DNA of 64,000 nt. It comes from Christensenellaceae bacterium Phil7 (lineage in GTDB: Bacteria > Bacillota > Clostridia > Christensenellales > CAG-138). The notes below the pieces were generated by a model. The model was not told where the DNA came from. It did no database searches and saw only the letters and a list, made by a program, of their open reading frames with translations. A program made the position numbers and the translations under genes. The DNA lies in NCBI GenBank assembly GCA_001940845.1, contig MSGV01000043.1, positions 1-64,000 on the forward strand, read 5' to 3'. Below are positions 1 to 64,000 of the stretch, in pieces. Within the stretch, counting starts at the first letter, position 1. The number at the start of each line of letters is the position of its first letter.

Positions 1-91
1 GTCTTCCTAAGACCTCCTTTCGCTGCTCTCCCGTCCCTTCGCTTTCGCTCGGTTCGTTCCGGAAGTTCGTTTCTCTCAAGCGAGCTCCGCT

Positions 92-120
92 ATTATAACA
101 GCTTTCCTCCCCCTTGTCAA
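92..120 (-). promoter_or_regulatory. Consensus sigmaA promoter directed leftwards out of the window
   Basis: Minus strand reads TTGACA - 17 nt - TATAAT (plus strand attata 92-97, tgtcaa 115-120). Confidence 0.75.
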
Positions 121-375
121 CACTTTTTTTCATTTATTTTTTCTTCCCCTTTTCCTTCAGTTTTTCCTTTGTTCACCTGCTTTTTTTCCTCACTTCCCCC
201 CTATTAACTCCCTTTTTTAAAATAAATATATCTTCTTTTTTCTCAAATTTTTTGCATTTTAGGGAGGGTAATCAGCATTTAATTATCAATGCAGTATTAG
301 CTTCTACTCTATTGTTATCACCATTGATTTAAAAAATACATAGCAGGCCAAATCCTTTAAAAAATTTTTGATTGG

Positions 376-404
376 TTGCAAACCTACATTCAAAGTGATA
401 TAAT
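376..404 (+). promoter_or_regulatory. Probable sigmaA promoter for the PII-like gene
   Basis: TTGCAA - 17 nt - TATAAT about 40 bp upstream of the ORF at 446; SD-like aggaaaggggg precedes the ATG. Confidence 0.5.
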
Positions 405-445
405 CATCACATAAAACAACTATATAGGAAAGGGGGAGTTTTATA

Positions 446-781
446 ATGCAGCTTCTCGTTATAACTATCGATAATTGTGATGAATTCCTTGCCACGCTTG
501 AGGGGTTGAAGGCTCATGGAATGAATGGAATCGTTTTTCAAAGTACCAGCTTGAAAAATGCTCTGCTTGAAAGCAATGTTGATGCAGCTCCGATTTTCGG
601 GCGCGTCAGCAAGGTCATAAGCCACGACTTCGAATCAAGTCATACAGCTTTTCTAGTTCTTGATGATGATAGAATTGAACACGCCAAGCGCGTTATTCTT
701 CGAAACACCAAGGGCTTAGGCAAGAAAGGCTTCATGTTCACCATTCCAGTCTCGTCCTACGAGGGAATCGAAGAATATTGA
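446..781 (+). CDS. Small PII-like / ferredoxin-fold regulatory protein (111 aa)
   Basis: ORF with good SD; N-terminal MQLLVITIDNCDEFLATLEGLKAHGMNGIVFQSTSLKNALL...PIFG pattern resembles PII-like signalling proteins; adjacent to an antiporter. Confidence 0.55.
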   Translation: MQLLVITIDNCDEFLATLEGLKAHGMNGIVFQSTSLKNALLESNVDAAPIFGRVSKVISHDFESSHTAFLVLDDDRIEHAKRVILRNTKGLGKKGFMFTIPVSSYEGIEEY

Positions 782-834
782 TTTATTAGTAATTCGTGCA
801 TTGCTGTTCATATTGACTGCTTTGCATTCTTAGA

Positions 835-894
835 GGCACATCACAAATCGAGTTTTTGCTTCACCTCTTGTTGGTGAATTATTTGCGATGTGCC
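835..894 (+). other. Long imperfect hairpin between PII-like gene and antiporter
   Basis: GGCACATCaCAAAT ... ATTTGcGATGTGCC (13 bp, one mismatch) with inner TCACC/GGTGA stem. Confidence 0.55.
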
Positions 895-924
895 AAATCC
901 TGTATTTTAGAGGGTAAAATAAAA

Positions 925-2148
925 ATGATTAATCTACTTTATCTCGCCGTTGCAATGGCCGGCGGGCTTGCTCTTTCGCGGTTAATGAAGCTTCTGAATT
1001 TGCCGAATGTGACCGGGTATCTGATTGCCGGTATTATTGTCGGCCCATACGTTCTGAACATAATCAATAAGGAATCTATTGAAAGCCTCAAAATAATTAC
1101 CTCCACAGCATTGGGCTTCATTGCTTTTTCAATAGGCGGAGAATTTAAGCTCACATATTTGAAAAAGCTCGGAAAATCCATTGTTATAATTACAATTGTT
1201 CAAGCGGTTATTACCGTTTTGCTCGTAATGGCAGCAATGCTGCTCATTCCAGGTGAACGTGCAATTCGAATTCCTCGGGCACTGCTCCTTGGTGCAATTG
1301 CCGCAGCAACAGCACCCGCAGCAACGCTTCTCGTCGTTCGTCAATATAAAGCGCGCGGACCTGTTACGGACACATTGCTCCCCGTCACTGCATTTGATGA
1401 TGCGGTTGGACTCATGATATTTTCAGTATGCTTTGCACTTGCCGAGGTATTTGCCGCCGGCAGTGCACTCACGGTTCAAGCGGTACTGATCAATCCGCTT
1501 CGCGAGATTTGCCTTTCTCTCCTTGTTGGCGGTGTTTTAGGTGCCATACTTGCGCTTCTAATGAAATTTTTCCATTCGAATGCAAATCGACTTTGCCTGA
1601 TCCTAGCAGCGGTTTTCGCCTGTGTTGCTCTCAGCGAAATCTGGGGACTCTCCTCACTCCTTACCTGCATGATGCTTGGTGCAGTATTGGCCAATATGCG
1701 GCGCGATGCCATCAATATTTTGCAGCTTTCAGATGATTGGACCCCTGGTCTCTTTATGCTGTTCTTTGTGCTCTCCGGGGCCGAGCTTGATTTTTCAATT
1801 TTGGCTACCGTCGGATTAGCGGGAATTGTCTATATCGCAGCTCGATCGCTGGGCAAGTATGGCGGAGCATACCTTGGATCTGCCATTTCAAAAGCCGATC
1901 CCAATGTCCGTAAATATCTTGGAATTACCTTGCTGCCCCAAGCCGGTGTTGCAATCGGCATGGCTCAAATGGTGGCCGGAAGCTCGGATCTTGCAATAGT
2001 TGCACCACAGGTTGTGACAGTCGCACTTTTTGCAACGCTCATTTATGAGCTCGTTGGCCCGGTTTTGACAAAAATTGCCCTTACCAAGGCAGGAGAAATT
2101 CAAAAATCATCCAAGCCTGCCAAACAAAAAGCAAACAAAACAGTTTAA
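925..2148 (+). CDS. Cation:proton antiporter, CPA2 (KefB/GerN-like) family
   Basis: Multi-TM protein; GYLIAGIIVGPYVLN and FDDAVGLMIFSVCFA motifs typical of CPA2 exchangers. Confidence 0.85.
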   Translation: MINLLYLAVAMAGGLALSRLMKLLNLPNVTGYLIAGIIVGPYVLNIINKESIESLKIITSTALGFIAFSIGGEFKLTYLKKLGKSIVIITIVQAVITVLLVMAAMLLIPGERAIRIPRALLLGAIAAATAPAATLLVVRQYKARGPVTDTLLPVTAFDDAVGLMIFSVCFALAEVFAAGSALTVQAVLINPLREICLSLLVGGVLGAILALLMKFFHSNANRLCLILAAVFACVALSEIWGLSSLLTCMMLGAVLANMRRDAINILQLSDDWTPGLFMLFFVLSGAELDFSILATVGLAGIVYIAARSLGKYGGAYLGSAISKADPNVRKYLGITLLPQAGVAIGMAQMVAGSSDLAIVAPQVVTVALFATLIYELVGPVLTKIALTKAGEIQKSSKPAKQKANKTV

Positions 2149-2172
2149 TCTGGATTTGAGGTCTAGCTTCTG

Positions 2173-2204
2173 CTGCAGCAGTCATACTGCTGCAGTATTT
2201 TTTA
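2173..2204 (+). terminator. Rho-independent terminator after antiporter
   Basis: CTGCAGCAGT cat ACTGCTGCAG followed by TATTTTTTATT. Confidence 0.75.
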
Positions 2205-2329
2205 TTGAATTTATTCCGGTCTGTGTAAAATACCATTCATTTATGCTTTTTTCATACATAATTTCAGATTATTTCAACTTTCCAAAAATGCACTTTCTTT
2301 CGTACGATCGACCGAATTTTTAAGGTTGA

Positions 2330-2457
2330 TATGGATAAGTTTTTCTGATTTTATAACTCTATTATGGATAAGTCATCAAAATCTAGCGTTATAAGGATTT
2401 TTATTGTGGATAACTTTGTGGATAATGTGGATAACTGCTAGAATTGATTGTGGATAA
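2330..2457. promoter_or_regulatory. Cluster of six co-oriented DnaA boxes
   Basis: TATGGATAA at 2330-2338 and 2363-2371; perfect TGTGGATAA at 2405-2413, 2417-2425, 2426-2434 and 2449-2457. Confidence 0.8.
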
Positions 2458-2531
2458 ATATCGGAAAGATGCCGCCAAATAGAAATAATGCGAGCGACCT
2501 CTTCCCGATCAAATCAACATCACCAATATTT

Positions 2532-3608
2532 TCACTCTGCAAGAAAACTCATTGCACTCGGATTTAAATCCATGCCATCGCGATAACCCTTAATCAACCT
2601 GTAATGTGCCTGGCAACCAATCATGGCTGCATTATCGGTACAGAACTTCATATCAGGGCAGCAAAACCGCAAGCCATTTCGCTCGCATTCCATTTGCATA
2701 TTTCTGCGCAAAGCACCATTCGCACTGACTCCGCCGGCAAGTGCAAGTGTATCAAAGCCGAATTCCTTAGCTGCTCGAACGGATTTCCTCGTCAATGTAT
2801 CAACAACCGCTCGCTGAAATGATGCTGCGACATCTGCACCGTTTATTCGCATACCTTTTTGTTCAGCATTATGCATTAGGTTGACTACCGCGGTTTTGAT
2901 TCCTGAAAAACTGAAATCATAGCTATCACTCTCATTGAACGGTGCATGAAACGGAAAAGCTCCTGCATCGCCATTAGCCGCAAGCCTTTCTATCTCAGGC
3001 CCACCGGGATAACAAAGACCAAGCGCACGTGCAACCTTATCAAACGCTTCACCTGCTGCATCATCACGGGTTCTTCCAACCAGCTCAAAACAGTCATAAT
3101 CCAACACCTTAACTATATGGCTGTGTCCCCCGGAAGCAATGAGACAAACAAAGGGTGGCTCAAGGTCAGGGTAGGTCAAATAGTTTGCAGCAATATGCCC
3201 CTCTATATGGTTCACGCCAAGAAACGGAAGCTGCTTTGAAAACGCCAATGCCTTGCCAAAACTCACACCGACCAGCAGAGCCCCTATAAGCCCCGGAGAT
3301 GAGGTTGCGGCGATTGCGCCAACATCATCCAACTCTATTCCGGCAGCATATAACGCTTCGCGGACGACCGATCCGATTCGCTCCGTATGGCTGCGAGAAG
3401 CGATTTCTGGAACCACTCCCCCATATAGCCTATGCACGGGTATCTGCGTATGTACTGCCATAGATGCAACACTTCTGCCCCCTATAACAACGCTTGCCGC
3501 TGTTTCGTCACACGATGATTCTATAGCAAGCAAGGGCAATGGCTGCTTCCATTCAGCAGAAGCAACATACTTTTCATAATTTTGTTGTGAAGATATTAAA
3601 TAGCTCAT
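2532..3608 (-). CDS. tsaD: tRNA N6-adenosine threonylcarbamoyltransferase TsaD
   Basis: LAIESSCDETAASVV, HIEGHIAANYL, ASGGHSHIV, DNAAMIGCQA motifs. Confidence 0.96.
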   Translation of the reverse strand: MSYLISSQQNYEKYVASAEWKQPLPLLAIESSCDETAASVVIGGRSVASMAVHTQIPVHRLYGGVVPEIASRSHTERIGSVVREALYAAGIELDDVGAIAATSSPGLIGALLVGVSFGKALAFSKQLPFLGVNHIEGHIAANYLTYPDLEPPFVCLIASGGHSHIVKVLDYDCFELVGRTRDDAAGEAFDKVARALGLCYPGGPEIERLAANGDAGAFPFHAPFNESDSYDFSFSGIKTAVVNLMHNAEQKGMRINGADVAASFQRAVVDTLTRKSVRAAKEFGFDTLALAGGVSANGALRRNMQMECERNGLRFCCPDMKFCTDNAAMIGCQAHYRLIKGYRDGMDLNPSAMSFLAE

Positions 3609-4357
3609 ACTGTTCTTTTGCGGTTTCGTTCACGCCTTATTATGAGATATCCGGCAGCTATAAGAGCAAGCAAAGCGCATGCACCAAATCCAATCATGAA
3701 GATACGAAACACCATATCGGAGAATAACTCTGCCGGGCATATTCTAATCATCCTGCTAAACGCCGGGTCAAATGTAGATCCGGCAACATCTAAAAATATA
3801 AAATGGAAGAAAATCCAGAAACTATCAAAATCGATAATGGCCCAAATTCCCAAAAGTACAAAAATTCCTGCTATCGCTGCGAGGCTGATCAGAAAATATT
3901 TGCTGACCCTATAGATTTTATTCCTTTTTTCAACAAATGCAAATATAATGATTCCTATTGCAGCCAATGCAAGCAAGATTATGCGTGCGAGCATTACTCC
4001 TGAATACAGGTTCCTGACATCATGCATATGACCTATCTCTCTGGAATTATACATTTCAACATCTTCACCAAAATAATTCACTTTCACATGCATTGATTCA
4101 GAGCGACCCGTCATAAAATCAACCATAACCGAAAACGCGCGGCACATATCATCTATGCTCATCCCTGAATATTCCGAAATATCAAGCTTCTCATATTCTC
4201 GCCTGACCCATGCGCTATCCTTTGCACAGAATTCCACAGCAGTTACCAATATTGCGGCAATAATAAATACCATTGCCGTCGCAAGCATAATTCGTGCAAA
4301 CACAGTCGATTGAACGCCATGAGTCAGCTTATTTGCTACATCTTTTTTCATAGGCAT
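3605..4357 (-). CDS. TIGR01906/DUF1461-type integral membrane protein
   Basis: N-terminal TM, extracytoplasmic region with NSREIGHMHDVRNL, three further TM segments; overlaps tsaD start. Confidence 0.65.
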   Translation of the reverse strand: MPMKKDVANKLTHGVQSTVFARIMLATAMVFIIAAILVTAVEFCAKDSAWVRREYEKLDISEYSGMSIDDMCRAFSVMVDFMTGRSESMHVKVNYFGEDVEMYNSREIGHMHDVRNLYSGVMLARIILLALAAIGIIIFAFVEKRNKIYRVSKYFLISLAAIAGIFVLLGIWAIIDFDSFWIFFHFIFLDVAGSTFDPAFSRMIRICPAELFSDMVFRIFMIGFGACALLALIAAGYLIIRRERNRKRTV

Positions 4358-4358
4358 T

Positions 4359-4673
4359 TCACTGATCGATCACATAATCGATTGTTACACGCTCGGTAAT
4401 CACCTTATGTATAAAATCACGCATCTTCATATGCGCGGGATGGATCTGATAGGAAAGCATTGCATCCAGATCGGCAAAAGTACAGATCAAAATGACATCA
4501 TAACTCCCTCCACCATGAAGTATATCACGATGCAGCTCAACATCCATAAGCTCAGGCACAACACCGCGCAGCGCATATAGTCCATCGATTACCTTCTGCA
4601 TATTTTCTTCTTTTGTATTCCCTTCTGCTTCAGCTTTAAAGCGCCACATTACAACATGTTTAAACGTACTCAT
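4359..4673 (-). CDS. Dabb family stress-responsive alpha/beta-barrel protein
   Basis: FKHVVMWRFKAEAEG start, DVELHRD and HPAHMKMRDFI pattern typical of Dabb proteins. Confidence 0.85.
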   Translation of the reverse strand: MSTFKHVVMWRFKAEAEGNTKEENMQKVIDGLYALRGVVPELMDVELHRDILHGGGSYDVILICTFADLDAMLSYQIHPAHMKMRDFIHKVITERVTIDYVIDQ

Positions 4674-4793
4674 ATTTTTGCCTTTCTGTTTTAATCCTCA
4701 TTTTTATTATATCATGAACCCTAGGGCATTGCAACGCTATATAGCTTTTATGTGCCGCTCAAATAACGTATTTATCCTGCCTAATAAAGGAAC

Positions 4794-4814
4794 AGCCGCT
4801 CCAAAGGAGCGGCT
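4794..4814 (-). terminator. Terminator hairpin downstream of subtilase gene
   Basis: AGCCGCTCC aaa GGAGCGGCT just after the minus-strand stop; weak T tract. Confidence 0.6.
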
Positions 4815-4836
4815 GAAGCAACATGCTTTATTCGAT

Positions 4837-7800
4837 TTAGTCAGCGAGTGCAATTTCGCCGGAGAATGCCTTGGTCTCAATATTATTAATGGTCATATCG
4901 AGCGCAAACATACCGGTCATCTGGAGACCAGGACTCTGATAAATAACACCCATGGACTGATATGCGCCATTGCGTGCATCGATCCTTACGAGGCTCTTGG
5001 TCTGAGAGGTTGCATCGATGGAACCCCAGTAGAAGGTGTGACCATACATGCAGCCGCTCTGATTATAGAAATTACCGGTGCTGAGATTTACGGGGTTGAT
5101 GCCAAGATCAGCAATCTCATTTATCTGACCGCTGCCATAGAGATCGACACTGCAGAAGGTACCGTAAGCATCTACAAAGTAGAGGATACCATTCTCATCG
5201 AAATCCATTGCAACAACGCCATTCTGAATGGAGCCTACAGCCTGCTCGGTACCAGTAGCGGGATCAATCTGGATGAGATCCATTGCGCCGCTGATGCCAA
5301 CGAAGACGTTGTTGGTGCTGTCATATGCCATCTCGTTATACTGATTGCCAAGATTGCCAACGAGGGTCTTGCCAGTCAGCCCCTGGTTACCCAAGGTATA
5401 GCGATAAAGCTTATTATCCTGGCTTGCTGCATAGAGGACGCCGCTATTTGCATCAAAACCTGCTGCAATAAAGTTCTCTGGGCTTGGAGTAGTTTCGCCA
5501 TTGTAGAGCTCAGTGATATTTTCGGTTCTGAAGAGAAGCCACGTCTTAGTGGTGAGGTTCAAGCCATATCCGAAGATGGCGCAATCTTCATATTCGCCAA
5601 CGGGCTCGGGATCGGGATCCATGCCCTGCTGGAGGGTAAGGGTGCTGCCATTCCAGAGATAGATGGAGGTGTTGCCTGCATAGTCACCGACTACAACAAA
5701 GTTGTTTGCGGAACCTGCCATGGAGATGTCGGTCACAGCACCGCGGGTGGTTTCGAAAACACCCTGCTCAGCAACGAGGTTGCCAAGCTGACCATTGTTG
5801 TTGGTATAAACTGCAACGTATGCAACATAGTGCTCATCGCTTACATTGAAAGTGAAGTTGTTGCCGGAAGCGTTGAAGTTATTGACAACGGGAGCGGTGG
5901 TGTCGATATGGAGGGGGATATCCCATTTCCAGTTCTTGCTGAGAGAAGTGGAGTATTCGTTCTGGCTCCTGGTACCCTCGTTATCAAGCTTAGCCTCAAT
6001 ACGGATGATGAGGTCATCACGATTATACTGGCTGAAGTTGTAGTTCGGGGGGAATGCGCCATAGTTTACACCGAGCTGATCACGGATATTGGTATCAAAG
6101 AAGCCCTTTGTGCAAACATCGAGATCGTCAATAACACCAATCTCATTGCCATTTGCATCGAGAACAACGTACCTGACGTAGGAGTTACGTACGAGACCGC
6201 AATACATCAGATTGAAGGTATCGAGTACGCCATCACCATTGGGTGAGATCGCGTTACGATCTGCAAGATAGTAGCTCAAATCTTCAGTATCGATGAAGGG
6301 GTTGAAGCCGAGAGGCTGAATGGTGCTGCCCTTCTTATAACCAGCAGTATTGGGATAGTTGTTGCTGTTGAGCTGGATATCCTGATAATAGTAACCGATA
6401 TCGATGGTCTCAGCATAGTTCCAATCGCCATAGTAGCCGAGATAGGGCATGGTGAGGTTTACGCCATCGCCGCCAGCGGCATATACGGGATCCATGAGGT
6501 TGAGAGCAACGCGAGCTGCGAGAACGGCATCAGCCATTTCAACGGTACCATTCTGGTTCATATCGACGTTGACATTCAGGGTGATGAGGTTCAGCGCATT
6601 GCGAGCGATGAGAACGGCATCAGCCATTTCCATTGCACCGCTCTGGTTTGCATCGCCTACGAGGCCATTGTTGGGAATGAGCTCAATGAAACCTTCGATG
6701 AAGGTACCGGAGGTATAATACTCATCGATATATTCCTTTGCAGCCTGGGTAAGACGTACGGTAACGGAAACATCGGTATGTCCACCAGCAGGAACGCTGA
6801 CAACGGTGGGCTTATCAATGGTAACCATGCCCTCATCCTTGACGAGGTCATAACCGGTATCGGTATTGACGTATACAGGAACATTGCCCTCATCATCCAT
6901 ATAGCCAAGAAGTGCAATATCATTGATGAGCACGGAGGGACGAACAACGTATTCAAGTGCGCTGTCACCAAAGTTATTTACCGTGAAAGTAAGGGTATAA
7001 ACGCCGGTCTTCTGAGGATCATCACCGATCTCGAGCTTCGGACGCTCACAATCTGCAACGCTGAGGTATGCTGTGGTTGTAACAGCAGCTTTGACGTTCA
7101 TCTCGCCAGCACCCTGGTCGCGAACAAGCGCATAATCGCCGCCCTTATCGGAAACGGGATTTGCGGTGCTCATGAGGATGGCATTTACCATGATCTCCTT
7201 TTCGCGCTCGCTGAGGTTGGGGAACTGCTCATTCACATACTGGGTGACAATAGCCATACCGCCTGCGATATGGGGGGTAGCCATGGAGGTGCCATCCCAA
7301 GCCTGGTAATTGGCACCGGAGATAGCGGAATCGGTAGCGGAGTAGATGCCGCCGCCGGGAGCGGTGATCTCAGGCTTCATGCCAAGGTTTGCAGTACAGC
7401 CCCAGGATGAGAAATCTGCGGGCATGTTTCCGCCTGCTGCATCATAGATACCAGCATCGGACGAAATGAATATCTGCTTATTAGCTGCATCCATGAAATT
7501 CTGAGCAGCTTCACGAGTGATCGCAATATGAGGAATGCGGCCTTCGTTGCCATCATGGATAAGATTATTATTTCCATCAAGGGTACCGAAGGGAACCATG
7601 TTCAGCGCTTCGCCATAAACATTATTATAAATGATGCAAGCTGCTGCGCCTGCTTCCTGTGCAGCATAGCCCTTATCAACAAAGTTTGTGGTACCACGGC
7701 TTACAACAGCAACTTTGCCCTGAACATCAAGTCCTGCATAATCGCTGGGCTCACCAAAACCGGGAATCATAACAAATTCCAGAGTCTGACCGCCGAGAGT

Positions 7801-9111
7801 TTCGGCGAGAGGTGCCATATTCTGTTCGTTCTCGGTATAGCCAATGCCAATGCCATCAACGGAGACATAATAGCCACTCGCTTTACTGTTCTGAACAGCA
7901 GCAACGGAGATGCCATGCTCCCAAGTGGAGGGAGAACCTACAACACCGGAATCGGGGTTGGTGGGGAGGTTATAACCGCCTGCTACCCAAGTCTGGGATG
8001 CCACATCACTTCCGCTCCATGCATTGCACATTGCTGCATTATAGTCATTACCTGCTGCCATAGCGAGATTGACGCCAGCATTAACAACCCTTTCAAAAAC
8101 CTCGCCATAGCTGGAATCCCAATACTGTTCACGTCCGCAGGGAGAACCGAGGGAGAGGTTTGCGCTATCAACGCCGAGAACTGCACAGTCTTCCAATGCA
8201 CCAAGGATCGCTGCCCAGCCTGCGCCGCCATTCGGATTGAATACCTGCATGATAGCAAGCTGTGCATCCTTTGCAACGCCCTGGATCTCGCCGCCATTAC
8301 CTGCTGCAATACCGGAAACATGGGTGCCATGGTCGCTGCCGGTATGATTTACATTATAGGTTTTGGTAACATAGTTCCAACGGAATGGGATCTTTGCGCT
8401 GTAATAAACCTGACTGGGGTTCATGTTGCTGCCCTGAAGGTTACCGAGCTCGATGAACATTGCGATATCATCAGCAGTATACTTCACATTTTCGGGAGCA
8501 ACGGAGAATGCCTCATGTGTAACTTTACAGCCGGTATCGATGATGGCAACGCAGGTGCCTTCTCCGGAATAACCGATATCCCAGGCTTCAATCGCGTGAA
8601 CCTGGCTGGTGGTATTGAAGAGCTTGGGGCTCTCCCATTCCATAGCGCGGAACGCGCGGATACCGCTGATCTCATTTAGCTCTGCAATGAGGCGATATTC
8701 GCCCTCAAATGCAAAACCGTTGAAAAGCACGGTGTAATTGTGGGTGGGCTCGATAGCAAGGCCAAGAGTCTTGCTGATATTAGCAGCAACGCTCTTCTGG
8801 TCTGCAAGGAGCTCCTCACGATAGGAAGTTGCGCCCTTAATATCATCAAAACGCTCTGTGGCAGGAGCCTTTTCAAGCTCTACCATGATGGTTACGATGG
8901 TTTCGGGAGCAATATCTTCCTCGACCTCTGCATCAGCAGCGGTCAAGGTGCGACCGTTCCTGATGCCGGAGACATCAACGGGGACGGTGTCGAGTGCTTC
9001 AAGAGTACCTTTTACCTGTGCGGTTTCATCCGCAAGGATGCCGCTCATTGCGGGGATTACCAGCAATACGGCGAGAAGGCACGCAAGAATGCTCTTAATG
9101 GATTTCTTCAT
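4837..9111 (-). CDS. Secreted S8 subtilisin-like serine protease with PA domain, Fn3-like region, internal dockerin-type repeats and C-terminal propeller-like region (1424 aa)
   Basis: Signal peptide; catalytic VAIIDTG, HGTHVSGIAAG, GTSMATPHIAG; dockerin-like GDANQSGAMEMADAVLIARNALNL and DMNQNGTVEMADAVLAARVALNL. Confidence 0.93.
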   Translation of the reverse strand: MKKSIKSILACLLAVLLVIPAMSGILADETAQVKGTLEALDTVPVDVSGIRNGRTLTAADAEVEEDIAPETIVTIMVELEKAPATERFDDIKGATSYREELLADQKSVAANISKTLGLAIEPTHNYTVLFNGFAFEGEYRLIAELNEISGIRAFRAMEWESPKLFNTTSQVHAIEAWDIGYSGEGTCVAIIDTGCKVTHEAFSVAPENVKYTADDIAMFIELGNLQGSNMNPSQVYYSAKIPFRWNYVTKTYNVNHTGSDHGTHVSGIAAGNGGEIQGVAKDAQLAIMQVFNPNGGAGWAAILGALEDCAVLGVDSANLSLGSPCGREQYWDSSYGEVFERVVNAGVNLAMAAGNDYNAAMCNAWSGSDVASQTWVAGGYNLPTNPDSGVVGSPSTWEHGISVAAVQNSKASGYYVSVDGIGIGYTENEQNMAPLAETLGGQTLEFVMIPGFGEPSDYAGLDVQGKVAVVSRGTTNFVDKGYAAQEAGAAACIIYNNVYGEALNMVPFGTLDGNNNLIHDGNEGRIPHIAITREAAQNFMDAANKQIFISSDAGIYDAAGGNMPADFSSWGCTANLGMKPEITAPGGGIYSATDSAISGANYQAWDGTSMATPHIAGGMAIVTQYVNEQFPNLSEREKEIMVNAILMSTANPVSDKGGDYALVRDQGAGEMNVKAAVTTTAYLSVADCERPKLEIGDDPQKTGVYTLTFTVNNFGDSALEYVVRPSVLINDIALLGYMDDEGNVPVYVNTDTGYDLVKDEGMVTIDKPTVVSVPAGGHTDVSVTVRLTQAAKEYIDEYYTSGTFIEGFIELIPNNGLVGDANQSGAMEMADAVLIARNALNLITLNVNVDMNQNGTVEMADAVLAARVALNLMDPVYAAGGDGVNLTMPYLGYYGDWNYAETIDIGYYYQDIQLNSNNYPNTAGYKKGSTIQPLGFNPFIDTEDLSYYLADRNAISPNGDGVLDTFNLMYCGLVRNSYVRYVVLDANGNEIGVIDDLDVCTKGFFDTNIRDQLGVNYGAFPPNYNFSQYNRDDLIIRIEAKLDNEGTRSQNEYSTSLSKNWKWDIPLHIDTTAPVVNNFNASGNNFTFNVSDEHYVAYVAVYTNNNGQLGNLVAEQGVFETTRGAVTDISMAGSANNFVVVGDYAGNTSIYLWNGSTLTLQQGMDPDPEPVGEYEDCAIFGYGLNLTTKTWLLFRTENITELYNGETTPSPENFIAAGFDANSGVLYAASQDNKLYRYTLGNQGLTGKTLVGNLGNQYNEMAYDSTNNVFVGISGAMDLIQIDPATGTEQAVGSIQNGVVAMDFDENGILYFVDAYGTFCSVDLYGSGQINEIADLGINPVNLSTGNFYNQSGCMYGHTFYWGSIDATSQTKSLVRIDARNGAYQSMGVIYQSPGLQMTGMFALDMTINNIETKAFSGEIALAD

Positions 9112-9176
9112 GTCTTTTCCTCCTGATAGAATAGTGAAGACGGCTGTGCATACACAATGCCACGCCTACATCGTAC

Positions 9177-9205
9177 AGTATAATATCAAAGCCTTGACCT
9201 GTCAA
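9177..9205 (-). promoter_or_regulatory. sigmaA promoter for the subtilase gene
   Basis: Minus strand TTGACA - 17 nt - TATACT upstream of the 9111 start. Confidence 0.7.
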
Positions 9206-9343
9206 GAGCTATTTTATTCGTGTTTACCCCACATTAAGCTTTTTTATCAGGAATCTTCTGGTTGCATTGGCTGCAATGTACAGGTATAATATTTGAGATG
9301 GAAGCTTTTGCTTCAAAGCATCGGAGGAATATATTCAAATAAT

Positions 9344-10153
9344 ATGGAAAGCTCGAAAATGCACAGAATTGTTCTTATTATCGAATATGATGGAACAAAT
9401 TATGTAGGCTGGCAGGTTCAGCCAAACGGAACGGCTATACAGGAGGTAATCTGCCGGGCATTAAAGAAGCTGACCGGCGATGAACTTTCCGTTCATGCTT
9501 CCGGGCGCACGGACAGCGGGGTTCATGCACGGGCTCAAGTTGCTCATTTCGATACATTAAGCCGCATCCCCGCCGAGAAATTCTCATATGCGCTCAATAC
9601 TATGCTTCCGGGAGATATCCGAATAAAAGCAAGCTTTGAGCTCACCGGGGATGGTGATTATGAATTTCATTCCCGCTTTTCCGTAAAGCAAAAGCATTAT
9701 AGATACACGATACTCAATGCACCGCATAATTCCGCATTTACGAGAAATACAGCGCTTCATATTCATTCTGGATTGGATCTGGAGAAGCTGAATGCAGCAG
9801 CGGCTTTTTTTCTCGGAACGCATGATTTTCTTTCATTCAAGGCTGCCGGAAGCAAATCCAAGACCACGATCAGAACAATTTATAAATCAGAGTGGTTCCG
9901 AAACGGCGAATTTCTTTTTTATGATGTTGCTGGGAGTGGATTCCTTTATAATATGGTGCGTATTATGGTTGGCTCCATGCTCCGTGTCGGCATGGGCTTC
10001 GAATCCCCCGAATTCATCCTTCGCGCACTGGAAAACCCAGATAGAGAAAATGCTGGCGATACCGCTCCCGCACATGGTCTGATGCTATATAGGGTCAAAT
10101 ATGATGAATTCGATACTGAGCAATTTTTGAGTAAAGCCTATTTGAACATCTAA
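9344..10153 (+). CDS. truA: tRNA pseudouridine(38-40) synthase TruA
   Basis: IEYDGTNYVGWQVQPNG, GRTDSGVHARAQVAHF motifs. Confidence 0.95.
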   Translation: MESSKMHRIVLIIEYDGTNYVGWQVQPNGTAIQEVICRALKKLTGDELSVHASGRTDSGVHARAQVAHFDTLSRIPAEKFSYALNTMLPGDIRIKASFELTGDGDYEFHSRFSVKQKHYRYTILNAPHNSAFTRNTALHIHSGLDLEKLNAAAAFFLGTHDFLSFKAAGSKSKTTIRTIYKSEWFRNGEFLFYDVAGSGFLYNMVRIMVGSMLRVGMGFESPEFILRALENPDRENAGDTAPAHGLMLYRVKYDEFDTEQFLSKAYLNI

Positions 10154-10305
10154 ATATCCTTCCCGCAACTATTTTTGCTGCGGCAATTGGATAAAATGGA
10201 GAAACAATCCTTTTTATTGCTGCCGAATATCTCGCCATAACGCTCAAACCAAAGCTATTAATTATCAGAACAGTAAATAACTTGCAAAAAGGTCTTTACA
10301 AACCA

Positions 10306-10332
10306 CGAGCAGGCACCGAGATGCCTGCTCGC
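10306..10332 (-). terminator. Hairpin terminator after rplL
   Basis: CGAGCAGGCA ccgag aTGCCTGCTCG downstream of rplL stop. Confidence 0.6.
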
Positions 10333-10351
10333 AATATACTGTGAATTCGGA

Positions 10352-10723
10352 TTACTTGAGCTCGATAACTGCGCCAACTTCCTTGAACGCTGCAACGAAC
10401 TTTTCGCCCTCTTCCTTGGATACGGCTTCCTTGAGAGTGCTGGGAGCACCATCAACGGCTTCCTTAGCTTCCTTAAGGCCGAGGCCAAGCTGCTCACGAA
10501 CGACCTTGATGACCTTGATCTTCTGAGCGGCATCGAAAGACTTGAGAACTACGTCGAACTCGGTCTTTTCTTCAACTTCTTCAGCAGCGGCTGCGGGGCC
10601 TGCTACTGCAACTGCGGTTGCCTGTGCGGATACGCCGAATTCCTCTTCGACTGCATGAACGAGATCAGCGAGTTCGAGGACGGTAAGGGACTTGATATAG
10701 TCGATGAATTCCTGCTTAGTCAT
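10352..10723 (-). CDS. rplL: 50S ribosomal protein L7/L12
   Basis: [44 protein letters not shown]-terminal domain. Confidence 0.97.
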
Positions 10724-10799
10724 TGTTATTTCCTCCGAAATTATTTTGGTATTAAACTTTTTTGTCTACAAATAGACACATTATTCTGCAAGCAGACGA

Positions 10800-11336
10800 T
10801 TATTCTGCTGCCGCTTCGGTTGCGGGTGCTTCTTCACCGCCGCCGAGCTTCTTTGCGACCTGATCGAGCGCGATTGCAAGTCCGGTGATGGGGCTCATCA
10901 TGCTGCCCAGCATGCGGGCGATGAGAACTTCACGAGAGGGCAGATCTGCGAGAGCTTCGATCCCTTTTGCATCGGTGACCCTATTGTCAACGATACCACC
11001 CTTTATAGAGCACTTTTTGGTCTTCTTGATGAAATCCTTGATGATCTTTGCGGGTGCAACGGGATCATCGTAACCGAATGCGAAAGCGGAAGGTCCTTTA
11101 AGCATGTTCTTGATGTCAGCATGAACATCGGCCTCTTCACATGCCCTTTCAACCATGGTGTTCTTGAGTACAAGATACTCAACACCTGCCTTACGCATTT
11201 CAACACGAAGAGCGGTGACTTCTGCAACGGTGAGTCCCCTGTAATCGATCATTACGACGGACTGTGCCCTATTGAGACGGTCAACTATCTCCTTAACGTG
11301 CTGCTCTTTCATCGCGATAATGGAAGCATTTGCCAT
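10800..11336 (-). CDS. rplJ: 50S ribosomal protein L10
   Basis: VDRLNRAQSVVMIDYRGLTVAEVTALR...LKNTMVERA. Confidence 0.95.
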   Translation of the reverse strand: MANASIIAMKEQHVKEIVDRLNRAQSVVMIDYRGLTVAEVTALRVEMRKAGVEYLVLKNTMVERACEEADVHADIKNMLKGPSAFAFGYDDPVAPAKIIKDFIKKTKKCSIKGGIVDNRVTDAKGIEALADLPSREVLIARMLGSMMSPITGLAIALDQVAKKLGGGEEAPATEAAAE

Positions 11337-11371
11337 TTGGAATGATTCCTCCTTGTCACAGTATCAAATAA

Positions 11372-11485
11372 ATATCCCCCGACCATAGGACAGGGGATGA
11401 AGAAAGTTATTGCATAACAAACAAAACTCTTAATTCACCTCGGCAGGAAATTAAGCATTACGGCACCTGCTGTCTATGGCGGATA
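11372..11485 (-). ncRNA. Ribosomal protein L10 leader (autoregulatory mRNA structure)
   Basis: Minus strand contains CCATAGACAGCAGGTGCC ... TCCTGCCGAGGTG ... CCTGTCCTATGG, the characteristic L10-leader pairing, directly upstream of rplJ. Confidence 0.88.
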
Positions 11486-11574
11486 TTCATTTGTCTATTC
11501 ATTTTAGCCCTTTATTGGGTATTTGTCAATGGAAAACCGCAAGAATTCCAAATATATTTAATCCTGCTGCCAGC

Positions 11575-12999
11575 TTATGAGCAGATCTTAAAATACAGGT
11601 CACGATACAATCCTGCACTGCGTTTCCAGCTGAAATCACAGCTCATGCCCATAATCATGAGCTCCTGCCATGCAATTTTATCATTATTATAAAGTTCAAT
11701 TGCATACTTAGATACGTTATAAAGCTCATCGGCGGAATAATTTCGAAAAGAAAATCCATTTCCCTTTCTCGTAAACCTATTATAAGGCACTACGCTATCT
11801 GCCAACCCGCCAGTCTCGCGGACAACCGGGACGCTTCCATATCGCAATGCAAAGAGCTGTGAAAGCCCGCAGGGCTCAAACGCCGATGGCATAAGAAAGA
11901 TATCCGAGCCTGCATATATGCGGCGTGCAAGAGTATCATTCATCTCCGCCCTGAAGCAGAATCTTTCGGAATTTGCTGCCTGCATCGCTGAAAAACGCTG
12001 TTCGAAATGTTCATCCCCCATTCCCAGCACAACTATTTGAGCACCAAGATCCATTAAACCCGGAATCACCATTTCAAAAAGGTCCAGACCCTTTTGATTT
12101 GTAAGCCTTGAAATGATTGCAATCAGAGGGATATCCTCATCAATATTGAGCCCCAACTGCTCCTGGAGAGCTCTCTTGCATTTTTTCTTACCGGTCAATG
12201 AATTCTTCGAATATCTCGATGCCAATGCCTTATCATTCCAAGGGTTGTACGAGGAAATATCAATTCCGTTCAATATTCCGCATATATCCTTGGTTCTAAG
12301 CAGTCCATCAAGTGTTTCTCCATACATCGGAGTCTTGATCTCTTCGGCATATGTTGGGCTCACTGTGCTTATCATGTCAGCATATATTATCCCGGCCTTT
12401 AGCGCGTTAAAGTTACAATAATATTCTGACCGTTCAAGCGCATTCTGACCCACTCCAAGCATATCATTGACGAGCAATGGATTCATCAGCCCTTGATAGC
12501 GAAGATTGTGTATGGTTAGCAATGTTTTGACACGAGCCCAGCGTGGATCGGATCTATACTGTTCCGTAAGCAGCATAGGGATGATTCCAGTCTGCCAATC
12601 ATTGAGATGCAGCACATCCGGCACTATATCCAATCTTGACATGATCTCCATTGCCGCCCGACAAAACCAGCAGAATCTTTCCGTTTCAAAATCTCCGGAT
12701 GTATAGACGTAATCCTGTTTGAAATAGTATTCATTATCCGCAAAATAATAAGTGATTCCATTCATGATGAGCCTATCTACACCCACATATTGGCTCCGCC
12801 AGCCCATAGCTACATAAAATTCAGCTATATGCTCCATCTTTTCACGATATTCCTGTGGAATTCTGCTATATTTAGGGATGATTACCGTTATGCCCAATCC
12901 TAGCTTAGCCAGTGCTGGCGGCAAGGTTCCGACCACATCCGCAAGTCCGCCAGTTTTAATGAATGGAGTGCACTCGGATGAAATAAATATTATTCGCAT
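11575..12999 (-). CDS. glgA: Glycogen synthase (ADP-glucose)
   Basis: FISSECTPFIKTGGLADVVGTLP N-terminus, HLNDWQTG, AFEPCGLSQLFALRYGSVPVVRETGGLADSV. Confidence 0.94.
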   Translation of the reverse strand: MRIIFISSECTPFIKTGGLADVVGTLPPALAKLGLGITVIIPKYSRIPQEYREKMEHIAEFYVAMGWRSQYVGVDRLIMNGITYYFADNEYYFKQDYVYTSGDFETERFCWFCRAAMEIMSRLDIVPDVLHLNDWQTGIIPMLLTEQYRSDPRWARVKTLLTIHNLRYQGLMNPLLVNDMLGVGQNALERSEYYCNFNALKAGIIYADMISTVSPTYAEEIKTPMYGETLDGLLRTKDICGILNGIDISSYNPWNDKALASRYSKNSLTGKKKCKRALQEQLGLNIDEDIPLIAIISRLTNQKGLDLFEMVIPGLMDLGAQIVVLGMGDEHFEQRFSAMQAANSERFCFRAEMNDTLARRIYAGSDIFLMPSAFEPCGLSQLFALRYGSVPVVRETGGLADSVVPYNRFTRKGNGFSFRNYSADELYNVSKYAIELYNNDKIAWQELMIMGMSCDFSWKRSAGLYRDLYFKICS

Positions 13000-13076
13000 G
13001 TTACGGCCTTTCATAATGATTGTATTCGGCTATGAAATTTCGACAAAACGGGATAACCGCTTTGTCGAAAAATTGC

Positions 13077-16000
13077 CTAATTATTCTGTTGGGCGGCATA
13101 TAGCTGATCCGCCTCCGCTTCAAGCGCGTTGTACTGCTCCACCGTGAGTCCGTAGTAGCTGCGAAGCTGCTGTGCCGCGATCTCTGGGCGTTCTATGAGC
13201 ATTTGGCGCATTTTTGCGACTTCATTCTCCCAGGCAGTGCACGAAACAGGTGTATTCCAGCGGGCAATGTGCCGATCCATCTCGGTTCTCATCTCTGCGG
13301 TCATATCATCCAGCAGAGCAGTAAGCCTATCGGCATTCAAATGATACTTCATTACGTATATATATCGCACAATAAAGTCATGCCGCCATGCTGCATTTGA
13401 ATTCAGCCCGCAAAAGATATCCATCTGGCTCAGCGATCCATCTGCGGAGGGCACGCCTTTCACATTAAAATAATGCGACATAACATTCCCGACAGAAGAG
13501 CCCAGCGCAAAATCGGAATCGAAGAATATAGCTCTCCATTTAACCTGATAATCCGTTGTTCGCCAATATTTCTGATTGAACATATCAAAATCTGAAAGAT
13601 ACGTTCTTGCGATCAAATAGTCCATGATATTCTCAACATCAACCCACTGCTTAAACTGTTCATACCGATCATCGGTCATCTCTATAACATATGAATTCCC
13701 GCCAAATTCATCGAAGTGAGCGGCAAAAGCACGCACGCGAATGAACTCTGTATTACTTCCCTCAAGTTCCATCGTATTGCGCTTGATAATATTCACCGTA
13801 TCAGGATCAACACCAAAGTGAGTTGCAAGATAGTCCTCATTCATATTTTCCTTGAGATCATAGAGCCCCCAGTACTGCCCATTGATATAGACCGCAACAA
13901 ATCTGCTTTCGCTGGAATCCAAATTCAGCCCTATCATTGCCTTACCTGCAAATGAATCGCGAATTCGCGCCTTGCTATAATCCTGTCCGGCATTACGCAG
14001 AACAAGCGAATAAAATTTTTTGAAATAATCTTCGCCGAAAAAGGGATAGGTCAACTCACTTCTTCCATATCCCGAACGGAAATATATGCCCAGAGATTTC
14101 TGGGGATATGCACGCGTCGATGCGCCGGATACACGCACTCCTGCTGAGGTTTCAACTCCCAAACTCCCATCCTTCTCAAAGAACTGCATGAAACATTCAC
14201 GCTCCACCACCGGTACAAACGGCTTGCTGACAGCGTATACTTCATTAAAATCCTTCTGCTCCATAGCAAGCGTAACAACGGGTATCTCATGCGGTTCATC
14301 AAAAATATAGGTCATGGTCACCGTATCGCTCGGAAGCATTCCCGGAACAAATACTGCCGCACGAACAACGGTATTTGAACTTATTGGAATGGATCCCGCA
14401 TAGATCGCGCTCGATTCATCCGGCTTACTGCCATCGAGAGTATAGCGTATCGTTCCATCGGCATTCCTTTTGCTCAATTCAAGCGAAAACGCAGATTGAT
14501 GATACATAGTTTCATCTGAAAACACCGGGCATGCGGAGTAATTGAGATAACAGGTATCCGCATTCTTTGTTCCCTTCGTTGCCGTTTCATAAAACACTCG
14601 CTCCGCTTGGCCAAGATTTCTTCCGCTTGTCACTCCAAGCTTATTGGTGCCTGTATCAAAAACATCGATAATCCCGCCATCGGCATCGGTCAGAAATATG
14701 GTTTCACCTGCCGGAGATATGGAGAAAGGAGCAACTCCCGGGGCAGCATCCTTAATGCTTGATGAACAATGTATCACCGTATATCCGCCTGCCGGGATGG
14801 TGATACCCGACAGGTCAAATACAAAAAAATCATCGATACTGTCCGAAAGATGCCAGCCGGTGAGGGTCATAGGAGCAGCGGACCCATTATACAGCTCCAC
14901 CCAATCCATCAAACCGCTGCGCGGCTCATTGACTGCACAAGTTTCGCTTATGTAAATATAATCAGGATTGAAGCCTCCTACGCCCATTGGATCGGCAAAG
15001 CCAACGGTAGTATTCGCCCTTCCCGGCGTTGGATTCGAAAAATAGCGAACCTCACCATTTTCATCCTTTCCAATTGAAACATCCGTGTTGAGTTCGTCAG
15101 GAAACTCAAGGCTATCCCGCTTCATTCCATCGTAGTTTATCAGATAGATACCGGAATCATTGGTGGAAAGGCTGAATGAAGCATGCAGCTCATCCATTTC
15201 GGTACTTTCTCTTCCGGAGCAGAAGATCAACATATATTCACCCGCTCCAATACTGATATCGGGGAACGCCCATTTATCAGGTTTTCCGGGATCATCGGTC
15301 AAATAATAACCCAGCAATGAGAGTGCTTCGCTGGATGAATTATAGATCTCCACCCAGTCGCTTCGATCACCATATTTATCTGTAATGCCATATGAATTCT
15401 TAATCAAAGCCTCACTGATTCGAATCGGATCACCGGCGCTCATCTCTGTCCATTCCATGGAATTGAAAGCAGCATTCGAATTTGCACGGCCTGGAGTCGG
15501 TTCGATCGTATAAGCAATACCGCTGCTCGTGCGAATTGCCGAGGTACCATCGGGCATAGCTGCATCAAACGTCATCTCACTGCGCAGTTCACCATAAGCG
15601 CTATAAAGATACGCGGAATTCTCTGATGAATTGAGCTTAAAGTCAACATTGAATGCCAAAGCTCCGCTATCATCGGATTCTGCAAGCTTATCTCCCGTGA
15701 AGCTGCTCCCCCGAAGATATGCGACTGCATACGCGCCCGGCTCCAGGCTGCTGTCCGGGAAGTGCCATTTATTCTTTTTAGAAGCATCATCTGATAAATA
15801 GTAGTTATTCAGTTTTACCGCCTTATCGGTCGGATTATAGATCTCTATAAAGCCATCATCGCCGCGCTTAACCTCATTGATATATATACCATCATCAATG
15901 GGGGTTCCGCCGCAGGCCTCCTGAATGCTTGCATATATATCCGCATCATTGTTCTTTTTCCCCGGAGTAGGCTTTGCGGAAAATCCGAATTTTCCATCCT

Positions 16001-16475
16001 GCTTCATAGAATAAGCGATATCCTCCGAAAGTGCCGGAGCTGAAAGGGTCTGGATTAGTTTATTGGAATTATCATATAGCTCAAGCGTGAAGCCCGTTGC
16101 GGAGAGATTGAAGCCCGCAAGCAGCTTGCCATCCGCCGCATGTGCATCCTTATCACAGCAGACTATCAGATACTCCCCTGCTCCTATAGCGCTGCCAGAA
16201 GGAAAGATATATTCTTTGCCGTTATCATTGGTATATATCACCTTGTAGCCGCTCAGATCAACCCTATTATCTGTAAAATTATGGATTTCAAACCAATCCG
16301 GACTCCCAATATCATCGCTGTATGAGCCCGAATTTGATGACACGAGTTCGGTTATTGCAATAGTAAAATCCTTTGTCGCATTCTTAACGCATCCAATAAA
16401 TGCGCTGCATATAAATACGATCGCGAGCAAAGCCGCAGCTATGAATTTTTTTCTCTGTTTTTTCATTTTTCGCAC
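13077..16475 (-). CDS. Secreted lipoprotein with four lamin-tail-like domains, chitobiase-type C-terminal domain and CotH kinase-like domain (1132 aa)
   Basis: Lipobox IGC; repeated DWFEIHN/GFIEIYN/DWVEIYN/DWVELYN LTD motifs; TIRYTLDGSKP; CotH motifs YINGQYWGLYDLKENMNEDYL and DSDFALG. Confidence 0.85.
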   Translation of the reverse strand: MRKMKKQRKKFIAAALLAIVFICSAFIGCVKNATKDFTIAITELVSSNSGSYSDDIGSPDWFEIHNFTDNRVDLSGYKVIYTNDNGKEYIFPSGSAIGAGEYLIVCCDKDAHAADGKLLAGFNLSATGFTLELYDNSNKLIQTLSAPALSEDIAYSMKQDGKFGFSAKPTPGKKNNDADIYASIQEACGGTPIDDGIYINEVKRGDDGFIEIYNPTDKAVKLNNYYLSDDASKKNKWHFPDSSLEPGAYAVAYLRGSSFTGDKLAESDDSGALAFNVDFKLNSSENSAYLYSAYGELRSEMTFDAAMPDGTSAIRTSSGIAYTIEPTPGRANSNAAFNSMEWTEMSAGDPIRISEALIKNSYGITDKYGDRSDWVEIYNSSSEALSLLGYYLTDDPGKPDKWAFPDISIGAGEYMLIFCSGRESTEMDELHASFSLSTNDSGIYLINYDGMKRDSLEFPDELNTDVSIGKDENGEVRYFSNPTPGRANTTVGFADPMGVGGFNPDYIYISETCAVNEPRSGLMDWVELYNGSAAPMTLTGWHLSDSIDDFFVFDLSGITIPAGGYTVIHCSSSIKDAAPGVAPFSISPAGETIFLTDADGGIIDVFDTGTNKLGVTSGRNLGQAERVFYETATKGTKNADTCYLNYSACPVFSDETMYHQSAFSLELSKRNADGTIRYTLDGSKPDESSAIYAGSIPISSNTVVRAAVFVPGMLPSDTVTMTYIFDEPHEIPVVTLAMEQKDFNEVYAVSKPFVPVVERECFMQFFEKDGSLGVETSAGVRVSGASTRAYPQKSLGIYFRSGYGRSELTYPFFGEDYFKKFYSLVLRNAGQDYSKARIRDSFAGKAMIGLNLDSSESRFVAVYINGQYWGLYDLKENMNEDYLATHFGVDPDTVNIIKRNTMELEGSNTEFIRVRAFAAHFDEFGGNSYVIEMTDDRYEQFKQWVDVENIMDYLIARTYLSDFDMFNQKYWRTTDYQVKWRAIFFDSDFALGSSVGNVMSHYFNVKGVPSADGSLSQMDIFCGLNSNAAWRHDFIVRYIYVMKYHLNADRLTALLDDMTAEMRTEMDRHIARWNTPVSCTAWENEVAKMRQMLIERPEIAAQQLRSYYGLTVEQYNALEAEADQLYAAQQNN

Positions 16476-16799
16476 CTTTCTGTTGCTTTTTTGTTATTTT
16501 TCGTCGTGCAGAAAACAGTTTTTATGCAGAAAAGATTCCCGCAGTATAAGCCTCCGGCAAATTATGCCGCAGATTCATCTACTATTATAACAGACAACGT
16601 AAAAAAAGCAAGCTGGTGCAACATTGCAGCATAACAAAATATCCATTCGCTGCGTTACCGAATGCCGCATTCTGCCGCCGTAAATCAAAGCCTTTATCTA
16701 TAATAAAAATCCGGCACATATATAGAAAATCTGCATATGCCGGACGAGATCGAGAGCCTTATAGCTTAGACTCAAACAAAAATTTACACGAATTATCGT

Positions 16800-17477
16800 C
16801 TATTCATCCGATCTTGCGCTATCTCCTTCTTCTGACTGTGTATGTCCATTCTCCAACATGGGTATTTTTTCCAAATTAACCAATTTATCGACAAGTAATC
16901 TGCTGAATGCTGCACCTATCGCTATATTCAAAGTAAAATCAAAGCATATATCACTCATCATTTCCATCTTAGACGAACGAACATCGCTCGTATCCGATTC
17001 CCCCGGAACCAGCTCTTGCGCAGGGTCCAATATATCTTTTGCTGACATGCGAACCTGCTCCACAAAAGCATCAGCAGTCCGTTTGTGGATTCGAGTATAG
17101 CTTCTATAAATATGTTCGATCCCACAAAAATCAAGATCCGATGAAATAAAATTTTTTATATCTGATAAGCTCAAAACCTGCTTAAGAGTGCAGATCATTA
17201 TCAAATATGCAACATGTTCGCGATAATATTTCCGCTTTATCGGCGCCGGCATGACTTTGAGGCGGACATAATTATTTATAGCATTTGCGCTGATGATGAG
17301 CTTTCTTTCATTATCCGCCGGGAGAAAATTAAGATAATTAAGCAAAAGTTCAACAACCTGATCCATATACAGCCCTATTTGCGGGAGTTCCTCCCATTTG
17401 GGGAGATCATATCCCTTTAAATATGTCTCCCATCTGTGAAGCTTTGCATTAAAAAGCTTGCCATCATAATAATGCAT
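16800..17477 (-). CDS. DUF1836 domain-containing protein
   Basis: WETYLKGYDLPKWEELPQIGLYMDQVVELLLNYL typical of DUF1836. Confidence 0.75.
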   Translation of the reverse strand: MHYYDGKLFNAKLHRWETYLKGYDLPKWEELPQIGLYMDQVVELLLNYLNFLPADNERKLIISANAINNYVRLKVMPAPIKRKYYREHVAYLIMICTLKQVLSLSDIKNFISSDLDFCGIEHIYRSYTRIHKRTADAFVEQVRMSAKDILDPAQELVPGESDTSDVRSSKMEMMSDICFDFTLNIAIGAAFSRLLVDKLVNLEKIPMLENGHTQSEEGDSARSDE

Positions 17478-17664
17478 ATTCGTCTCCTCTCCTTACTCCG
17501 GCGATTATACCATATTGATATTGGCTAAGCAACATATGATGATTGATCGTATTCTCAAATAACAAAGAATGGCTATTGACTTTGTTTATCGAACAGTGTA
17601 ATATAATACGCGATATTAGTGTCGCCATGAATGGGCACACAGATTTGAATGGAGAAATATCGAG

Positions 17665-18537
17665 ATGAGTTTTCTTATTCTGACCGACAGTGCTGCGAAC
17701 ATTCCAAGCAAGCTTCTGCGTGAAAAACGTATTGAGCAAATATCGCTTTGCTATACCATGCGCGGCGAAGTGACGCGATGCGATGATTTAGACGCTTTTG
17801 ACGGCAAAGCCTATTTTGATGCGCTTCGCGATAAAGAAATCGTTTCCACATCATTGGTAAACCCTTCGGAATTCAAAGAAAGGTTTGAACCCATGCTTCA
17901 GAGCGGAGAGGATGTGCTTTATATCGGACTTTCCTCCGGCGTGAGCGGTACTCTTCAAGCAGCAAAGCTGGCGGCAAATGAGCTTGCGGAGGAGCGCGGT
18001 AGTTCGTCAAACAAAATTTATATTCACGATTCCCTCGGAGCATCACTTGGTGAGGGAATGCAGGCATTCAGAGCTGCCGAACTCAGGGATTCAGGCTATA
18101 GCTGCGAGGAAACCGCTGCAATTCTTAATGCAGAATGCCAGCACGTTATACAGGTTTTTACAGTCGGTGATCTTAAACATCTGCACCGCACAGGCAGATT
18201 ATCCGGATTATCCGCGCTTATAGGCAGCACCCTTCATGTCAACGCATTACTCAAAGGCGATGAGAAAGGCCAGATCGTTTCCTTTGGCAAGACGATCGGA
18301 CGAAAGCGTGCAATATCTGCACTTGCCGAAGTATACGCAAAAAAACATGATCCAAGCAGAAATCAGCTTGTTTGCATCGCTCATTGTGATTGTGAAAAGG
18401 AAGCTCAAGGGCTTGCCTCAAAGATTCGCGAGATTGACAAACCCGATGATATCCTTATTGTTTGCTATGAGCCAGTTACCGGCTCCCATGTCGGCCCCGA
18501 TACCCTTGCACTCTTCTTTATTGGAGATGAACGATAG
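17665..18537 (+). CDS. DegV family fatty-acid-binding protein
   Basis: ILTDSAANIPSKLL, TSLVNPSEF, DSLGASLGEGM, VGDLKHLHRTGRLS. Confidence 0.93.
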   Translation: MSFLILTDSAANIPSKLLREKRIEQISLCYTMRGEVTRCDDLDAFDGKAYFDALRDKEIVSTSLVNPSEFKERFEPMLQSGEDVLYIGLSSGVSGTLQAAKLAANELAEERGSSSNKIYIHDSLGASLGEGMQAFRAAELRDSGYSCEETAAILNAECQHVIQVFTVGDLKHLHRTGRLSGLSALIGSTLHVNALLKGDEKGQIVSFGKTIGRKRAISALAEVYAKKHDPSRNQLVCIAHCDCEKEAQGLASKIREIDKPDDILIVCYEPVTGSHVGPDTLALFFIGDER

Positions 18538-18552
18538 TTTTCATTTGCTTTT

Positions 18553-18595
18553 GCTGCCGCAGATGGTCAAAGATCATTTGCGGCAGCTCTTTATT
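18553..18595. terminator. Bidirectional terminator between degV-like and SDR genes
   Basis: GCTGCCGCAGATG ... CATTTGCGGCAGC with flanking A/T tracts. Confidence 0.75.
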
Positions 18596-18597
18596 TT

Positions 18598-19422
18598 CTA
18601 CCCGACCTTAGCTGCTTTGACCTCCTGTTTCTCCCCGCATAATATCAATTTTATGATCCCCACCTGCCATCTATCCGGGAGAAAGTTCAATAATCTTAGC
18701 AAAAAATTCCTGTTCACATTATAAACATATTTCGGTTTTTTCGTTTCCAATGCTTTTTGGACAATGCGAGCTATTTTTTGCGGTGCAATATTTTTTGTTT
18801 CGACCGATTTCACGATGCTTTGAAACCGATTTGCATTATGCCGATAAATTTTAGTATTTCTGCACATATCATTCAGAGAATCGGTTGATGCTTCAAGCAT
18901 TTTTGTATTAACAGCTCCTGGGCGTATAACAGAAACATATATTCCTTGGAGATTTAACTCCATTCTCAATGTATAGGCATATTTTTCGACCGCCGCCTTT
19001 GTCGCGGCATACAGACCCGTGAATGGCAGCGGATCAAGCGGCGCCAGCTCGCTTGAGGTAACAATAATTCTGCTTCCGCTATGAAGAAGGCCAAAGAAAG
19101 CTTTATTTACACGGTAAATGCCAAAGAGGTTAACATCAAATATTTTCAGAAAATCGCACTCGCTTATCTCCACAAGCGAGTTCATCGTATAAAAACCCGC
19201 AAAATGAATCAATGCATCAAGTTTTGCTATTTTTTTCTCAATATGTGCAAACGCATGAGCTATCTCAACAGAATTAGTTATATCAGCCGAAATGTATTCA
19301 ATGGACAGATCGCATGAGCTCGCTTTATCTAATCCCCAAACATGATATCCGCAAGCACATAGATGTTTTGCTGCGGCATATCCCATCCCTCCGCATACTC
19401 CGGTAATCAGTACTTCCTTCAT
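18598..19422 (-). CDS. SDR family NAD(P)-dependent oxidoreductase
   Basis: VLITGVCGGMGYAAAKHL, YAATKAAVEKYAYTLRMEL; SD ggagg before ATG at 19422. Confidence 0.88.
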   Translation of the reverse strand: MKEVLITGVCGGMGYAAAKHLCACGYHVWGLDKASSCDLSIEYISADITNSVEIAHAFAHIEKKIAKLDALIHFAGFYTMNSLVEISECDFLKIFDVNLFGIYRVNKAFFGLLHSGSRIIVTSSELAPLDPLPFTGLYAATKAAVEKYAYTLRMELNLQGIYVSVIRPGAVNTKMLEASTDSLNDMCRNTKIYRHNANRFQSIVKSVETKNIAPQKIARIVQKALETKKPKYVYNVNRNFLLRLLNFLPDRWQVGIIKLILCGEKQEVKAAKVG

Positions 19423-19745
19423 ATCTTCCTCCATTAAACAACCATGCATATTATTATGATGCTTTGAATTCAAACCGATTTCCATAAATTTTAACAAAAT
19501 CTATCATAAAATTCAAGCTTCTGCCGCCCATGCTTTTTCAAACTATACTATCAGAGCTCTATTTCATTCTTAAATTACATTGCATTTCAAACTGATTATA
19601 TTTTAATTTTCAACAAAACCTATCAACCATTTCGGCTGCAATTATGTTATAATTTTCGGAGACGCTAGGCAGGAGCTTATCGAATCCACAGGCAAGCCTG
19701 CCCGGATATCTTAGAATAAATTCCCACGCACGAAAGGAAAATAAA

Positions 19746-20663
19746 ATGAAATTTGAAAAAGCTGTTCGTATTTTAATCATAATAGCTGCCGCACTCATAC
19801 TTGCAATTGCAGCAGTGCTCATCGGCAAATGTTCCAACGGTGCAGATCATAGCGCTCAAGGCAAGGCAAGCCCCTCTCCAAACATTACGACCGATAACCC
19901 GACCGCTTCTGCTGATACCGCTACCCCCATATCTTCTTCACCGGAGGTCACAATAGTCCCTTCATACAGCACGAATCCTACCGATGAACCCGTAAGCTTT
20001 AATCCATCGGGACTTCCGCATGTAATGACCGATGGAACAATAGACGATGTATTCGTAAGGCTCAATGAGCTCAAAGCGCTGAAGCAGCAGAATCCCAACG
20101 CGGTCATCATACTGCTCGATGTTGGACACGGAGGCTTCGATCCCGGAGCTGCCGGCATTGACAGCGGTGTTACCGAAAGCGAACTAAATCTTGCTGTGGC
20201 TAAGCTTGTAGCTGAAAAGCTTGGCGAAAAGGGTTATTATGTGCTCATGACTCGTATGGGGGAATACGCCGTTGCAAATTCTAAATCTGAGGATATGGCA
20301 ACCCGCACAAGCATGATGAAGAATGATATTTTTACTGTTGCCGTCAGCATCCACATGAATTCCTTTCCAAATGATCGCAGCGTAAGCGGAACAAGGCTGT
20401 ATTGTTACCCCGGAAGCACCGCCGGCAGAAATCTCGCCGCTTCCATTATGGAGGTGATCGCAACCACTACCGGCCAACGTAATCGTGAACCGGTGGAGCA
20501 GGATCTTATGGTAGTTCGCGAACCTCTATGCCCCAGTGCGTTGGTCGAATGCGGATTCCTGTCCAATTCCTCTGATGAAGCCAATCTGCGCACCGCCAGT
20601 TACCAAGCAACCCTTGCGCAGGCTGTTGCAGATGGCGTTCAACGCTATATTGATAGCCTGTGA
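19746..20663 (+). CDS. N-acetylmuramoyl-L-alanine amidase (Amidase_3), membrane anchored
   Basis: N-terminal TM, S/T/P-rich linker, ILLDVGHGGFDPGAAG, SIHMNSFPN, VECGFLSN. Confidence 0.92.
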   Translation: MKFEKAVRILIIIAAALILAIAAVLIGKCSNGADHSAQGKASPSPNITTDNPTASADTATPISSSPEVTIVPSYSTNPTDEPVSFNPSGLPHVMTDGTIDDVFVRLNELKALKQQNPNAVIILLDVGHGGFDPGAAGIDSGVTESELNLAVAKLVAEKLGEKGYYVLMTRMGEYAVANSKSEDMATRTSMMKNDIFTVAVSIHMNSFPNDRSVSGTRLYCYPGSTAGRNLAASIMEVIATTTGQRNREPVEQDLMVVREPLCPSALVECGFLSNSSDEANLRTASYQATLAQAVADGVQRYIDSL

Positions 20664-20692
20664 ACGATTTATTAATAAGTCACTAATAAGAT

Positions 20693-20732
20693 GAGGATAT
20701 CTTTTTGATAAAACAAGGTATCCTCCTTTTTG
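20693..20732 (+). terminator. Terminator after amidase
   Basis: GAGGATATC ... GGTATCCTC CTTTTTG. Confidence 0.7.
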
Positions 20733-20868
20733 TTATACATAGCCGGTTTTCCATTTGTCGGCTTCAAAATCATTATATTTTTTGAAATCCATTGTTAAAA
20801 GGCTTTGTCTTGCTATAATAAATACCATAAGAGAATAGTTTCTCGAAACTATAGGAGGAAAATAAGAA

Positions 20869-21690
20869 ATGAGCGAAGAATGCACTCATAATTGCGAAAG
20901 CTGCGGCTTGGATTGCGCCAGCAAGCCGACTGATTTTCGCGCAAAGCTTAATGAGCACAGCCGTGTCCGTAAGGTCATTGCAGTTGTCAGCGGTAAGGGC
21001 GGCGTGGGAAAATCCATGGTCACCTCTCTTTTAGCAGTCAATTCCACGCGTGCTGGCTATCATACCGCAATACTAGATGCCGATATCACAGGTCCGTCCA
21101 TTCCTAAGGCTTTTGGCATCAAAGATAAAGCATATGCAAATCAGTACGGAATAGTTCCGGTCCAATCACACACTGGAATTGATATGATGAGCATTAATTT
21201 TCTGCTTGAAAACGATACCGATCCCGTTGTATGGCGGGGCCCGATCATTGCCGGAACCGTAAAACAATTCTGGACTGATGTAGTTTGGGATAATATCGAT
21301 TATATGTTCATCGATATGCCTCCCGGAACCGGTGACGTACCTCTGACGGTATTCCAATCTCTCCCAATAGACGGTATCATTATCGTCACAACGCCTCAGG
21401 ATCTTGTTTCCATGATCGTTGAAAAGGCAGTCAATATGGCAAAGTTAATGAATATTCCCGTCATTGGCATTGTTGAGAATATGTCCTATTTTGAATGTCC
21501 TCACTGCGGTGAAAAAAGTGAAATTTTCGGAAAATCGCATCTGGATGAAATAGCTGAAAAGTATGGTATCTCCATCTCGGCAAGGCTTCCCATCAATCCA
21601 AAGCTCTCCGCTGCATGCGATGCGGGACTGATAGAGCTTTATGAGGGAAATTGGCTCAACGAACTCGGAAAGCATATAACTGAGCTCTGA
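20869..21690 (+). CDS. Mrp/NBP35 family Fe-S carrier ATPase
   Basis: N-terminal Cys cluster, SGKGGVGKSMVTSLLA, DMPPGTGDVPLTV, ECPHCGEKSEIFG. Confidence 0.93.
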   Translation: MSEECTHNCESCGLDCASKPTDFRAKLNEHSRVRKVIAVVSGKGGVGKSMVTSLLAVNSTRAGYHTAILDADITGPSIPKAFGIKDKAYANQYGIVPVQSHTGIDMMSINFLLENDTDPVVWRGPIIAGTVKQFWTDVVWDNIDYMFIDMPPGTGDVPLTVFQSLPIDGIIIVTTPQDLVSMIVEKAVNMAKLMNIPVIGIVENMSYFECPHCGEKSEIFGKSHLDEIAEKYGISISARLPINPKLSAACDAGLIELYEGNWLNELGKHITEL

Positions 21691-21749
21691 TCATTCTATA
21701 TTGCATTGCAGGAGCCTTGCTTCTGCGGTGCAGGTTTTTGTTTTTGAAA

Positions 21750-22277
21750 ATGGAGTATAGAGATATCCGGATTCAAGAGCTCAATTTAGAGCTCTTTCAA
21801 GACTTTAATCGCAGGCAAGTTGTTAATGATTGCTGGCGGCGAGATCATGGTGAATGGACGATAAAACCCGATCCATTCATCGATGATTGGAGTGCTGAAG
21901 ATTACTGCTTTTTAATCAACTGCCTGAAGAATACCATTCAAACCGGCGGTTTCGTGTACGGCGCATTCCATAACGGCAAACTAAAGGGGTTTGTCTCAGT
22001 TGAAGGTACTCCCTTCGGCAGCAGAGGCCAATACCTGGATCTATCCAGCCTGCACGTCTCAGAGGATTTAAGGAGAACCGGCATAGGCAGAGTCCTCTTT
22101 ATTGCAGCAAAGGATTTTGCAAAAGCAATGGGTGCTGAAAAACTATATCTATCCGCGCACTCTGCTGTGGAGACCCAAGCTTTCTACCATTCTATGGGGT
22201 GTACGGAGGCCGAGGAATATGATAAAGCCCATACCGATAAAGAGCCCTTTGACTGCCAAATGGAATGCCGTGTTTGA
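21750..22277 (+). CDS. GNAT family N-acetyltransferase
   Basis: LHVSEDLRRTGIGRVLFIAAKDFAKAMGAEKLYLSAH. Confidence 0.85.
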   Translation: MEYRDIRIQELNLELFQDFNRRQVVNDCWRRDHGEWTIKPDPFIDDWSAEDYCFLINCLKNTIQTGGFVYGAFHNGKLKGFVSVEGTPFGSRGQYLDLSSLHVSEDLRRTGIGRVLFIAAKDFAKAMGAEKLYLSAHSAVETQAFYHSMGCTEAEEYDKAHTDKEPFDCQMECRV

Positions 22278-22374
22278 GGGGAAAAAATGAATTTTAAAAA
22301 ATTTACTGCATGAATATCTATGTTTCAGAACAGCGGCTAAATCAGCTTTTGCCCAACGAAGAGATGAGTAACGC

Positions 22375-22501
22375 CTGCAAAAAGAGTATGGAGCGGACAA
22401 GCTCTCGACAGCATATCTAGCTGGGCTTCATCGAAACCGATGTAGATGTAGTGGATGAGCTGGATTTCCATGAAATAAATATGGAGCTATACATTAGATA
22501 A
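22375..22501 (+). pseudogene. Possible frameshifted gene relic
   Basis: LQKEYGADKLSTAYL and GFIETDVDVVDELDFHEINMELYIR lie in adjacent frames, as if one reading frame was broken. Confidence 0.3.
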
Positions 22502-22537
22502 TTAAAGCATCGCGAATGAGCAGCAAGGAGGAACTCT

Positions 22538-23296
22538 ATGAAATTTGTATCTTGGAATGTTAATGGCCTGCGTGCCTGTATGGGCAAAGGCTTTGCCGAT
22601 TTTTTTGCCGCTGAGGATGCGGATTTTTTTGCACTGCAGGAGACTAAGCTGCAGGAAGGTCAGATAGATTTTGCTCCCGAGGGCTATTTCTGCTATTGGA
22701 ATTATGCCGAAAAAAAAGGCTATTCCGGCACAGCAATCTTTACAAAGCACCAACCAATGTCCGTTGCCCTCGGTATGGGGCTTGATCCCGAATTTGAGAC
22801 GGAGGGCAGGGTCATCACCTTGGAATATCCTGGATTTTACTTCGTTACCGTTTATACTCCAAATGCACAGCGTGAGCTAACTCGATTGGAGTATCGATGC
22901 CGTTGGGAGGATTCCTTCCGCAGCTATGTTTCGGCCCTTGATAAGCAGAAGCCGGTCATAATCTGCGGCGATATGAATGTTGCGCATAAGGAAATTGACC
23001 TCAAAAATGCAAAAAGCAATCGGGGAAATGCCGGTTTTACCGATGAGGAGAGAGAAAAATTTACAGAACTGCTTGCAGCAGGCTTTTCGGATTCCTTCCG
23101 CGTGCTCTATCCAGATAAAATCGATGCGTACACCTGGTGGAGCTATATGTTTAAAGCCCGTGAGCGAAATACGGGATGGCGTATCGATTATTTCGTAATC
23201 AGCAGCCGCCTTAATAATGATTTGGAAGATGCTATGATCTATCCGCATATCATGGGAAGCGACCACTGTCCTGTGGGGATTTCGATTCGGCTCTGA
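22538..23296 (+). CDS. xth: Exodeoxyribonuclease III (Xth)
   Basis: MKFVSWNVNGLRACMGKGF, LQETKLQ, GDMNVAHKEIDLKN, IMGSDHCPVGI. Confidence 0.95.
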   Translation: MKFVSWNVNGLRACMGKGFADFFAAEDADFFALQETKLQEGQIDFAPEGYFCYWNYAEKKGYSGTAIFTKHQPMSVALGMGLDPEFETEGRVITLEYPGFYFVTVYTPNAQRELTRLEYRCRWEDSFRSYVSALDKQKPVIICGDMNVAHKEIDLKNAKSNRGNAGFTDEEREKFTELLAAGFSDSFRVLYPDKIDAYTWWSYMFKARERNTGWRIDYFVISSRLNNDLEDAMIYPHIMGSDHCPVGISIRL

Positions 23297-23384
23297 TCCT
23301 GCAGAAATCCTTGTAAATTGTTTTTTGCAATATTTTTATTAGTCTAAGCATAATTTTATTTGATAAATGAGAGGTGCTTTTAAA

Positions 23385-23873
23385 GTGAATATCGTTCAAT
23401 TAACCGATGATGAACTAGCTGCGGCTGCGCCTTTGGCCGCAGCATTCCGGGTTGCCTTAAAAACCTACAAAGGGATCTCAGCAGCTCCGGATATCAATGC
23501 AGGCAAGGATGAACTTGCCGAGTATCTCCAAGCAAATTATCCAATCTTTGCGGCAATTCGCGATCAAAAATATGTGGGATACATCGTTTGCAGGGTTGAA
23601 GAGCCAACTGTTTGGATCGAATCAATATATGTTATAGAAGAGTATCGACGAACCGGCATTGCTTCTGCACTGCTTCACAAAGCAGAAGAACTGGCCAACT
23701 CATATGGAGAGAATACAGTATTCAATTATGTACATCCAAACAATGATGCTATGATTGCTTTCCTTAAAAAACATGACTATACGGTGCTGAATCTCATTGA
23801 GATCAGAAAAGCTTTTCCGGGCGAAAAGCTTTCAACAAAAATTTATGTCGGAAATAATCAGTTTGACTATTGA
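23385..23873 (+). CDS. GNAT family N-acetyltransferase (GTG start)
   Basis: IESIYVIEEYRRTGIASALLHKAEELA; SD gaggtg before gtg at 23385. Confidence 0.8.
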   Translation: MNIVQLTDDELAAAAPLAAAFRVALKTYKGISAAPDINAGKDELAEYLQANYPIFAAIRDQKYVGYIVCRVEEPTVWIESIYVIEEYRRTGIASALLHKAEELANSYGENTVFNYVHPNNDAMIAFLKKHDYTVLNLIEIRKAFPGEKLSTKIYVGNNQFDY

Positions 23874-23881
23874 ATTTACGG

Positions 23882-23917
23882 GTCCTTTATATCAGCATAA
23901 AGGATCATTCTTTTTTT
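23882..23917 (+). terminator. Terminator
   Basis: TCCTTTATatcagcATAAAGGA then TTTTTTT. Confidence 0.75.
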
Positions 23918-24264
23918 GTGTTCCTTTATGTTGATTCAGACCATTAAAATAAAAGATCAGCAATGGAGAATTTGTGGTAATCCTTCCTATTTAATTAGGG
24001 CTATTTAATTTTACATATCTTTCCAACTATGATTTCATAGTTTTCGGAGATACTATCCTCATGGGAGCCAATGATCTTATCCGCAAAAGTGATCGGCAAA
24101 ACAGCTTCATGAAAACATTGCATGGTCTTGAGGCGACTCTGCGCTTACTGCCGCTTACAATGATTTGACATTGAAATGCTTTACCAACTTCTGCAAATGA
24201 TAATCTCAGAAGCTCCCAATTTGGAAGCATAAAGCTTTCAACCAATTCAGAAGGGAGTTTTCTT

Positions 24265-24441
24265 ATGACTAAGAATCAGGTAGGATGCCAGACCATCGGC
24301 TGCCGCGTTGTTAGCTGCCGACACAATGAAAACGGTTCATATTGTGCGCTTACACGCATTGATGTAGAACCCTGCTGCAACGGCTGCCATTCGGGCAATC
24401 CCGAGGATGAAAGCCTCTGCGGAAGCTATTCTCAGAGATAA
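24265..24441 (+). CDS. DUF1540-like small cysteine-rich protein (58 aa)
   Basis: Below the ORF-track cutoff; SD aagggagt; MTKNQVGCQTIGCRVVSCRHNENGSYCALTRIDVEPCCNGCHSGNPEDESLCGSYSQR with 8 Cys; followed by a strong terminator. Confidence 0.75.
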   Translation: MTKNQVGCQTIGCRVVSCRHNENGSYCALTRIDVEPCCNGCHSGNPEDESLCGSYSQR

Positions 24442-24453
24442 CCGGCTAAAGCT

Positions 24454-24500
24454 AAAAACAGTGGGTATCCGATATAGATCGGCTGCCCGCTGTTTTTATT
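24454..24500 (+). terminator. Terminator after DUF1540-like gene
   Basis: AAAAACAGtGGG...CCCgCTGTTTTTATT. Confidence 0.8.
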
Positions 24501-24613
24501 CTAGCTTTTCTTGATTTTCTCATAACAATGCTATAAAATAGTGTTGCTGATAAAAGCTCAGCAACACGAGGATTTTTATATTATCAAAGATTAGTGCGCA
24601 GGAGGACTACACT

Positions 24614-24832
24614 ATGGATATCAAGGCAAAGATCGAGGAAGTCGTCGAAAAGATCACAAAAGATCCGAATATCAAGGCTCAGTTTCAAAGCAATCCCGTA
24701 AAGGCCGTTGAAGGGATCTTGGGCATCGATCTTCCCGACGATGTGATGAAAAAAATCATTGGCGGCGTCAAAGCTAAGCTTTCGGCTGATAAGCTTTCCG
24801 GAGCCATGGAATCCTTGAAGAAATTATTCTAA
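24614..24832 (+). CDS. Small acidic/basic helical protein, Nif11/NHLP-leader-like in appearance (72 aa)
   Basis: SD ggagg; MDIKAKIEEVVEKITKDPNIKAQFQSNPVKAVEGILGIDLPDDVMKKIIGGVKAKL; own terminator. Confidence 0.6.
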   Translation: MDIKAKIEEVVEKITKDPNIKAQFQSNPVKAVEGILGIDLPDDVMKKIIGGVKAKLSADKLSGAMESLKKLF

Positions 24833-24844
24833 ATATGCTTTTCC

Positions 24845-24881
24845 AGCACATAACATAAGCTCTGTTATGTGCTCTTTTCTT
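24845..24881 (+). terminator. Terminator after 72-aa protein gene
   Basis: AGCACATAACA ... TGTTATGTGCT CTTTTCTT. Confidence 0.8.
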
Positions 24882-24906
24882 CAATTTCAAATTGCTTTTT
24901 ACCGAA

Positions 24907-26001
24907 TCACAGCTGTTCATCCATCGTGATTATCTCCACGCCGGTATAATAATGCTCTAAAATAGCTCGATAATCAACTCCGCGCTTAGCCATTGCATTT
25001 GCTCCGCATTGGCTCATACCGACTCCATGACCGAACCCGATACACGTTATCCTTACAGAATCGCCTTCAAATTCAAAAGAAAAATTTGTGCTATGCAGGT
25101 TCAGAAGATTTCTGAGCTGCTGACCGTTTATAACGATTTCGCCAAGCTGCACCAGCTTCACTCTGCCGCTGTCGGTTCGCCCCCAGACGTCAATTTGCTC
25201 TGCCGGAGCTTTAAGATGTGCCTGTGGAAATTCAGCATTCACAATCGAGCATAGATCCTGAACTGAAAACACCTTTTCATCGCTATATTCGGGCGAATCT
25301 TCCTCGCCATCACTTTCAACCGAGACCAGATACGGCAATGCTACAGCAAACACGGCCTCGCTATCCTCTGTCCGACCTCCTGATGAAGAATGGTAGAGTG
25401 CGGATATGAGCTTTCCATCGCTAGTCAGCACCTCCCCTTCTGTAGCTTTTACAGCATCATCAATTTTTTTATAATATTCATCATACCTATCGCCCCAGCA
25501 GCTTTTCATTTCTTCCGTTTGAAGACAAGCCTGGCAGCAATATGGATCAGTACATATAGTGTACCCACTTTTACACCGGTCCTCACCGCGCAAGTGCTTG
25601 AGGGCATAGGTTCTCGCTGCAATTGCCTGAGCCTTAAGTGCTTCCGTCTCATAGCCCGCAGGCATCTCTCCCGCAACGACATGCACTATGTATTCCTCAA
25701 AATTCATCTCCATCATTCCCTTCTGCTCGTCCCAAACTTGAATTCGGAGCCCCTCCTCATCAGCTTGCTCCTTTGAACTTTGCACATAAAATCCTAATAA
25801 TCCAAATAGATTATCCGATGATTGCGGGTTAAGATTCAGCCCAAAGCGAATATTTGGCAGCAGATCCATTTGTGAATGGCTCAAATTCACTCTTGGTGAA
25901 AGCCCCGGCCTCAACCGAAGCAGCAGCAAAAGATCGAATACGAGCAGCAGCACTATTAATTTTCTCCAGCCTCCCTTTTTCATGCTAGATGTTATGCGCA
26001 A
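24907..26001 (-). CDS. SpoIID/LytB domain-containing protein
   Basis: EEYIVHVVAGEMPAGYETEALKAQAIAARTYAL, YHSSSGGRTEDSEAVF, GFGHGVGMSQCGANAMA. Confidence 0.93.
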   Translation of the reverse strand: MRITSSMKKGGWRKLIVLLLVFDLLLLLRLRPGLSPRVNLSHSQMDLLPNIRFGLNLNPQSSDNLFGLLGFYVQSSKEQADEEGLRIQVWDEQKGMMEMNFEEYIVHVVAGEMPAGYETEALKAQAIAARTYALKHLRGEDRCKSGYTICTDPYCCQACLQTEEMKSCWGDRYDEYYKKIDDAVKATEGEVLTSDGKLISALYHSSSGGRTEDSEAVFAVALPYLVSVESDGEEDSPEYSDEKVFSVQDLCSIVNAEFPQAHLKAPAEQIDVWGRTDSGRVKLVQLGEIVINGQQLRNLLNLHSTNFSFEFEGDSVRITCIGFGHGVGMSQCGANAMAKRGVDYRAILEHYYTGVEIITMDEQL

Positions 26002-26167
26002 TATATTGCTGTTATTCTATTGACAAAGCGAATTCACCCATCATATAATATCCTAAAGCCGGGATGATGTACGAATATTTCCCGGGAAATAAATGTGATT
26101 TTCGCTTTGGGGCAGTCGGAGGATCGCATTTCTATCAGTCGGCGGCCCCGGAATGGAGGTTATAATA

Positions 26168-26713
26168 ATGCTGGAAAGATTTGCAGCAATCGGTGGGATG
26201 CTTTTGAGTGAAGGCTCCTTTTTCACCGGTTGGGCGAATGCGCTCAATATTGGCGCAATCGTGCTGCTCATCGTCGGTGTCGTTCTGCTCATATGTGAGA
26301 TGCTGATCCCCGGAATTGGTATTGCAGGGGTCTGCGGAGTCATTGCCTGCGCTGCCGGCATAATAGTCGGCTCTGACAGCGTTTCACATGCGGCATTTAC
26401 GCTTGCGATACTGCTGGTAATACTGCTTATCGCTGCCGTCATCATATTCAAGTTCATATTTGGAAAGAATAAAAGGCATTCCAAGCTGATTCTTGAAGAG
26501 GATATTTCGCGCGGAAACACTGATGAAATCACAACAGAAGCTTCTCTTCTCGGCAAAGAAGGAATTGCATTAACCATGCTGCGACCATCCGGTACCGCTG
26601 AAATCGAAGGAAAACGCCTGAATGTCGTTACCGATGGAGAATTTATTGCCAAGGGAGAGCACATTATAGTTACAAATGCGGAAGGCTTCCGCATTGAAGT
26701 AGCTAAGAAGTAA
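26168..26713 (+). CDS. NfeD family protein
   Basis: TM segments plus C-terminal OB-like LGKEGIALTMLRPSGTAEIEGKRLNVVTDGEFIAKGEHIIV. Confidence 0.88.
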   Translation: MLERFAAIGGMLLSEGSFFTGWANALNIGAIVLLIVGVVLLICEMLIPGIGIAGVCGVIACAAGIIVGSDSVSHAAFTLAILLVILLIAAVIIFKFIFGKNKRHSKLILEEDISRGNTDEITTEASLLGKEGIALTMLRPSGTAEIEGKRLNVVTDGEFIAKGEHIIVTNAEGFRIEVAKK

Positions 26714-26949
26714 TGCGTAAGCAGAAGAATTCCTTCCCTGCCAATGAAAGCCGCACTTGTTTCGGCAAAATAAGCTTCTATGATACTTCAGATATCGATG
26801 CACAGGCTGAAAAGGCATACAATAGCAGCATATCGGAAGAAGAGCTTAAACGCAAACGCGGACAGGACTGGTTATGGATACTCATATGCATCCCTCTGCT
26901 CATCGGCACCATCTATCTCATTGCACTGCTAACGAAAGCAGGCAAATAA
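26713..26949 (+). CDS. Small single-TM protein in the floA locus (78 aa)
   Basis: Overlaps the NfeD stop; C-terminal hydrophobic helix WLWILICIPLLIGTIYLIALL. Confidence 0.6.
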   Translation: MRKQKNSFPANESRTCFGKISFYDTSDIDAQAEKAYNSSISEEELKRKRGQDWLWILICIPLLIGTIYLIALLTKAGK

Positions 26950-27027
26950 CCCTAATAAGCATGGGAGAAATACTTGCCTTTTATTCAATCATGCCCAAAG
27001 CAGCTAATAATTTTGGAGGAAAAAATA

Positions 27028-28062
27028 ATGCTGGTAAACCTTATCAACAATAATGCCCTGCTCATGAACTACAGCAATAGCGATCTTTCCGTTGGCGGAC
27101 TGGTCGGGATCATCATCGGTGTGGTCGTGCTCCTGATATTCTTCTTCTCCTTTGTTCCAATCGGGCTTGCTATCTCTGCGGGCGCATCCGGCGTACATAT
27201 AAAGCTCTCACAGCTTGTCGGTATGCGCATACGCAAAGTCAATCCCCATCGGATTGTTGAGCCGCTCATCAAGGCAACCAAGGCTGGTCTCAAGCTTAAC
27301 CTTGATAAGATGGAGGCGCATTATCTGGCCGGCGGTAATGTTGACCGCGTTGTCAACGCTCTAATCGCCTCCCAAGGTGCGGGGATAGATCTCGACTTTG
27401 AAAAAGCATGCCTTATCGATCTTGCTGGCCGTGATGTGCTGACGGCCGTTCAGATGAGCGTAAGCCCCAAGGTCATTGAGACGCCCGTCATTGCAGCTAT
27501 AGCAAAGGATGGCATTGAGCTCAGAGCCAAAGCCAAAGTCACCGTACGTGTCAATATAGACCGTCTGGTCGGCGGTGCAGGCGAGGAAACCATTATCGCT
27601 CGAGTTGGCGAGGGTATCGTCACCACCATAGGTTCCTCCCAGAGCCACAAAGATGTGCTTGAGAACCCTGATTCCATTTCCCAAACCGTGCTTGGCAAAG
27701 GTCTTGATAGCGGTACGGCCTTTGAAATCCTCTCAATCGATATTGCAGATGTTGACGTAGGTGTAAACGTCGGTGCAAAGCTCCAGATTGACCAGGCTGA
27801 AGCCGACAAGCGTATTGCTCAGGCAAAAGCAGAGGAGCGTCGTGCAATGGCTGTTGCCCAGGAGCAGGAGAATAAGGCAGAAGTTCAAGGTATGCGTGCG
27901 CGCGTTATTGAGGCAGAAGCTGAAGTTCCCCGCGCAATGGCAGAAGCATTCAAGAACGGAAATCTTGGCGTTATGGATTATTATCGCATGAAGAATCTCA
28001 TGGCAGATACCGATATGAGGGAGTCCATTGGCAAAACTACTGCTGCGGAGGAAGAAGCATAA
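27028..28062 (+). CDS. floA: Flotillin-like protein FloA (SPFH)
   Basis: [60 protein letters not shown]; strong SD ggagg. Confidence 0.93.
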
Positions 28063-28148
28063 AGCGAACACCTCTGGCGATACGGCGGAGCTCTGAATGG
28101 CTCTGGGCTCCGCTTACCACTAAAATAATTTAAGCGGGTGGTGATTAT

Positions 28149-28895
28149 TTGTTCTTAATTGTTTTCATTTTTCTGGTCGGCCTTATAATTATCAACATTA
28201 TACTTAAGGCGATCGCACCAAATACGCAGAATCATTTTTCCGATAGGGACAATGATCTGATGAATTCCCTGAGAACTGCAAGCGCGGAGCAATACGAGCA
28301 GGAACGCAGGGGTGAAGAATTTATACAGCGTCAAACCGAACTGCAATCCCCCACATTGAGGAAAGCGCCTTCGCTTGAGCGGCAATCCATGACTTCTACA
28401 TTGAACGAGCTTGCACAGCAACGTGGATCGAATGGGAATGCACAAACGAATAAGCCTAGATATACCATACAAAACTCAATTGGGAGCCAAAGCGCGGCAT
28501 CTCAGACCTCAAAGCCCCGATTTGATCACTATGATATGGCACCTGATGAAAAGCCTCGCATAGCACATTCATCGGATGATTGCACGGGCGGCAGTATACA
28601 TGATGGCTATCACGAGGGAACAGCACGCAATACGATGCAGGCAAGCCAGCGTGAGGGAGTTTCAGGCAAACAGGGACGTTCTATGTCCAAAAGTGCAGCT
28701 TCTGCGCAAACCCAAGGCGTTCCAATGCCTGGTGAAAACCATAGTGTGCGTTATCAGCCTGAAGCTACCATCAAAACTCAGCCGTCATCCACTGGTGCTG
28801 ACAAGCTCGTTGCATTCATCGGTAAAAAGCCATCCATAGTCCAGGGCGTTATATGGGGAGAGATCCTTGGAAAGCCCAAAGGAGAGCAGACGTAA
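28149..28895 (+). CDS. Hypothetical membrane-anchored, low-complexity protein (TTG start)
   Basis: N-terminal TM followed by Q/S/R-rich region, conserved-looking C-terminal KLVAFIGKKPSIVQGVIWGEILGKPK; co-oriented with floA. Confidence 0.6.
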   Translation: MFLIVFIFLVGLIIINIILKAIAPNTQNHFSDRDNDLMNSLRTASAEQYEQERRGEEFIQRQTELQSPTLRKAPSLERQSMTSTLNELAQQRGSNGNAQTNKPRYTIQNSIGSQSAASQTSKPRFDHYDMAPDEKPRIAHSSDDCTGGSIHDGYHEGTARNTMQASQREGVSGKQGRSMSKSAASAQTQGVPMPGENHSVRYQPEATIKTQPSSTGADKLVAFIGKKPSIVQGVIWGEILGKPKGEQT

Positions 28896-29087
28896 AGCTT
28901 CGCTTTTCTGTTTATTGCGGAATATAAAGCTTTGAAGCTGATCTCTTTTTAAACAAAATCTATTTCAAATATGCTCCCCCTATGAGAGGCAATAAAGCAA
29001 AGCACTGCCGAACATAGAGGGGGCATATCATTTAGTTTTCCGCTTCCATCAGCCTTCCTTTCTTTGTCGACACGATGGTAAAAATAA

Positions 29088-29116
29088 GGACTGGGTTTTA
29101 AAAAAGCTCCCAGTCC
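29088..29116 (-). terminator. Terminator of S41 peptidase gene
   Basis: GGACTGGG ... CCCAGTCC hairpin. Confidence 0.65.
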
Positions 29117-29132
29117 CTACGATAAATTCAAC

Positions 29133-30431
29133 TTATTTGCCTTGCATCAGATACTCGATGGCTGCAGTCAACTGTACATCTTGCTCGCGATACTCATTCA
29201 GCAGCACATATGGAGAAACGCCTTGCAGCTCAACAGGCTGCTCTACTACAATATCCGGAGTCAACCCTATCTCATGAATATGCCTCCCATTAGGGGTGAT
29301 ATAGGCATCCGTCGTGAGCTTTATAGTACCCATGCCTTCACCAAGCGACCATGAGGTCTGTACAATACCCTTCCCGAAGGTTTTCGTGCCAACAAGCTTT
29401 GCGGCCTGATTATCTTGAACCGCAGAAGAGAAAACCTCGCTTGCGGAAGCAGAGTTCTCATTTACGAGCACCACATATGGAATCTCCAGCTTTTCTTTAT
29501 CATCGGAACGATATTCTCTCGGCGGATCAACAAGCTTTCCCTCTAAAGTCGTTATATTGCAATCGGGCAGTACCCTATCTGCGATCTCAACAACAATATC
29601 AAGCGAACCTCCCGGATTATTACGGAGATCGATTATTAACGAATCTATACCCTTGGCCAGCAGCTGCTCTAGCTGCGCATTGAATGCCCCCGCTGCATCG
29701 CCCGTAAATTCTTCAATACAAATATAACCAATATTGTTCTCAAGCATCTCTGAAAATACCCTGGTAACCACTACATCGCCACGTTTAACCTCTATCTCCA
29801 ATGCCTCCGGCTCACCATCACGCAAAACGGTCAGCTTTGCTATCGAGCCATCTTCCCCGACGAGCAGCTCGCTTGCAGTATTCAAATCCACTCCTGCAAG
29901 CTCCTCCCCATTGACCGCCGTGATGATATCCATATCGCGCACGCCGGCAACATAGGCAGGATTATTCACATATGCACGCTCCACACGCAATCCTCTGCCA
30001 TCCGGATCAATACCAACGAGCACGCCGATACCTTTATAGTTTCCGTTCAGATTATCACGATAGGAATTATACTCCTCATCCGAGAAGTACTCTGCATACG
30101 GATCACCAACTGCCGCAATAAGGGCTTTAGCCGCAGCATTCAAAAGTTCGGAAGTTTCCGGCTTTTTATCTTGAAAATAATAGTATTCATCGATACTTCT
30201 TAACAGTTCCGAAATAATAGAAGCATCATACCTGCTCATTTGTTTAGCCCCAATACCCAAAATCAGAGCAAAGACAAGAATAACCGAGACAACTCCACTG
30301 AGAATCATAAGCAAGGCGACGTGATATCCCTTTATCCCTCTTTTCTCGCCTCGATAGTTTTTATTCATAGTGTACTTCTGGGGCTTTGAACTGCCCGATT
30401 TCGGAGCATTGTTGACTTGATAATATTCCAT
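29133..30431 (-). CDS. S41 family C-terminal processing peptidase with PDZ domain
   Basis: PDZ-like GIGVLVGIDPDGRGLRVERAYVNNPAYVAGVRDMD; LIIDLRNNPGGSL; ENSASASEVFSSAVQD; GTKTFGKGIVQ. Confidence 0.94.
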   Translation of the reverse strand: MEYYQVNNAPKSGSSKPQKYTMNKNYRGEKRGIKGYHVALLMILSGVVSVILVFALILGIGAKQMSRYDASIISELLRSIDEYYYFQDKKPETSELLNAAAKALIAAVGDPYAEYFSDEEYNSYRDNLNGNYKGIGVLVGIDPDGRGLRVERAYVNNPAYVAGVRDMDIITAVNGEELAGVDLNTASELLVGEDGSIAKLTVLRDGEPEALEIEVKRGDVVVTRVFSEMLENNIGYICIEEFTGDAAGAFNAQLEQLLAKGIDSLIIDLRNNPGGSLDIVVEIADRVLPDCNITTLEGKLVDPPREYRSDDKEKLEIPYVVLVNENSASASEVFSSAVQDNQAAKLVGTKTFGKGIVQTSWSLGEGMGTIKLTTDAYITPNGRHIHEIGLTPDIVVEQPVELQGVSPYVLLNEYREQDVQLTAAIEYLMQGK

Positions 30432-30462
30432 AAATTTTCCTTTCTGAAAATAAAGATTAAAC

Positions 30463-31260
30463 CTAATCATCATAATCCATATTCATAAGCATAGTGGGAT
30501 CGCACTCCATGCAGCGCATACCTCCCGTCTGTCTAGGCGGCAGCTTCATTCTATCCCACATCCCATACTTATGAGTATCTACGATTGCCTTCATAAGTCT
30601 TGATTCAACATCAGGAACGATTTTCCGAAAATCCTGCAAAAGATTTTTCATATCCTCACGTTTAGTACTGCCGGCGACGGGGCAATTGGCCGGAATCACA
30701 GGCAATTCAAGTCTCCGCGATGCAGCGATCGCATCCTTTTCCGGAAAAAAAACCAATGGTCTGATGACCGTTATTCCAGTTCTGCCCAAATAGGTTATCG
30801 GTGCAAAGGTATTGAGCCTGGCCTCAAAGAAAAGGCTCAAAAGAAAAGTCTCAAGCACATCCTCGCGGTTATGCCCAAGCGCAACAATATTGCAGCCCTT
30901 GGCTAATGCTATATCATTGAGTGCTCCTCTGCGCATCTTGGCGCACATAGCGCATGGATTCTTTTCCCTGCGAATATTGAAGACCACATCACCAATATCA
31001 GTCTTCCTGACTTCAAAATCTATATCGTGGTCTCCAGCAAACGCTTTTATCCCACTGGTATCCTGCTCGACGATCCCTAAATCAAGCATGACGGCGCAAA
31101 GCTCATATTTCTTCTTCGAAAATAATTGATAGAGCTTCAGACCATACATCAAAAGCAGGCTATCCTTGCCTCCGCTCACACCCACACAGATCTTATCGCC
31201 TTCGTGTATTAGATCGTATTTTTCATCAGCCCGCCGTATGCAGCCGAGAATCTGCTTCAT
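30463..31260 (-). CDS. TtcA/TtuA-type PP-loop tRNA thiolation protein
   Basis: GVSGGKDSLLLMYGL, CAMCAKMRRGAL, ALGHNREDVLETFLLSLF. Confidence 0.88.
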   Translation of the reverse strand: MKQILGCIRRADEKYDLIHEGDKICVGVSGGKDSLLLMYGLKLYQLFSKKKYELCAVMLDLGIVEQDTSGIKAFAGDHDIDFEVRKTDIGDVVFNIRREKNPCAMCAKMRRGALNDIALAKGCNIVALGHNREDVLETFLLSLFFEARLNTFAPITYLGRTGITVIRPLVFFPEKDAIAASRRLELPVIPANCPVAGSTKREDMKNLLQDFRKIVPDVESRLMKAIVDTHKYGMWDRMKLPPRQTGGMRCMECDPTMLMNMDYDD

Positions 31261-31320
31261 TCTTTCTTCCCTCCATAGTGATCGTATTTATTATACACCA
31301 TCCAGTACGATTTGTACATA

Positions 31321-32478
31321 TCACTCGCCTTTTTGGAGCAATCTCATGATAAGCGGTCTATGCACAACCATTGCTGCTTTGGGACAAAACTCTTGGCAGC
31401 AAAAACATCGAATACATTTTTTTCTATCTATATGTGGCTTGCCCTTGACCATTTTTATAGCCTTTGCCGGACAGAGGTTCGCGCATTTCTTGCAGCCTAC
31501 ACATAAATTTTTCTTAGGCATAGGTCTATTCGCAAGGCACGCTTCAATAAACCTTTGTGCGATAAGGAAATGCGTTTCACCTAAAAATTTAACTGACTTG
31601 GGGATTGATGCTTTGAAATCATCAATTTTCAATGCCTCCACGTTACCGCATACCGCAAGCTCATGATAATTCGCAGGAATATGGCCACGATCGATGCTGG
31701 CTCGGATCGTTGGAATCTCCAATGGATCAAGTCCTATTATTTGGGCAGCAATGAGATCCGCCGCAAAGCTGCTGCGCGCTGCAATCAATACACCAATTTT
31801 TTTTGGAGTTCCGGCCGTTGGTCCATTTCCTTCCATACCGACCACTGCATCGACAATGGTAAGCACAGGCTTAAAATGCTCATTTATATCAACAAGCATA
31901 TCAGCAAAATCATTCATATTGGGATATAGGTAATGCGTTTCCGGCTTGAGCAGCCCGGGGATAACACCATAAAGATTTTTGACCGCTCCACTCATTCCTA
32001 CCATACCATGCGATTTCAGCTTGCAAAAGTCTATTATTGCATCGCAATCATCTATATAGCTCGTGTATGTGAGACTACGCATAACCTTGCCGTTTATATT
32101 TATGGTACTTACTCCGATATTCCTATTCAGTTCTGCCCCCAATTCCTCCGCAGATACCATACCCGTTGCATTATAGACATGATTTAATGCAGCTACGGTA
32201 AAAAATCCTCCCGGACTATCACCTATCACAACGGAAGCTCCGAGCCCGATTAGCCTTTTAACCAAATCGCATACAAGCGAAGGGTGTGTTGTTGCCGCTT
32301 GATCCGGCCTCATCGCAGAAACCAGATTTGCCTTAATGAGCACTCTCATCCCAGGCTTCACCCATTCAAGTCCACTTATTGCGTTAAGCGCAGCATCCAT
32401 TGCCGATGATACATTCGCCTCGCTATAATCCGCACAGGCTACGGCAGAAACAACAAAGTTATCCATAAAAAACCCCAT
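31321..32478 (-). CDS. DUF362 domain-containing protein with C-terminal 4Fe-4S ferredoxin domain
   Basis: VLIKANLVSAMRPDQAATTHP, GDSPGG, CVGCKKCANLCPAKAI, CIRCFCCQEFCPKAAM. Confidence 0.92.
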   Translation of the reverse strand: MGFFMDNFVVSAVACADYSEANVSSAMDAALNAISGLEWVKPGMRVLIKANLVSAMRPDQAATTHPSLVCDLVKRLIGLGASVVIGDSPGGFFTVAALNHVYNATGMVSAEELGAELNRNIGVSTININGKVMRSLTYTSYIDDCDAIIDFCKLKSHGMVGMSGAVKNLYGVIPGLLKPETHYLYPNMNDFADMLVDINEHFKPVLTIVDAVVGMEGNGPTAGTPKKIGVLIAARSSFAADLIAAQIIGLDPLEIPTIRASIDRGHIPANYHELAVCGNVEALKIDDFKASIPKSVKFLGETHFLIAQRFIEACLANRPMPKKNLCVGCKKCANLCPAKAIKMVKGKPHIDRKKCIRCFCCQEFCPKAAMVVHRPLIMRLLQKGE

Positions 32479-32600
32479 AATATCAATATTGTTGCGGCTA
32501 TTCTATCATTTTTTATAGAATACGTCAATGAACCCGACTTAGCTATACATACCTTCTAGTTTGTGCTATAATTCTCATATAAAAATCATTGGAGGCAATA

Positions 32601-33458
32601 ATGACTAATTTTTTCTCAGCGACCGCCGAACAATTCGGCATAGCACCCGAGACCGATGTCTTATCCATGCTCTGGACGACTCTCAGCACTTTTGCAATGA
32701 CCTCCGGGCTTAGAATAATTGCTGCGATCCTCGTTCTTATCGTTGGCTTTGCAATCGCACGCAAGCTTATGAAAGCATATGTAAGCAGTAAAGGCTTTAA
32801 CAAAATATCCAAGGATGTTCAAGGGATAATTCGTTGGATGATCAATTTCTTACTGCATCTTGCCGTCATCGTGCTGGTTATAGCTATTCTTGGAATCCCG
32901 CTCACTTCCGCAGCAACGATAATCAGTTCCTGCGCCGTCGCATTAGGGTTGGCATTGCAGGGCAGCTTATCTAACCTAGCAGGTGGACTTATGATTCTAA
33001 TCTTCAAGCCCTTCCATGTCGGCAATTATATAGAGGCTTCCGGTCAAAGTGGAACTGTTGAAACTATCGGCGTATTTTATACCACACTCCAGACCCTGGA
33101 TAATCGCCGTATAGTTATGCCAAATGCAGCACTTTCGAATACAAACGTCGTTAATTTCTCCGCATATGATACTCGGCGTGTTGATTTAACCATAGCTGCC
33201 GGCGCAGATAACGACAGCGAAGTGATTAAGGCGCTTTTGCATTCCGTTATTAGCCATGAAAAGCTTGCTCTGATGGATCCTGCACCATTTGTCCGCCTAA
33301 ATGATTGCACCGACGGTAAGCTCAATTTCACGGTTCGCGTATGGTGTAAGGCTGATGACTATTTTGATCTTTATAACGATCTTCAGGAAGATATTCGCAG
33401 TGCTTTTGTTGAGCACAATATCCTCCCGGCACTAAACACAATGAAACTTTCCAAATAA
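32601..33458 (+). CDS. Mechanosensitive ion channel, MscS family
   Basis: SCAVALGLALQGSLSNLAGGLMILIFKPFHVGNYIE, NRRIVMPNAALSNTNVVNFS. Confidence 0.94.
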   Translation: MTNFFSATAEQFGIAPETDVLSMLWTTLSTFAMTSGLRIIAAILVLIVGFAIARKLMKAYVSSKGFNKISKDVQGIIRWMINFLLHLAVIVLVIAILGIPLTSAATIISSCAVALGLALQGSLSNLAGGLMILIFKPFHVGNYIEASGQSGTVETIGVFYTTLQTLDNRRIVMPNAALSNTNVVNFSAYDTRRVDLTIAAGADNDSEVIKALLHSVISHEKLALMDPAPFVRLNDCTDGKLNFTVRVWCKADDYFDLYNDLQEDIRSAFVEHNILPALNTMKLSK

Positions 33459-33470
33459 ATTTCGATTTGA

Positions 33471-33503
33471 AAATAAGAGCAGTTTAATATGGCTGCTCTT
33501 ATT
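33471..33503. terminator. Bidirectional terminator
   Basis: AATAAGAGCAG ... CTGCTCTTATT between convergent genes. Confidence 0.75.
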
Positions 33504-33527
33504 CGTTATCTTGCAATTATTACTGAG

Positions 33528-34685
33528 CTATATCTGCTTATTGATCCTGAGGCTTGCCGCAATATCCATAATCTCCATACTATTGAAGAATACAGGATTC
33601 AATTCTACGATTACAAAAATCCCCAGCGTTGGCTCGTAGCTTGCTATCACTATAAATGGGCTGCCGTTTCGAATCTGATTTCCATATTCATCCCGATAAA
33701 GCATCCATGGATTCGATCTGGTGATTATGGTCACATTATCAGCAGTTTCATCCGTTTTCAGCACTTCTATGAAGCTTGAATTGAAATTCAGACATTCATA
33801 TTTATCCTGAGGAAATTCTTGAAGAAAAACATCGCTGTATGAACTCTGCTCACGAAGTGATTCCGGCGTAGAATAATCCGCGATTAAACCAGTTCCGCTG
33901 CGCATACTATTGCAAATGGCGTATCCAACCGCACCCACTATTTCACCATTTCCATCATTCAGATAATAAACCGAATGATCTTCCGTGGTATCCATTCTAA
34001 ATTCCACAAGGTACGGTATGCTCTCGTTTCTGGAAACCGCTGAATTTGCAAGAAACTTTCTTCTTACAGGCAGCTCCAATTCAGCAGTAAAGTATTTCTC
34101 TCCCATACTGCCGCTTGCCGGAAAATACAGCATCAATTCAGTATAGTTGCTTTCTTTGATCTTCTTAACCCTATCTCCAGCCATATCGCCGCTGCTAATA
34201 AGGTTTTCTGAGCAAAGCGTCATTGCCCCGATCATCCACTCATCATCAATTTTCACTATGCCGGCAAGTTGATAGGATATGCCATCAGAATAAAACTCAT
34301 TGGATTCATTGACGTTAATATCCAGTTTCAACCAATAGCATTTTAGCCGACCTTCGCGATTATACTTGCTCAGCTCCGGACAGTTTTGAAGTATATATTC
34401 ATTGCTCATCTCTGCGCTGTCAATTATTTCCATATGATTTACCGTTAATATGCCTATATTATGAGTCATGTTTAGTGCATCATTTATCAACGCAAGCCTA
34501 TCGCTGCGAAACTCTTCCGCATAGCATTTAGCCCACCCCTCCCAGTCGTGCGCATTTACACAATCAACCATGCGTTCTATTGCTGCAAATGGATTCTCCT
34601 TATCCTCTGCAATACTTCCAAAAAGCCAGCAGCAAAGCAATGAAAAAACCAACACCATGCTTATTATCCATCTAATCGTCTTCAT
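33528..34685 (-). CDS. Secreted hypothetical protein (385 aa)
   Basis: Signal peptide MKTIRWIISMVLVFSLLCCWLFGSIA; no recognised domain. Confidence 0.7.
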   Translation of the reverse strand: MKTIRWIISMVLVFSLLCCWLFGSIAEDKENPFAAIERMVDCVNAHDWEGWAKCYAEEFRSDRLALINDALNMTHNIGILTVNHMEIIDSAEMSNEYILQNCPELSKYNREGRLKCYWLKLDINVNESNEFYSDGISYQLAGIVKIDDEWMIGAMTLCSENLISSGDMAGDRVKKIKESNYTELMLYFPASGSMGEKYFTAELELPVRRKFLANSAVSRNESIPYLVEFRMDTTEDHSVYYLNDGNGEIVGAVGYAICNSMRSGTGLIADYSTPESLREQSSYSDVFLQEFPQDKYECLNFNSSFIEVLKTDETADNVTIITRSNPWMLYRDEYGNQIRNGSPFIVIASYEPTLGIFVIVELNPVFFNSMEIMDIAASLRINKQI

Positions 34686-34697
34686 AATATCTTCTCC

Positions 34698-35528
34698 TTA
34701 ATCCGCCGCTTTCGTTCCGCCCCAACTTATCGACCTTGCAATATCGGAAAGTGACATAATATCAAGCTCTGCGCCGAAGAACTCAATACAAACATAGACA
34801 TTATCTTCAGGTCTTCTTGAGAGTATTCCCATATTCAGCCTGTCGCTCTCCGAATTGATCCCAAATGAGCTCAAATACTCTCTTGTATATAGTACCTCCG
34901 TTATTGCACTTACAGCAAACCTGTCCGTAAACTGCAATGTTGATTGCGCTACGGGAAAATAATATTCATCAGTCACAAATCTATACAACTGATCGGAATT
35001 AACAGCAGAATAGAATGCCTGTATACCCGATGCAGAACTTTCTATCCAACCTGCTGCAATATTGCTTCGTTTTATTCCGATCGCCCCCATGCACATATCA
35101 TTATCATCATAGAACCACAGCCTGGAATCAAATAATTGAGCTTTGCGGCCCTCTGTTGCACCAAGATACAGCTCCCGCGCCAAAGCCTGATCCAAACAAT
35201 ACCAGCCTTTTGGAAGCAAAAAGCTTATCTCGTATGCAAGAGAATCATCCATACCCATAGATGCTTCCAAAATAAGGCTGATCTCATACGTATCATATTT
35301 ATAGCAATCATCAATGAACGCACTATAGGCCGAAGTATCCCCGCTCCCGTCAACCCTATTAGGCAATGCTGTTGAGCTCGGCAGACTATTAGCTGTCTCC
35401 TGAGGCTTAATATCCGTTGCGGCGGGTATTTCAGTTGCAATCGGAGTTGAGATTGTATCATTCTTTGCTATTACACAGCCCATAAATAAAAGCATCGTGC
35501 ATAGAAGAAAAATTAATATTTTTTTCAT
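34698..35528 (-). CDS. Hypothetical lipoprotein (276 aa)
   Basis: Lipobox LLFMGC; S/T-rich linker; 12-bp gap to downstream secreted protein. Confidence 0.7.
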   Translation of the reverse strand: MKKILIFLLCTMLLFMGCVIAKNDTISTPIATEIPAATDIKPQETANSLPSSTALPNRVDGSGDTSAYSAFIDDCYKYDTYEISLILEASMGMDDSLAYEISFLLPKGWYCLDQALARELYLGATEGRKAQLFDSRLWFYDDNDMCMGAIGIKRSNIAAGWIESSASGIQAFYSAVNSDQLYRFVTDEYYFPVAQSTLQFTDRFAVSAITEVLYTREYLSSFGINSESDRLNMGILSRRPEDNVYVCIEFFGAELDIMSLSDIARSISWGGTKAAD

Positions 35529-35746
35529 CCATCTTCCTTCTTTTCATTATAAATACTTTAATTAAAATCCATCTGCCCTTTGGCAGACAGCAATAGATAG
35601 CCTTATATGTATATTTTACTACGGCTAATTAAAAAGTCAATGTTTTATTGGAAATTTAACAAAAAGTCCATAATTTGCGTATTTCGCTTGCTTTTCTGCT
35701 CTATTTGTTGTATTATTATAATGAAGTTTTACTTGGGAGCTATGCT

Positions 35747-36295
35747 ATGACTTATATATTTATAGGGATTTTTATTTTCTTTGTTGCTATGGATCAGCTA
35801 TCAAAATCGCTTGCCGTTGAAATGCTTGGCGAAGTCGGTTCGACGATTGAATTTATCCCGAAACTAATTCGATTTGAATACTGCAGAAACACCGGCATGG
35901 CTTGGGGCTTGCTCAAAAATGCCAGATTTTATTTTATTGCTGTCACAATTCTGTTGACCGCATTCCTTTTATACTTCATGATTCGCCGCCACCGTACAAT
36001 ACCGAAGCTTGTCCAGCTTTCATTGACGCTTATTCTCTCCGGCGCAATAGGGAATCTAATTGATCGGCTCTTCCTTGGCTATGTGAGAGATTTTATTGCT
36101 TTTGATTTTATTGATTTTCCCGTATTCAATATTGCGGATGCGTGCGTTACAACAGGTGCAATACTTCTTATAATTAGTCTTCTTTTAACCCGGCAGGGTC
36201 GAGATTTCATTAAGCTGCTTGAAGAAGAGGACGCAGAGCGAAGCTTAAAGCGAAAAATGCGGCGGGAAAACGGGACGGATCAGAATGTCAAATAA
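35747..36295 (+). CDS. lspA: Lipoprotein signal peptidase (signal peptidase II)
   Basis: DQLSK, CRNTGMAWGLL, GAIGNLIDRLFLGYVRDFIAFDFIDFPVFNIADACVTTG. Confidence 0.95.
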   Translation: MTYIFIGIFIFFVAMDQLSKSLAVEMLGEVGSTIEFIPKLIRFEYCRNTGMAWGLLKNARFYFIAVTILLTAFLLYFMIRRHRTIPKLVQLSLTLILSGAIGNLIDRLFLGYVRDFIAFDFIDFPVFNIADACVTTGAILLIISLLLTRQGRDFIKLLEEEDAERSLKRKMRRENGTDQNVK

Positions 36296-37277
36296 AAGTT
36301 CTTCCCCCCTGCCAATTTTCGATGATGACATTGAGCTTATTGATGATCTGGATTCAACCTCCGGTCAAGCACCAATTAAACTCCATGCTGATGCTGATGC
36401 AAAAAGACTTGATAGCTATGTTGCTCAGCATACGGGTTTTACACGATCCGCCGTTCAGCGTCTTATAGAAAACGGTGCTATTACTGTTAATTCAAACTTT
36501 GTCAAGGCAAGTTCATCCTTAAAAAAAAGCGATATAATCGCCATTACTCCGCCTGCCGTTCATAATATTGAGCTTGCTGCTGAAAACATTCCTCTCGACG
36601 TAGTCTATGAGGATTCAGACATAGTTGTTATCAACAAGCCCGTTGGAATGGTTGTTCATCCGGCTCCCGGCAATCCCAGCGGTACTCTGGTTAATGCACT
36701 GATGTATCATATTAAGGATTTATCCGGCATAGGTGGTGAGCTGCGTCCCGGCATCGTACATCGAATCGATAAGAATACATCTGGGCTTTTGGTTGTCGCA
36801 AAGAATGATTTTGCACATGCTTTTCTCTCTTCAGAGCTCAAGACTCATAGCATACAGCGCGTATATATGGCTCTCTGCATCGGAAATTTCCATGAAGATT
36901 CCGGAACGATTTCCGCTCCTATTGGCCGCCATAGAATTGATAGAAAACGCATGGCTGTTGTTCCTGATGGTCGCGATGCCATTACTCACTGGAACGTAAT
37001 TGAGCGTTTTGGTGACATGACTCTTCTGCGCATCGAGCTTGAAACCGGGCGAACGCATCAGATTCGTGTACATATGTCATACATCAATCATCCCCTTGTG
37101 GGCGATGATGTCTATTCCAGCGGCCGAAACAGCTTGGGCTTTCACGGGCAAGCACTGCACGCCTGCGAGCTTCGGCTTCGCCATCCACGTACTGGAGAAT
37201 GGATGATATTCCATGCCGAACCGCCTGATACATACCGCCATGCGCTTATCAAATTGCGCTCCGCTGAAATGCGATAG
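36285..37277 (+). CDS. RluA/RluD family pseudouridine synthase with S4 domain
   Basis: S4-like RLDSYVAQHTGFTRSAVQRLIENGAITVN; HRIDKNTSGLLVVAKND; GRTHQIRVH. Confidence 0.94.
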   Translation: MSNKSSSPLPIFDDDIELIDDLDSTSGQAPIKLHADADAKRLDSYVAQHTGFTRSAVQRLIENGAITVNSNFVKASSSLKKSDIIAITPPAVHNIELAAENIPLDVVYEDSDIVVINKPVGMVVHPAPGNPSGTLVNALMYHIKDLSGIGGELRPGIVHRIDKNTSGLLVVAKNDFAHAFLSSELKTHSIQRVYMALCIGNFHEDSGTISAPIGRHRIDRKRMAVVPDGRDAITHWNVIERFGDMTLLRIELETGRTHQIRVHMSYINHPLVGDDVYSSGRNSLGFHGQALHACELRLRHPRTGEWMIFHAEPPDTYRHALIKLRSAEMR

Positions 37278-37322
37278 AGCTGTACCAAACTTTTGAAATT
37301 TTATTCCAATTGGAGATTCTTT

Positions 37323-38885
37323 ATGTTAAAAAAACCAGATCGCGAAACAATAAAAACTACACTTGAGAAGGCAAACGGTCCAAGTCTTCTCGCAAACGAT
37401 CCCAGGCTCGATAAATTTGCACTGCTTGATGAGACTACAAAGCTATTTATTGAAGAAGGAATCGGCTCTGCGCTGCTCATTCGCCTTATTAAAAGCCGTA
37501 ATCTGCTCATTAGGCTTAGCAGCAACCCGGATATTCTGCCTGCTGTCAGAAATGGACTTTCGGCTGATTCACCAAAGCTTCGCCGCAACTCCGCACGTTT
37601 GATTGGACAATTAACTCGAAGCGACGAGGATGCTCAGCTGCTTATTGCGCGTTTACATATAGAGGAACAACGATACGTTCGCCCTTCCCTCCTGCTTGCA
37701 CTTGGTACGATTGGTGGTGAACAAGCGCAGTTAGCTCTTGATGCTTATCAACCAGTGCCTCCCATCGACGTATCAGAAGAAAAACATTATGAGGAGGAAT
37801 TGGAGGCGCTTCGTCTTGCTCGTGTAACTGCCATAAAGTATGAGAAGCATACCTTTAAAAGACTTGATCGTGCATATGAAATAGAGCTTATTGCCCCTGA
37901 CCGATTGAGCGAGCAGCTTGCATCAGAACTCGATGATCTTGGATTCGATGCATTTAATATCCATCGCAGCAGCCTTTCCGTCAAGACATCCGATTATTCC
38001 GCTTTATTCAATGCTCGCTGTTTCTCAGAGGCACTCTTTCTGATCAGCAGAGGCGTCAGCGAAAATCCCGATACCGTTGCTGAAATCTCAAAGAAGTTTA
38101 TTTTAAAATTCATGCAAGCAACACATGAGGGAAAGCCGCCTTATCGTTATCGTATAGAGCTTGAAGGAGAAATTGCGGATCGTACCGCCTATAAACGTGC
38201 AATCCGCAATCTCATTGATGATGAAACCATTGTGAATGCACCATCCAACTATGAGATAGAACTCCGCATAGTTGTTGCGGGCAATGCATCGCGTATCTAC
38301 CTTAAACTTTATACCGTCAACGATGAGCGTTTTTTTTATCGTAAAGAGACCATTGCGGCTTCAATGAATCCGGCTACAGCAGCAGCAGTGCTTCGCCTTG
38401 CTGAAGAGTATTTGACTTTGAATGCTCGTGTCATAGATCCCTGCTGCGGCTGCGGCACTCTCCTATTTGAACGCGGACTTATGGCCCCCTGTGCTTCGCT
38501 CACAGGTGTTGATATTGCGCATACCGCCATTGATGCTGCGCGCATCAATGCTGATATAGCTGCACGCCATGGAATTAAGCAGGCAAAATTTATATGTAAT
38601 GATATCCTTCGCTTTGAATCCAAGCGGCTTTATGACGAACTCATCTGTAACTTGCCATTTGGCAATCGAGTTGGAACTCACTCCGGCTGTGAAAGGCTCT
38701 ATACAGGACTTCTCGATCGCTTTCCTTTGCTTCTCCGCCGTGGAGGTATTGCCGTTCTTTATACCATGGAATTCACCTTATTGAAGAAGCTTATTCGTGA
38801 ACGGTCATATCTTGAAATTCTAAAAACTGAGCGCACCGAAGCCGGTGGACTGACCCCCATGGTATTTGTATTGAGATTTAATTGA
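37323..38885 (+). CDS. HEAT-repeat/THUMP-like/SAM methyltransferase fusion (TRM11/RlmL-like)
   Basis: N-terminal HEAT-like repeats (SPKLRRNSARLIGQL, QRYVRPSLLLALGTIGGEQA); C-terminal DPCCGCGTLLFERG and NLPFGNR. Confidence 0.75.
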   Translation: MLKKPDRETIKTTLEKANGPSLLANDPRLDKFALLDETTKLFIEEGIGSALLIRLIKSRNLLIRLSSNPDILPAVRNGLSADSPKLRRNSARLIGQLTRSDEDAQLLIARLHIEEQRYVRPSLLLALGTIGGEQAQLALDAYQPVPPIDVSEEKHYEEELEALRLARVTAIKYEKHTFKRLDRAYEIELIAPDRLSEQLASELDDLGFDAFNIHRSSLSVKTSDYSALFNARCFSEALFLISRGVSENPDTVAEISKKFILKFMQATHEGKPPYRYRIELEGEIADRTAYKRAIRNLIDDETIVNAPSNYEIELRIVVAGNASRIYLKLYTVNDERFFYRKETIAASMNPATAAAVLRLAEEYLTLNARVIDPCCGCGTLLFERGLMAPCASLTGVDIAHTAIDAARINADIAARHGIKQAKFICNDILRFESKRLYDELICNLPFGNRVGTHSGCERLYTGLLDRFPLLLRRGGIAVLYTMEFTLLKKLIRERSYLEILKTERTEAGGLTPMVFVLRFN

Positions 38886-38900
38886 GCTTGTGAGGTATTT

Positions 38901-40118
38901 ATGGAACTCTACTACATGCATCCTATGTTGACCGAGTGTACAGCTACCGTTCTATTCTGCGAAAAAACTGAAAATGGATACGCTGTTGCTCTTGATCAAA
39001 GTATTATTTTTCCGGAAGGCGGTGGACAGCTATCCGATAAAGGCTTTATTGATGATGCGGAGATCTTCTTTGCAAAGACAATTGATGGCCGCACTATGCA
39101 TTTTTGCAGCACTCCATTTGAAGTCGGAAGTCAAATAAAGCTTCGGCTTGACATTGCATCCAGACTTGATCATACCGCACAGCATACTGGTGAACATATT
39201 CTATCCGGACTGGCCAGCAAGCTTTTTAATGCTAAAAATATTGGTTTTCACATGGCTGTTGATTATTGCACCGTTGATTTCGATCTATTTCTTAACGATT
39301 CACAGCTTAGTGAGCTCCAAGTTTCTGCAAATAGGGCTGTTCGTGCAAACCTTCCCATAACCACGGAGCTTGTCAACGGCACTGAAGCTGCATCAAGACA
39401 ATTACGCAAAATGGCTGATAAGCTCAGCAGTTCCACCGAGGATATTCGTATTGTCTATATCGATGGAGGAAATATTGATTCATGTACCTGCTGCGGCACG
39501 CATTTTGCTCGAACAGGCGAAGTCGGAGCTATTTTCATCACCGATTCGCAGAAATATAAGGGAGGAACCCGCATCTGGTTCGCTTGTGGGGATCGAGCTA
39601 TTAGGCACGCCATTTCCCAGCAGACAGAATTGACCTCGCTCGCAAGAAGGTTTTCCACATCTCGCGATGAGCTTCCGAACGCAGTTCAAAAGGTTCAAAC
39701 CGAGTTATCTTCCTGTAAGTTGGAGCTTAAAATAAAGTCACGGCTTATTTCCGAGCTTTTAGGGGAACGACTGCTTTCCTCTGCCGCCAATGTCAATTCT
39801 ATCGACTATATCGTGAAGCTTTTGGACTATCTTGCTCCAGTTGATCTTAAAATGCTTTCGGATTTTTTGATAAAAAATGCCGTTCATCCACTCATAGCAC
39901 TGCTATTTTGTACAACTAAATCCGGTACTGATTATCGCATGGTATGTTCCTCCGGAATCAAACTCAGTATGCGAGAGCTCTGTGATGCAGTTAATATTGC
40001 ACTGAATGGCAAGGGCGGTGGAAATTCATTGTTTGCTCAAGGAAAAACAGCTAAACAAGTGAACAATGATGATATACTTATGCTAGAAAATTATGTGCGT
40101 ACTGCCTTAATTGGATGA
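38901..40118 (+). CDS. Alanyl-tRNA editing protein (AlaX with DHHA1-like C-terminus)
   Basis: FPEGGGQLSDKGFI, DHTAQHTGEHILS, DGGNIDSCTCCGTHFARTGEVG, C-terminal GGGNSLFAQGK. Confidence 0.9.
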   Translation: MELYYMHPMLTECTATVLFCEKTENGYAVALDQSIIFPEGGGQLSDKGFIDDAEIFFAKTIDGRTMHFCSTPFEVGSQIKLRLDIASRLDHTAQHTGEHILSGLASKLFNAKNIGFHMAVDYCTVDFDLFLNDSQLSELQVSANRAVRANLPITTELVNGTEAASRQLRKMADKLSSSTEDIRIVYIDGGNIDSCTCCGTHFARTGEVGAIFITDSQKYKGGTRIWFACGDRAIRHAISQQTELTSLARRFSTSRDELPNAVQKVQTELSSCKLELKIKSRLISELLGERLLSSAANVNSIDYIVKLLDYLAPVDLKMLSDFLIKNAVHPLIALLFCTTKSGTDYRMVCSSGIKLSMRELCDAVNIALNGKGGGNSLFAQGKTAKQVNNDDILMLENYVRTALIG

Positions 40119-40137
40119 ACTTCATATGCATTGCTTT

Positions 40138-40163
40138 GAGGACGTATTAGACGTCCTCTTTTT
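40138..40163 (+). terminator. Terminator after alaX-like gene
   Basis: GAGGACGT attag ACGTCCTC TTTTTG, abutting parS. Confidence 0.8.
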
Positions 40164-40178
40164 GTTTCACGTGAAACA
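40163..40178. promoter_or_regulatory. parS centromere site 1
   Basis: Perfect TGTTTCACGTGAAACA. Confidence 0.97.
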
Positions 40179-40223
40179 TTCCTTCCAAAGCATATTAATT
40201 CTATCAACATCATAAAATTCAAT

Positions 40224-40814
40224 ATGCTTGGTTATGTAATTACAATAATGCTAATCCTTGGCTTTTCCTGCTGCATATACACCGGGAATAGTGCTAACGC
40301 TCTCAACTACATGCTTGAAGGCGCAAACTCAGCAGTCGAACTCATGCTTTCGCTTGCCGGTTCATATTTGCTATGGCTTGGAATAATGAATGTTGCAAAA
40401 CGCTCCGGTCTAATCGATGCACTCGCATCAAAGGTAGAGGCTCCGCTTCGCAAACTGATGCCAAATGTAGGGGCAGCGGCGGCCCCCATTACTCTTAATC
40501 TGGCAGCAAATTTTTTTGGACTCGGCAATGCAGCAACTCCCTTTGGTTTAGATGCCATGAAAAAATTGTATGAAGGTGGCGGTGAACAAACAAAAAGAGG
40601 AATTGCATCGAACAATATCTGCATGTTCCTCGCGCTGAATTCCTCAGCCGTTGAATTGCTTCCCACATCGGTTATCGCCATTAGATCCGCCTGCGGATCG
40701 GAAAACCCAAATTCAATAATCCTTCCAACGCTGATATCATCAATTATTTCTGCAGTCGCTGCTATAATGCTTTGTAAATTATTTGAAAGGATTTCTAAGC
40801 ATGAGTGCCGTTGA
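40224..40814 (+). CDS. spmA: Spore maturation protein A (nucleoside recognition domain)
   Basis: NLAANFFGLGNAATPFGLDAMKKL; followed by SpmB. Confidence 0.92.
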   Translation: MLGYVITIMLILGFSCCIYTGNSANALNYMLEGANSAVELMLSLAGSYLLWLGIMNVAKRSGLIDALASKVEAPLRKLMPNVGAAAAPITLNLAANFFGLGNAATPFGLDAMKKLYEGGGEQTKRGIASNNICMFLALNSSAVELLPTSVIAIRSACGSENPNSIILPTLISSIISAVAAIMLCKLFERISKHECR

Positions 40815-41313
40815 AATTATTTTGCTTCTGCTCATTGCTGCATTGTTCGTATATGCCCATATAAAAGGCATAAATCCGTACGAAGCCTTTGCAGAGGGGG
40901 CTGCCGAGGCACTGCCTACAATAATAAAGGTGCTCCCCTACCTCGCTGCAATGCTTATTGCAATCAATCTGTTCAGACGTTCTGGAGCAATGGATCTATT
41001 ATCAACCTTTCTTGCACCAATGCTAAATAAGCTTGGTATACCAACAGAATTGGTAACACTAATGGTTTTACGTCCATTCTCCGGCAGTGCAAGTCTTGCT
41101 CTGCTTCAAGACACACTGATGATTCATGGCTCAGACAGCTTCATTGGCAGAGCCGCATCCACCATAGTTGGTTCCACTGAAACGATTTTTTATACGCTTG
41201 CCCTATATTGTGGGAGTGTTGATATAAAAAAAAGCAGGTATGCCCTGCCAGTCGCATTACTGAGCGGAATTGTGGGCACAATTGCCTCAATTTTTCTTAT
41301 CAAAATGATGTGA
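40801..41313 (+). CDS. spmB: Spore maturation protein B
   Basis: LRPFSGSASLALLQDTLMIHGSDSFIGRAASTIVGSTETIFYTLALYCG; overlaps spmA. Confidence 0.93.
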   Translation: MSAVEIILLLLIAALFVYAHIKGINPYEAFAEGAAEALPTIIKVLPYLAAMLIAINLFRRSGAMDLLSTFLAPMLNKLGIPTELVTLMVLRPFSGSASLALLQDTLMIHGSDSFIGRAASTIVGSTETIFYTLALYCGSVDIKKSRYALPVALLSGIVGTIASIFLIKMM

Positions 41314-41387
41314 AATAACGAGATACATCTTGATTTTTAATCATCTTAGTGCAATAATACGGTTGAAGAAATTATAAGGAGTGCATT

Positions 41388-42125
41388 ATGAAAATAGATG
41401 TAGTAAATTATAGAGATGATATTCCAAGCAGCAAGACAAAGAATGCAACCGTAATCGTAATAGACGTATTGCGCTGTACCTCATGCATAATCACCGCACT
41501 CAATAATCATGCAAAATGTGTAACAGTTTTTGCCGGTGTTGAAGAAGCCCGCAGCTATGCCGAAAGGCTTGGCAGGGAGAATTGCGTGCTTGGCGGTGAA
41601 AGACGAGCTCTGCCAATCGAAGGTTACGATGTAGGTAATTCCCCGCTTCAATATGATACAGCGCATGTTTCAGGAAAGACGGTTATAATGTCCACAACAA
41701 ATGGATCACGGGCAATTTCTGGTATTCGGGATTCTGCGATAACCTTAATAGCTGCGCATATCAATCATCTAGCTGTTGCAAAATTGGCCAATGAACTGGG
41801 TAATGATGTATTGATCGTCTGTGCCGGAACCGGCGGAGAAGTTTCTGCCGATGATGTTATTAGTGCCGGAGCAATAGTCTCCGACCTTGAACGTATTTCA
41901 TCTGATAACGTGCATACGGATGCTGCAATACTTAGTATGGAAGCCTATCGGCTTATGGAACGCGGAGAGCTCAATGTACGCGAAACATTTCATGGAAAAT
42001 ATTTGATGAGCCTTGGAGAGAGCTTTGTAGAAGATGTTAACTATTGTTTCAATGAAAGCATTATCGATTATGTGCCTCACTGCATCGGAGTAACAGATGA
42101 TGGTCTTGGTACTATTATAGAATAG
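41388..42125 (+). CDS. comB: 2-phosphosulfolactate phosphatase (ComB family)
   Basis: VIVIDVLRCTSCIITAL, GGERRALPIEGYDVGNSP, STTNGSRA, VCAGTGGEVSADD. Confidence 0.88.
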   Translation: MKIDVVNYRDDIPSSKTKNATVIVIDVLRCTSCIITALNNHAKCVTVFAGVEEARSYAERLGRENCVLGGERRALPIEGYDVGNSPLQYDTAHVSGKTVIMSTTNGSRAISGIRDSAITLIAAHINHLAVAKLANELGNDVLIVCAGTGGEVSADDVISAGAIVSDLERISSDNVHTDAAILSMEAYRLMERGELNVRETFHGKYLMSLGESFVEDVNYCFNESIIDYVPHCIGVTDDGLGTIIE

Positions 42126-42138
42126 AATGCCAGAGGAA

Positions 42139-42154
42139 TGTTTCACGTGAAACA
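42139..42154. promoter_or_regulatory. parS centromere site 2
   Basis: Perfect TGTTTCACGTGAAACA. Confidence 0.97.
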
Positions 42155-42192
42155 CCAAGATTTATTAAAAAAATGAACATAAATACTAATTA

Positions 42193-42225
42193 ACCGAGTT
42201 TTTGCATTGCAAAGCTCGGTTTTTC
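42193..42225 (+). terminator. Terminator after comB
   Basis: ACCGAG...CTCGGTTTTTCG hairpin. Confidence 0.7.
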
Positions 42226-42276
42226 GTTGTATAATATGCATGTGAAACTCATTGGCTGAGAGAAAGAGAGAAAACC

Positions 42277-43080
42277 ATGGCAAGAATCATAGTTATAGCA
42301 AACCAAAAAGGTGGAGTTGGAAAGACTACAACGGCTGTCAACCTTGCTGCCTGTGTCGCACAACGCGGTAAAAGGGTGCTGCTAGTCGATGTAGATCCAC
42401 AGGGAAATGCTACAAGTGGACTCGGAATTGATAAGGATAACTGCAAGTACAGTGTTTATGATGCACTGATTAATGGAATTCAGACGGAAAAAACCATTAT
42501 CAGAACAAAGATCACTACATTGCATCTAATCCCATCCAGAATTGAACTCGCTGGAGCTGAAGTTGAACTTGTAAGCATGATGGCTCGCGAACAAAAGCTC
42601 AAAAATGCTCTTCGAAGCGTACTGCACATGTACGATTATATTTTTGTTGACTGTCCCCCATCGCTCGGCCTACTAACCTTGAATGCATTAAATGCAGCGG
42701 ATACCCTGCTGGTCCCTATACAGTGTGAATACTATGCGCTTGAAGGACTTTCGCAGCTTATGAATACAGTAAAACTCGTAAAACAGAATCTAAATCCAAA
42801 TTTTGAGGTTGAAGGCGTGGTAATGACCATGTATGATGCAAGGACGAAGCTTTCAAATCAAGTAGTGGACGAAGTAAAAAAGTTCTTTGGCAATAAAGTG
42901 TATGATACAATCATTCCACGATCTGTACGACTTGGCGAAGCCCCAAGCTTTGGATTACCGATTACACTCTATGACACAAGATGCTCTGCTGCAAAAGCAT
43001 ACCGCAGCCTTGCGGAAGAAGTTGTAATATGTGACGAAAACAGCGAAACAAACCAAAATAATAGCGGAGGTGAAGGATGA
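42277..43080 (+). CDS. parA: Chromosome partitioning ATPase ParA/Soj
   Basis: ANQKGGVGKTTTAVNLAA, VDVDPQGNATSGLG. Confidence 0.96.
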   Translation: MARIIVIANQKGGVGKTTTAVNLAACVAQRGKRVLLVDVDPQGNATSGLGIDKDNCKYSVYDALINGIQTEKTIIRTKITTLHLIPSRIELAGAEVELVSMMAREQKLKNALRSVLHMYDYIFVDCPPSLGLLTLNALNAADTLLVPIQCEYYALEGLSQLMNTVKLVKQNLNPNFEVEGVVMTMYDARTKLSNQVVDEVKKFFGNKVYDTIIPRSVRLGEAPSFGLPITLYDTRCSAAKAYRSLAEEVVICDENSETNQNNSGGEG

Positions 43081-43949
43081 TGGCGTTGGGCAGAGGACTG
43101 GATGCTCTACTTGGCAGTTACAGTGAAACGGTTGAAAATACCGTTCAAAATATTTCACTCGATCTTATCGATAATAACAGCGCACAGCCGCGTGTCTCAT
43201 TCGATGAAGACAAGATTTCAGAACTTGCAGAAAGCATTAAATCCCATGGGGTTGTGCAGCCAATTCTTCTGAAAAAGGTTGCCAATAGATACCGCATAAT
43301 TGCCGGTGAAAGGAGATTTCGTGCCGCCAGGTTGGCAGGTTTAACTGAAATACCGGCGATCATCAAAAATATGAATGATCGTGAAATGCAAGAAGTAGCA
43401 CTCATAGAGAACCTACAGAGAGTGGATCTAAATCCAGTAGAAGAAGCCGCAGCAATAAAGGAACTCATGGTAGGTTATGGTCTGACTCAGGAGGAACTCG
43501 CTAACAGGCTTGGAAAAAGTCGCCCAGTAATTGCAAATGCGTTGCGCCTCTTAACCCTACCCGAAGAGGTTCAGCTCATGATACGTGATAACAAGCTAAG
43601 CGCAGGTCACGCCAGGGCTCTTGCCGGTCTTGATAACCCCGATGATATAATTGAGCTAGCTGACTTCATAGTTGAAAATAGGCTCTCTGTACGCGAAACA
43701 GAGGCTCTAGTAAAAAAAGTTCAAACAAAAAACACCTCTGAAGATGATGCGGAAGCGAAGGATGTAAAAGCTACTGTCCGCAATTCAGCTATTACCAATG
43801 AACTCAAAAATGCACAGCAGCGCCTTACCGAGCATTTTGGCACAAAGGTTCGATTTAAAGGCAATGAAGAAAAGGGGAAGATTGTTATAGAATATTACTC
43901 TAAAGAAGAACTCATGAATCTGTTTGATATGCTGATAATGGAGAGCTGA
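43080..43949 (+). CDS. parB: ParB/Spo0J CTPase partition protein
   Basis: LGRGLDALLG, GERRFRAARLAGL, LIENLQRVDLNPVEEAAA. Confidence 0.96.
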   Translation: MALGRGLDALLGSYSETVENTVQNISLDLIDNNSAQPRVSFDEDKISELAESIKSHGVVQPILLKKVANRYRIIAGERRFRAARLAGLTEIPAIIKNMNDREMQEVALIENLQRVDLNPVEEAAAIKELMVGYGLTQEELANRLGKSRPVIANALRLLTLPEEVQLMIRDNKLSAGHARALAGLDNPDDIIELADFIVENRLSVRETEALVKKVQTKNTSEDDAEAKDVKATVRNSAITNELKNAQQRLTEHFGTKVRFKGNEEKGKIVIEYYSKEELMNLFDMLIMES

Positions 43950-43950
43950 T

Positions 43951-44823
43951 ATGTATCTTGCAGATGGTTGGAAGGATTATGAAATAATCGATGCCGGCAA
44001 TGATGAAAAGCTGGAGCGTTGGGGAGATGCTTTGCTGCTCCGTCCTGATCCGCAGGCAATTTGGCCCATGAAACAAGCGAAAAATGTGGATGCACATTAT
44101 ATTCGCTCAAGCGCAGGAGGAGGAAATTGGAATTTTTATAGAAGGCTCCCTGAAAGCTGGATCATTTCATATAAAGATCTTCGCTTTATTGTGCGCCCTA
44201 CCGGATTCAAACACACAGGTCTATTCCCCGAGCAGGCGATCAATTGGGACTTCATGCGTGAAACGGTTGAAAATCATCGTAAAATAACCGGAAGACCCTT
44301 CCGCGTTCTCAATCTCTTTGCCTATACGGGCGGTGCAACCTGTGCGCTTGCTGCCGCAGGAGCTGAAGTAGTGCATGTTGATGCGGCCAAAGGTATGGTT
44401 TCATGGGCAAAAAGCAATCTTGCCGAATCCGGTCTTTCCGATAGGCCTGTTCGCTTTATTGTTGATGATGTTATGAAATTTGTTCAGCGAGAAAAAAGAC
44501 GCGGTCGTGAATATGAGGGGATTTTGATGGATCCGCCGAGTTACGGCAGGGGTCCTGATGGAGAGATGTGGAGAATTGAAAATGGGCTCTTCCCCCTTGT
44601 CAGCCAGTGCGTTGATCTTTTAAGCAATGATGCCGGATTCTTTATAATCAACTCATACACAACCGGATTGGCGCCTTCGGTTCTGAAGAATGTATTGAAA
44701 ATAGCATTAGGAAATCGTGGAGGTAAGATTGAAGCTCAGGAAATCGGTATCCCAATAACGAATAATTCCCTCGTACTGCCCTGTGGCTGCACTGCACGAT
44801 GGTATAGAGAACCAATAAAATGA
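43951..44823 (+). CDS. Class I SAM-dependent rRNA methyltransferase (RlmI-like)
   Basis: VLNLFAYTGGATCALAAAGAEVVHVDAAKGMVSWAKSN, ILMDPPSYGRGPDG. Confidence 0.88.
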   Translation: MYLADGWKDYEIIDAGNDEKLERWGDALLLRPDPQAIWPMKQAKNVDAHYIRSSAGGGNWNFYRRLPESWIISYKDLRFIVRPTGFKHTGLFPEQAINWDFMRETVENHRKITGRPFRVLNLFAYTGGATCALAAAGAEVVHVDAAKGMVSWAKSNLAESGLSDRPVRFIVDDVMKFVQREKRRGREYEGILMDPPSYGRGPDGEMWRIENGLFPLVSQCVDLLSNDAGFFIINSYTTGLAPSVLKNVLKIALGNRGGKIEAQEIGIPITNNSLVLPCGCTARWYREPIK

Positions 44824-46178
44824 ATTTAAAAGTAATTTACGAAGATAATCACCTATTGGTATGCGAAAAGCCGGTCAATATGCCCGTGCAGGCTGATGAA
44901 TCAGGCGACATGGATCTGCTCTCGCTTGCAAAGGCGTATATAAAGAAAAAATATGAGAAACCCGGAGAGGTCTATCTCGGAATGGTTCATCGACTTGACA
45001 GACCCGTAGGCGGAGTAATTGTGTTTGCCAGAACGAGCAAAGCGGCGGCTCGGCTTACCGACAACTTCAAAAAAAAGACAGCGAAAAAGAAATATGCGGC
45101 CATTGTAACCGGAAATCCGAAGGACTATGGTCATCTGCGCGATCACATTATAAGGGAAGACGGCTGCAATCTAACCAGGATCGTCAAAAAAGATACACCT
45201 GGAGCGAAGGAAGCAAGCCTGGATTTTGCATGTGTAACGAAAAAAGATGGGCTAAGCTTGATGGATATCGAACTTCATACCGGCAGACACCATCAGATAC
45301 GAGTTCAACTTGCAAATATTGGCTGCCCAATTTATGGCGATCAGCGTTATAATTTGTCTGCAAAGGTTGGTCAGCAAATTGCGCTGCATGCATATAGCCT
45401 GACTATAGAACATCCGACGCTGAAAACAGCGATGACATTCACGAGCATTCCAACCGGAGGGGCATGGACAAAATTTTCGAATGAATTATCAGCACTGAGC
45501 TGGGGAATTCGTATGCGCTATATCGATGAAAACCTGATCGTTGTCAATAAAAATGCCGGTATAGGCTGCACAGAGGCGGATCGCGATACAAAAGACAATG
45601 ATGAGGCAACTGTTGAAATGCTTCTCTTAAACGCCATGAACGATCAGCGCATATATCCTGTCCATAGGCTGGATGTTCCAACACATGGGCTGATAATGTT
45701 CGCAAGAAATAAGTCAATACAAATGGAGCTTGCAAGGTTGATCGGCCAAAGAAAAATACGTAAAATCTATCATGCCGAGTGCTTTGGACAGCCCCAAAAT
45801 AATAGCGGAAGGCTAACGCTTTATGCAATAAAGAATTCTGAGGAAGCTCGAATTCAAGTATACGATCAACCGATCAAAAATTCTATGAATATGATCACCG
45901 ATTATCGTGTTCTAAGCTCAAATGGAACAACCAGCATCATTGAACTTTCACTAGTGACCGGTCGGACCCACCAGATCAGAGCAAGCCTTGCTCATATCGG
46001 ATGTCCAATCGTAGGCGATGATCGATATGGCGATAGAATTTTGAATAGAAAGAATAAGACCGGATTGCGTCTGGCCTCTGTTGAATTAGTTTTTCCGCAG
46101 TATCCTGAAACATTGATGGAGTTAAGCGGGCTGGTAATAAAAAATGATGCAGAATTTGAAATCGATCGATTGGTATGA
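44820..46178 (+). CDS. Tandem double-domain RluA-type pseudouridine synthase (452 aa)
   Basis: Two complete-looking domains: VYLGMVHRLDRPVGGVIVFART...GRHHQIRVQLANIGCPIYGDQRY and IYPVHRLDVPTHGLIMFARN...GRTHQIRASLAHIGCPIVGDDRYGD. Confidence 0.9.
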   Translation: MNLKVIYEDNHLLVCEKPVNMPVQADESGDMDLLSLAKAYIKKKYEKPGEVYLGMVHRLDRPVGGVIVFARTSKAAARLTDNFKKKTAKKKYAAIVTGNPKDYGHLRDHIIREDGCNLTRIVKKDTPGAKEASLDFACVTKKDGLSLMDIELHTGRHHQIRVQLANIGCPIYGDQRYNLSAKVGQQIALHAYSLTIEHPTLKTAMTFTSIPTGGAWTKFSNELSALSWGIRMRYIDENLIVVNKNAGIGCTEADRDTKDNDEATVEMLLLNAMNDQRIYPVHRLDVPTHGLIMFARNKSIQMELARLIGQRKIRKIYHAECFGQPQNNSGRLTLYAIKNSEEARIQVYDQPIKNSMNMITDYRVLSSNGTTSIIELSLVTGRTHQIRASLAHIGCPIVGDDRYGDRILNRKNKTGLRLASVELVFPQYPETLMELSGLVIKNDAEFEIDRLV

Positions 46179-48067
46179 GTATGGAAAACTTTGAAATTAT
46201 CATCATTGGAGCTGGTCATGCCGGCGTTGAAGCGGCGCTGGCATGTGCAAGAATGGGACAAAAAACCCTATGCCTTTGCTTAAATCTCGATTCCATAGCC
46301 CTCTGCGCATGTAATCCAGCAATCGGAGGCACAAGCAAGGGACATCTCGTTCGTGAGATCGATGCACTTGGCGGTGAAATGGGTAAAGCTGCCGATGAAA
46401 CGCTGCTTCAAATGCGAATGCTCAATCTTGGGAAGGGGCCAGCAGTGCATTCACCAAGGGCTCAGATAGATAAGCATAAATATCACCTATACATGAAGAT
46501 GGTGCTTGAGCATGAAGCGAATCTGACGATAAGGCAGGATGAATGTATACGTTTGATCACCAGCAATTCCCGAATAACCGGCATTGTTTGCTCCGGTGAA
46601 ATCGAGTATTCATGCAAAGCGGTAGTTATCTGTACAGGAGTATATCTTCAGAGCCGAATTCATGTCGGATCCCTCAGTCGCGATGAGGGACCTTCTGGTT
46701 TGATACGCTCAAATGGTCTATCAGCTTCACTTAATAAGCTCGGGTTTGAGCTCCGACGCTTTAAAACCGGTACTCCACCTCGTATAAGCGGCCGAAGCAT
46801 CGATTACTCCAAGATGGAAGTACAGCACGGCGACGTTCCAGTGCTCCCCTTCTCATTTATGAAGAATGAGCTTTATCAGGAGCAAAGGGATTGTTATCTG
46901 ACATATACGAATGCTCAAACTCACGAAATAATCCTGAATAATTTAACTAGATCGCCGATGTATAGCGGAAAAATCCACGCTGCTCCAACGCGCTACTGTC
47001 CATCGATAGAGGATAAGCTTGTACGCTTCAAAGACAAGGATAGGCATCAGCTCTTTATCGAGCCTGAAGGAAATTCAACAGATGAGATGTATGTCCAGGG
47101 CTTCTCCACAAGTCTGCCAAAGGATATTCAGCGAAGTGCCCTCCGTACTATACCAGGCCTGGAGAATTGTGAAATAACCCGTTATGGCTACGCGATAGAA
47201 TATGATTGTATCGACCCAACGGAATTAAACCTGACGCTCGGCTCAAAGCGGATCGCAGGACTCTATTTTGCCGGTCAGCTAAATGGATCAAGCGGCTATG
47301 AGGAAGCAGCCGCTCAGGGACTTATAGCCGGCATCAATGCTGCGCTCTATGTGAAAGGCGAGCCCCCATTCACTTTGCGCCGCAGTGATGCCTATATAGG
47401 CGTACTAATTGATGATCTTGTGACTAAAGGTACCAATGAACCCTATCGCATGATGACGAGCAGAGCAGAATACAGGCTTGCACTTCGGCAGGATAATGCA
47501 GATTTGCGGCTTACCGAGCAAGCAATGCGTACAGGCCTTATTTCAAATGACCGAGCGATTCGCCTTAAAGAAAAAAAATCCACCATTGAATTGATTAAAA
47601 AACAGTTGGAAAAACGTGTGCAGCCGAGTGAACAGCTAAATTCCATGCTGGAGGCTAAAGGCGAAACGCCGGTACGAACGGCAATAAAGCTTGAAGATCT
47701 TCTAAAAAGGAGTAATGTTAGCTACAGTGACCTGTTTGGTTTGTATCATTATGAGCTTTTGGAGATATCCCCCTGCCCTGCCACACAGCAGGCGGAGGTC
47801 GAAATCAAATATGCAGGTTACATAGAAAAACAGGCAGAGCAGATCCGAAGGTTTGAAGAACAGGAGAGCTTACTGCTGCCGCCCGATATGGATTATAATA
47901 TCGATGGACTCCGAATCGAAGCGCGGCAAAAACTTACAGCTATTCGCCCAGCCAATATAGGGCAGGCGAGCAGGATCTCGGGCGTATCGCCCGCAGATAT
48001 CAGTGTGCTGATGATAATACTTAAATCAATGGAGAATCCGAGGAAAGATAATAATGGCAAAGTGTGA
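46175..48067 (+). CDS. mnmG: tRNA uridine-5-carboxymethylaminomethyl(34) synthesis enzyme MnmG
   Basis: IIIGAGHAGVEAALACARMG, CNPAIGGTSKGHLVREIDALGGEMG, AQIDKHKYH, GQLNGSSGYEEAAAQGLIAGINAA. Confidence 0.97.
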   Translation: MSMENFEIIIIGAGHAGVEAALACARMGQKTLCLCLNLDSIALCACNPAIGGTSKGHLVREIDALGGEMGKAADETLLQMRMLNLGKGPAVHSPRAQIDKHKYHLYMKMVLEHEANLTIRQDECIRLITSNSRITGIVCSGEIEYSCKAVVICTGVYLQSRIHVGSLSRDEGPSGLIRSNGLSASLNKLGFELRRFKTGTPPRISGRSIDYSKMEVQHGDVPVLPFSFMKNELYQEQRDCYLTYTNAQTHEIILNNLTRSPMYSGKIHAAPTRYCPSIEDKLVRFKDKDRHQLFIEPEGNSTDEMYVQGFSTSLPKDIQRSALRTIPGLENCEITRYGYAIEYDCIDPTELNLTLGSKRIAGLYFAGQLNGSSGYEEAAAQGLIAGINAALYVKGEPPFTLRRSDAYIGVLIDDLVTKGTNEPYRMMTSRAEYRLALRQDNADLRLTEQAMRTGLISNDRAIRLKEKKSTIELIKKQLEKRVQPSEQLNSMLEAKGETPVRTAIKLEDLLKRSNVSYSDLFGLYHYELLEISPCPATQQAEVEIKYAGYIEKQAEQIRRFEEQESLLLPPDMDYNIDGLRIEARQKLTAIRPANIGQASRISGVSPADISVLMIILKSMENPRKDNNGKV

Positions 48068-48974
48068 ATCAATTGAAGAAAAACAGGGTTCCGCACCCTT
48101 GGAAGAAATATTTGATGCTGTCGCTGCTCAAAGCAGCGGTCTGATCCTGCCGCCAAAGCTCTACCTCGTGCCTACTCCGATAGGCAACCTCGGTGATATT
48201 GGAGTTCGCGCCGCTATGGTTTTAAACGCGGTCGCAGAGATCTATTGTGAGGATACTCGCAATAGCTTGAAACTCTTAAATGCGCTGCATATAAAAAAGC
48301 CCCTGCACAGCTGCCATGAACATAACGAAGAGCAGCGTGCATCAGAGCTTTATCGTAAAGTTTGTTCCGGAATGCCAATAGCATACATCTCTGATGCAGG
48401 AATGCCATGCATTTCCGATCCCGGAGAACGACTTATTCAGCATTTTATACAAAATAATGCTCCATTTGAGATATTGCCCGGTGCAAATGCAGCCTTGTTG
48501 GCATTGATACAATCAGGCCTGCCAACCGATAAGTTCTACTTTTGCGGTTTTCTTCCGCGCAGCGGAGCCGATCGAAATGAGATTATTGAACAATTAAAAG
48601 CGATCAACTCAACAATTGTCATCTATGAAAGTCCATTGAGAGTCGGCGCAACGATCGCAGAGCTCCATGATAAACTTGGCAACAGACCTGCTGCTCTTGT
48701 GCGTGAACTTACCAAATACTATGAGGAAACCATTCGAGAGACTTTGAGTGAGCTTGCAGCAAAATATGCTGATAATCCCCCGAAAGGTGAATGCATTATA
48801 GTGCTTGCAGGCAGTGAAAAACGCGAAGAAACGACAGAGCGTGCCGAGAAACTGATAGAAATGCTCCTCGATGCCGGTTGTTCCACCGGTGATGCCGCAA
48901 AAATCGCTTCATTTTCATTTGAAAAGCCAAAAAATAAAATGTATAAGTTGGCAATGGATATCATGAATAAGTGA
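48054..48974 (+). CDS. rsmI: 16S rRNA (cytidine(1402)-2'-O)-methyltransferase RsmI
   Basis: LYLVPTPIGNLGDI, CEDTRNSLKLL, AYISDAGMPCISDPGERL. Confidence 0.95.
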   Translation: MAKCESIEEKQGSAPLEEIFDAVAAQSSGLILPPKLYLVPTPIGNLGDIGVRAAMVLNAVAEIYCEDTRNSLKLLNALHIKKPLHSCHEHNEEQRASELYRKVCSGMPIAYISDAGMPCISDPGERLIQHFIQNNAPFEILPGANAALLALIQSGLPTDKFYFCGFLPRSGADRNEIIEQLKAINSTIVIYESPLRVGATIAELHDKLGNRPAALVRELTKYYEETIRETLSELAAKYADNPPKGECIIVLAGSEKREETTERAEKLIEMLLDAGCSTGDAAKIASFSFEKPKNKMYKLAMDIMNK

Positions 48975-48976
48975 TT

Positions 48977-49264
48977 TCAGATCACAGATAGAAGAAGGAT
49001 TTGAATGGTTGCAAATAAAGGAAAGAAGATACGGAAATACCAATGTTTCGTCTTATGCCTAAAGGCAAACATACCAATGGTTGAGCCTAGTCCACCACCC
49101 AAAATTGCTATCAGAAATAGAGTCGATTCCGGTATTCTCCATTCTTTTCTCTTTGCACGACGCTTGTCCATACCCATGAATATAAAACCGATAACCGACA
49201 TCGTCATGTAAATTATTAAAGTAATTTTATGAATATCAGACATTCTTTTGAATAGCGCCACCAC
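48977..49264 (-). CDS. DUF1294 domain-containing membrane protein
   Basis: GFIFMGMDKRRAKRKEWRIPESTLFLIAILGGGLGSTIGMFAFRHKTKHWYF. Confidence 0.9.
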   Translation of the reverse strand: MVALFKRMSDIHKITLIIYMTMSVIGFIFMGMDKRRAKRKEWRIPESTLFLIAILGGGLGSTIGMFAFRHKTKHWYFRIFFPLFATIQILLLSVI

Positions 49265-49303
49265 GCGCTCATGTTAAAACGTTAACTTCAAAAACTCAAA
49301 AAC

Positions 49304-49335
49304 TTATCCACAAAATAAGAGAATACTGTGGATAA
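49304..49335. promoter_or_regulatory. Inverted pair of perfect DnaA boxes
   Basis: TTATCCACA 49304-49312 and TGTGGATAA 49327-49335, within ACTTATCCACA/TGTGGATAAGT arms. Confidence 0.75.
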
Positions 49336-49354
49336 GTTATAGCAAAAAGCATCC

Positions 49355-49386
49355 ATCGATCCTCTATCAACCGATAGAGGATCGAT
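49355..49386 (-). terminator. Terminator hairpin downstream of lipoprotein gene
   Basis: ATCGATCCTCTATC aacc GATAGAGGATCGAT, perfect 14-bp arms. Confidence 0.75.
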
Positions 49387-49399
49387 TTAAACAGGATTC

Positions 49400-50515
49400 C
49401 TATTTATCTGAATTAAGACGCTCCATCCTGCTGGGAGATGGCAAGAACACACGGATGAAAGTGACTATCTTGCTATCTTCTCCAACTATATCCGGATTTT
49501 CATTGAATTCAAGTGTTTTGACGTCAAATAATTTTACTGTCAATTCACCTTTGGTCAGTGTTCTGCCATCCTTATATAGCGTCCAGCCTGCAGAAGTAAG
49601 TTTGTCAATGCATTCCTTAAATGTACTGCCAACTACTGCACCATCGATATCGTATTTCGGATCACAGAATGTGACCTGTGCGCACATAATATAGTCAGAA
49701 GCATCCGGATATCCATGCAAAACCGCGACACTGCCATCCTCAGCCTTATATACACGCGCAGTTGCATCCTCATTCTTCATATAGTAAGTAAAAACAGGGT
49801 CTTTGCTCGCATAGCAATTATAGACGAGCCCTAGATCTGCCGGCAGATGCGAATTATTAAGTATCTCATCAATCTTACCCGTATCATAAGGAATCCATGC
49901 ATTGATAGATGAAACATCCCCACCTGATTCAACTGCGAGAGAAATAATTATTATCCCCTTGCGATATGAGATCTCAAGACTACCTGGAAGGCTGCTTATG
50001 GGTTTTTCTTCATAAATGAGCTCATAACCGAAGCGGCTAAGCTTTTCCCCTGCTTTCTCATAATTCATTCCTACCTCAGCACCCATTATCTGCTTATCCG
50101 TTATATAAGTCACAATACGTTTCCCGTTTATTGTCTCAATCTTCTTATCCTGAGTACGTACACGGATTCCTGTAACATAAAGCTCATCTGCGGGCTGATC
50201 ATTCTCATAATGCATCTCACGAGTGCCAAGAGTATAGGTAACATCAACATTATCAGACGAAATATAAGTCTCACTATGATCGATAACTCCGCCTCTGCAT
50301 TCATAACCATTTCCTATTTCGCTGCGCGGTGTTCCCATCAGTTCCGGAACAACGCTATTTTTATTAAATTCAACAACCTCCGGATATTCTTTCAGCATAT
50401 TGTTTTCCGGAGTATCCTTACCTCTTCCGGTTTTAGTACAGCTCATGCAGGCGGCAGCCATAATGATGCTTAGCAGCATAGCAATTGCAGCATTAATAGT
50501 ACGAGAAAATTTCAT
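49400..50515 (-). CDS. Hypothetical lipoprotein (371 aa)
   Basis: Signal peptide with lipobox AACMSC; no recognised domain. Confidence 0.7.
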   Translation of the reverse strand: MKFSRTINAAIAMLLSIIMAAACMSCTKTGRGKDTPENNMLKEYPEVVEFNKNSVVPELMGTPRSEIGNGYECRGGVIDHSETYISSDNVDVTYTLGTREMHYENDQPADELYVTGIRVRTQDKKIETINGKRIVTYITDKQIMGAEVGMNYEKAGEKLSRFGYELIYEEKPISSLPGSLEISYRKGIIIISLAVESGGDVSSINAWIPYDTGKIDEILNNSHLPADLGLVYNCYASKDPVFTYYMKNEDATARVYKAEDGSVAVLHGYPDASDYIMCAQVTFCDPKYDIDGAVVGSTFKECIDKLTSAGWTLYKDGRTLTKGELTVKLFDVKTLEFNENPDIVGEDSKIVTFIRVFLPSPSRMERLNSDK

Positions 50516-50855
50516 ATAGACTCTTCCTCCTAATAGAAATTAAATTATTCGTTGTAAGCTATATCACAACAATAAGAGTATACTGCATATTTTGGAGAAT
50601 TTCAAGTAGATTTTTTTTAAAGGTCTCTTCACATGCATAAATTTGGCTCTGGAAATTAATTATATATTTTTTATACCATTCTTTCATTGATTTGGGAGTT
50701 GAGCCTTTGATTATTTTTGTTAGAATCATAATAAATCCTGCAGATAAGGTTTAAATATTCTTTTTGACTATGATTATCATAGACAAGAACTCCCTTCTTT
50801 AATTCGGATAGCAAGGGCTCTTTCTGCAAATAGATATGAGTAGAGAGGAATACCA

Positions 50856-51419
50856 ATGAAGAAATATGCTGCAAATATTATAACAAGCATGAGGATAGCA
50901 ATGGGAATTGCTTTATTTTTCGTTAAACCTCTTTCAAAAGCTTTTTATGCTTTATATTTAATCTGCGGCTTAACGGATTTTATTGATGGACCCATTGCAA
51001 GGGCAACGAAAAATACGACTGTGATCGGTGCACAATTGGATACCGCAGGAGATGTTGTGATGTACCTTGCTCTGTTTCATGCGATGCTTTCCGCACAAAT
51101 ACTGCCAAAGTGGGCGATTTATTGGCTTATAGCGGCGGCAATATTATTCCTGATATCCGGCATCATTGCAAGAATCAAATATGGACATTTCTGCTTTCCG
51201 CACACATTGGTTGGAAAAAGCATGGGATTGATTGCATTTGCCTTTCCACTGGTATATTTATTTGTCAATGACGCCATGATTAATATCTATCTCTTTTTGG
51301 CATGCATGACTCTGACCTGGGCCGCCATTGAGTCCATAATCATTCATGTTTGCAGCAAAGAACTCAATATCGATGTGCGCTCGCTTCTTGAACTGATGAA
51401 GCTAAAGCAGGATTCATAA
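50856..51419 (+). CDS. CDP-alcohol phosphatidyltransferase family protein
   Basis: CGLTDFIDGPIARATKNTTVIGAQLDTAGDVVMY (DG..AR...G..D..D signature). Confidence 0.9.
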   Translation: MKKYAANIITSMRIAMGIALFFVKPLSKAFYALYLICGLTDFIDGPIARATKNTTVIGAQLDTAGDVVMYLALFHAMLSAQILPKWAIYWLIAAAILFLISGIIARIKYGHFCFPHTLVGKSMGLIAFAFPLVYLFVNDAMINIYLFLACMTLTWAAIESIIIHVCSKELNIDVRSLLELMKLKQDS

Positions 51420-51446
51420 GGAATTATTTCCATAAAAAAGGCGAAA

Positions 51447-51468
51447 CGGGCATGGCAAGCCATGCCCG
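51447..51468. terminator. Bidirectional terminator
   Basis: CGGGCATGGC aa GCCATGCCCG with flanking A and T tracts. Confidence 0.8.
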
Positions 51469-51476
51469 AAATATTT

Positions 51477-52616
51477 TTATTCAAGCTCATCCGAGCCCGA
51501 ATCTTCAATTTTATTTATCGAGTTTCCATCAAATACAATGGACGAAAACTCGAGTTTCAGCTCCTTGCGCTCCTTATCCGTGAAGGTATATATCCAGCCA
51601 AATTCAGCATTGGAGCTGCTCTCCGGGAAAATAAAGGTGATATTTGCATAATCCAACTTTTTCTTTTCAACCGAAACAGCACTTGCAACGCTTTCTAAGA
51701 TCTGGTCGCTACGCTCACTCATTATCTTCGTTGTCGGATCATAGTGCAAAGTTATGCTTCTTCCATCTTCCGAAGTGAAAGTGCCTACATAAAAGGTTCC
51801 ATCCTCTGTCTTTTCTCGCTTGACTATCAAATCGATTTTCTCAGACCCACCAAAGGCTTTCCCTATCTCCTTTTCAGAATCTGATTGCCTCTTATAGAAT
51901 ACATATCCTATTATTGCAGCAACGCTTATGATAAGGGCAAGAATAAGAGAAATTATATGCTTTATTGTAATTTTCAGTGTTTTCGGTTTGCAATGGGTAT
52001 ACCCAAGTTTATAAGTTGCCGCATTTAATGCGCCAAGCCATAATACAAGCAGAACACATTCAAGCGGAAACAGTGCTGTATTCTTTGCAACCCTTGCAAT
52101 TGTGATAAATTCATAGGGTGCATTATAAAAAACATTATTAAACCACGTCATGATAAGGGGATTGACAATAAAATTGCAGATCACGACAACGGTTAAGCGC
52201 GAAAGCATTACGCGCAAGGTTGAAAGCTGCTGCCTATATAGGAACAATGCAAAGATAAATCCGCTAAGCATTTCTACCGCTATAAATGGGAAGAAATATT
52301 GTCCAATCGGAAAAAGCACCGCTCCCAAGGTGTCGCTGACCGCGCCAACGAGCAGAGCAACTATAGGACCATAAATCATTGATCCGGCTGAATTTATCAG
52401 GAAATCAAATCCAAAATAAAGCGCCGGCGGCATGATCGGTATACGGAAATTTTTGATGACTACACGAATAGCAATTATAATTGCCGCAAGCACAAGAGTG
52501 CGGATGCTTGTGAGCTCGTTAAACGAAAGTTGCCAATAACGTGCGTTGAATGGGTTTTTGAAAACCTCTCTGGATGGTGCAGTACGTCTTTTGACTGCTG
52601 TCTGGTTTTTTTCCAT
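51477..52616 (-). CDS. folT: Folate ECF transporter S component (FolT) with extra C-terminal TM and extracytoplasmic domain
   Basis: IMPPALYFGFDFLINSAGSMIYGPIVALLVGAVSDTLGAVLFPIGQYFFPFIAVEMLSGFIFALFLY; downstream of THF-riboswitch-like RNA. Confidence 0.82.
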   Translation of the reverse strand: MEKNQTAVKRRTAPSREVFKNPFNARYWQLSFNELTSIRTLVLAAIIIAIRVVIKNFRIPIMPPALYFGFDFLINSAGSMIYGPIVALLVGAVSDTLGAVLFPIGQYFFPFIAVEMLSGFIFALFLYRQQLSTLRVMLSRLTVVVICNFIVNPLIMTWFNNVFYNAPYEFITIARVAKNTALFPLECVLLVLWLGALNAATYKLGYTHCKPKTLKITIKHIISLILALIISVAAIIGYVFYKRQSDSEKEIGKAFGGSEKIDLIVKREKTEDGTFYVGTFTSEDGRSITLHYDPTTKIMSERSDQILESVASAVSVEKKKLDYANITFIFPESSSNAEFGWIYTFTDKERKELKLEFSSIVFDGNSINKIEDSGSDELE

Positions 52617-52752
52617 AAAAAATCGAATCCTCCTAACTAGAGCATTCGTTGTTACCCGGGCAAAACAAAATCTTTTAAATCTAAATATCACAACGAGTTA
52701 TTCAACTCTATTTAATACCTGATCCAATCGTTATATGCAATTGCCCAATATT

Positions 52753-52950
52753 GTAACAGCGGGATGCGGTGACGGCACAGCAACCTCCGTCATTGCGGAA
52801 CCGAATCAGCATTGCCGTATGCCGGCTCTGATATCGGTGCTGCGCAGCCCTGTTCGGTATTTGCGCATCCGCCTGACTGAGTTTTCGTTTGAGGATCAAC
52901 TCCCTGTATCCTCAACACTTGTGAAAAACTCGCTGTCACCTACTCTGTCG
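52753..52950 (-). ncRNA. Tetrahydrofolate (THF) riboswitch-like element with a large insertion
   Basis: Minus strand: ACAG-AGTAG-GTGAC ... AAGTG[TTGAGGAT]ACAGGGAGTTG[ATCCTCAA]ACGAAAACTC ... GTCAC-CGCATCCCG-CTGT, matching THF-I signatures (GAGUAG, AAGUG, GGGAnnUUG, ACGAA, GCAUCC); P1 and P2 pairings close; ~135 nt upstream of folT. Confidence 0.8.
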
Positions 52951-53171
52951 CAGGTATGATAGCAGATGTATCGGTAAATGTCAACATATATTAACAATTC
53001 ATTTTGCTTGATAATTTTATTCTTATATCTACTTGAATGATAAAACACATTTTCTCCATTCCCTTTCCGCAAAAAAACATTAAATATTCATAAATGATGC
53101 AAAAAGTTCATTTCCAATTAACAATAAAAATGGTATAATAGGCTCAGGTAAAAAAAAGGGGATCTATATTT

Positions 53172-53801
53172 ATGAAATCTGATTTTCTTCAAGACCGCAG
53201 CCGCATTTGCGTATTCGGTGCATCAAGTGAACAGATACCACAGGCAAGTAAGGATTTTGCTTATGAGTTGGGCATTCTTCTTGCAGAAAATGGCTTTGGA
53301 CTTGTATTTGGTGCAGGAACAAGCGGATTAATGGGAGCCTGCGCGCGCGGCGTCCATCTCAAAAATGGAGAAATCATTGGCGTGATTCCCGAAAAACTTA
53401 ATAAACCAGGTATTTATTTTGAATTCTGCACTGAACGCATAGAAACAAAGACCATGCATGAACGCAAAGCTTTGATGGAAGAATTGAGCAGCGGTTTTAT
53501 TGCTTTACCTGGGGGCTTTGGCACCCTTGAAGAGCTGATGGAGGTGCTTACTCTCAAGCAATTGGGGTATCATTCAAAGCCAATAATCATTGCAAATCTT
53601 TCAGGCTATTATGATGCAATCATAGAGCAATTTGAGCGCTGCGTTGCAGATGGATTCACCCATCCAGCTTTTATGGAATTGTTCACAGTTGCAGCCACTC
53701 CGGAGCAGATCATTGAGCAGCTCAAAAGCTATAAAGCTCATGATATGCCCGAAAAAACGGAAATGCTGCTCAACCATCAATATAGCAGCAGTAGAAACTA
53801 A
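53172..53801 (+). CDS. LOG family protein (TIGR00730 Rossmann fold)
   Basis: ICVFGASSEQIP, GAGTSGLMGACARG, MHERKALMEELSSGFIALPGGFGTLEELMEVLT. Confidence 0.95.
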   Translation: MKSDFLQDRSRICVFGASSEQIPQASKDFAYELGILLAENGFGLVFGAGTSGLMGACARGVHLKNGEIIGVIPEKLNKPGIYFEFCTERIETKTMHERKALMEELSSGFIALPGGFGTLEELMEVLTLKQLGYHSKPIIIANLSGYYDAIIEQFERCVADGFTHPAFMELFTVAATPEQIIEQLKSYKAHDMPEKTEMLLNHQYSSSRN

Positions 53802-53832
53802 TCCATTTTTTGGATAGAAACGAGAAATAACG

Positions 53833-54252
53833 ATGAAAAAATTGAATAATGATATTTCCTCAATCACTCACGATGAAGAGAGAAGTGCGCAAGGCTTAAT
53901 GGTTTGCGTTACCGGCCAACGCTCCTGCGAACGGCTGGTTATTCATGGAATGAATAGACTAACCAATGAACAAAAACTTTATGTGGTTCACTGTGTGCCT
54001 GAGGGAAAGAACTTCCTTGGATCAAGCGATGAATCCGATGCTATTAATTATCTTTATAATATTGCAAAGGGTGCCGGTGCTGAACTAACGATACTCAGAG
54101 AGAATGATGTTATTGATGCTCTTGTCAATTTTGCATATGCCCATAACATCCATGTGATCGTGGTCGGTGCATCCCCCGTATCATCAAAGGACAGCTTCAA
54201 TAATAGATTCAGTGCCAGGCTTCCCGGAGTTGAATTTGATATTGTTATTTAA
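53833..54252 (+). CDS. Stand-alone KdpD-type universal stress protein (USP)-like domain protein
   Basis: GLMVCVTGQRSCERLVIHGMNRL ... LYVVHCVPEGKNF...AHNIHVIVVGAS resembles the USP domain of KdpD. Confidence 0.6.
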   Translation: MKKLNNDISSITHDEERSAQGLMVCVTGQRSCERLVIHGMNRLTNEQKLYVVHCVPEGKNFLGSSDESDAINYLYNIAKGAGAELTILRENDVIDALVNFAYAHNIHVIVVGASPVSSKDSFNNRFSARLPGVEFDIVI

Positions 54253-54353
54253 GCTTTGTCTGGATCTTTCAATATTGGTCAATAAATTTTCACCATCAGT
54301 TTATTAGGAATTGCAAAATATATTTGTAATTTCATAAAAAGAAAGGATTTCCT

Positions 54354-54659
54354 ATGGATATCAACATTAACGAAGCTCAAAGCTTCATCCTTGAAAAATT
54401 CCGCAATGCCGGAGATTTTGACTTTATGAGTGATGAGGAGCTTTCCTCTATCATCTCCACTTTACTTGCGCTTGATGCTGTATACCTTGATGAGATCGGC
54501 GATGATGTCTATGATGAAGAAATCATCTATGAGCGCATGATTGATGCAGTCAATAAGCAATATGATAAATATAAAACCTATCTCATGCGCTTGGTTGATG
54601 ATTATATGGATTTTATGGAACAATACCTTGTAAGCATTGATGCAATTGAGTGGGAATAG
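54354..54659 (+). CDS. Small acidic hypothetical protein (101 aa)
   Basis: SD agaaagga; highly acidic MDININEAQSFILEKFRNAGDFDFMSDEELSS. Confidence 0.65.
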   Translation: MDININEAQSFILEKFRNAGDFDFMSDEELSSIISTLLALDAVYLDEIGDDVYDEEIIYERMIDAVNKQYDKYKTYLMRLVDDYMDFMEQYLVSIDAIEWE

Positions 54660-54682
54660 TCTTGAATGGATTCATAGTAACC

Positions 54683-54711
54683 AAAAAGCCTTGTAATACA
54701 AGACTTTTTTG
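54683..54711 (+). terminator. Terminator
   Basis: AAAAAGcCTTGT aat ACAAGaCTTTTTT. Confidence 0.75.
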
Positions 54712-54899
54712 ATTATTATTGAGAAACTTGCCACAAGCGATAAAATATTGATAAAAACAATCGTATATGTTTTAACATCCTTGTCAAGCTATGCCAAAAC
54801 AAATTTGTTTCTATGGACAGCATTTATAGGATACGTAAGCTGCCGCATTGCGTATGGTATGGGTTTTACGGGAAAGGATGCGAATTGGGAGGTAAAGTA

Positions 54900-55727
54900 A
54901 TGGATATTAGGGAAATAAAAATATACGAATTGTGTCGGGCATTTACAGAGAGCTTCATTGGGGATCCCAAATATTCTGACCCGGTGCTGAGTAACTGGGA
55001 GCAGCTCCAAAACAACCTGATTAAGTCTATCGAAAACCCGGACAGGCATCGTGTCATCGGCGTTTATCGAGGCAATGAACCGATAGGGCTGTTTGCTTTT
55101 TTAACACTTCACTATGAAAAGTATGTTGAAATGCTGGTGGGGTTATCCCGAAACAGGGATGCATATAGCGAGATGCTGCACTATCTGGAAGAGAATTTCT
55201 GCGACTACAACATCGACTTTGTGTTCAACCCTCGCAATGATCTGCTTCGGGAGCTTCTGGAAGCAAGAAGCGCAGAGTTTGATATAGAGCAGCAGAAGAT
55301 GCTGCTTAGCACTCCGGGTCTGAATGTTGACACCACCGGCATAGAGACGTTTTCCGAGCAGTATGCAATGCAGTACTATGCCATCCACAACCGGGATATG
55401 TACTGGACGGGTGAAAAGGTAGCCGCTGCCACGGAGAAGTTCCGAACCTTCCTTGCCATCGAAAACGGCAAAGTGGTCGGATATATGGATGTGACCTATT
55501 GCTTTGAGGAGAACGAGCCTTATGACCTATTCGTTCTGCCGGAATACCGCCGCCGGGGCTATGGCCGAAAGCTGCTGGCGAAAGCATTGGAAATGAATCA
55601 GCCAAAGGGCATGATGCTGTTGGTAGATGTGAATAATGCCGCTGCGATTCGGCTGTATGGCTCCGCCGGTTTTGTCAAGGTGGAGAATCAGAATTGCTTG
55701 ACGGCGCATTTGACGATTCGTGAGTAA
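54900..55727 (+). CDS. GNAT family N-acetyltransferase
   Basis: YDLFVLPEYRRRGYGRKLLAKALEMNQPKGMMLLVDVNNAAAIRLYGSAGFVKV. Confidence 0.88.
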   Translation: MDIREIKIYELCRAFTESFIGDPKYSDPVLSNWEQLQNNLIKSIENPDRHRVIGVYRGNEPIGLFAFLTLHYEKYVEMLVGLSRNRDAYSEMLHYLEENFCDYNIDFVFNPRNDLLRELLEARSAEFDIEQQKMLLSTPGLNVDTTGIETFSEQYAMQYYAIHNRDMYWTGEKVAAATEKFRTFLAIENGKVVGYMDVTYCFEENEPYDLFVLPEYRRRGYGRKLLAKALEMNQPKGMMLLVDVNNAAAIRLYGSAGFVKVENQNCLTAHLTIRE

Positions 55728-55985
55728 GTATAGAATTTCCACGGAGGTATTCCCATAAGATTACAATAGTAGAATCCCCATCCCTATTATGAATATGGAG
55801 GTTACTTAAATGAAAATCAGAGAATACAAAACATTTCCCGTGGCAACAGAATGGCAACAAAAAATCGGATAGCCCGTGCTTCTCCGATAATACAAATAAT
55901 AAAGATACCCACAGCTAAATTACCTATAAAAATCTGTTTAAGATTAAGTTTTAAGAAGCGAGTAGGAGTAAATTTCAATCTTAAC

Positions 55986-56007
55986 CTGCCCCATTATTTT
56001 GGGGCAG
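55986..56007. terminator. Hairpin between GNAT-region relic and rsmG
   Basis: CTGCCCC ... GGGGCAG. Confidence 0.5.
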
Positions 56008-56019
56008 CATTCTATATGG

Positions 56020-56679
56020 TTAATATTTTTTTAATTCAACTATGCATCTATCTCCCCATTCCCTTTTGAAATGATGCACCTGCATATTAACATGCAATTT
56101 TTTAAATATTTCAACGGCATCCTTCAGCTCATCTTCAATTCCCGGTCCTTTATATAGCAAAGAACTTCCACCAACTTTTACAAAAGGAACCGTCCATTCA
56201 GCAATTTTTGATGCATTCGCAACTGCACGTGAAGTCACAATATCAAAGCTCTCTCTTAGCTCTCTAAGCTTTGCGCCATCTTCAGCACGCAAATGCAATG
56301 TATGCGCCTCAATATTCAGCTCATCCAAAACCGAATTCAAGAATATTATGCGCTTATTTAACGAATCAAGCAGTGTCAATTTAATATCCGGCCGCATTAT
56401 TTTGATCGGAATACCCGGAAAACCAGCGCCTGTCCCAATATCTATTACCTTAGCACCCTGAGGTATCATAGATATCGATAACAGGCTATCTGCGAAATGA
56501 CGCGATGCAACTCCTTGTGGATCAGTAATTGCCGTCAAATTAATGCGCTTATTCCATTCGATTAACAGTTGATAATATTTTATGAATTTTTCATTATCAC
56601 ACGCAGATAAATTTGGAATAAATTTTAAAAGCTGCGCCTGCATTTCCTCTATATTTAATTCGCAGGTATATCTGCTCAT
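56020..56679 (-). CDS. rsmG: 16S rRNA (guanine(527)-N7)-methyltransferase RsmG
   Basis: WNKRINLTAITDPQGVASRHFADSLLS, VIDIGTGAGFPGIPIKI, VTSRAVA. Confidence 0.95.
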   Translation of the reverse strand: MSRYTCELNIEEMQAQLLKFIPNLSACDNEKFIKYYQLLIEWNKRINLTAITDPQGVASRHFADSLLSISMIPQGAKVIDIGTGAGFPGIPIKIMRPDIKLTLLDSLNKRIIFLNSVLDELNIEAHTLHLRAEDGAKLRELRESFDIVTSRAVANASKIAEWTVPFVKVGGSSLLYKGPGIEDELKDAVEIFKKLHVNMQVHHFKREWGDRCIVELKKY

Positions 56680-57434
56680 CCCATTCTCCCTTCATCAATA
56701 TCTATATGGTAGATTCGCTTCACTTCATCCGTGTATTCTCCATTTTCGTTACAAACAATAAGGCTATTTTCAATAATTAAACCCGGCTTTCCGCCCTTCT
56801 TTGCCTCTATTAGGCATAGATACGGTCTTTTGCTTGGCTTTGAACATACCAATCTCAATCTCTTTGGTTCCAAAACAGCTTCACTGAGCGCACAGAATGC
56901 TTCGCTTAATCGCTCTGATGGAAAACACATAAAGAATTTGCCGCCAAATTTGAGCAATGCCGATGCAGAAAGTGCAACCCTGAAAATATCTGCCAATACT
57001 TCATGCGTTGCACCAGAGTTATCCGATAATTTACCGCAGTTAAGTCTATGGTATGGAGGATTACATATAGCAGCATCAAATCTCCCTCTTCCAATACAAT
57101 CCAAATCAGTGATGTAATTTTTATTGCATACTTCTATGTATTTTTCTATTTCATTGATCCTTATTGTACGATTAAGCATCTCACATTGCTGCTCATCCAC
57201 TTCCACAGCGAACATGTGGCAATTTGTTCTCGCATGAAGCAACACACTTAATACACCACTTCCAGCTCCCAAATCGATGCAGCTTTCCCTTGATGAAACT
57301 TTTGCAAAGCCCGCAAGCAGTACTGAATCCGTTCCGAAGCGAAAACTATTTTCTTTTTGAATAAGTACCATTCCGCGATAATCAAGCAAATCCAATCGCT
57401 CTCCAGGCAGCAGAATATTTGAATTATCCATCAT
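56676..57434 (-). CDS. tRNA1(Val) (adenine(37)-N6)-methyltransferase-like protein
   Basis: FRFGTDSVLLAGFA, DLGAGSGVLSVLL, CNPPYHR. Confidence 0.88.
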   Translation of the reverse strand: MMDNSNILLPGERLDLLDYRGMVLIQKENSFRFGTDSVLLAGFAKVSSRESCIDLGAGSGVLSVLLHARTNCHMFAVEVDEQQCEMLNRTIRINEIEKYIEVCNKNYITDLDCIGRGRFDAAICNPPYHRLNCGKLSDNSGATHEVLADIFRVALSASALLKFGGKFFMCFPSERLSEAFCALSEAVLEPKRLRLVCSKPSKRPYLCLIEAKKGGKPGLIIENSLIVCNENGEYTDEVKRIYHIDIDEGRMG

Positions 57435-58129
57435 GTTCCAGGAATAAGCAGCAATAAGAGATTGTTTTTATGGAAAAACAAAGCTATGCTGTTCGTTTCG
57501 ATCATTTCTCTAACGCTATCAAAATTTAAAACCGTCAGGACAATAGGCATGAGCATAAAAATTATCGCAATTCCGAGAATTCCACGCAGCAAACCTATTG
57601 CACTCCCTGCAAGCCAATCCAGTTTACGTATTATAGGAAACTTATAATAATAATCTAACCATCCGATTATAAACGTCAGTATTATCCGCAAGATCAGATA
57701 AACGATAAGGAATGATATGATATTTATCATAACACGAACCATACTTTCGTTGAAATAATCTCCAAGGGTTGTCACACCTTCATCCGCAAATTTTCTTTCA
57801 ACAATATTCTTATAAACCCTATCGCGGAATGGCGATACAAGATCCGACCTTTGCATTACTTCATCAAGCTGCGCTTCACTGAGATCTATCACATTCACCT
57901 TTCGAAGTTCAACATCGTAGATACTCTCTGCACCCTCGGTGTAACTCAGCATTGAATCATATATGACCTCACTGGCACGAAAAAGACCTGCAACCGGACG
58001 CATCAAAGCAAACGCAAGAATACATGAAACCACACTTGCCACTAACACAGTAATGTTCCATATGAATCCCTTATATACTCCAGAAAGTACATACAACGCA
58101 ATTATCAGCAGTATTATTATAGCTATCAA
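57431..58129 (-). CDS. CvpA family protein
   Basis: ALYVLSGVYKGFIWNITVLVASVVSCILAFALMRPVAGLF; LDWLAGSAIGLLRGILGIAII. Confidence 0.8.
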   Translation of the reverse strand: MIAIIILLIIALYVLSGVYKGFIWNITVLVASVVSCILAFALMRPVAGLFRASEVIYDSMLSYTEGAESIYDVELRKVNVIDLSEAQLDEVMQRSDLVSPFRDRVYKNIVERKFADEGVTTLGDYFNESMVRVMINIISFLIVYLILRIILTFIIGWLDYYYKFPIIRKLDWLAGSAIGLLRGILGIAIIFMLMPIVLTVLNFDSVREMIETNSIALFFHKNNLLLLLIPGT

Positions 58130-58162
58130 ATCTACTCTCCTTTTTTATTTATGATTTATTTT

Positions 58163-59293
58163 TTAAGCTCTTTTAAGCTTAAAAATACCAACCTTTCCCC
58201 CTATCGTTACGATCAACTCATTCTGATTCAACTTCATTGCACTTGATACCTTCATATCGAATAAATTCTCCCCAACCTTTTCTCCGGATCCATCATATTT
58301 TATTATCGAATTCTCTGTAACAGCTGCAAGCATTCCATCCATCGATGCAAAATACAAGCAATTTTCAGGCAGGCTTATCACACACACAGTTGAATTAGCA
58401 CTTTCCTCTTCACTAACTGTCAACAGCTTAACGTATTGAGAATTTTTATTATTTGCTTCTGTTAAAGCAAATACCTGCTTTTTTCTTTTATTCATTGAAA
58501 CCGAATGGCATTCATATCCATAGGTCATAACGCGATATGCTTCCCTATTTGTTTTTCTATCGAATCTTATAAGGCTTTTAGTACCGAAAACAAAGATGCT
58601 TTTTTCTGTAAACATCACATTTTCTACTACCATTCCATAAACTGAAAGCACTCCATTCACACTATTCTTTACCGGATCAAAGGTTGTTATCGTCACTGCT
58701 ATATCTTTGCCCGTAGTTGATAGCTCCAATGTATAAAAAATCGAGCTTTCCTCATTTTCAAAACCAAAACCGGTTATCAAAGTCTCATCGTATTCCTTTT
58801 TATTGCAAAGGCTTCCGGCAGAATTGTATAATTCAATTCTGCTCTTTCCGCTTTCGGTATCCTCTATCAAAAAAGCAGCAAAATTTTTACCACATTTGCA
58901 ATCGATAATTTTTCCATTTTCTATATCGACTGTCTGATTAGTACCAAGCACAAAAAAGCTGCGTTCATTATAAACAAGGCGTATATTGCTTCCGCCAGCT
59001 ATTTTTAATGAACTATCATCTATACCTATGTTATGGCTCGAATCATTTTTTGAGTTATTTATATCAAAATAATTGAGATTGCCATTTTTATAGTTTATAA
59101 ATCCAGTTCCGATGTATACATAATCCTTGGCATCCATACGCGAAAAATCTTTTAAACTTCCGGCTTTTTTCGCGCCATTCAAAATTGAAACAACGGTAAA
59201 TACAATTGCAGCTGTAAGCAAAGGAGCTATTACAAACCAAAACCCTTTGCTAGTGAAAAATCTGACTGCTGCACTTTTTTTCTTCTTTTCCAT
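58163..59293 (-). CDS. Membrane-anchored beta-propeller-like protein (DUF5711-like)
   Basis: N-terminal TM then repeating beta-rich segments (FFVLGTNQTVDIENGKIID, KSIFVFGTKSLIRFD). Confidence 0.5.
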   Translation of the reverse strand: MEKKKKSAAVRFFTSKGFWFVIAPLLTAAIVFTVVSILNGAKKAGSLKDFSRMDAKDYVYIGTGFINYKNGNLNYFDINNSKNDSSHNIGIDDSSLKIAGGSNIRLVYNERSFFVLGTNQTVDIENGKIIDCKCGKNFAAFLIEDTESGKSRIELYNSAGSLCNKKEYDETLITGFGFENEESSIFYTLELSTTGKDIAVTITTFDPVKNSVNGVLSVYGMVVENVMFTEKSIFVFGTKSLIRFDRKTNREAYRVMTYGYECHSVSMNKRKKQVFALTEANNKNSQYVKLLTVSEEESANSTVCVISLPENCLYFASMDGMLAAVTENSIIKYDGSGEKVGENLFDMKVSSAMKLNQNELIVTIGGKVGIFKLKRA

Positions 59294-59332
59294 GCTTAAA
59301 TCCTATCCAAAACTTTTTCTATCAGAAGTTAA

Positions 59333-60253
59333 TTATACCCTTATCACTTTAAGTGCACCGGGTATAATTCGGTATTCCACTGAAGTTTTAAGCATTATCT
59401 CCCCATCCATTTCAATATCAAAATTATCATCGGTTTCAATGCGAATACAGTCCGTTTTAAAATAACGCACTTGTTTAAAATTCAGATGTTTTCCCTTCAA
59501 AAATGCAGGAAGCATACTGATAAATTGTATTGTGTTGACATTTTCTATTATGCACACATCAAACAATCCATCATCTGTTTTTGCCAGTGGTGTTGCCAGC
59601 ATACCTCCTCCAAATCTGCTTCCATTTGCAATAACGGCCAATAGAATATCCATTTCTTCTTTTAATTTATCACATATAATACGAACATGCAATTTCCTTT
59701 TATTTAAAATTGCATCTATGATACCCAGAAAATATGTTAAAAGACCGTTCTTGTGATTCTTATGCTTTTCTGTATTATTTAGCACATCAACATCAAAGCC
59801 CTGTCCGGCAATATTAATGAATTTGCGATGGCGTCTTTCACCCCATAATTCAGTTGCCATACCCATATCCATGGCATGTTCCGTTCCATTCAGAAGCACT
59901 TCCACAGCCTTTTTTGGCTCTGCTGGGATACCAAGTGCTCCGGCAATATCATTTCCTGTTCCAAATGGTAGAATTCCAAAACGAACTCCTTCTATCTGGC
60001 ACAGCACAGAAGAAATTTCATTGACGGTTCCATCTCCACCGACAGCAACAATAAAATTTTCGCCATTAGCTATTGACTCATCTGCAAGCTTTATTGAATG
60101 ACCTGGGTATTTTGATATTTTTACTTCATAACTAATACCAAGATCTATCAAAAATTCTTCCGCCTGCGCAAACAGTTCCCGGCACTTGCCTCCTCCGGCA
60201 GTCGGATTCACTATAAATAGAATTTTCTTTGATTTTTTATTCATATCAATCAA
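59333..60253 (-). CDS. Diacylglycerol/lipid kinase family protein (YegS/DagK-like)
   Basis: FIVNPTAGGGKCRELF, VAVGGDGTVNEISSVL, LPFGTGNDIAGALGIP. Confidence 0.94.
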   Translation of the reverse strand: MIDMNKKSKKILFIVNPTAGGGKCRELFAQAEEFLIDLGISYEVKISKYPGHSIKLADESIANGENFIVAVGGDGTVNEISSVLCQIEGVRFGILPFGTGNDIAGALGIPAEPKKAVEVLLNGTEHAMDMGMATELWGERRHRKFINIAGQGFDVDVLNNTEKHKNHKNGLLTYFLGIIDAILNKRKLHVRIICDKLKEEMDILLAVIANGSRFGGGMLATPLAKTDDGLFDVCIIENVNTIQFISMLPAFLKGKHLNFKQVRYFKTDCIRIETDDNFDIEMDGEIMLKTSVEYRIIPGALKVIRV

Positions 60254-60268
60254 ATTCCCAACTATTTT

Positions 60269-60802
60269 TTAAAACTTTTCACGATGAAGCGGCAGATATA
60301 CCGTCCTTCCATTTTCCTTCGCACTCTCAAATAGTGTTATCCCCTGCACACTCATTTCAGTACGAAATTTAATATCCCGCATCTCAATCATAGTAAGTTC
60401 ATCATGTTCAACATTGCGGCCAAGCGTAATATGAGGAATAAATCGCTTGTATTCACGCGAAAAGCCGTTATCAGCCAAAGCACATTCCAGCGATTCATGC
60501 AGTATTGTAAGCTCTGATATTTGCCCCTCCACAGCTATAAATGAGGTTTTACGCCCGGATTTATCAAAAAAATCATATTTGCTCGGACGCAAAATAAATG
60601 GACGAATACCCTGTGCAGCCTTTTTAATAGCCTCGACTGCTCCTGCAAGATCACTGCTCTCTCCAATATAATGCAATGTAATATGCAGATTTTCCTCATT
60701 TACAAAGCGTCCGCCAGTGCTTTTAATTTTAAGCTCTTTGATAGCTCCCGAAATCTCTCTCTTCATGGACTTCGGGAGCTCTATTGCAATGAATAATTTC
60801 AT
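60269..60802 (-). CDS. thpR: RNA 2',3'-cyclic phosphodiesterase
   Basis: LFIAIELP, NLHITLHYIGE, FIPHITLGR (two H-T/x-H motifs). Confidence 0.93.
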   Translation of the reverse strand: MKLFIAIELPKSMKREISGAIKELKIKSTGGRFVNEENLHITLHYIGESSDLAGAVEAIKKAAQGIRPFILRPSKYDFFDKSGRKTSFIAVEGQISELTILHESLECALADNGFSREYKRFIPHITLGRNVEHDELTMIEMRDIKFRTEMSVQGITLFESAKENGRTVYLPLHREKF

Positions 60803-62304
60803 TATAGGTTATAGATCCCCTTAAATTTTTCAGTCAGATACCTGATATAGTAATCCGGATTAAAGCTTTCGCCGCAAGCATTTTCAATAAGCTCAGCAGG
60901 AGTCTTTACGCGTCCATATCTATAAATTTTGTCGGTAAGCCATGCAACTATCTCAGATATTCTTCCCTCTGATACAAGCTTTTCAACATCAAGCTCTTTT
61001 TTCATATTGAAGAATATTTGAGCGCTATATGCAGATCCCAGTGCATAGCTTGGAAAATATCCTATCGAACCTCCGCTCCAATGCATATCCTGAAGCACAC
61101 CTTCGCTATCGCTAGGCACATCAACCCCAAGATACTCCTTATATAGCCTATTCCATTCGGAAGGAAGCTCCTTAGTAGTCAAGCTACCATCCATAAGACG
61201 CTTTTCAAGCTCATATCGCACCATAATATGCAGGCAATAAGTAAGCTCATCTGCCTCCGTCCTGATAAGAGAAGGTTCCGCTTTATTTACAGCAAGATAG
61301 AATTGATGAGCATTTACATTCTTAAGCTGCTCTGGGAACAGCTTTTTGATCTCTGGAAATACATAATCGATAAAAGCCTCGCTCCTGCCAATGATATTTT
61401 CAAAGAAGCGCGATTGGGATTCATGTATACCCATGGAAGCACCTCCGGCAAGAGGAGAGCCTATGAGATCATCCCCGGTATTAAGTTCGTATAGCGCATG
61501 GCCGCCTTCATGAATGACGGAATACATGCTGCTCGCCGCCATATTTTCATAATAATGAGTCGTAATACGTACATCATGCTTGTTAAAATTCGTCGTATAG
61601 GGATGCTCAACCTCTCCAATTATGCAATCATCCCTATTGATGCTCATAACATTCATTAAGTAATCCGAAAGCTGCCGTTGCACAGATATTGGGTATGATA
61701 ATTCAATAAATGATGTATCAATCATATTTCCCTTCTCGCTTATTTCATGTATCAACGGAACTATTGCAGACTTAAGTTTTGAAAAGAATTCATCAAGCAT
61801 CTTCATGCTCGCTCCCTTTTCGTACTCATTAAGCCAATAATCATAAGGGCAAAGCTCTGAATGTTGATATTGGGCAAACTTTATATTAAACCCAATAATT
61901 TTAGCAAGCAAGGGCTCAAAGATCGAATAATCATTCTTATTCTTTGCCTCAACCCATTTATCACGTGCTTCTGCAAGAACAACGTTATACTCGGTATATT
62001 CGTCCATTGGAATATTTTTCATGTATGCAAGCTCACGATATTCTTCTTCAACCTCACGGCGCGTAATAAGATCAAGCTCATCCCTATGAGCATACAGAAG
62101 CTCAATAACTTCTATATGCTCATCGTTTACCATAAGCTTGTAGGTTATCTCACTCATTATGCCCATCGTGGACGCAAAACCCATCGATGCGTTTTTAGGA
62201 GCCGCAGTCTCCTGATCATAGTACAGCACGCCGATCACGTGGTTATATGCATGAGCTTCCGCATTCGTTTTTTTGAATAGCTCTATAGCTTTCTGAAGTT
62301 CCAT
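60802..62304 (-). CDS. M32 family metallocarboxypeptidase
   Basis: HEGGHALYE zinc motif, GIHESQSRFFENIIGRS, LHIMVRYELEKRLMDG. Confidence 0.95.
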   Translation of the reverse strand: MELQKAIELFKKTNAEAHAYNHVIGVLYYDQETAAPKNASMGFASTMGIMSEITYKLMVNDEHIEVIELLYAHRDELDLITRREVEEEYRELAYMKNIPMDEYTEYNVVLAEARDKWVEAKNKNDYSIFEPLLAKIIGFNIKFAQYQHSELCPYDYWLNEYEKGASMKMLDEFFSKLKSAIVPLIHEISEKGNMIDTSFIELSYPISVQRQLSDYLMNVMSINRDDCIIGEVEHPYTTNFNKHDVRITTHYYENMAASSMYSVIHEGGHALYELNTGDDLIGSPLAGGASMGIHESQSRFFENIIGRSEAFIDYVFPEIKKLFPEQLKNVNAHQFYLAVNKAEPSLIRTEADELTYCLHIMVRYELEKRLMDGSLTTKELPSEWNRLYKEYLGVDVPSDSEGVLQDMHWSGGSIGYFPSYALGSAYSAQIFFNMKKELDVEKLVSEGRISEIVAWLTDKIYRYGRVKTPAELIENACGESFNPDYYIRYLTEKFKGIYNL

Positions 62305-62388
62305 AATTATTAACCGCCTTTCAATACTTTGATTTTTAATTTAACAAGTCTCCGCCATATTTCCCAGGAAATTTTCCCCTTTTAATAA

Positions 62389-63495
62389 TCAACTATTAAA
62401 CAATCTTACAGGGAGAATCATATAATAATATCTTTCTCCTTCGGTTGGTACTATCACGCAGGGGGTCACGGAATTATTCATATTCATAAAGATACTTTCA
62501 TCCTCAAGCACCTTCATTACATCCAGTATATATTTCGCGTTAAAAGCGATCTCTATATCCTTCCCTACGAGATTGATCTCGATTTCATCATTGATGCTTC
62601 CCTTCTCGCTATTCGCAGTTATGTGCAGCATATCACCTTCAAAATTGAATCTGATCATATTTGATTTCGATTCCCTTGCCATCAGCAGCGCGCGCTCAGC
62701 ACTGTTTTTAAGTTCCTCCACGCTTACGCTCACCTTTGTTGTAAAATTCTTTGGCAAAATGCTATTATAATTCACATATTCCCCATCGAGCAGCCTTGAT
62801 ATCAGCCTTGTCATACCTATCTCAAGTTTGATGTGAGTTGATGAAAATACGAGCCGTATCTTTTCATCATCGCTTGATAATATGTTTGATATCTCCATGA
62901 GCGTACGATAAGGGATAATCACCTGTTTTTCGCCGGTACAATTCTCTATTTTTTCAGTTCGCATTGCGAGCCTGAATCCATCAAGCGCAACCATAATAAG
63001 CTGCTTGTCCTCAGTAAACTTCAAGCAAACACCGCCAAGTATCGGCTTTGATTCGTCCATGGAAACTGAAAAAACCGTTTGCTTAATCATACTTTTCAGA
63101 ATTGACTGTGATATTTCGGCTGAGAATTCATCCTTTACTCTGACCATTTCGGGATATTCATCGGCTGGAATTATCTGCAAAGAAGATTTTACTCTGCCTG
63201 AACATAATTTAAGTGAATTATTATCGGTCTCAAATGTTATATTAGGTCCGGTAAATCTCCTTATAAGATCAGCACAAAGCTTACCAGGCAATACGGCTGA
63301 ACCTTCTTCATCAACAATAGCGGGGATTTCAGTTTCAATCTGCAGCGATAGATCAGAGCATTTAAGGAAAAGGGTGTTAGCTCCTGCATAGATATAGATA
63401 CCCTCCAGTATTGGAAGGCTGCTGTGAGCGGGCATAGCCTTGGCTACAACAGAGATTGCTTCGTTCATTTCCTTCGTATCAACAGTAAAGCGCAT
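62389..63495 (-). CDS. dnaN: DNA polymerase III sliding clamp (beta subunit)
   Basis: MRFTVDTKEMNEAISVVAKAMPAHSSLPILEGIYI N-terminus; C-terminal VIVPTEGERYYYMILPVRL; SD ggag before ATG at 63495. Confidence 0.95.
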   Translation of the reverse strand: MRFTVDTKEMNEAISVVAKAMPAHSSLPILEGIYIYAGANTLFLKCSDLSLQIETEIPAIVDEEGSAVLPGKLCADLIRRFTGPNITFETDNNSLKLCSGRVKSSLQIIPADEYPEMVRVKDEFSAEISQSILKSMIKQTVFSVSMDESKPILGGVCLKFTEDKQLIMVALDGFRLAMRTEKIENCTGEKQVIIPYRTLMEISNILSSDDEKIRLVFSSTHIKLEIGMTRLISRLLDGEYVNYNSILPKNFTTKVSVSVEELKNSAERALLMARESKSNMIRFNFEGDMLHITANSEKGSINDEIEINLVGKDIEIAFNAKYILDVMKVLEDESIFMNMNNSVTPCVIVPTEGERYYYMILPVRLFNS

Positions 63496-63510
63496 GTTTT
63501 CTCCAATCTC

Positions 63511-63558
63511 ATTAATAATTATTAGTACAGTAGTAGCAGTAGTAGTAGTGTGGAAACC
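63511..63558 (-). promoter_or_regulatory. Putative oriC basal unwinding system (DnaA-trios plus AT-rich DUE)
   Basis: Minus strand GGTTTCCACA-CTACTACTACTGCTACTACTGTACTA-ATAATTATTAAT: DnaA-box-like site, tandem trios, AT-rich tract, directly upstream of dnaN. Confidence 0.75.
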
Positions 63559-63597
63559 ATGGAAAACATAAGTTTGCACATGATTTTATTGGTTTTT

Positions 63598-63721
63598 TTA
63601 TCCACTAAAGCTATGGAAAAAACGAGGATAAAAGGATTAGTTTTCAACTTTATCCTTTTATTCACACTTTCCACAATCTATTAAAACTTTTCCTTGTGGA
63701 AAACGTGGATAACATGGATAA
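63598..63721. promoter_or_regulatory. DnaA-box-like cluster of putative oriC
   Basis: TTATCCACT 63598-63606, TTATTCACA 63658-63666, CGTGGATAA 63704-63712, CATGGATAA 63713-63721. Confidence 0.7.
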
Positions 63722-63817
63722 AGTTTCCACAATATATCAACGTTTTTATTGTTTTCCACAGTGCTTTTGGCAGTATGAACGGCCGAACGACTGCTTCGGG
63801 CAATAGCTATGCTTGAA

Positions 63818-63837
63818 ATGTAAACATATGTTTACAT
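63818..63837. repeat. 20-bp perfect palindrome in the putative oriC region
   Basis: ATGTAAACATATGTTTACAT. Confidence 0.9.
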
Positions 63838-64000
63838 AATTACCCTACTTTAATTATACTCTTTATTTGGCCCTAAAGCAAGCTTTTTTGATCGGCTATT
63901 CTATAATTAGGCTTGATTTTTATGATAGCATACATTATAATTTAAGACGAAAAATAATGGAATTGTTGTATAAATTCGTTATGCGGAATTAATAGGTTGG

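Follow-up and report, generated by a model that had tools for sequence, protein, structure and literature searches.

A THF-I riboswitch with an expanded, branched P4 arm precedes folT in an uncultured gut Clostridia bacterium

The folT locus and its aptamer

The window, i.e., the whole 64,000-nt stretch of DNA that was analyzed, derives from an uncultured gut Clostridia bacterium. Its minus strand carries gene folT (51477–52616), for the S component of a folate ECF transporter (TIGR04518, 83 bits against a cut-off of 60), whose product resembles the ECF-FolT structures 5d3m and 4z7f (E of 1e-12 or better). This product also bears a C-terminal extension of around 185 aa past the S-component domain (51477–52030), the match to TIGR04518 ending at residue 194. 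At 139 nt upstream of this folate-uptake gene, with folT downstream on the same strand, there is a genuine class-I tetrahydrofolate (THF-I) riboswitch, whose aptamer spans positions 52755–52949.

The aptamer matches Rfam family RF01831 with 61.6 bits (E of 1.5e-13; gathering threshold, 36) along positions 1–99 of the 99 in the model, in an alignment that includes 94 inserted nucleotides, all within the P4 hairpin of the model. A preliminary description of this DNA had recognized the THF-I landmarks, in order and on the minus strand, and had proposed as a check an alignment to the Rfam model across the insertion; the full-model, end-to-end match bears out the former and provides the latter. Because the insertion is long, the element was missed in an Rfam scan of the whole window and appeared only as a truncated match of 33.6 bits in a genome-scale Rfam search. 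The folding z value was −4.7 both for the aptamer region (205 nt) and for P4 alone (102 nt; MFE of −43.6 kcal/mol), so that the structure goes beyond chance.

The core of the aptamer could be traced in the Rfam alignment. The 5′ strand of P1 (ACAG, 52945–52948) pairs with CUGU at 52756–52759, and that of P2 (GGUGAC-A-GCGAGU, 52928–52940), kept in 11 congeners, with a 3′ strand at 52768–52781, so as to form GGUGAC..GUCACC plus an upper part GCGAGU/GCUGUGC. The P3 hairpin (52887–52918) exposes the pseudoknot loop ACAGGGAGUUG at 52897–52907, the receptor strand of which, GCAUCCCG, lies at 52760–52767; both sequences are identical in the congeners. The consensus of the three-way junction is also present, with AAGUG, the conserved element ACGAA (52884–52888) and a P2 with a bulged G, and the sequences AACGAAAAC..GUUGCUGU, which flank P4 on both sides, are invariant across the genus. 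From this sequence, the aptamer is predicted to bind reduced folate. It resembles other RF01831 members in P1, P2, P3, the AAGUG/ACGAA junction, the pseudoknot loop and its receptor, and the position upstream of folT, and differs from them in a P4 that is branched and not of ordinary size, at 102 nt, although the model leaves P4 length variable and this length does not define the family. THF-II riboswitches (PMC6800512, PMC9881143) likewise sense tetrahydrofolate and are associated with folate-related genes, but they have a distinct architecture, Gram-negative hosts and folE genes, and are not the RNA found here.

One helix of the preliminary description, GAGUUU/AAACUC, is not one of the helices of THF-I and lacks conservation, its AACUC strand occurring in only 6 of 11 congeners. 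GAGU forms instead part of the upper P2, where it pairs with GCU of the invariant GCUGU, and the pairing of P2 is kept in all congeners. The GAGUUU/AAACUC pairing is possible and is the one that minimum-energy folding of the RNA by itself prefers (−70.9 vs. −63.7 kcal/mol for the THF-I junction), a fold calculated without pseudoknot or ligand.

Leader organization and a model for switching

An extended −10 promoter close to the consensus (TTGACA-17 nt-TATCAT, with TG before the −10; 11/12 matches in a consensus scan) occupies positions 52956–52984 of the minus strand. Because the promoter ends at 52956, and the aptamer begins about 7 nt after, transcription should start with the first base of the aptamer, around position 52949. 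Nothing resembling a terminator was found.

Downstream of the aptamer, the Shine-Dalgarno sequence (SD) AGGAGG (52629–52634) is located within a sequestor hairpin, CGAAU-G-CUCU..GGAG-G-AUUCG (52624–52648), which forms in the MFE structures of this genome and of congener G004 with arms CGAAUGCUCU..GGAGGAUUCG. Immediately upstream of the sequestor, GUAACAACG (52647–52655) can pair at 8/9 positions with a putative anti-sequestor strand, CGCUGUUAC (52753–52761), which overlaps the 3′ strand of P1; both are largely paired to each other in the MFE of the leader. In this species, the sequestor and the anti-sequestor overlap by only two bases. The other congeners show an equivalent sequestor/anti-sequestor arrangement, with different sequences, and these foldings are independent of the size of P4. 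Sequence comparison places an A+T-rich loop or hairpin between the anti-sequestor strands (52656–52752), which is also expanded, with around 97 nt and a GAGUUGAAUAACUC hairpin vs. around 35 nt in G004.

In the model suggested by these foldings, binding of reduced folate to the aptamer would stabilize P1, and this would keep its 3′ strand (CGCUG) from the anti-sequestor; the SD would stay paired in CGAAUGCUCU/GGAGGAUUCG and folT would be off. With folate scarce, CGCUGUUAC would pair with GUAACAACG, the sequestor would weaken and folT would be made, P4 taking no part in the switching. The leader fits a translational OFF switch, located downstream of the aptamer and using the 3′ strand of P1, and we infer its OFF direction from this model. 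We consider it very probable that the THF-I riboswitch controls the translation of folT in this way, and that the additional ~100 nt are a peripheral, expanded P4 that is outside of the switching part.

The expanded P4 and its variation within the genus

The structured insertion of about 100 nt that had been noticed in the preliminary description is real, and corresponds to the 102 nt of P4 (52782–52883), the variable P4 of RF01831. P4 is branched, with stems AACUC/GAGGUU, GUCA/UGAC and GCGGA/UCCGC and two hairpins. The first of them, P4a (UGCGC-AAAUA-CC-GAACA-GG-GCU-GCGCA, 52841–52867; arms GCGCAAAUACC..GGGCUGCGC), is common to four congeners, and its stem includes the segment GCUGCGCAGC that had also been pointed out. 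The second one, P4b (ACCGA-U-AUCAG..CUGAU-UCGGU, 52800–52838), is unique to this species and is the hairpin ACCGAUAUCAG..CUGAUUCGGU, with GCCG/CGGC inside, of that same description (z of −3.1). The extra ~100 nt are thus an unusually large, branched form of a known variable arm, and the RNA departs somewhat from the usual form of a known riboswitch, at a site already known to vary. At the three-way junction, P4 would act as a peripheral arm that folds on its own and brings the 3′ strand of P2 back to its partner like any other P4 hairpin, with a role that is probably neutral or stabilizing. Of the three options put forward for the insertion, a peripheral element is the one that fits best; an expression platform is contradicted, and a second ligand site left without support, by the comparisons that follow.

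The riboswitch was present in the 11 genomes of the genus, that is, this genome and 10 congeneric MAGs found with a THF DNA pattern and labeled as Clostridia, Christensenellaceae, Christensenella sp., Clostridiales or Bacillota (two as Bacillota only); several of these MAGs come from the gut of sheep, goat or buffalo. P4 measures 24, 37, 38, 39, 39, 41, 54, 56, 56, 64, and 102 nt in these genomes, i.e., 24–64 nt in the 10 congeners vs. 102 nt here. In G001 and G006 it consists of a plain hairpin; G002, G005, G007, and G008 have a GCGC-AAAU hairpin, while P4a occurs in G003, G004, G009, G010, and this genome. An alignment of the five P4a sequences contained pairs in 94% of the cells, vs. 24–44% in slid controls, and two of the five outer pairs were changed on both sides; the internal loop and the CC/GG clamp were nearly invariant, while the flanking stems differed. 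Covariation in relatives, which the preliminary description had suggested looking for, was thus found for the stem of P4a, as suggestive rather than strong evidence given the five related sequences, and not for P4b, which lacks relatives: the 61-nt stretch compared for it was without matches in the 102 other genomes of the family and is single copy in its own genome.

Variable stem-loop insertions are common in riboswitches, and Barrick and Breaker (2007) described them as stable stem-loops that leave the aptamer core undisturbed (PMC2258182). The P4 studied here is of this kind, being stable, poorly conserved and placed at a tolerated site, with a z of −4.7, a length of 24–102 nt in the genus and a P4b that is unique; a part of it, P4a, is nonetheless conserved within the genus, beyond what that description predicts. 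The TPP riboswitch, which may carry a P3a, and further riboswitches that have variable insertions (PMC2258182) similarly accommodate an extra stable stem-loop domain at a site that the aptamer tolerates, but TPP riboswitches belong to another class, and the site used here is P4 of THF-I.

In the alignment, P4a shows more conservation than would be required of a purely neutral spacer. It might be a functional module (GCGC-AAAUA-CC-loop-GG-RCU-GCGC), for tertiary contacts or protein binding, that tunes folding or affinity, with P4b as an accessory stem, an explanation that we regard as rather unlikely. It recurs in five species with a covarying stem and a near-invariant internal loop and clamp amid changing flanking stems, and the GCGC-AAAU hairpin is kept in four more species; however, P4a is absent from the plain hairpins of G001 and G006, has no matching Rfam family and did not turn up as an RNA element at other places of the family genomes, and five related sequences are few, with a conservation inflated by common ancestry. 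A more specific proposal is somewhat less likely still: that P4a (GCGC-AAAUWCC-loop-GGRCU-GCGC) is a previously undescribed module of one Christensenellaceae-like Clostridia genus, which would dock on the aptamer, the leader or a protein to tune folate sensing, with P4b as its extension. A mobile or genome-wide motif was rejected, since a search with CAAATWCCGN{2,6}GGRCTG returned around 20 matches in 103 genomes, of which the inspected ones outside of THF leaders look coding, with no Rfam match at these sites; many of them represent a single coding motif that recurs with the reading VKFRKGWD, which we take to be from dihydrouridine synthase. A coding origin was also discarded for the insertion itself, since P4 lengths in the genus differ by non-multiples of three and there is no conserved frame.

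It is very unlikely that an expression platform is built into the insertion, with P4 pairing to the ribosome-binding site or gating translation otherwise. Certain P4s do contain short anti-SD-like stretches (ACCUCC in G004, UCCUUU in G007), but the complementarity to the SD varies among species and is inconsistent across the genus. Additionally, members with small and large P4s have a complete sequestor/anti-sequestor downstream; this proposal of the preliminary description is contradicted because the switching part is located there, whatever the size of P4, and does not include it. Equally improbable is the chance landing of a recent mobile or repeat sequence in P4: P4b is indeed found only in this species, but it is single copy there, absent from the other 102 genomes, and embedded between paired P4 strands as would result from hairpin growth. 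The least probable reading, a second aptamer for another ligand in a tandem or composite sensor, could draw on the size and branched fold of the insertion, and on the two folate sites already present in THF-I, one in the P2/P3/P4 junction and another in the pseudoknot (PMC11231146, PMC6614920), but in the riboswitch region no second Rfam family matched up to E = 10, congeners can do without P4 or have a minimal one, and a conserved aptamer is excluded for P4b by its lack of relatives in the family.

Long P4 arms and other RNAs in related genomes

As an expanded variable arm, the P4 described here has counterparts in other lineages. Among the full-length THF-I matches listed for the family, the order and the class, total length was 85–159 nt, mostly about 92–128 nt, the longer ones including G679 (153-nt aptamer, P4 insert of 56 nt) and G718 (159-nt aptamer, P4 insert of 63 nt). 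Additionally, in G380 (L118, ~1501–1730) only a truncated match was reported for an aptamer of around 228 nt, in which a P4 of around 150 nt is one very long hairpin. Large P4s are therefore rare but recurrent, also in unrelated relatives. Default Rfam/covariance-model searches truncate or miss the THF-I members with the longest P4s and, because of this, the number of such members is underestimated. P4 of THF-I tolerates a branched domain that equals the remainder of the aptamer in size, and one genus offers a natural series of P4 lengths (24–102 nt) bearing on the part of P4 in folate sensing.

The comparisons also retrieved six THF-like RNAs from other genera with 31–38 bits (L113:1501–1620, L114:1501–1620, L117:1501–1611, L110:1501–1587, L111:1501–1585, and L112:1501–1587). 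They keep P1, AGUAG (AGUAA in L114) and the pseudoknot loop and receptor, and lack the AAGUG..ACGAA consensus of the three-way junction; ECF-S/FolT-like ORFs occur just downstream in L110, L113, L114, and L117, the loci whose ORFs were examined. These six RNAs look like natural variants with only the pseudoknot site, and as such bear on the two-site model of THF-I. In sister genera (L021, L046, L049, L055, L056, L057, and L073), an extra hairpin between the 5′ strand of P2 and P3 produces a four-way junction. Genome G581 contains ZTP and THF riboswitches in tandem (L124:199–275 and 367–486), with around 90 nt between them. Lastly, the window itself includes a ribosomal protein L10 leader (RF00557, 70.4 bits) on the minus strand, at 11360–11497.
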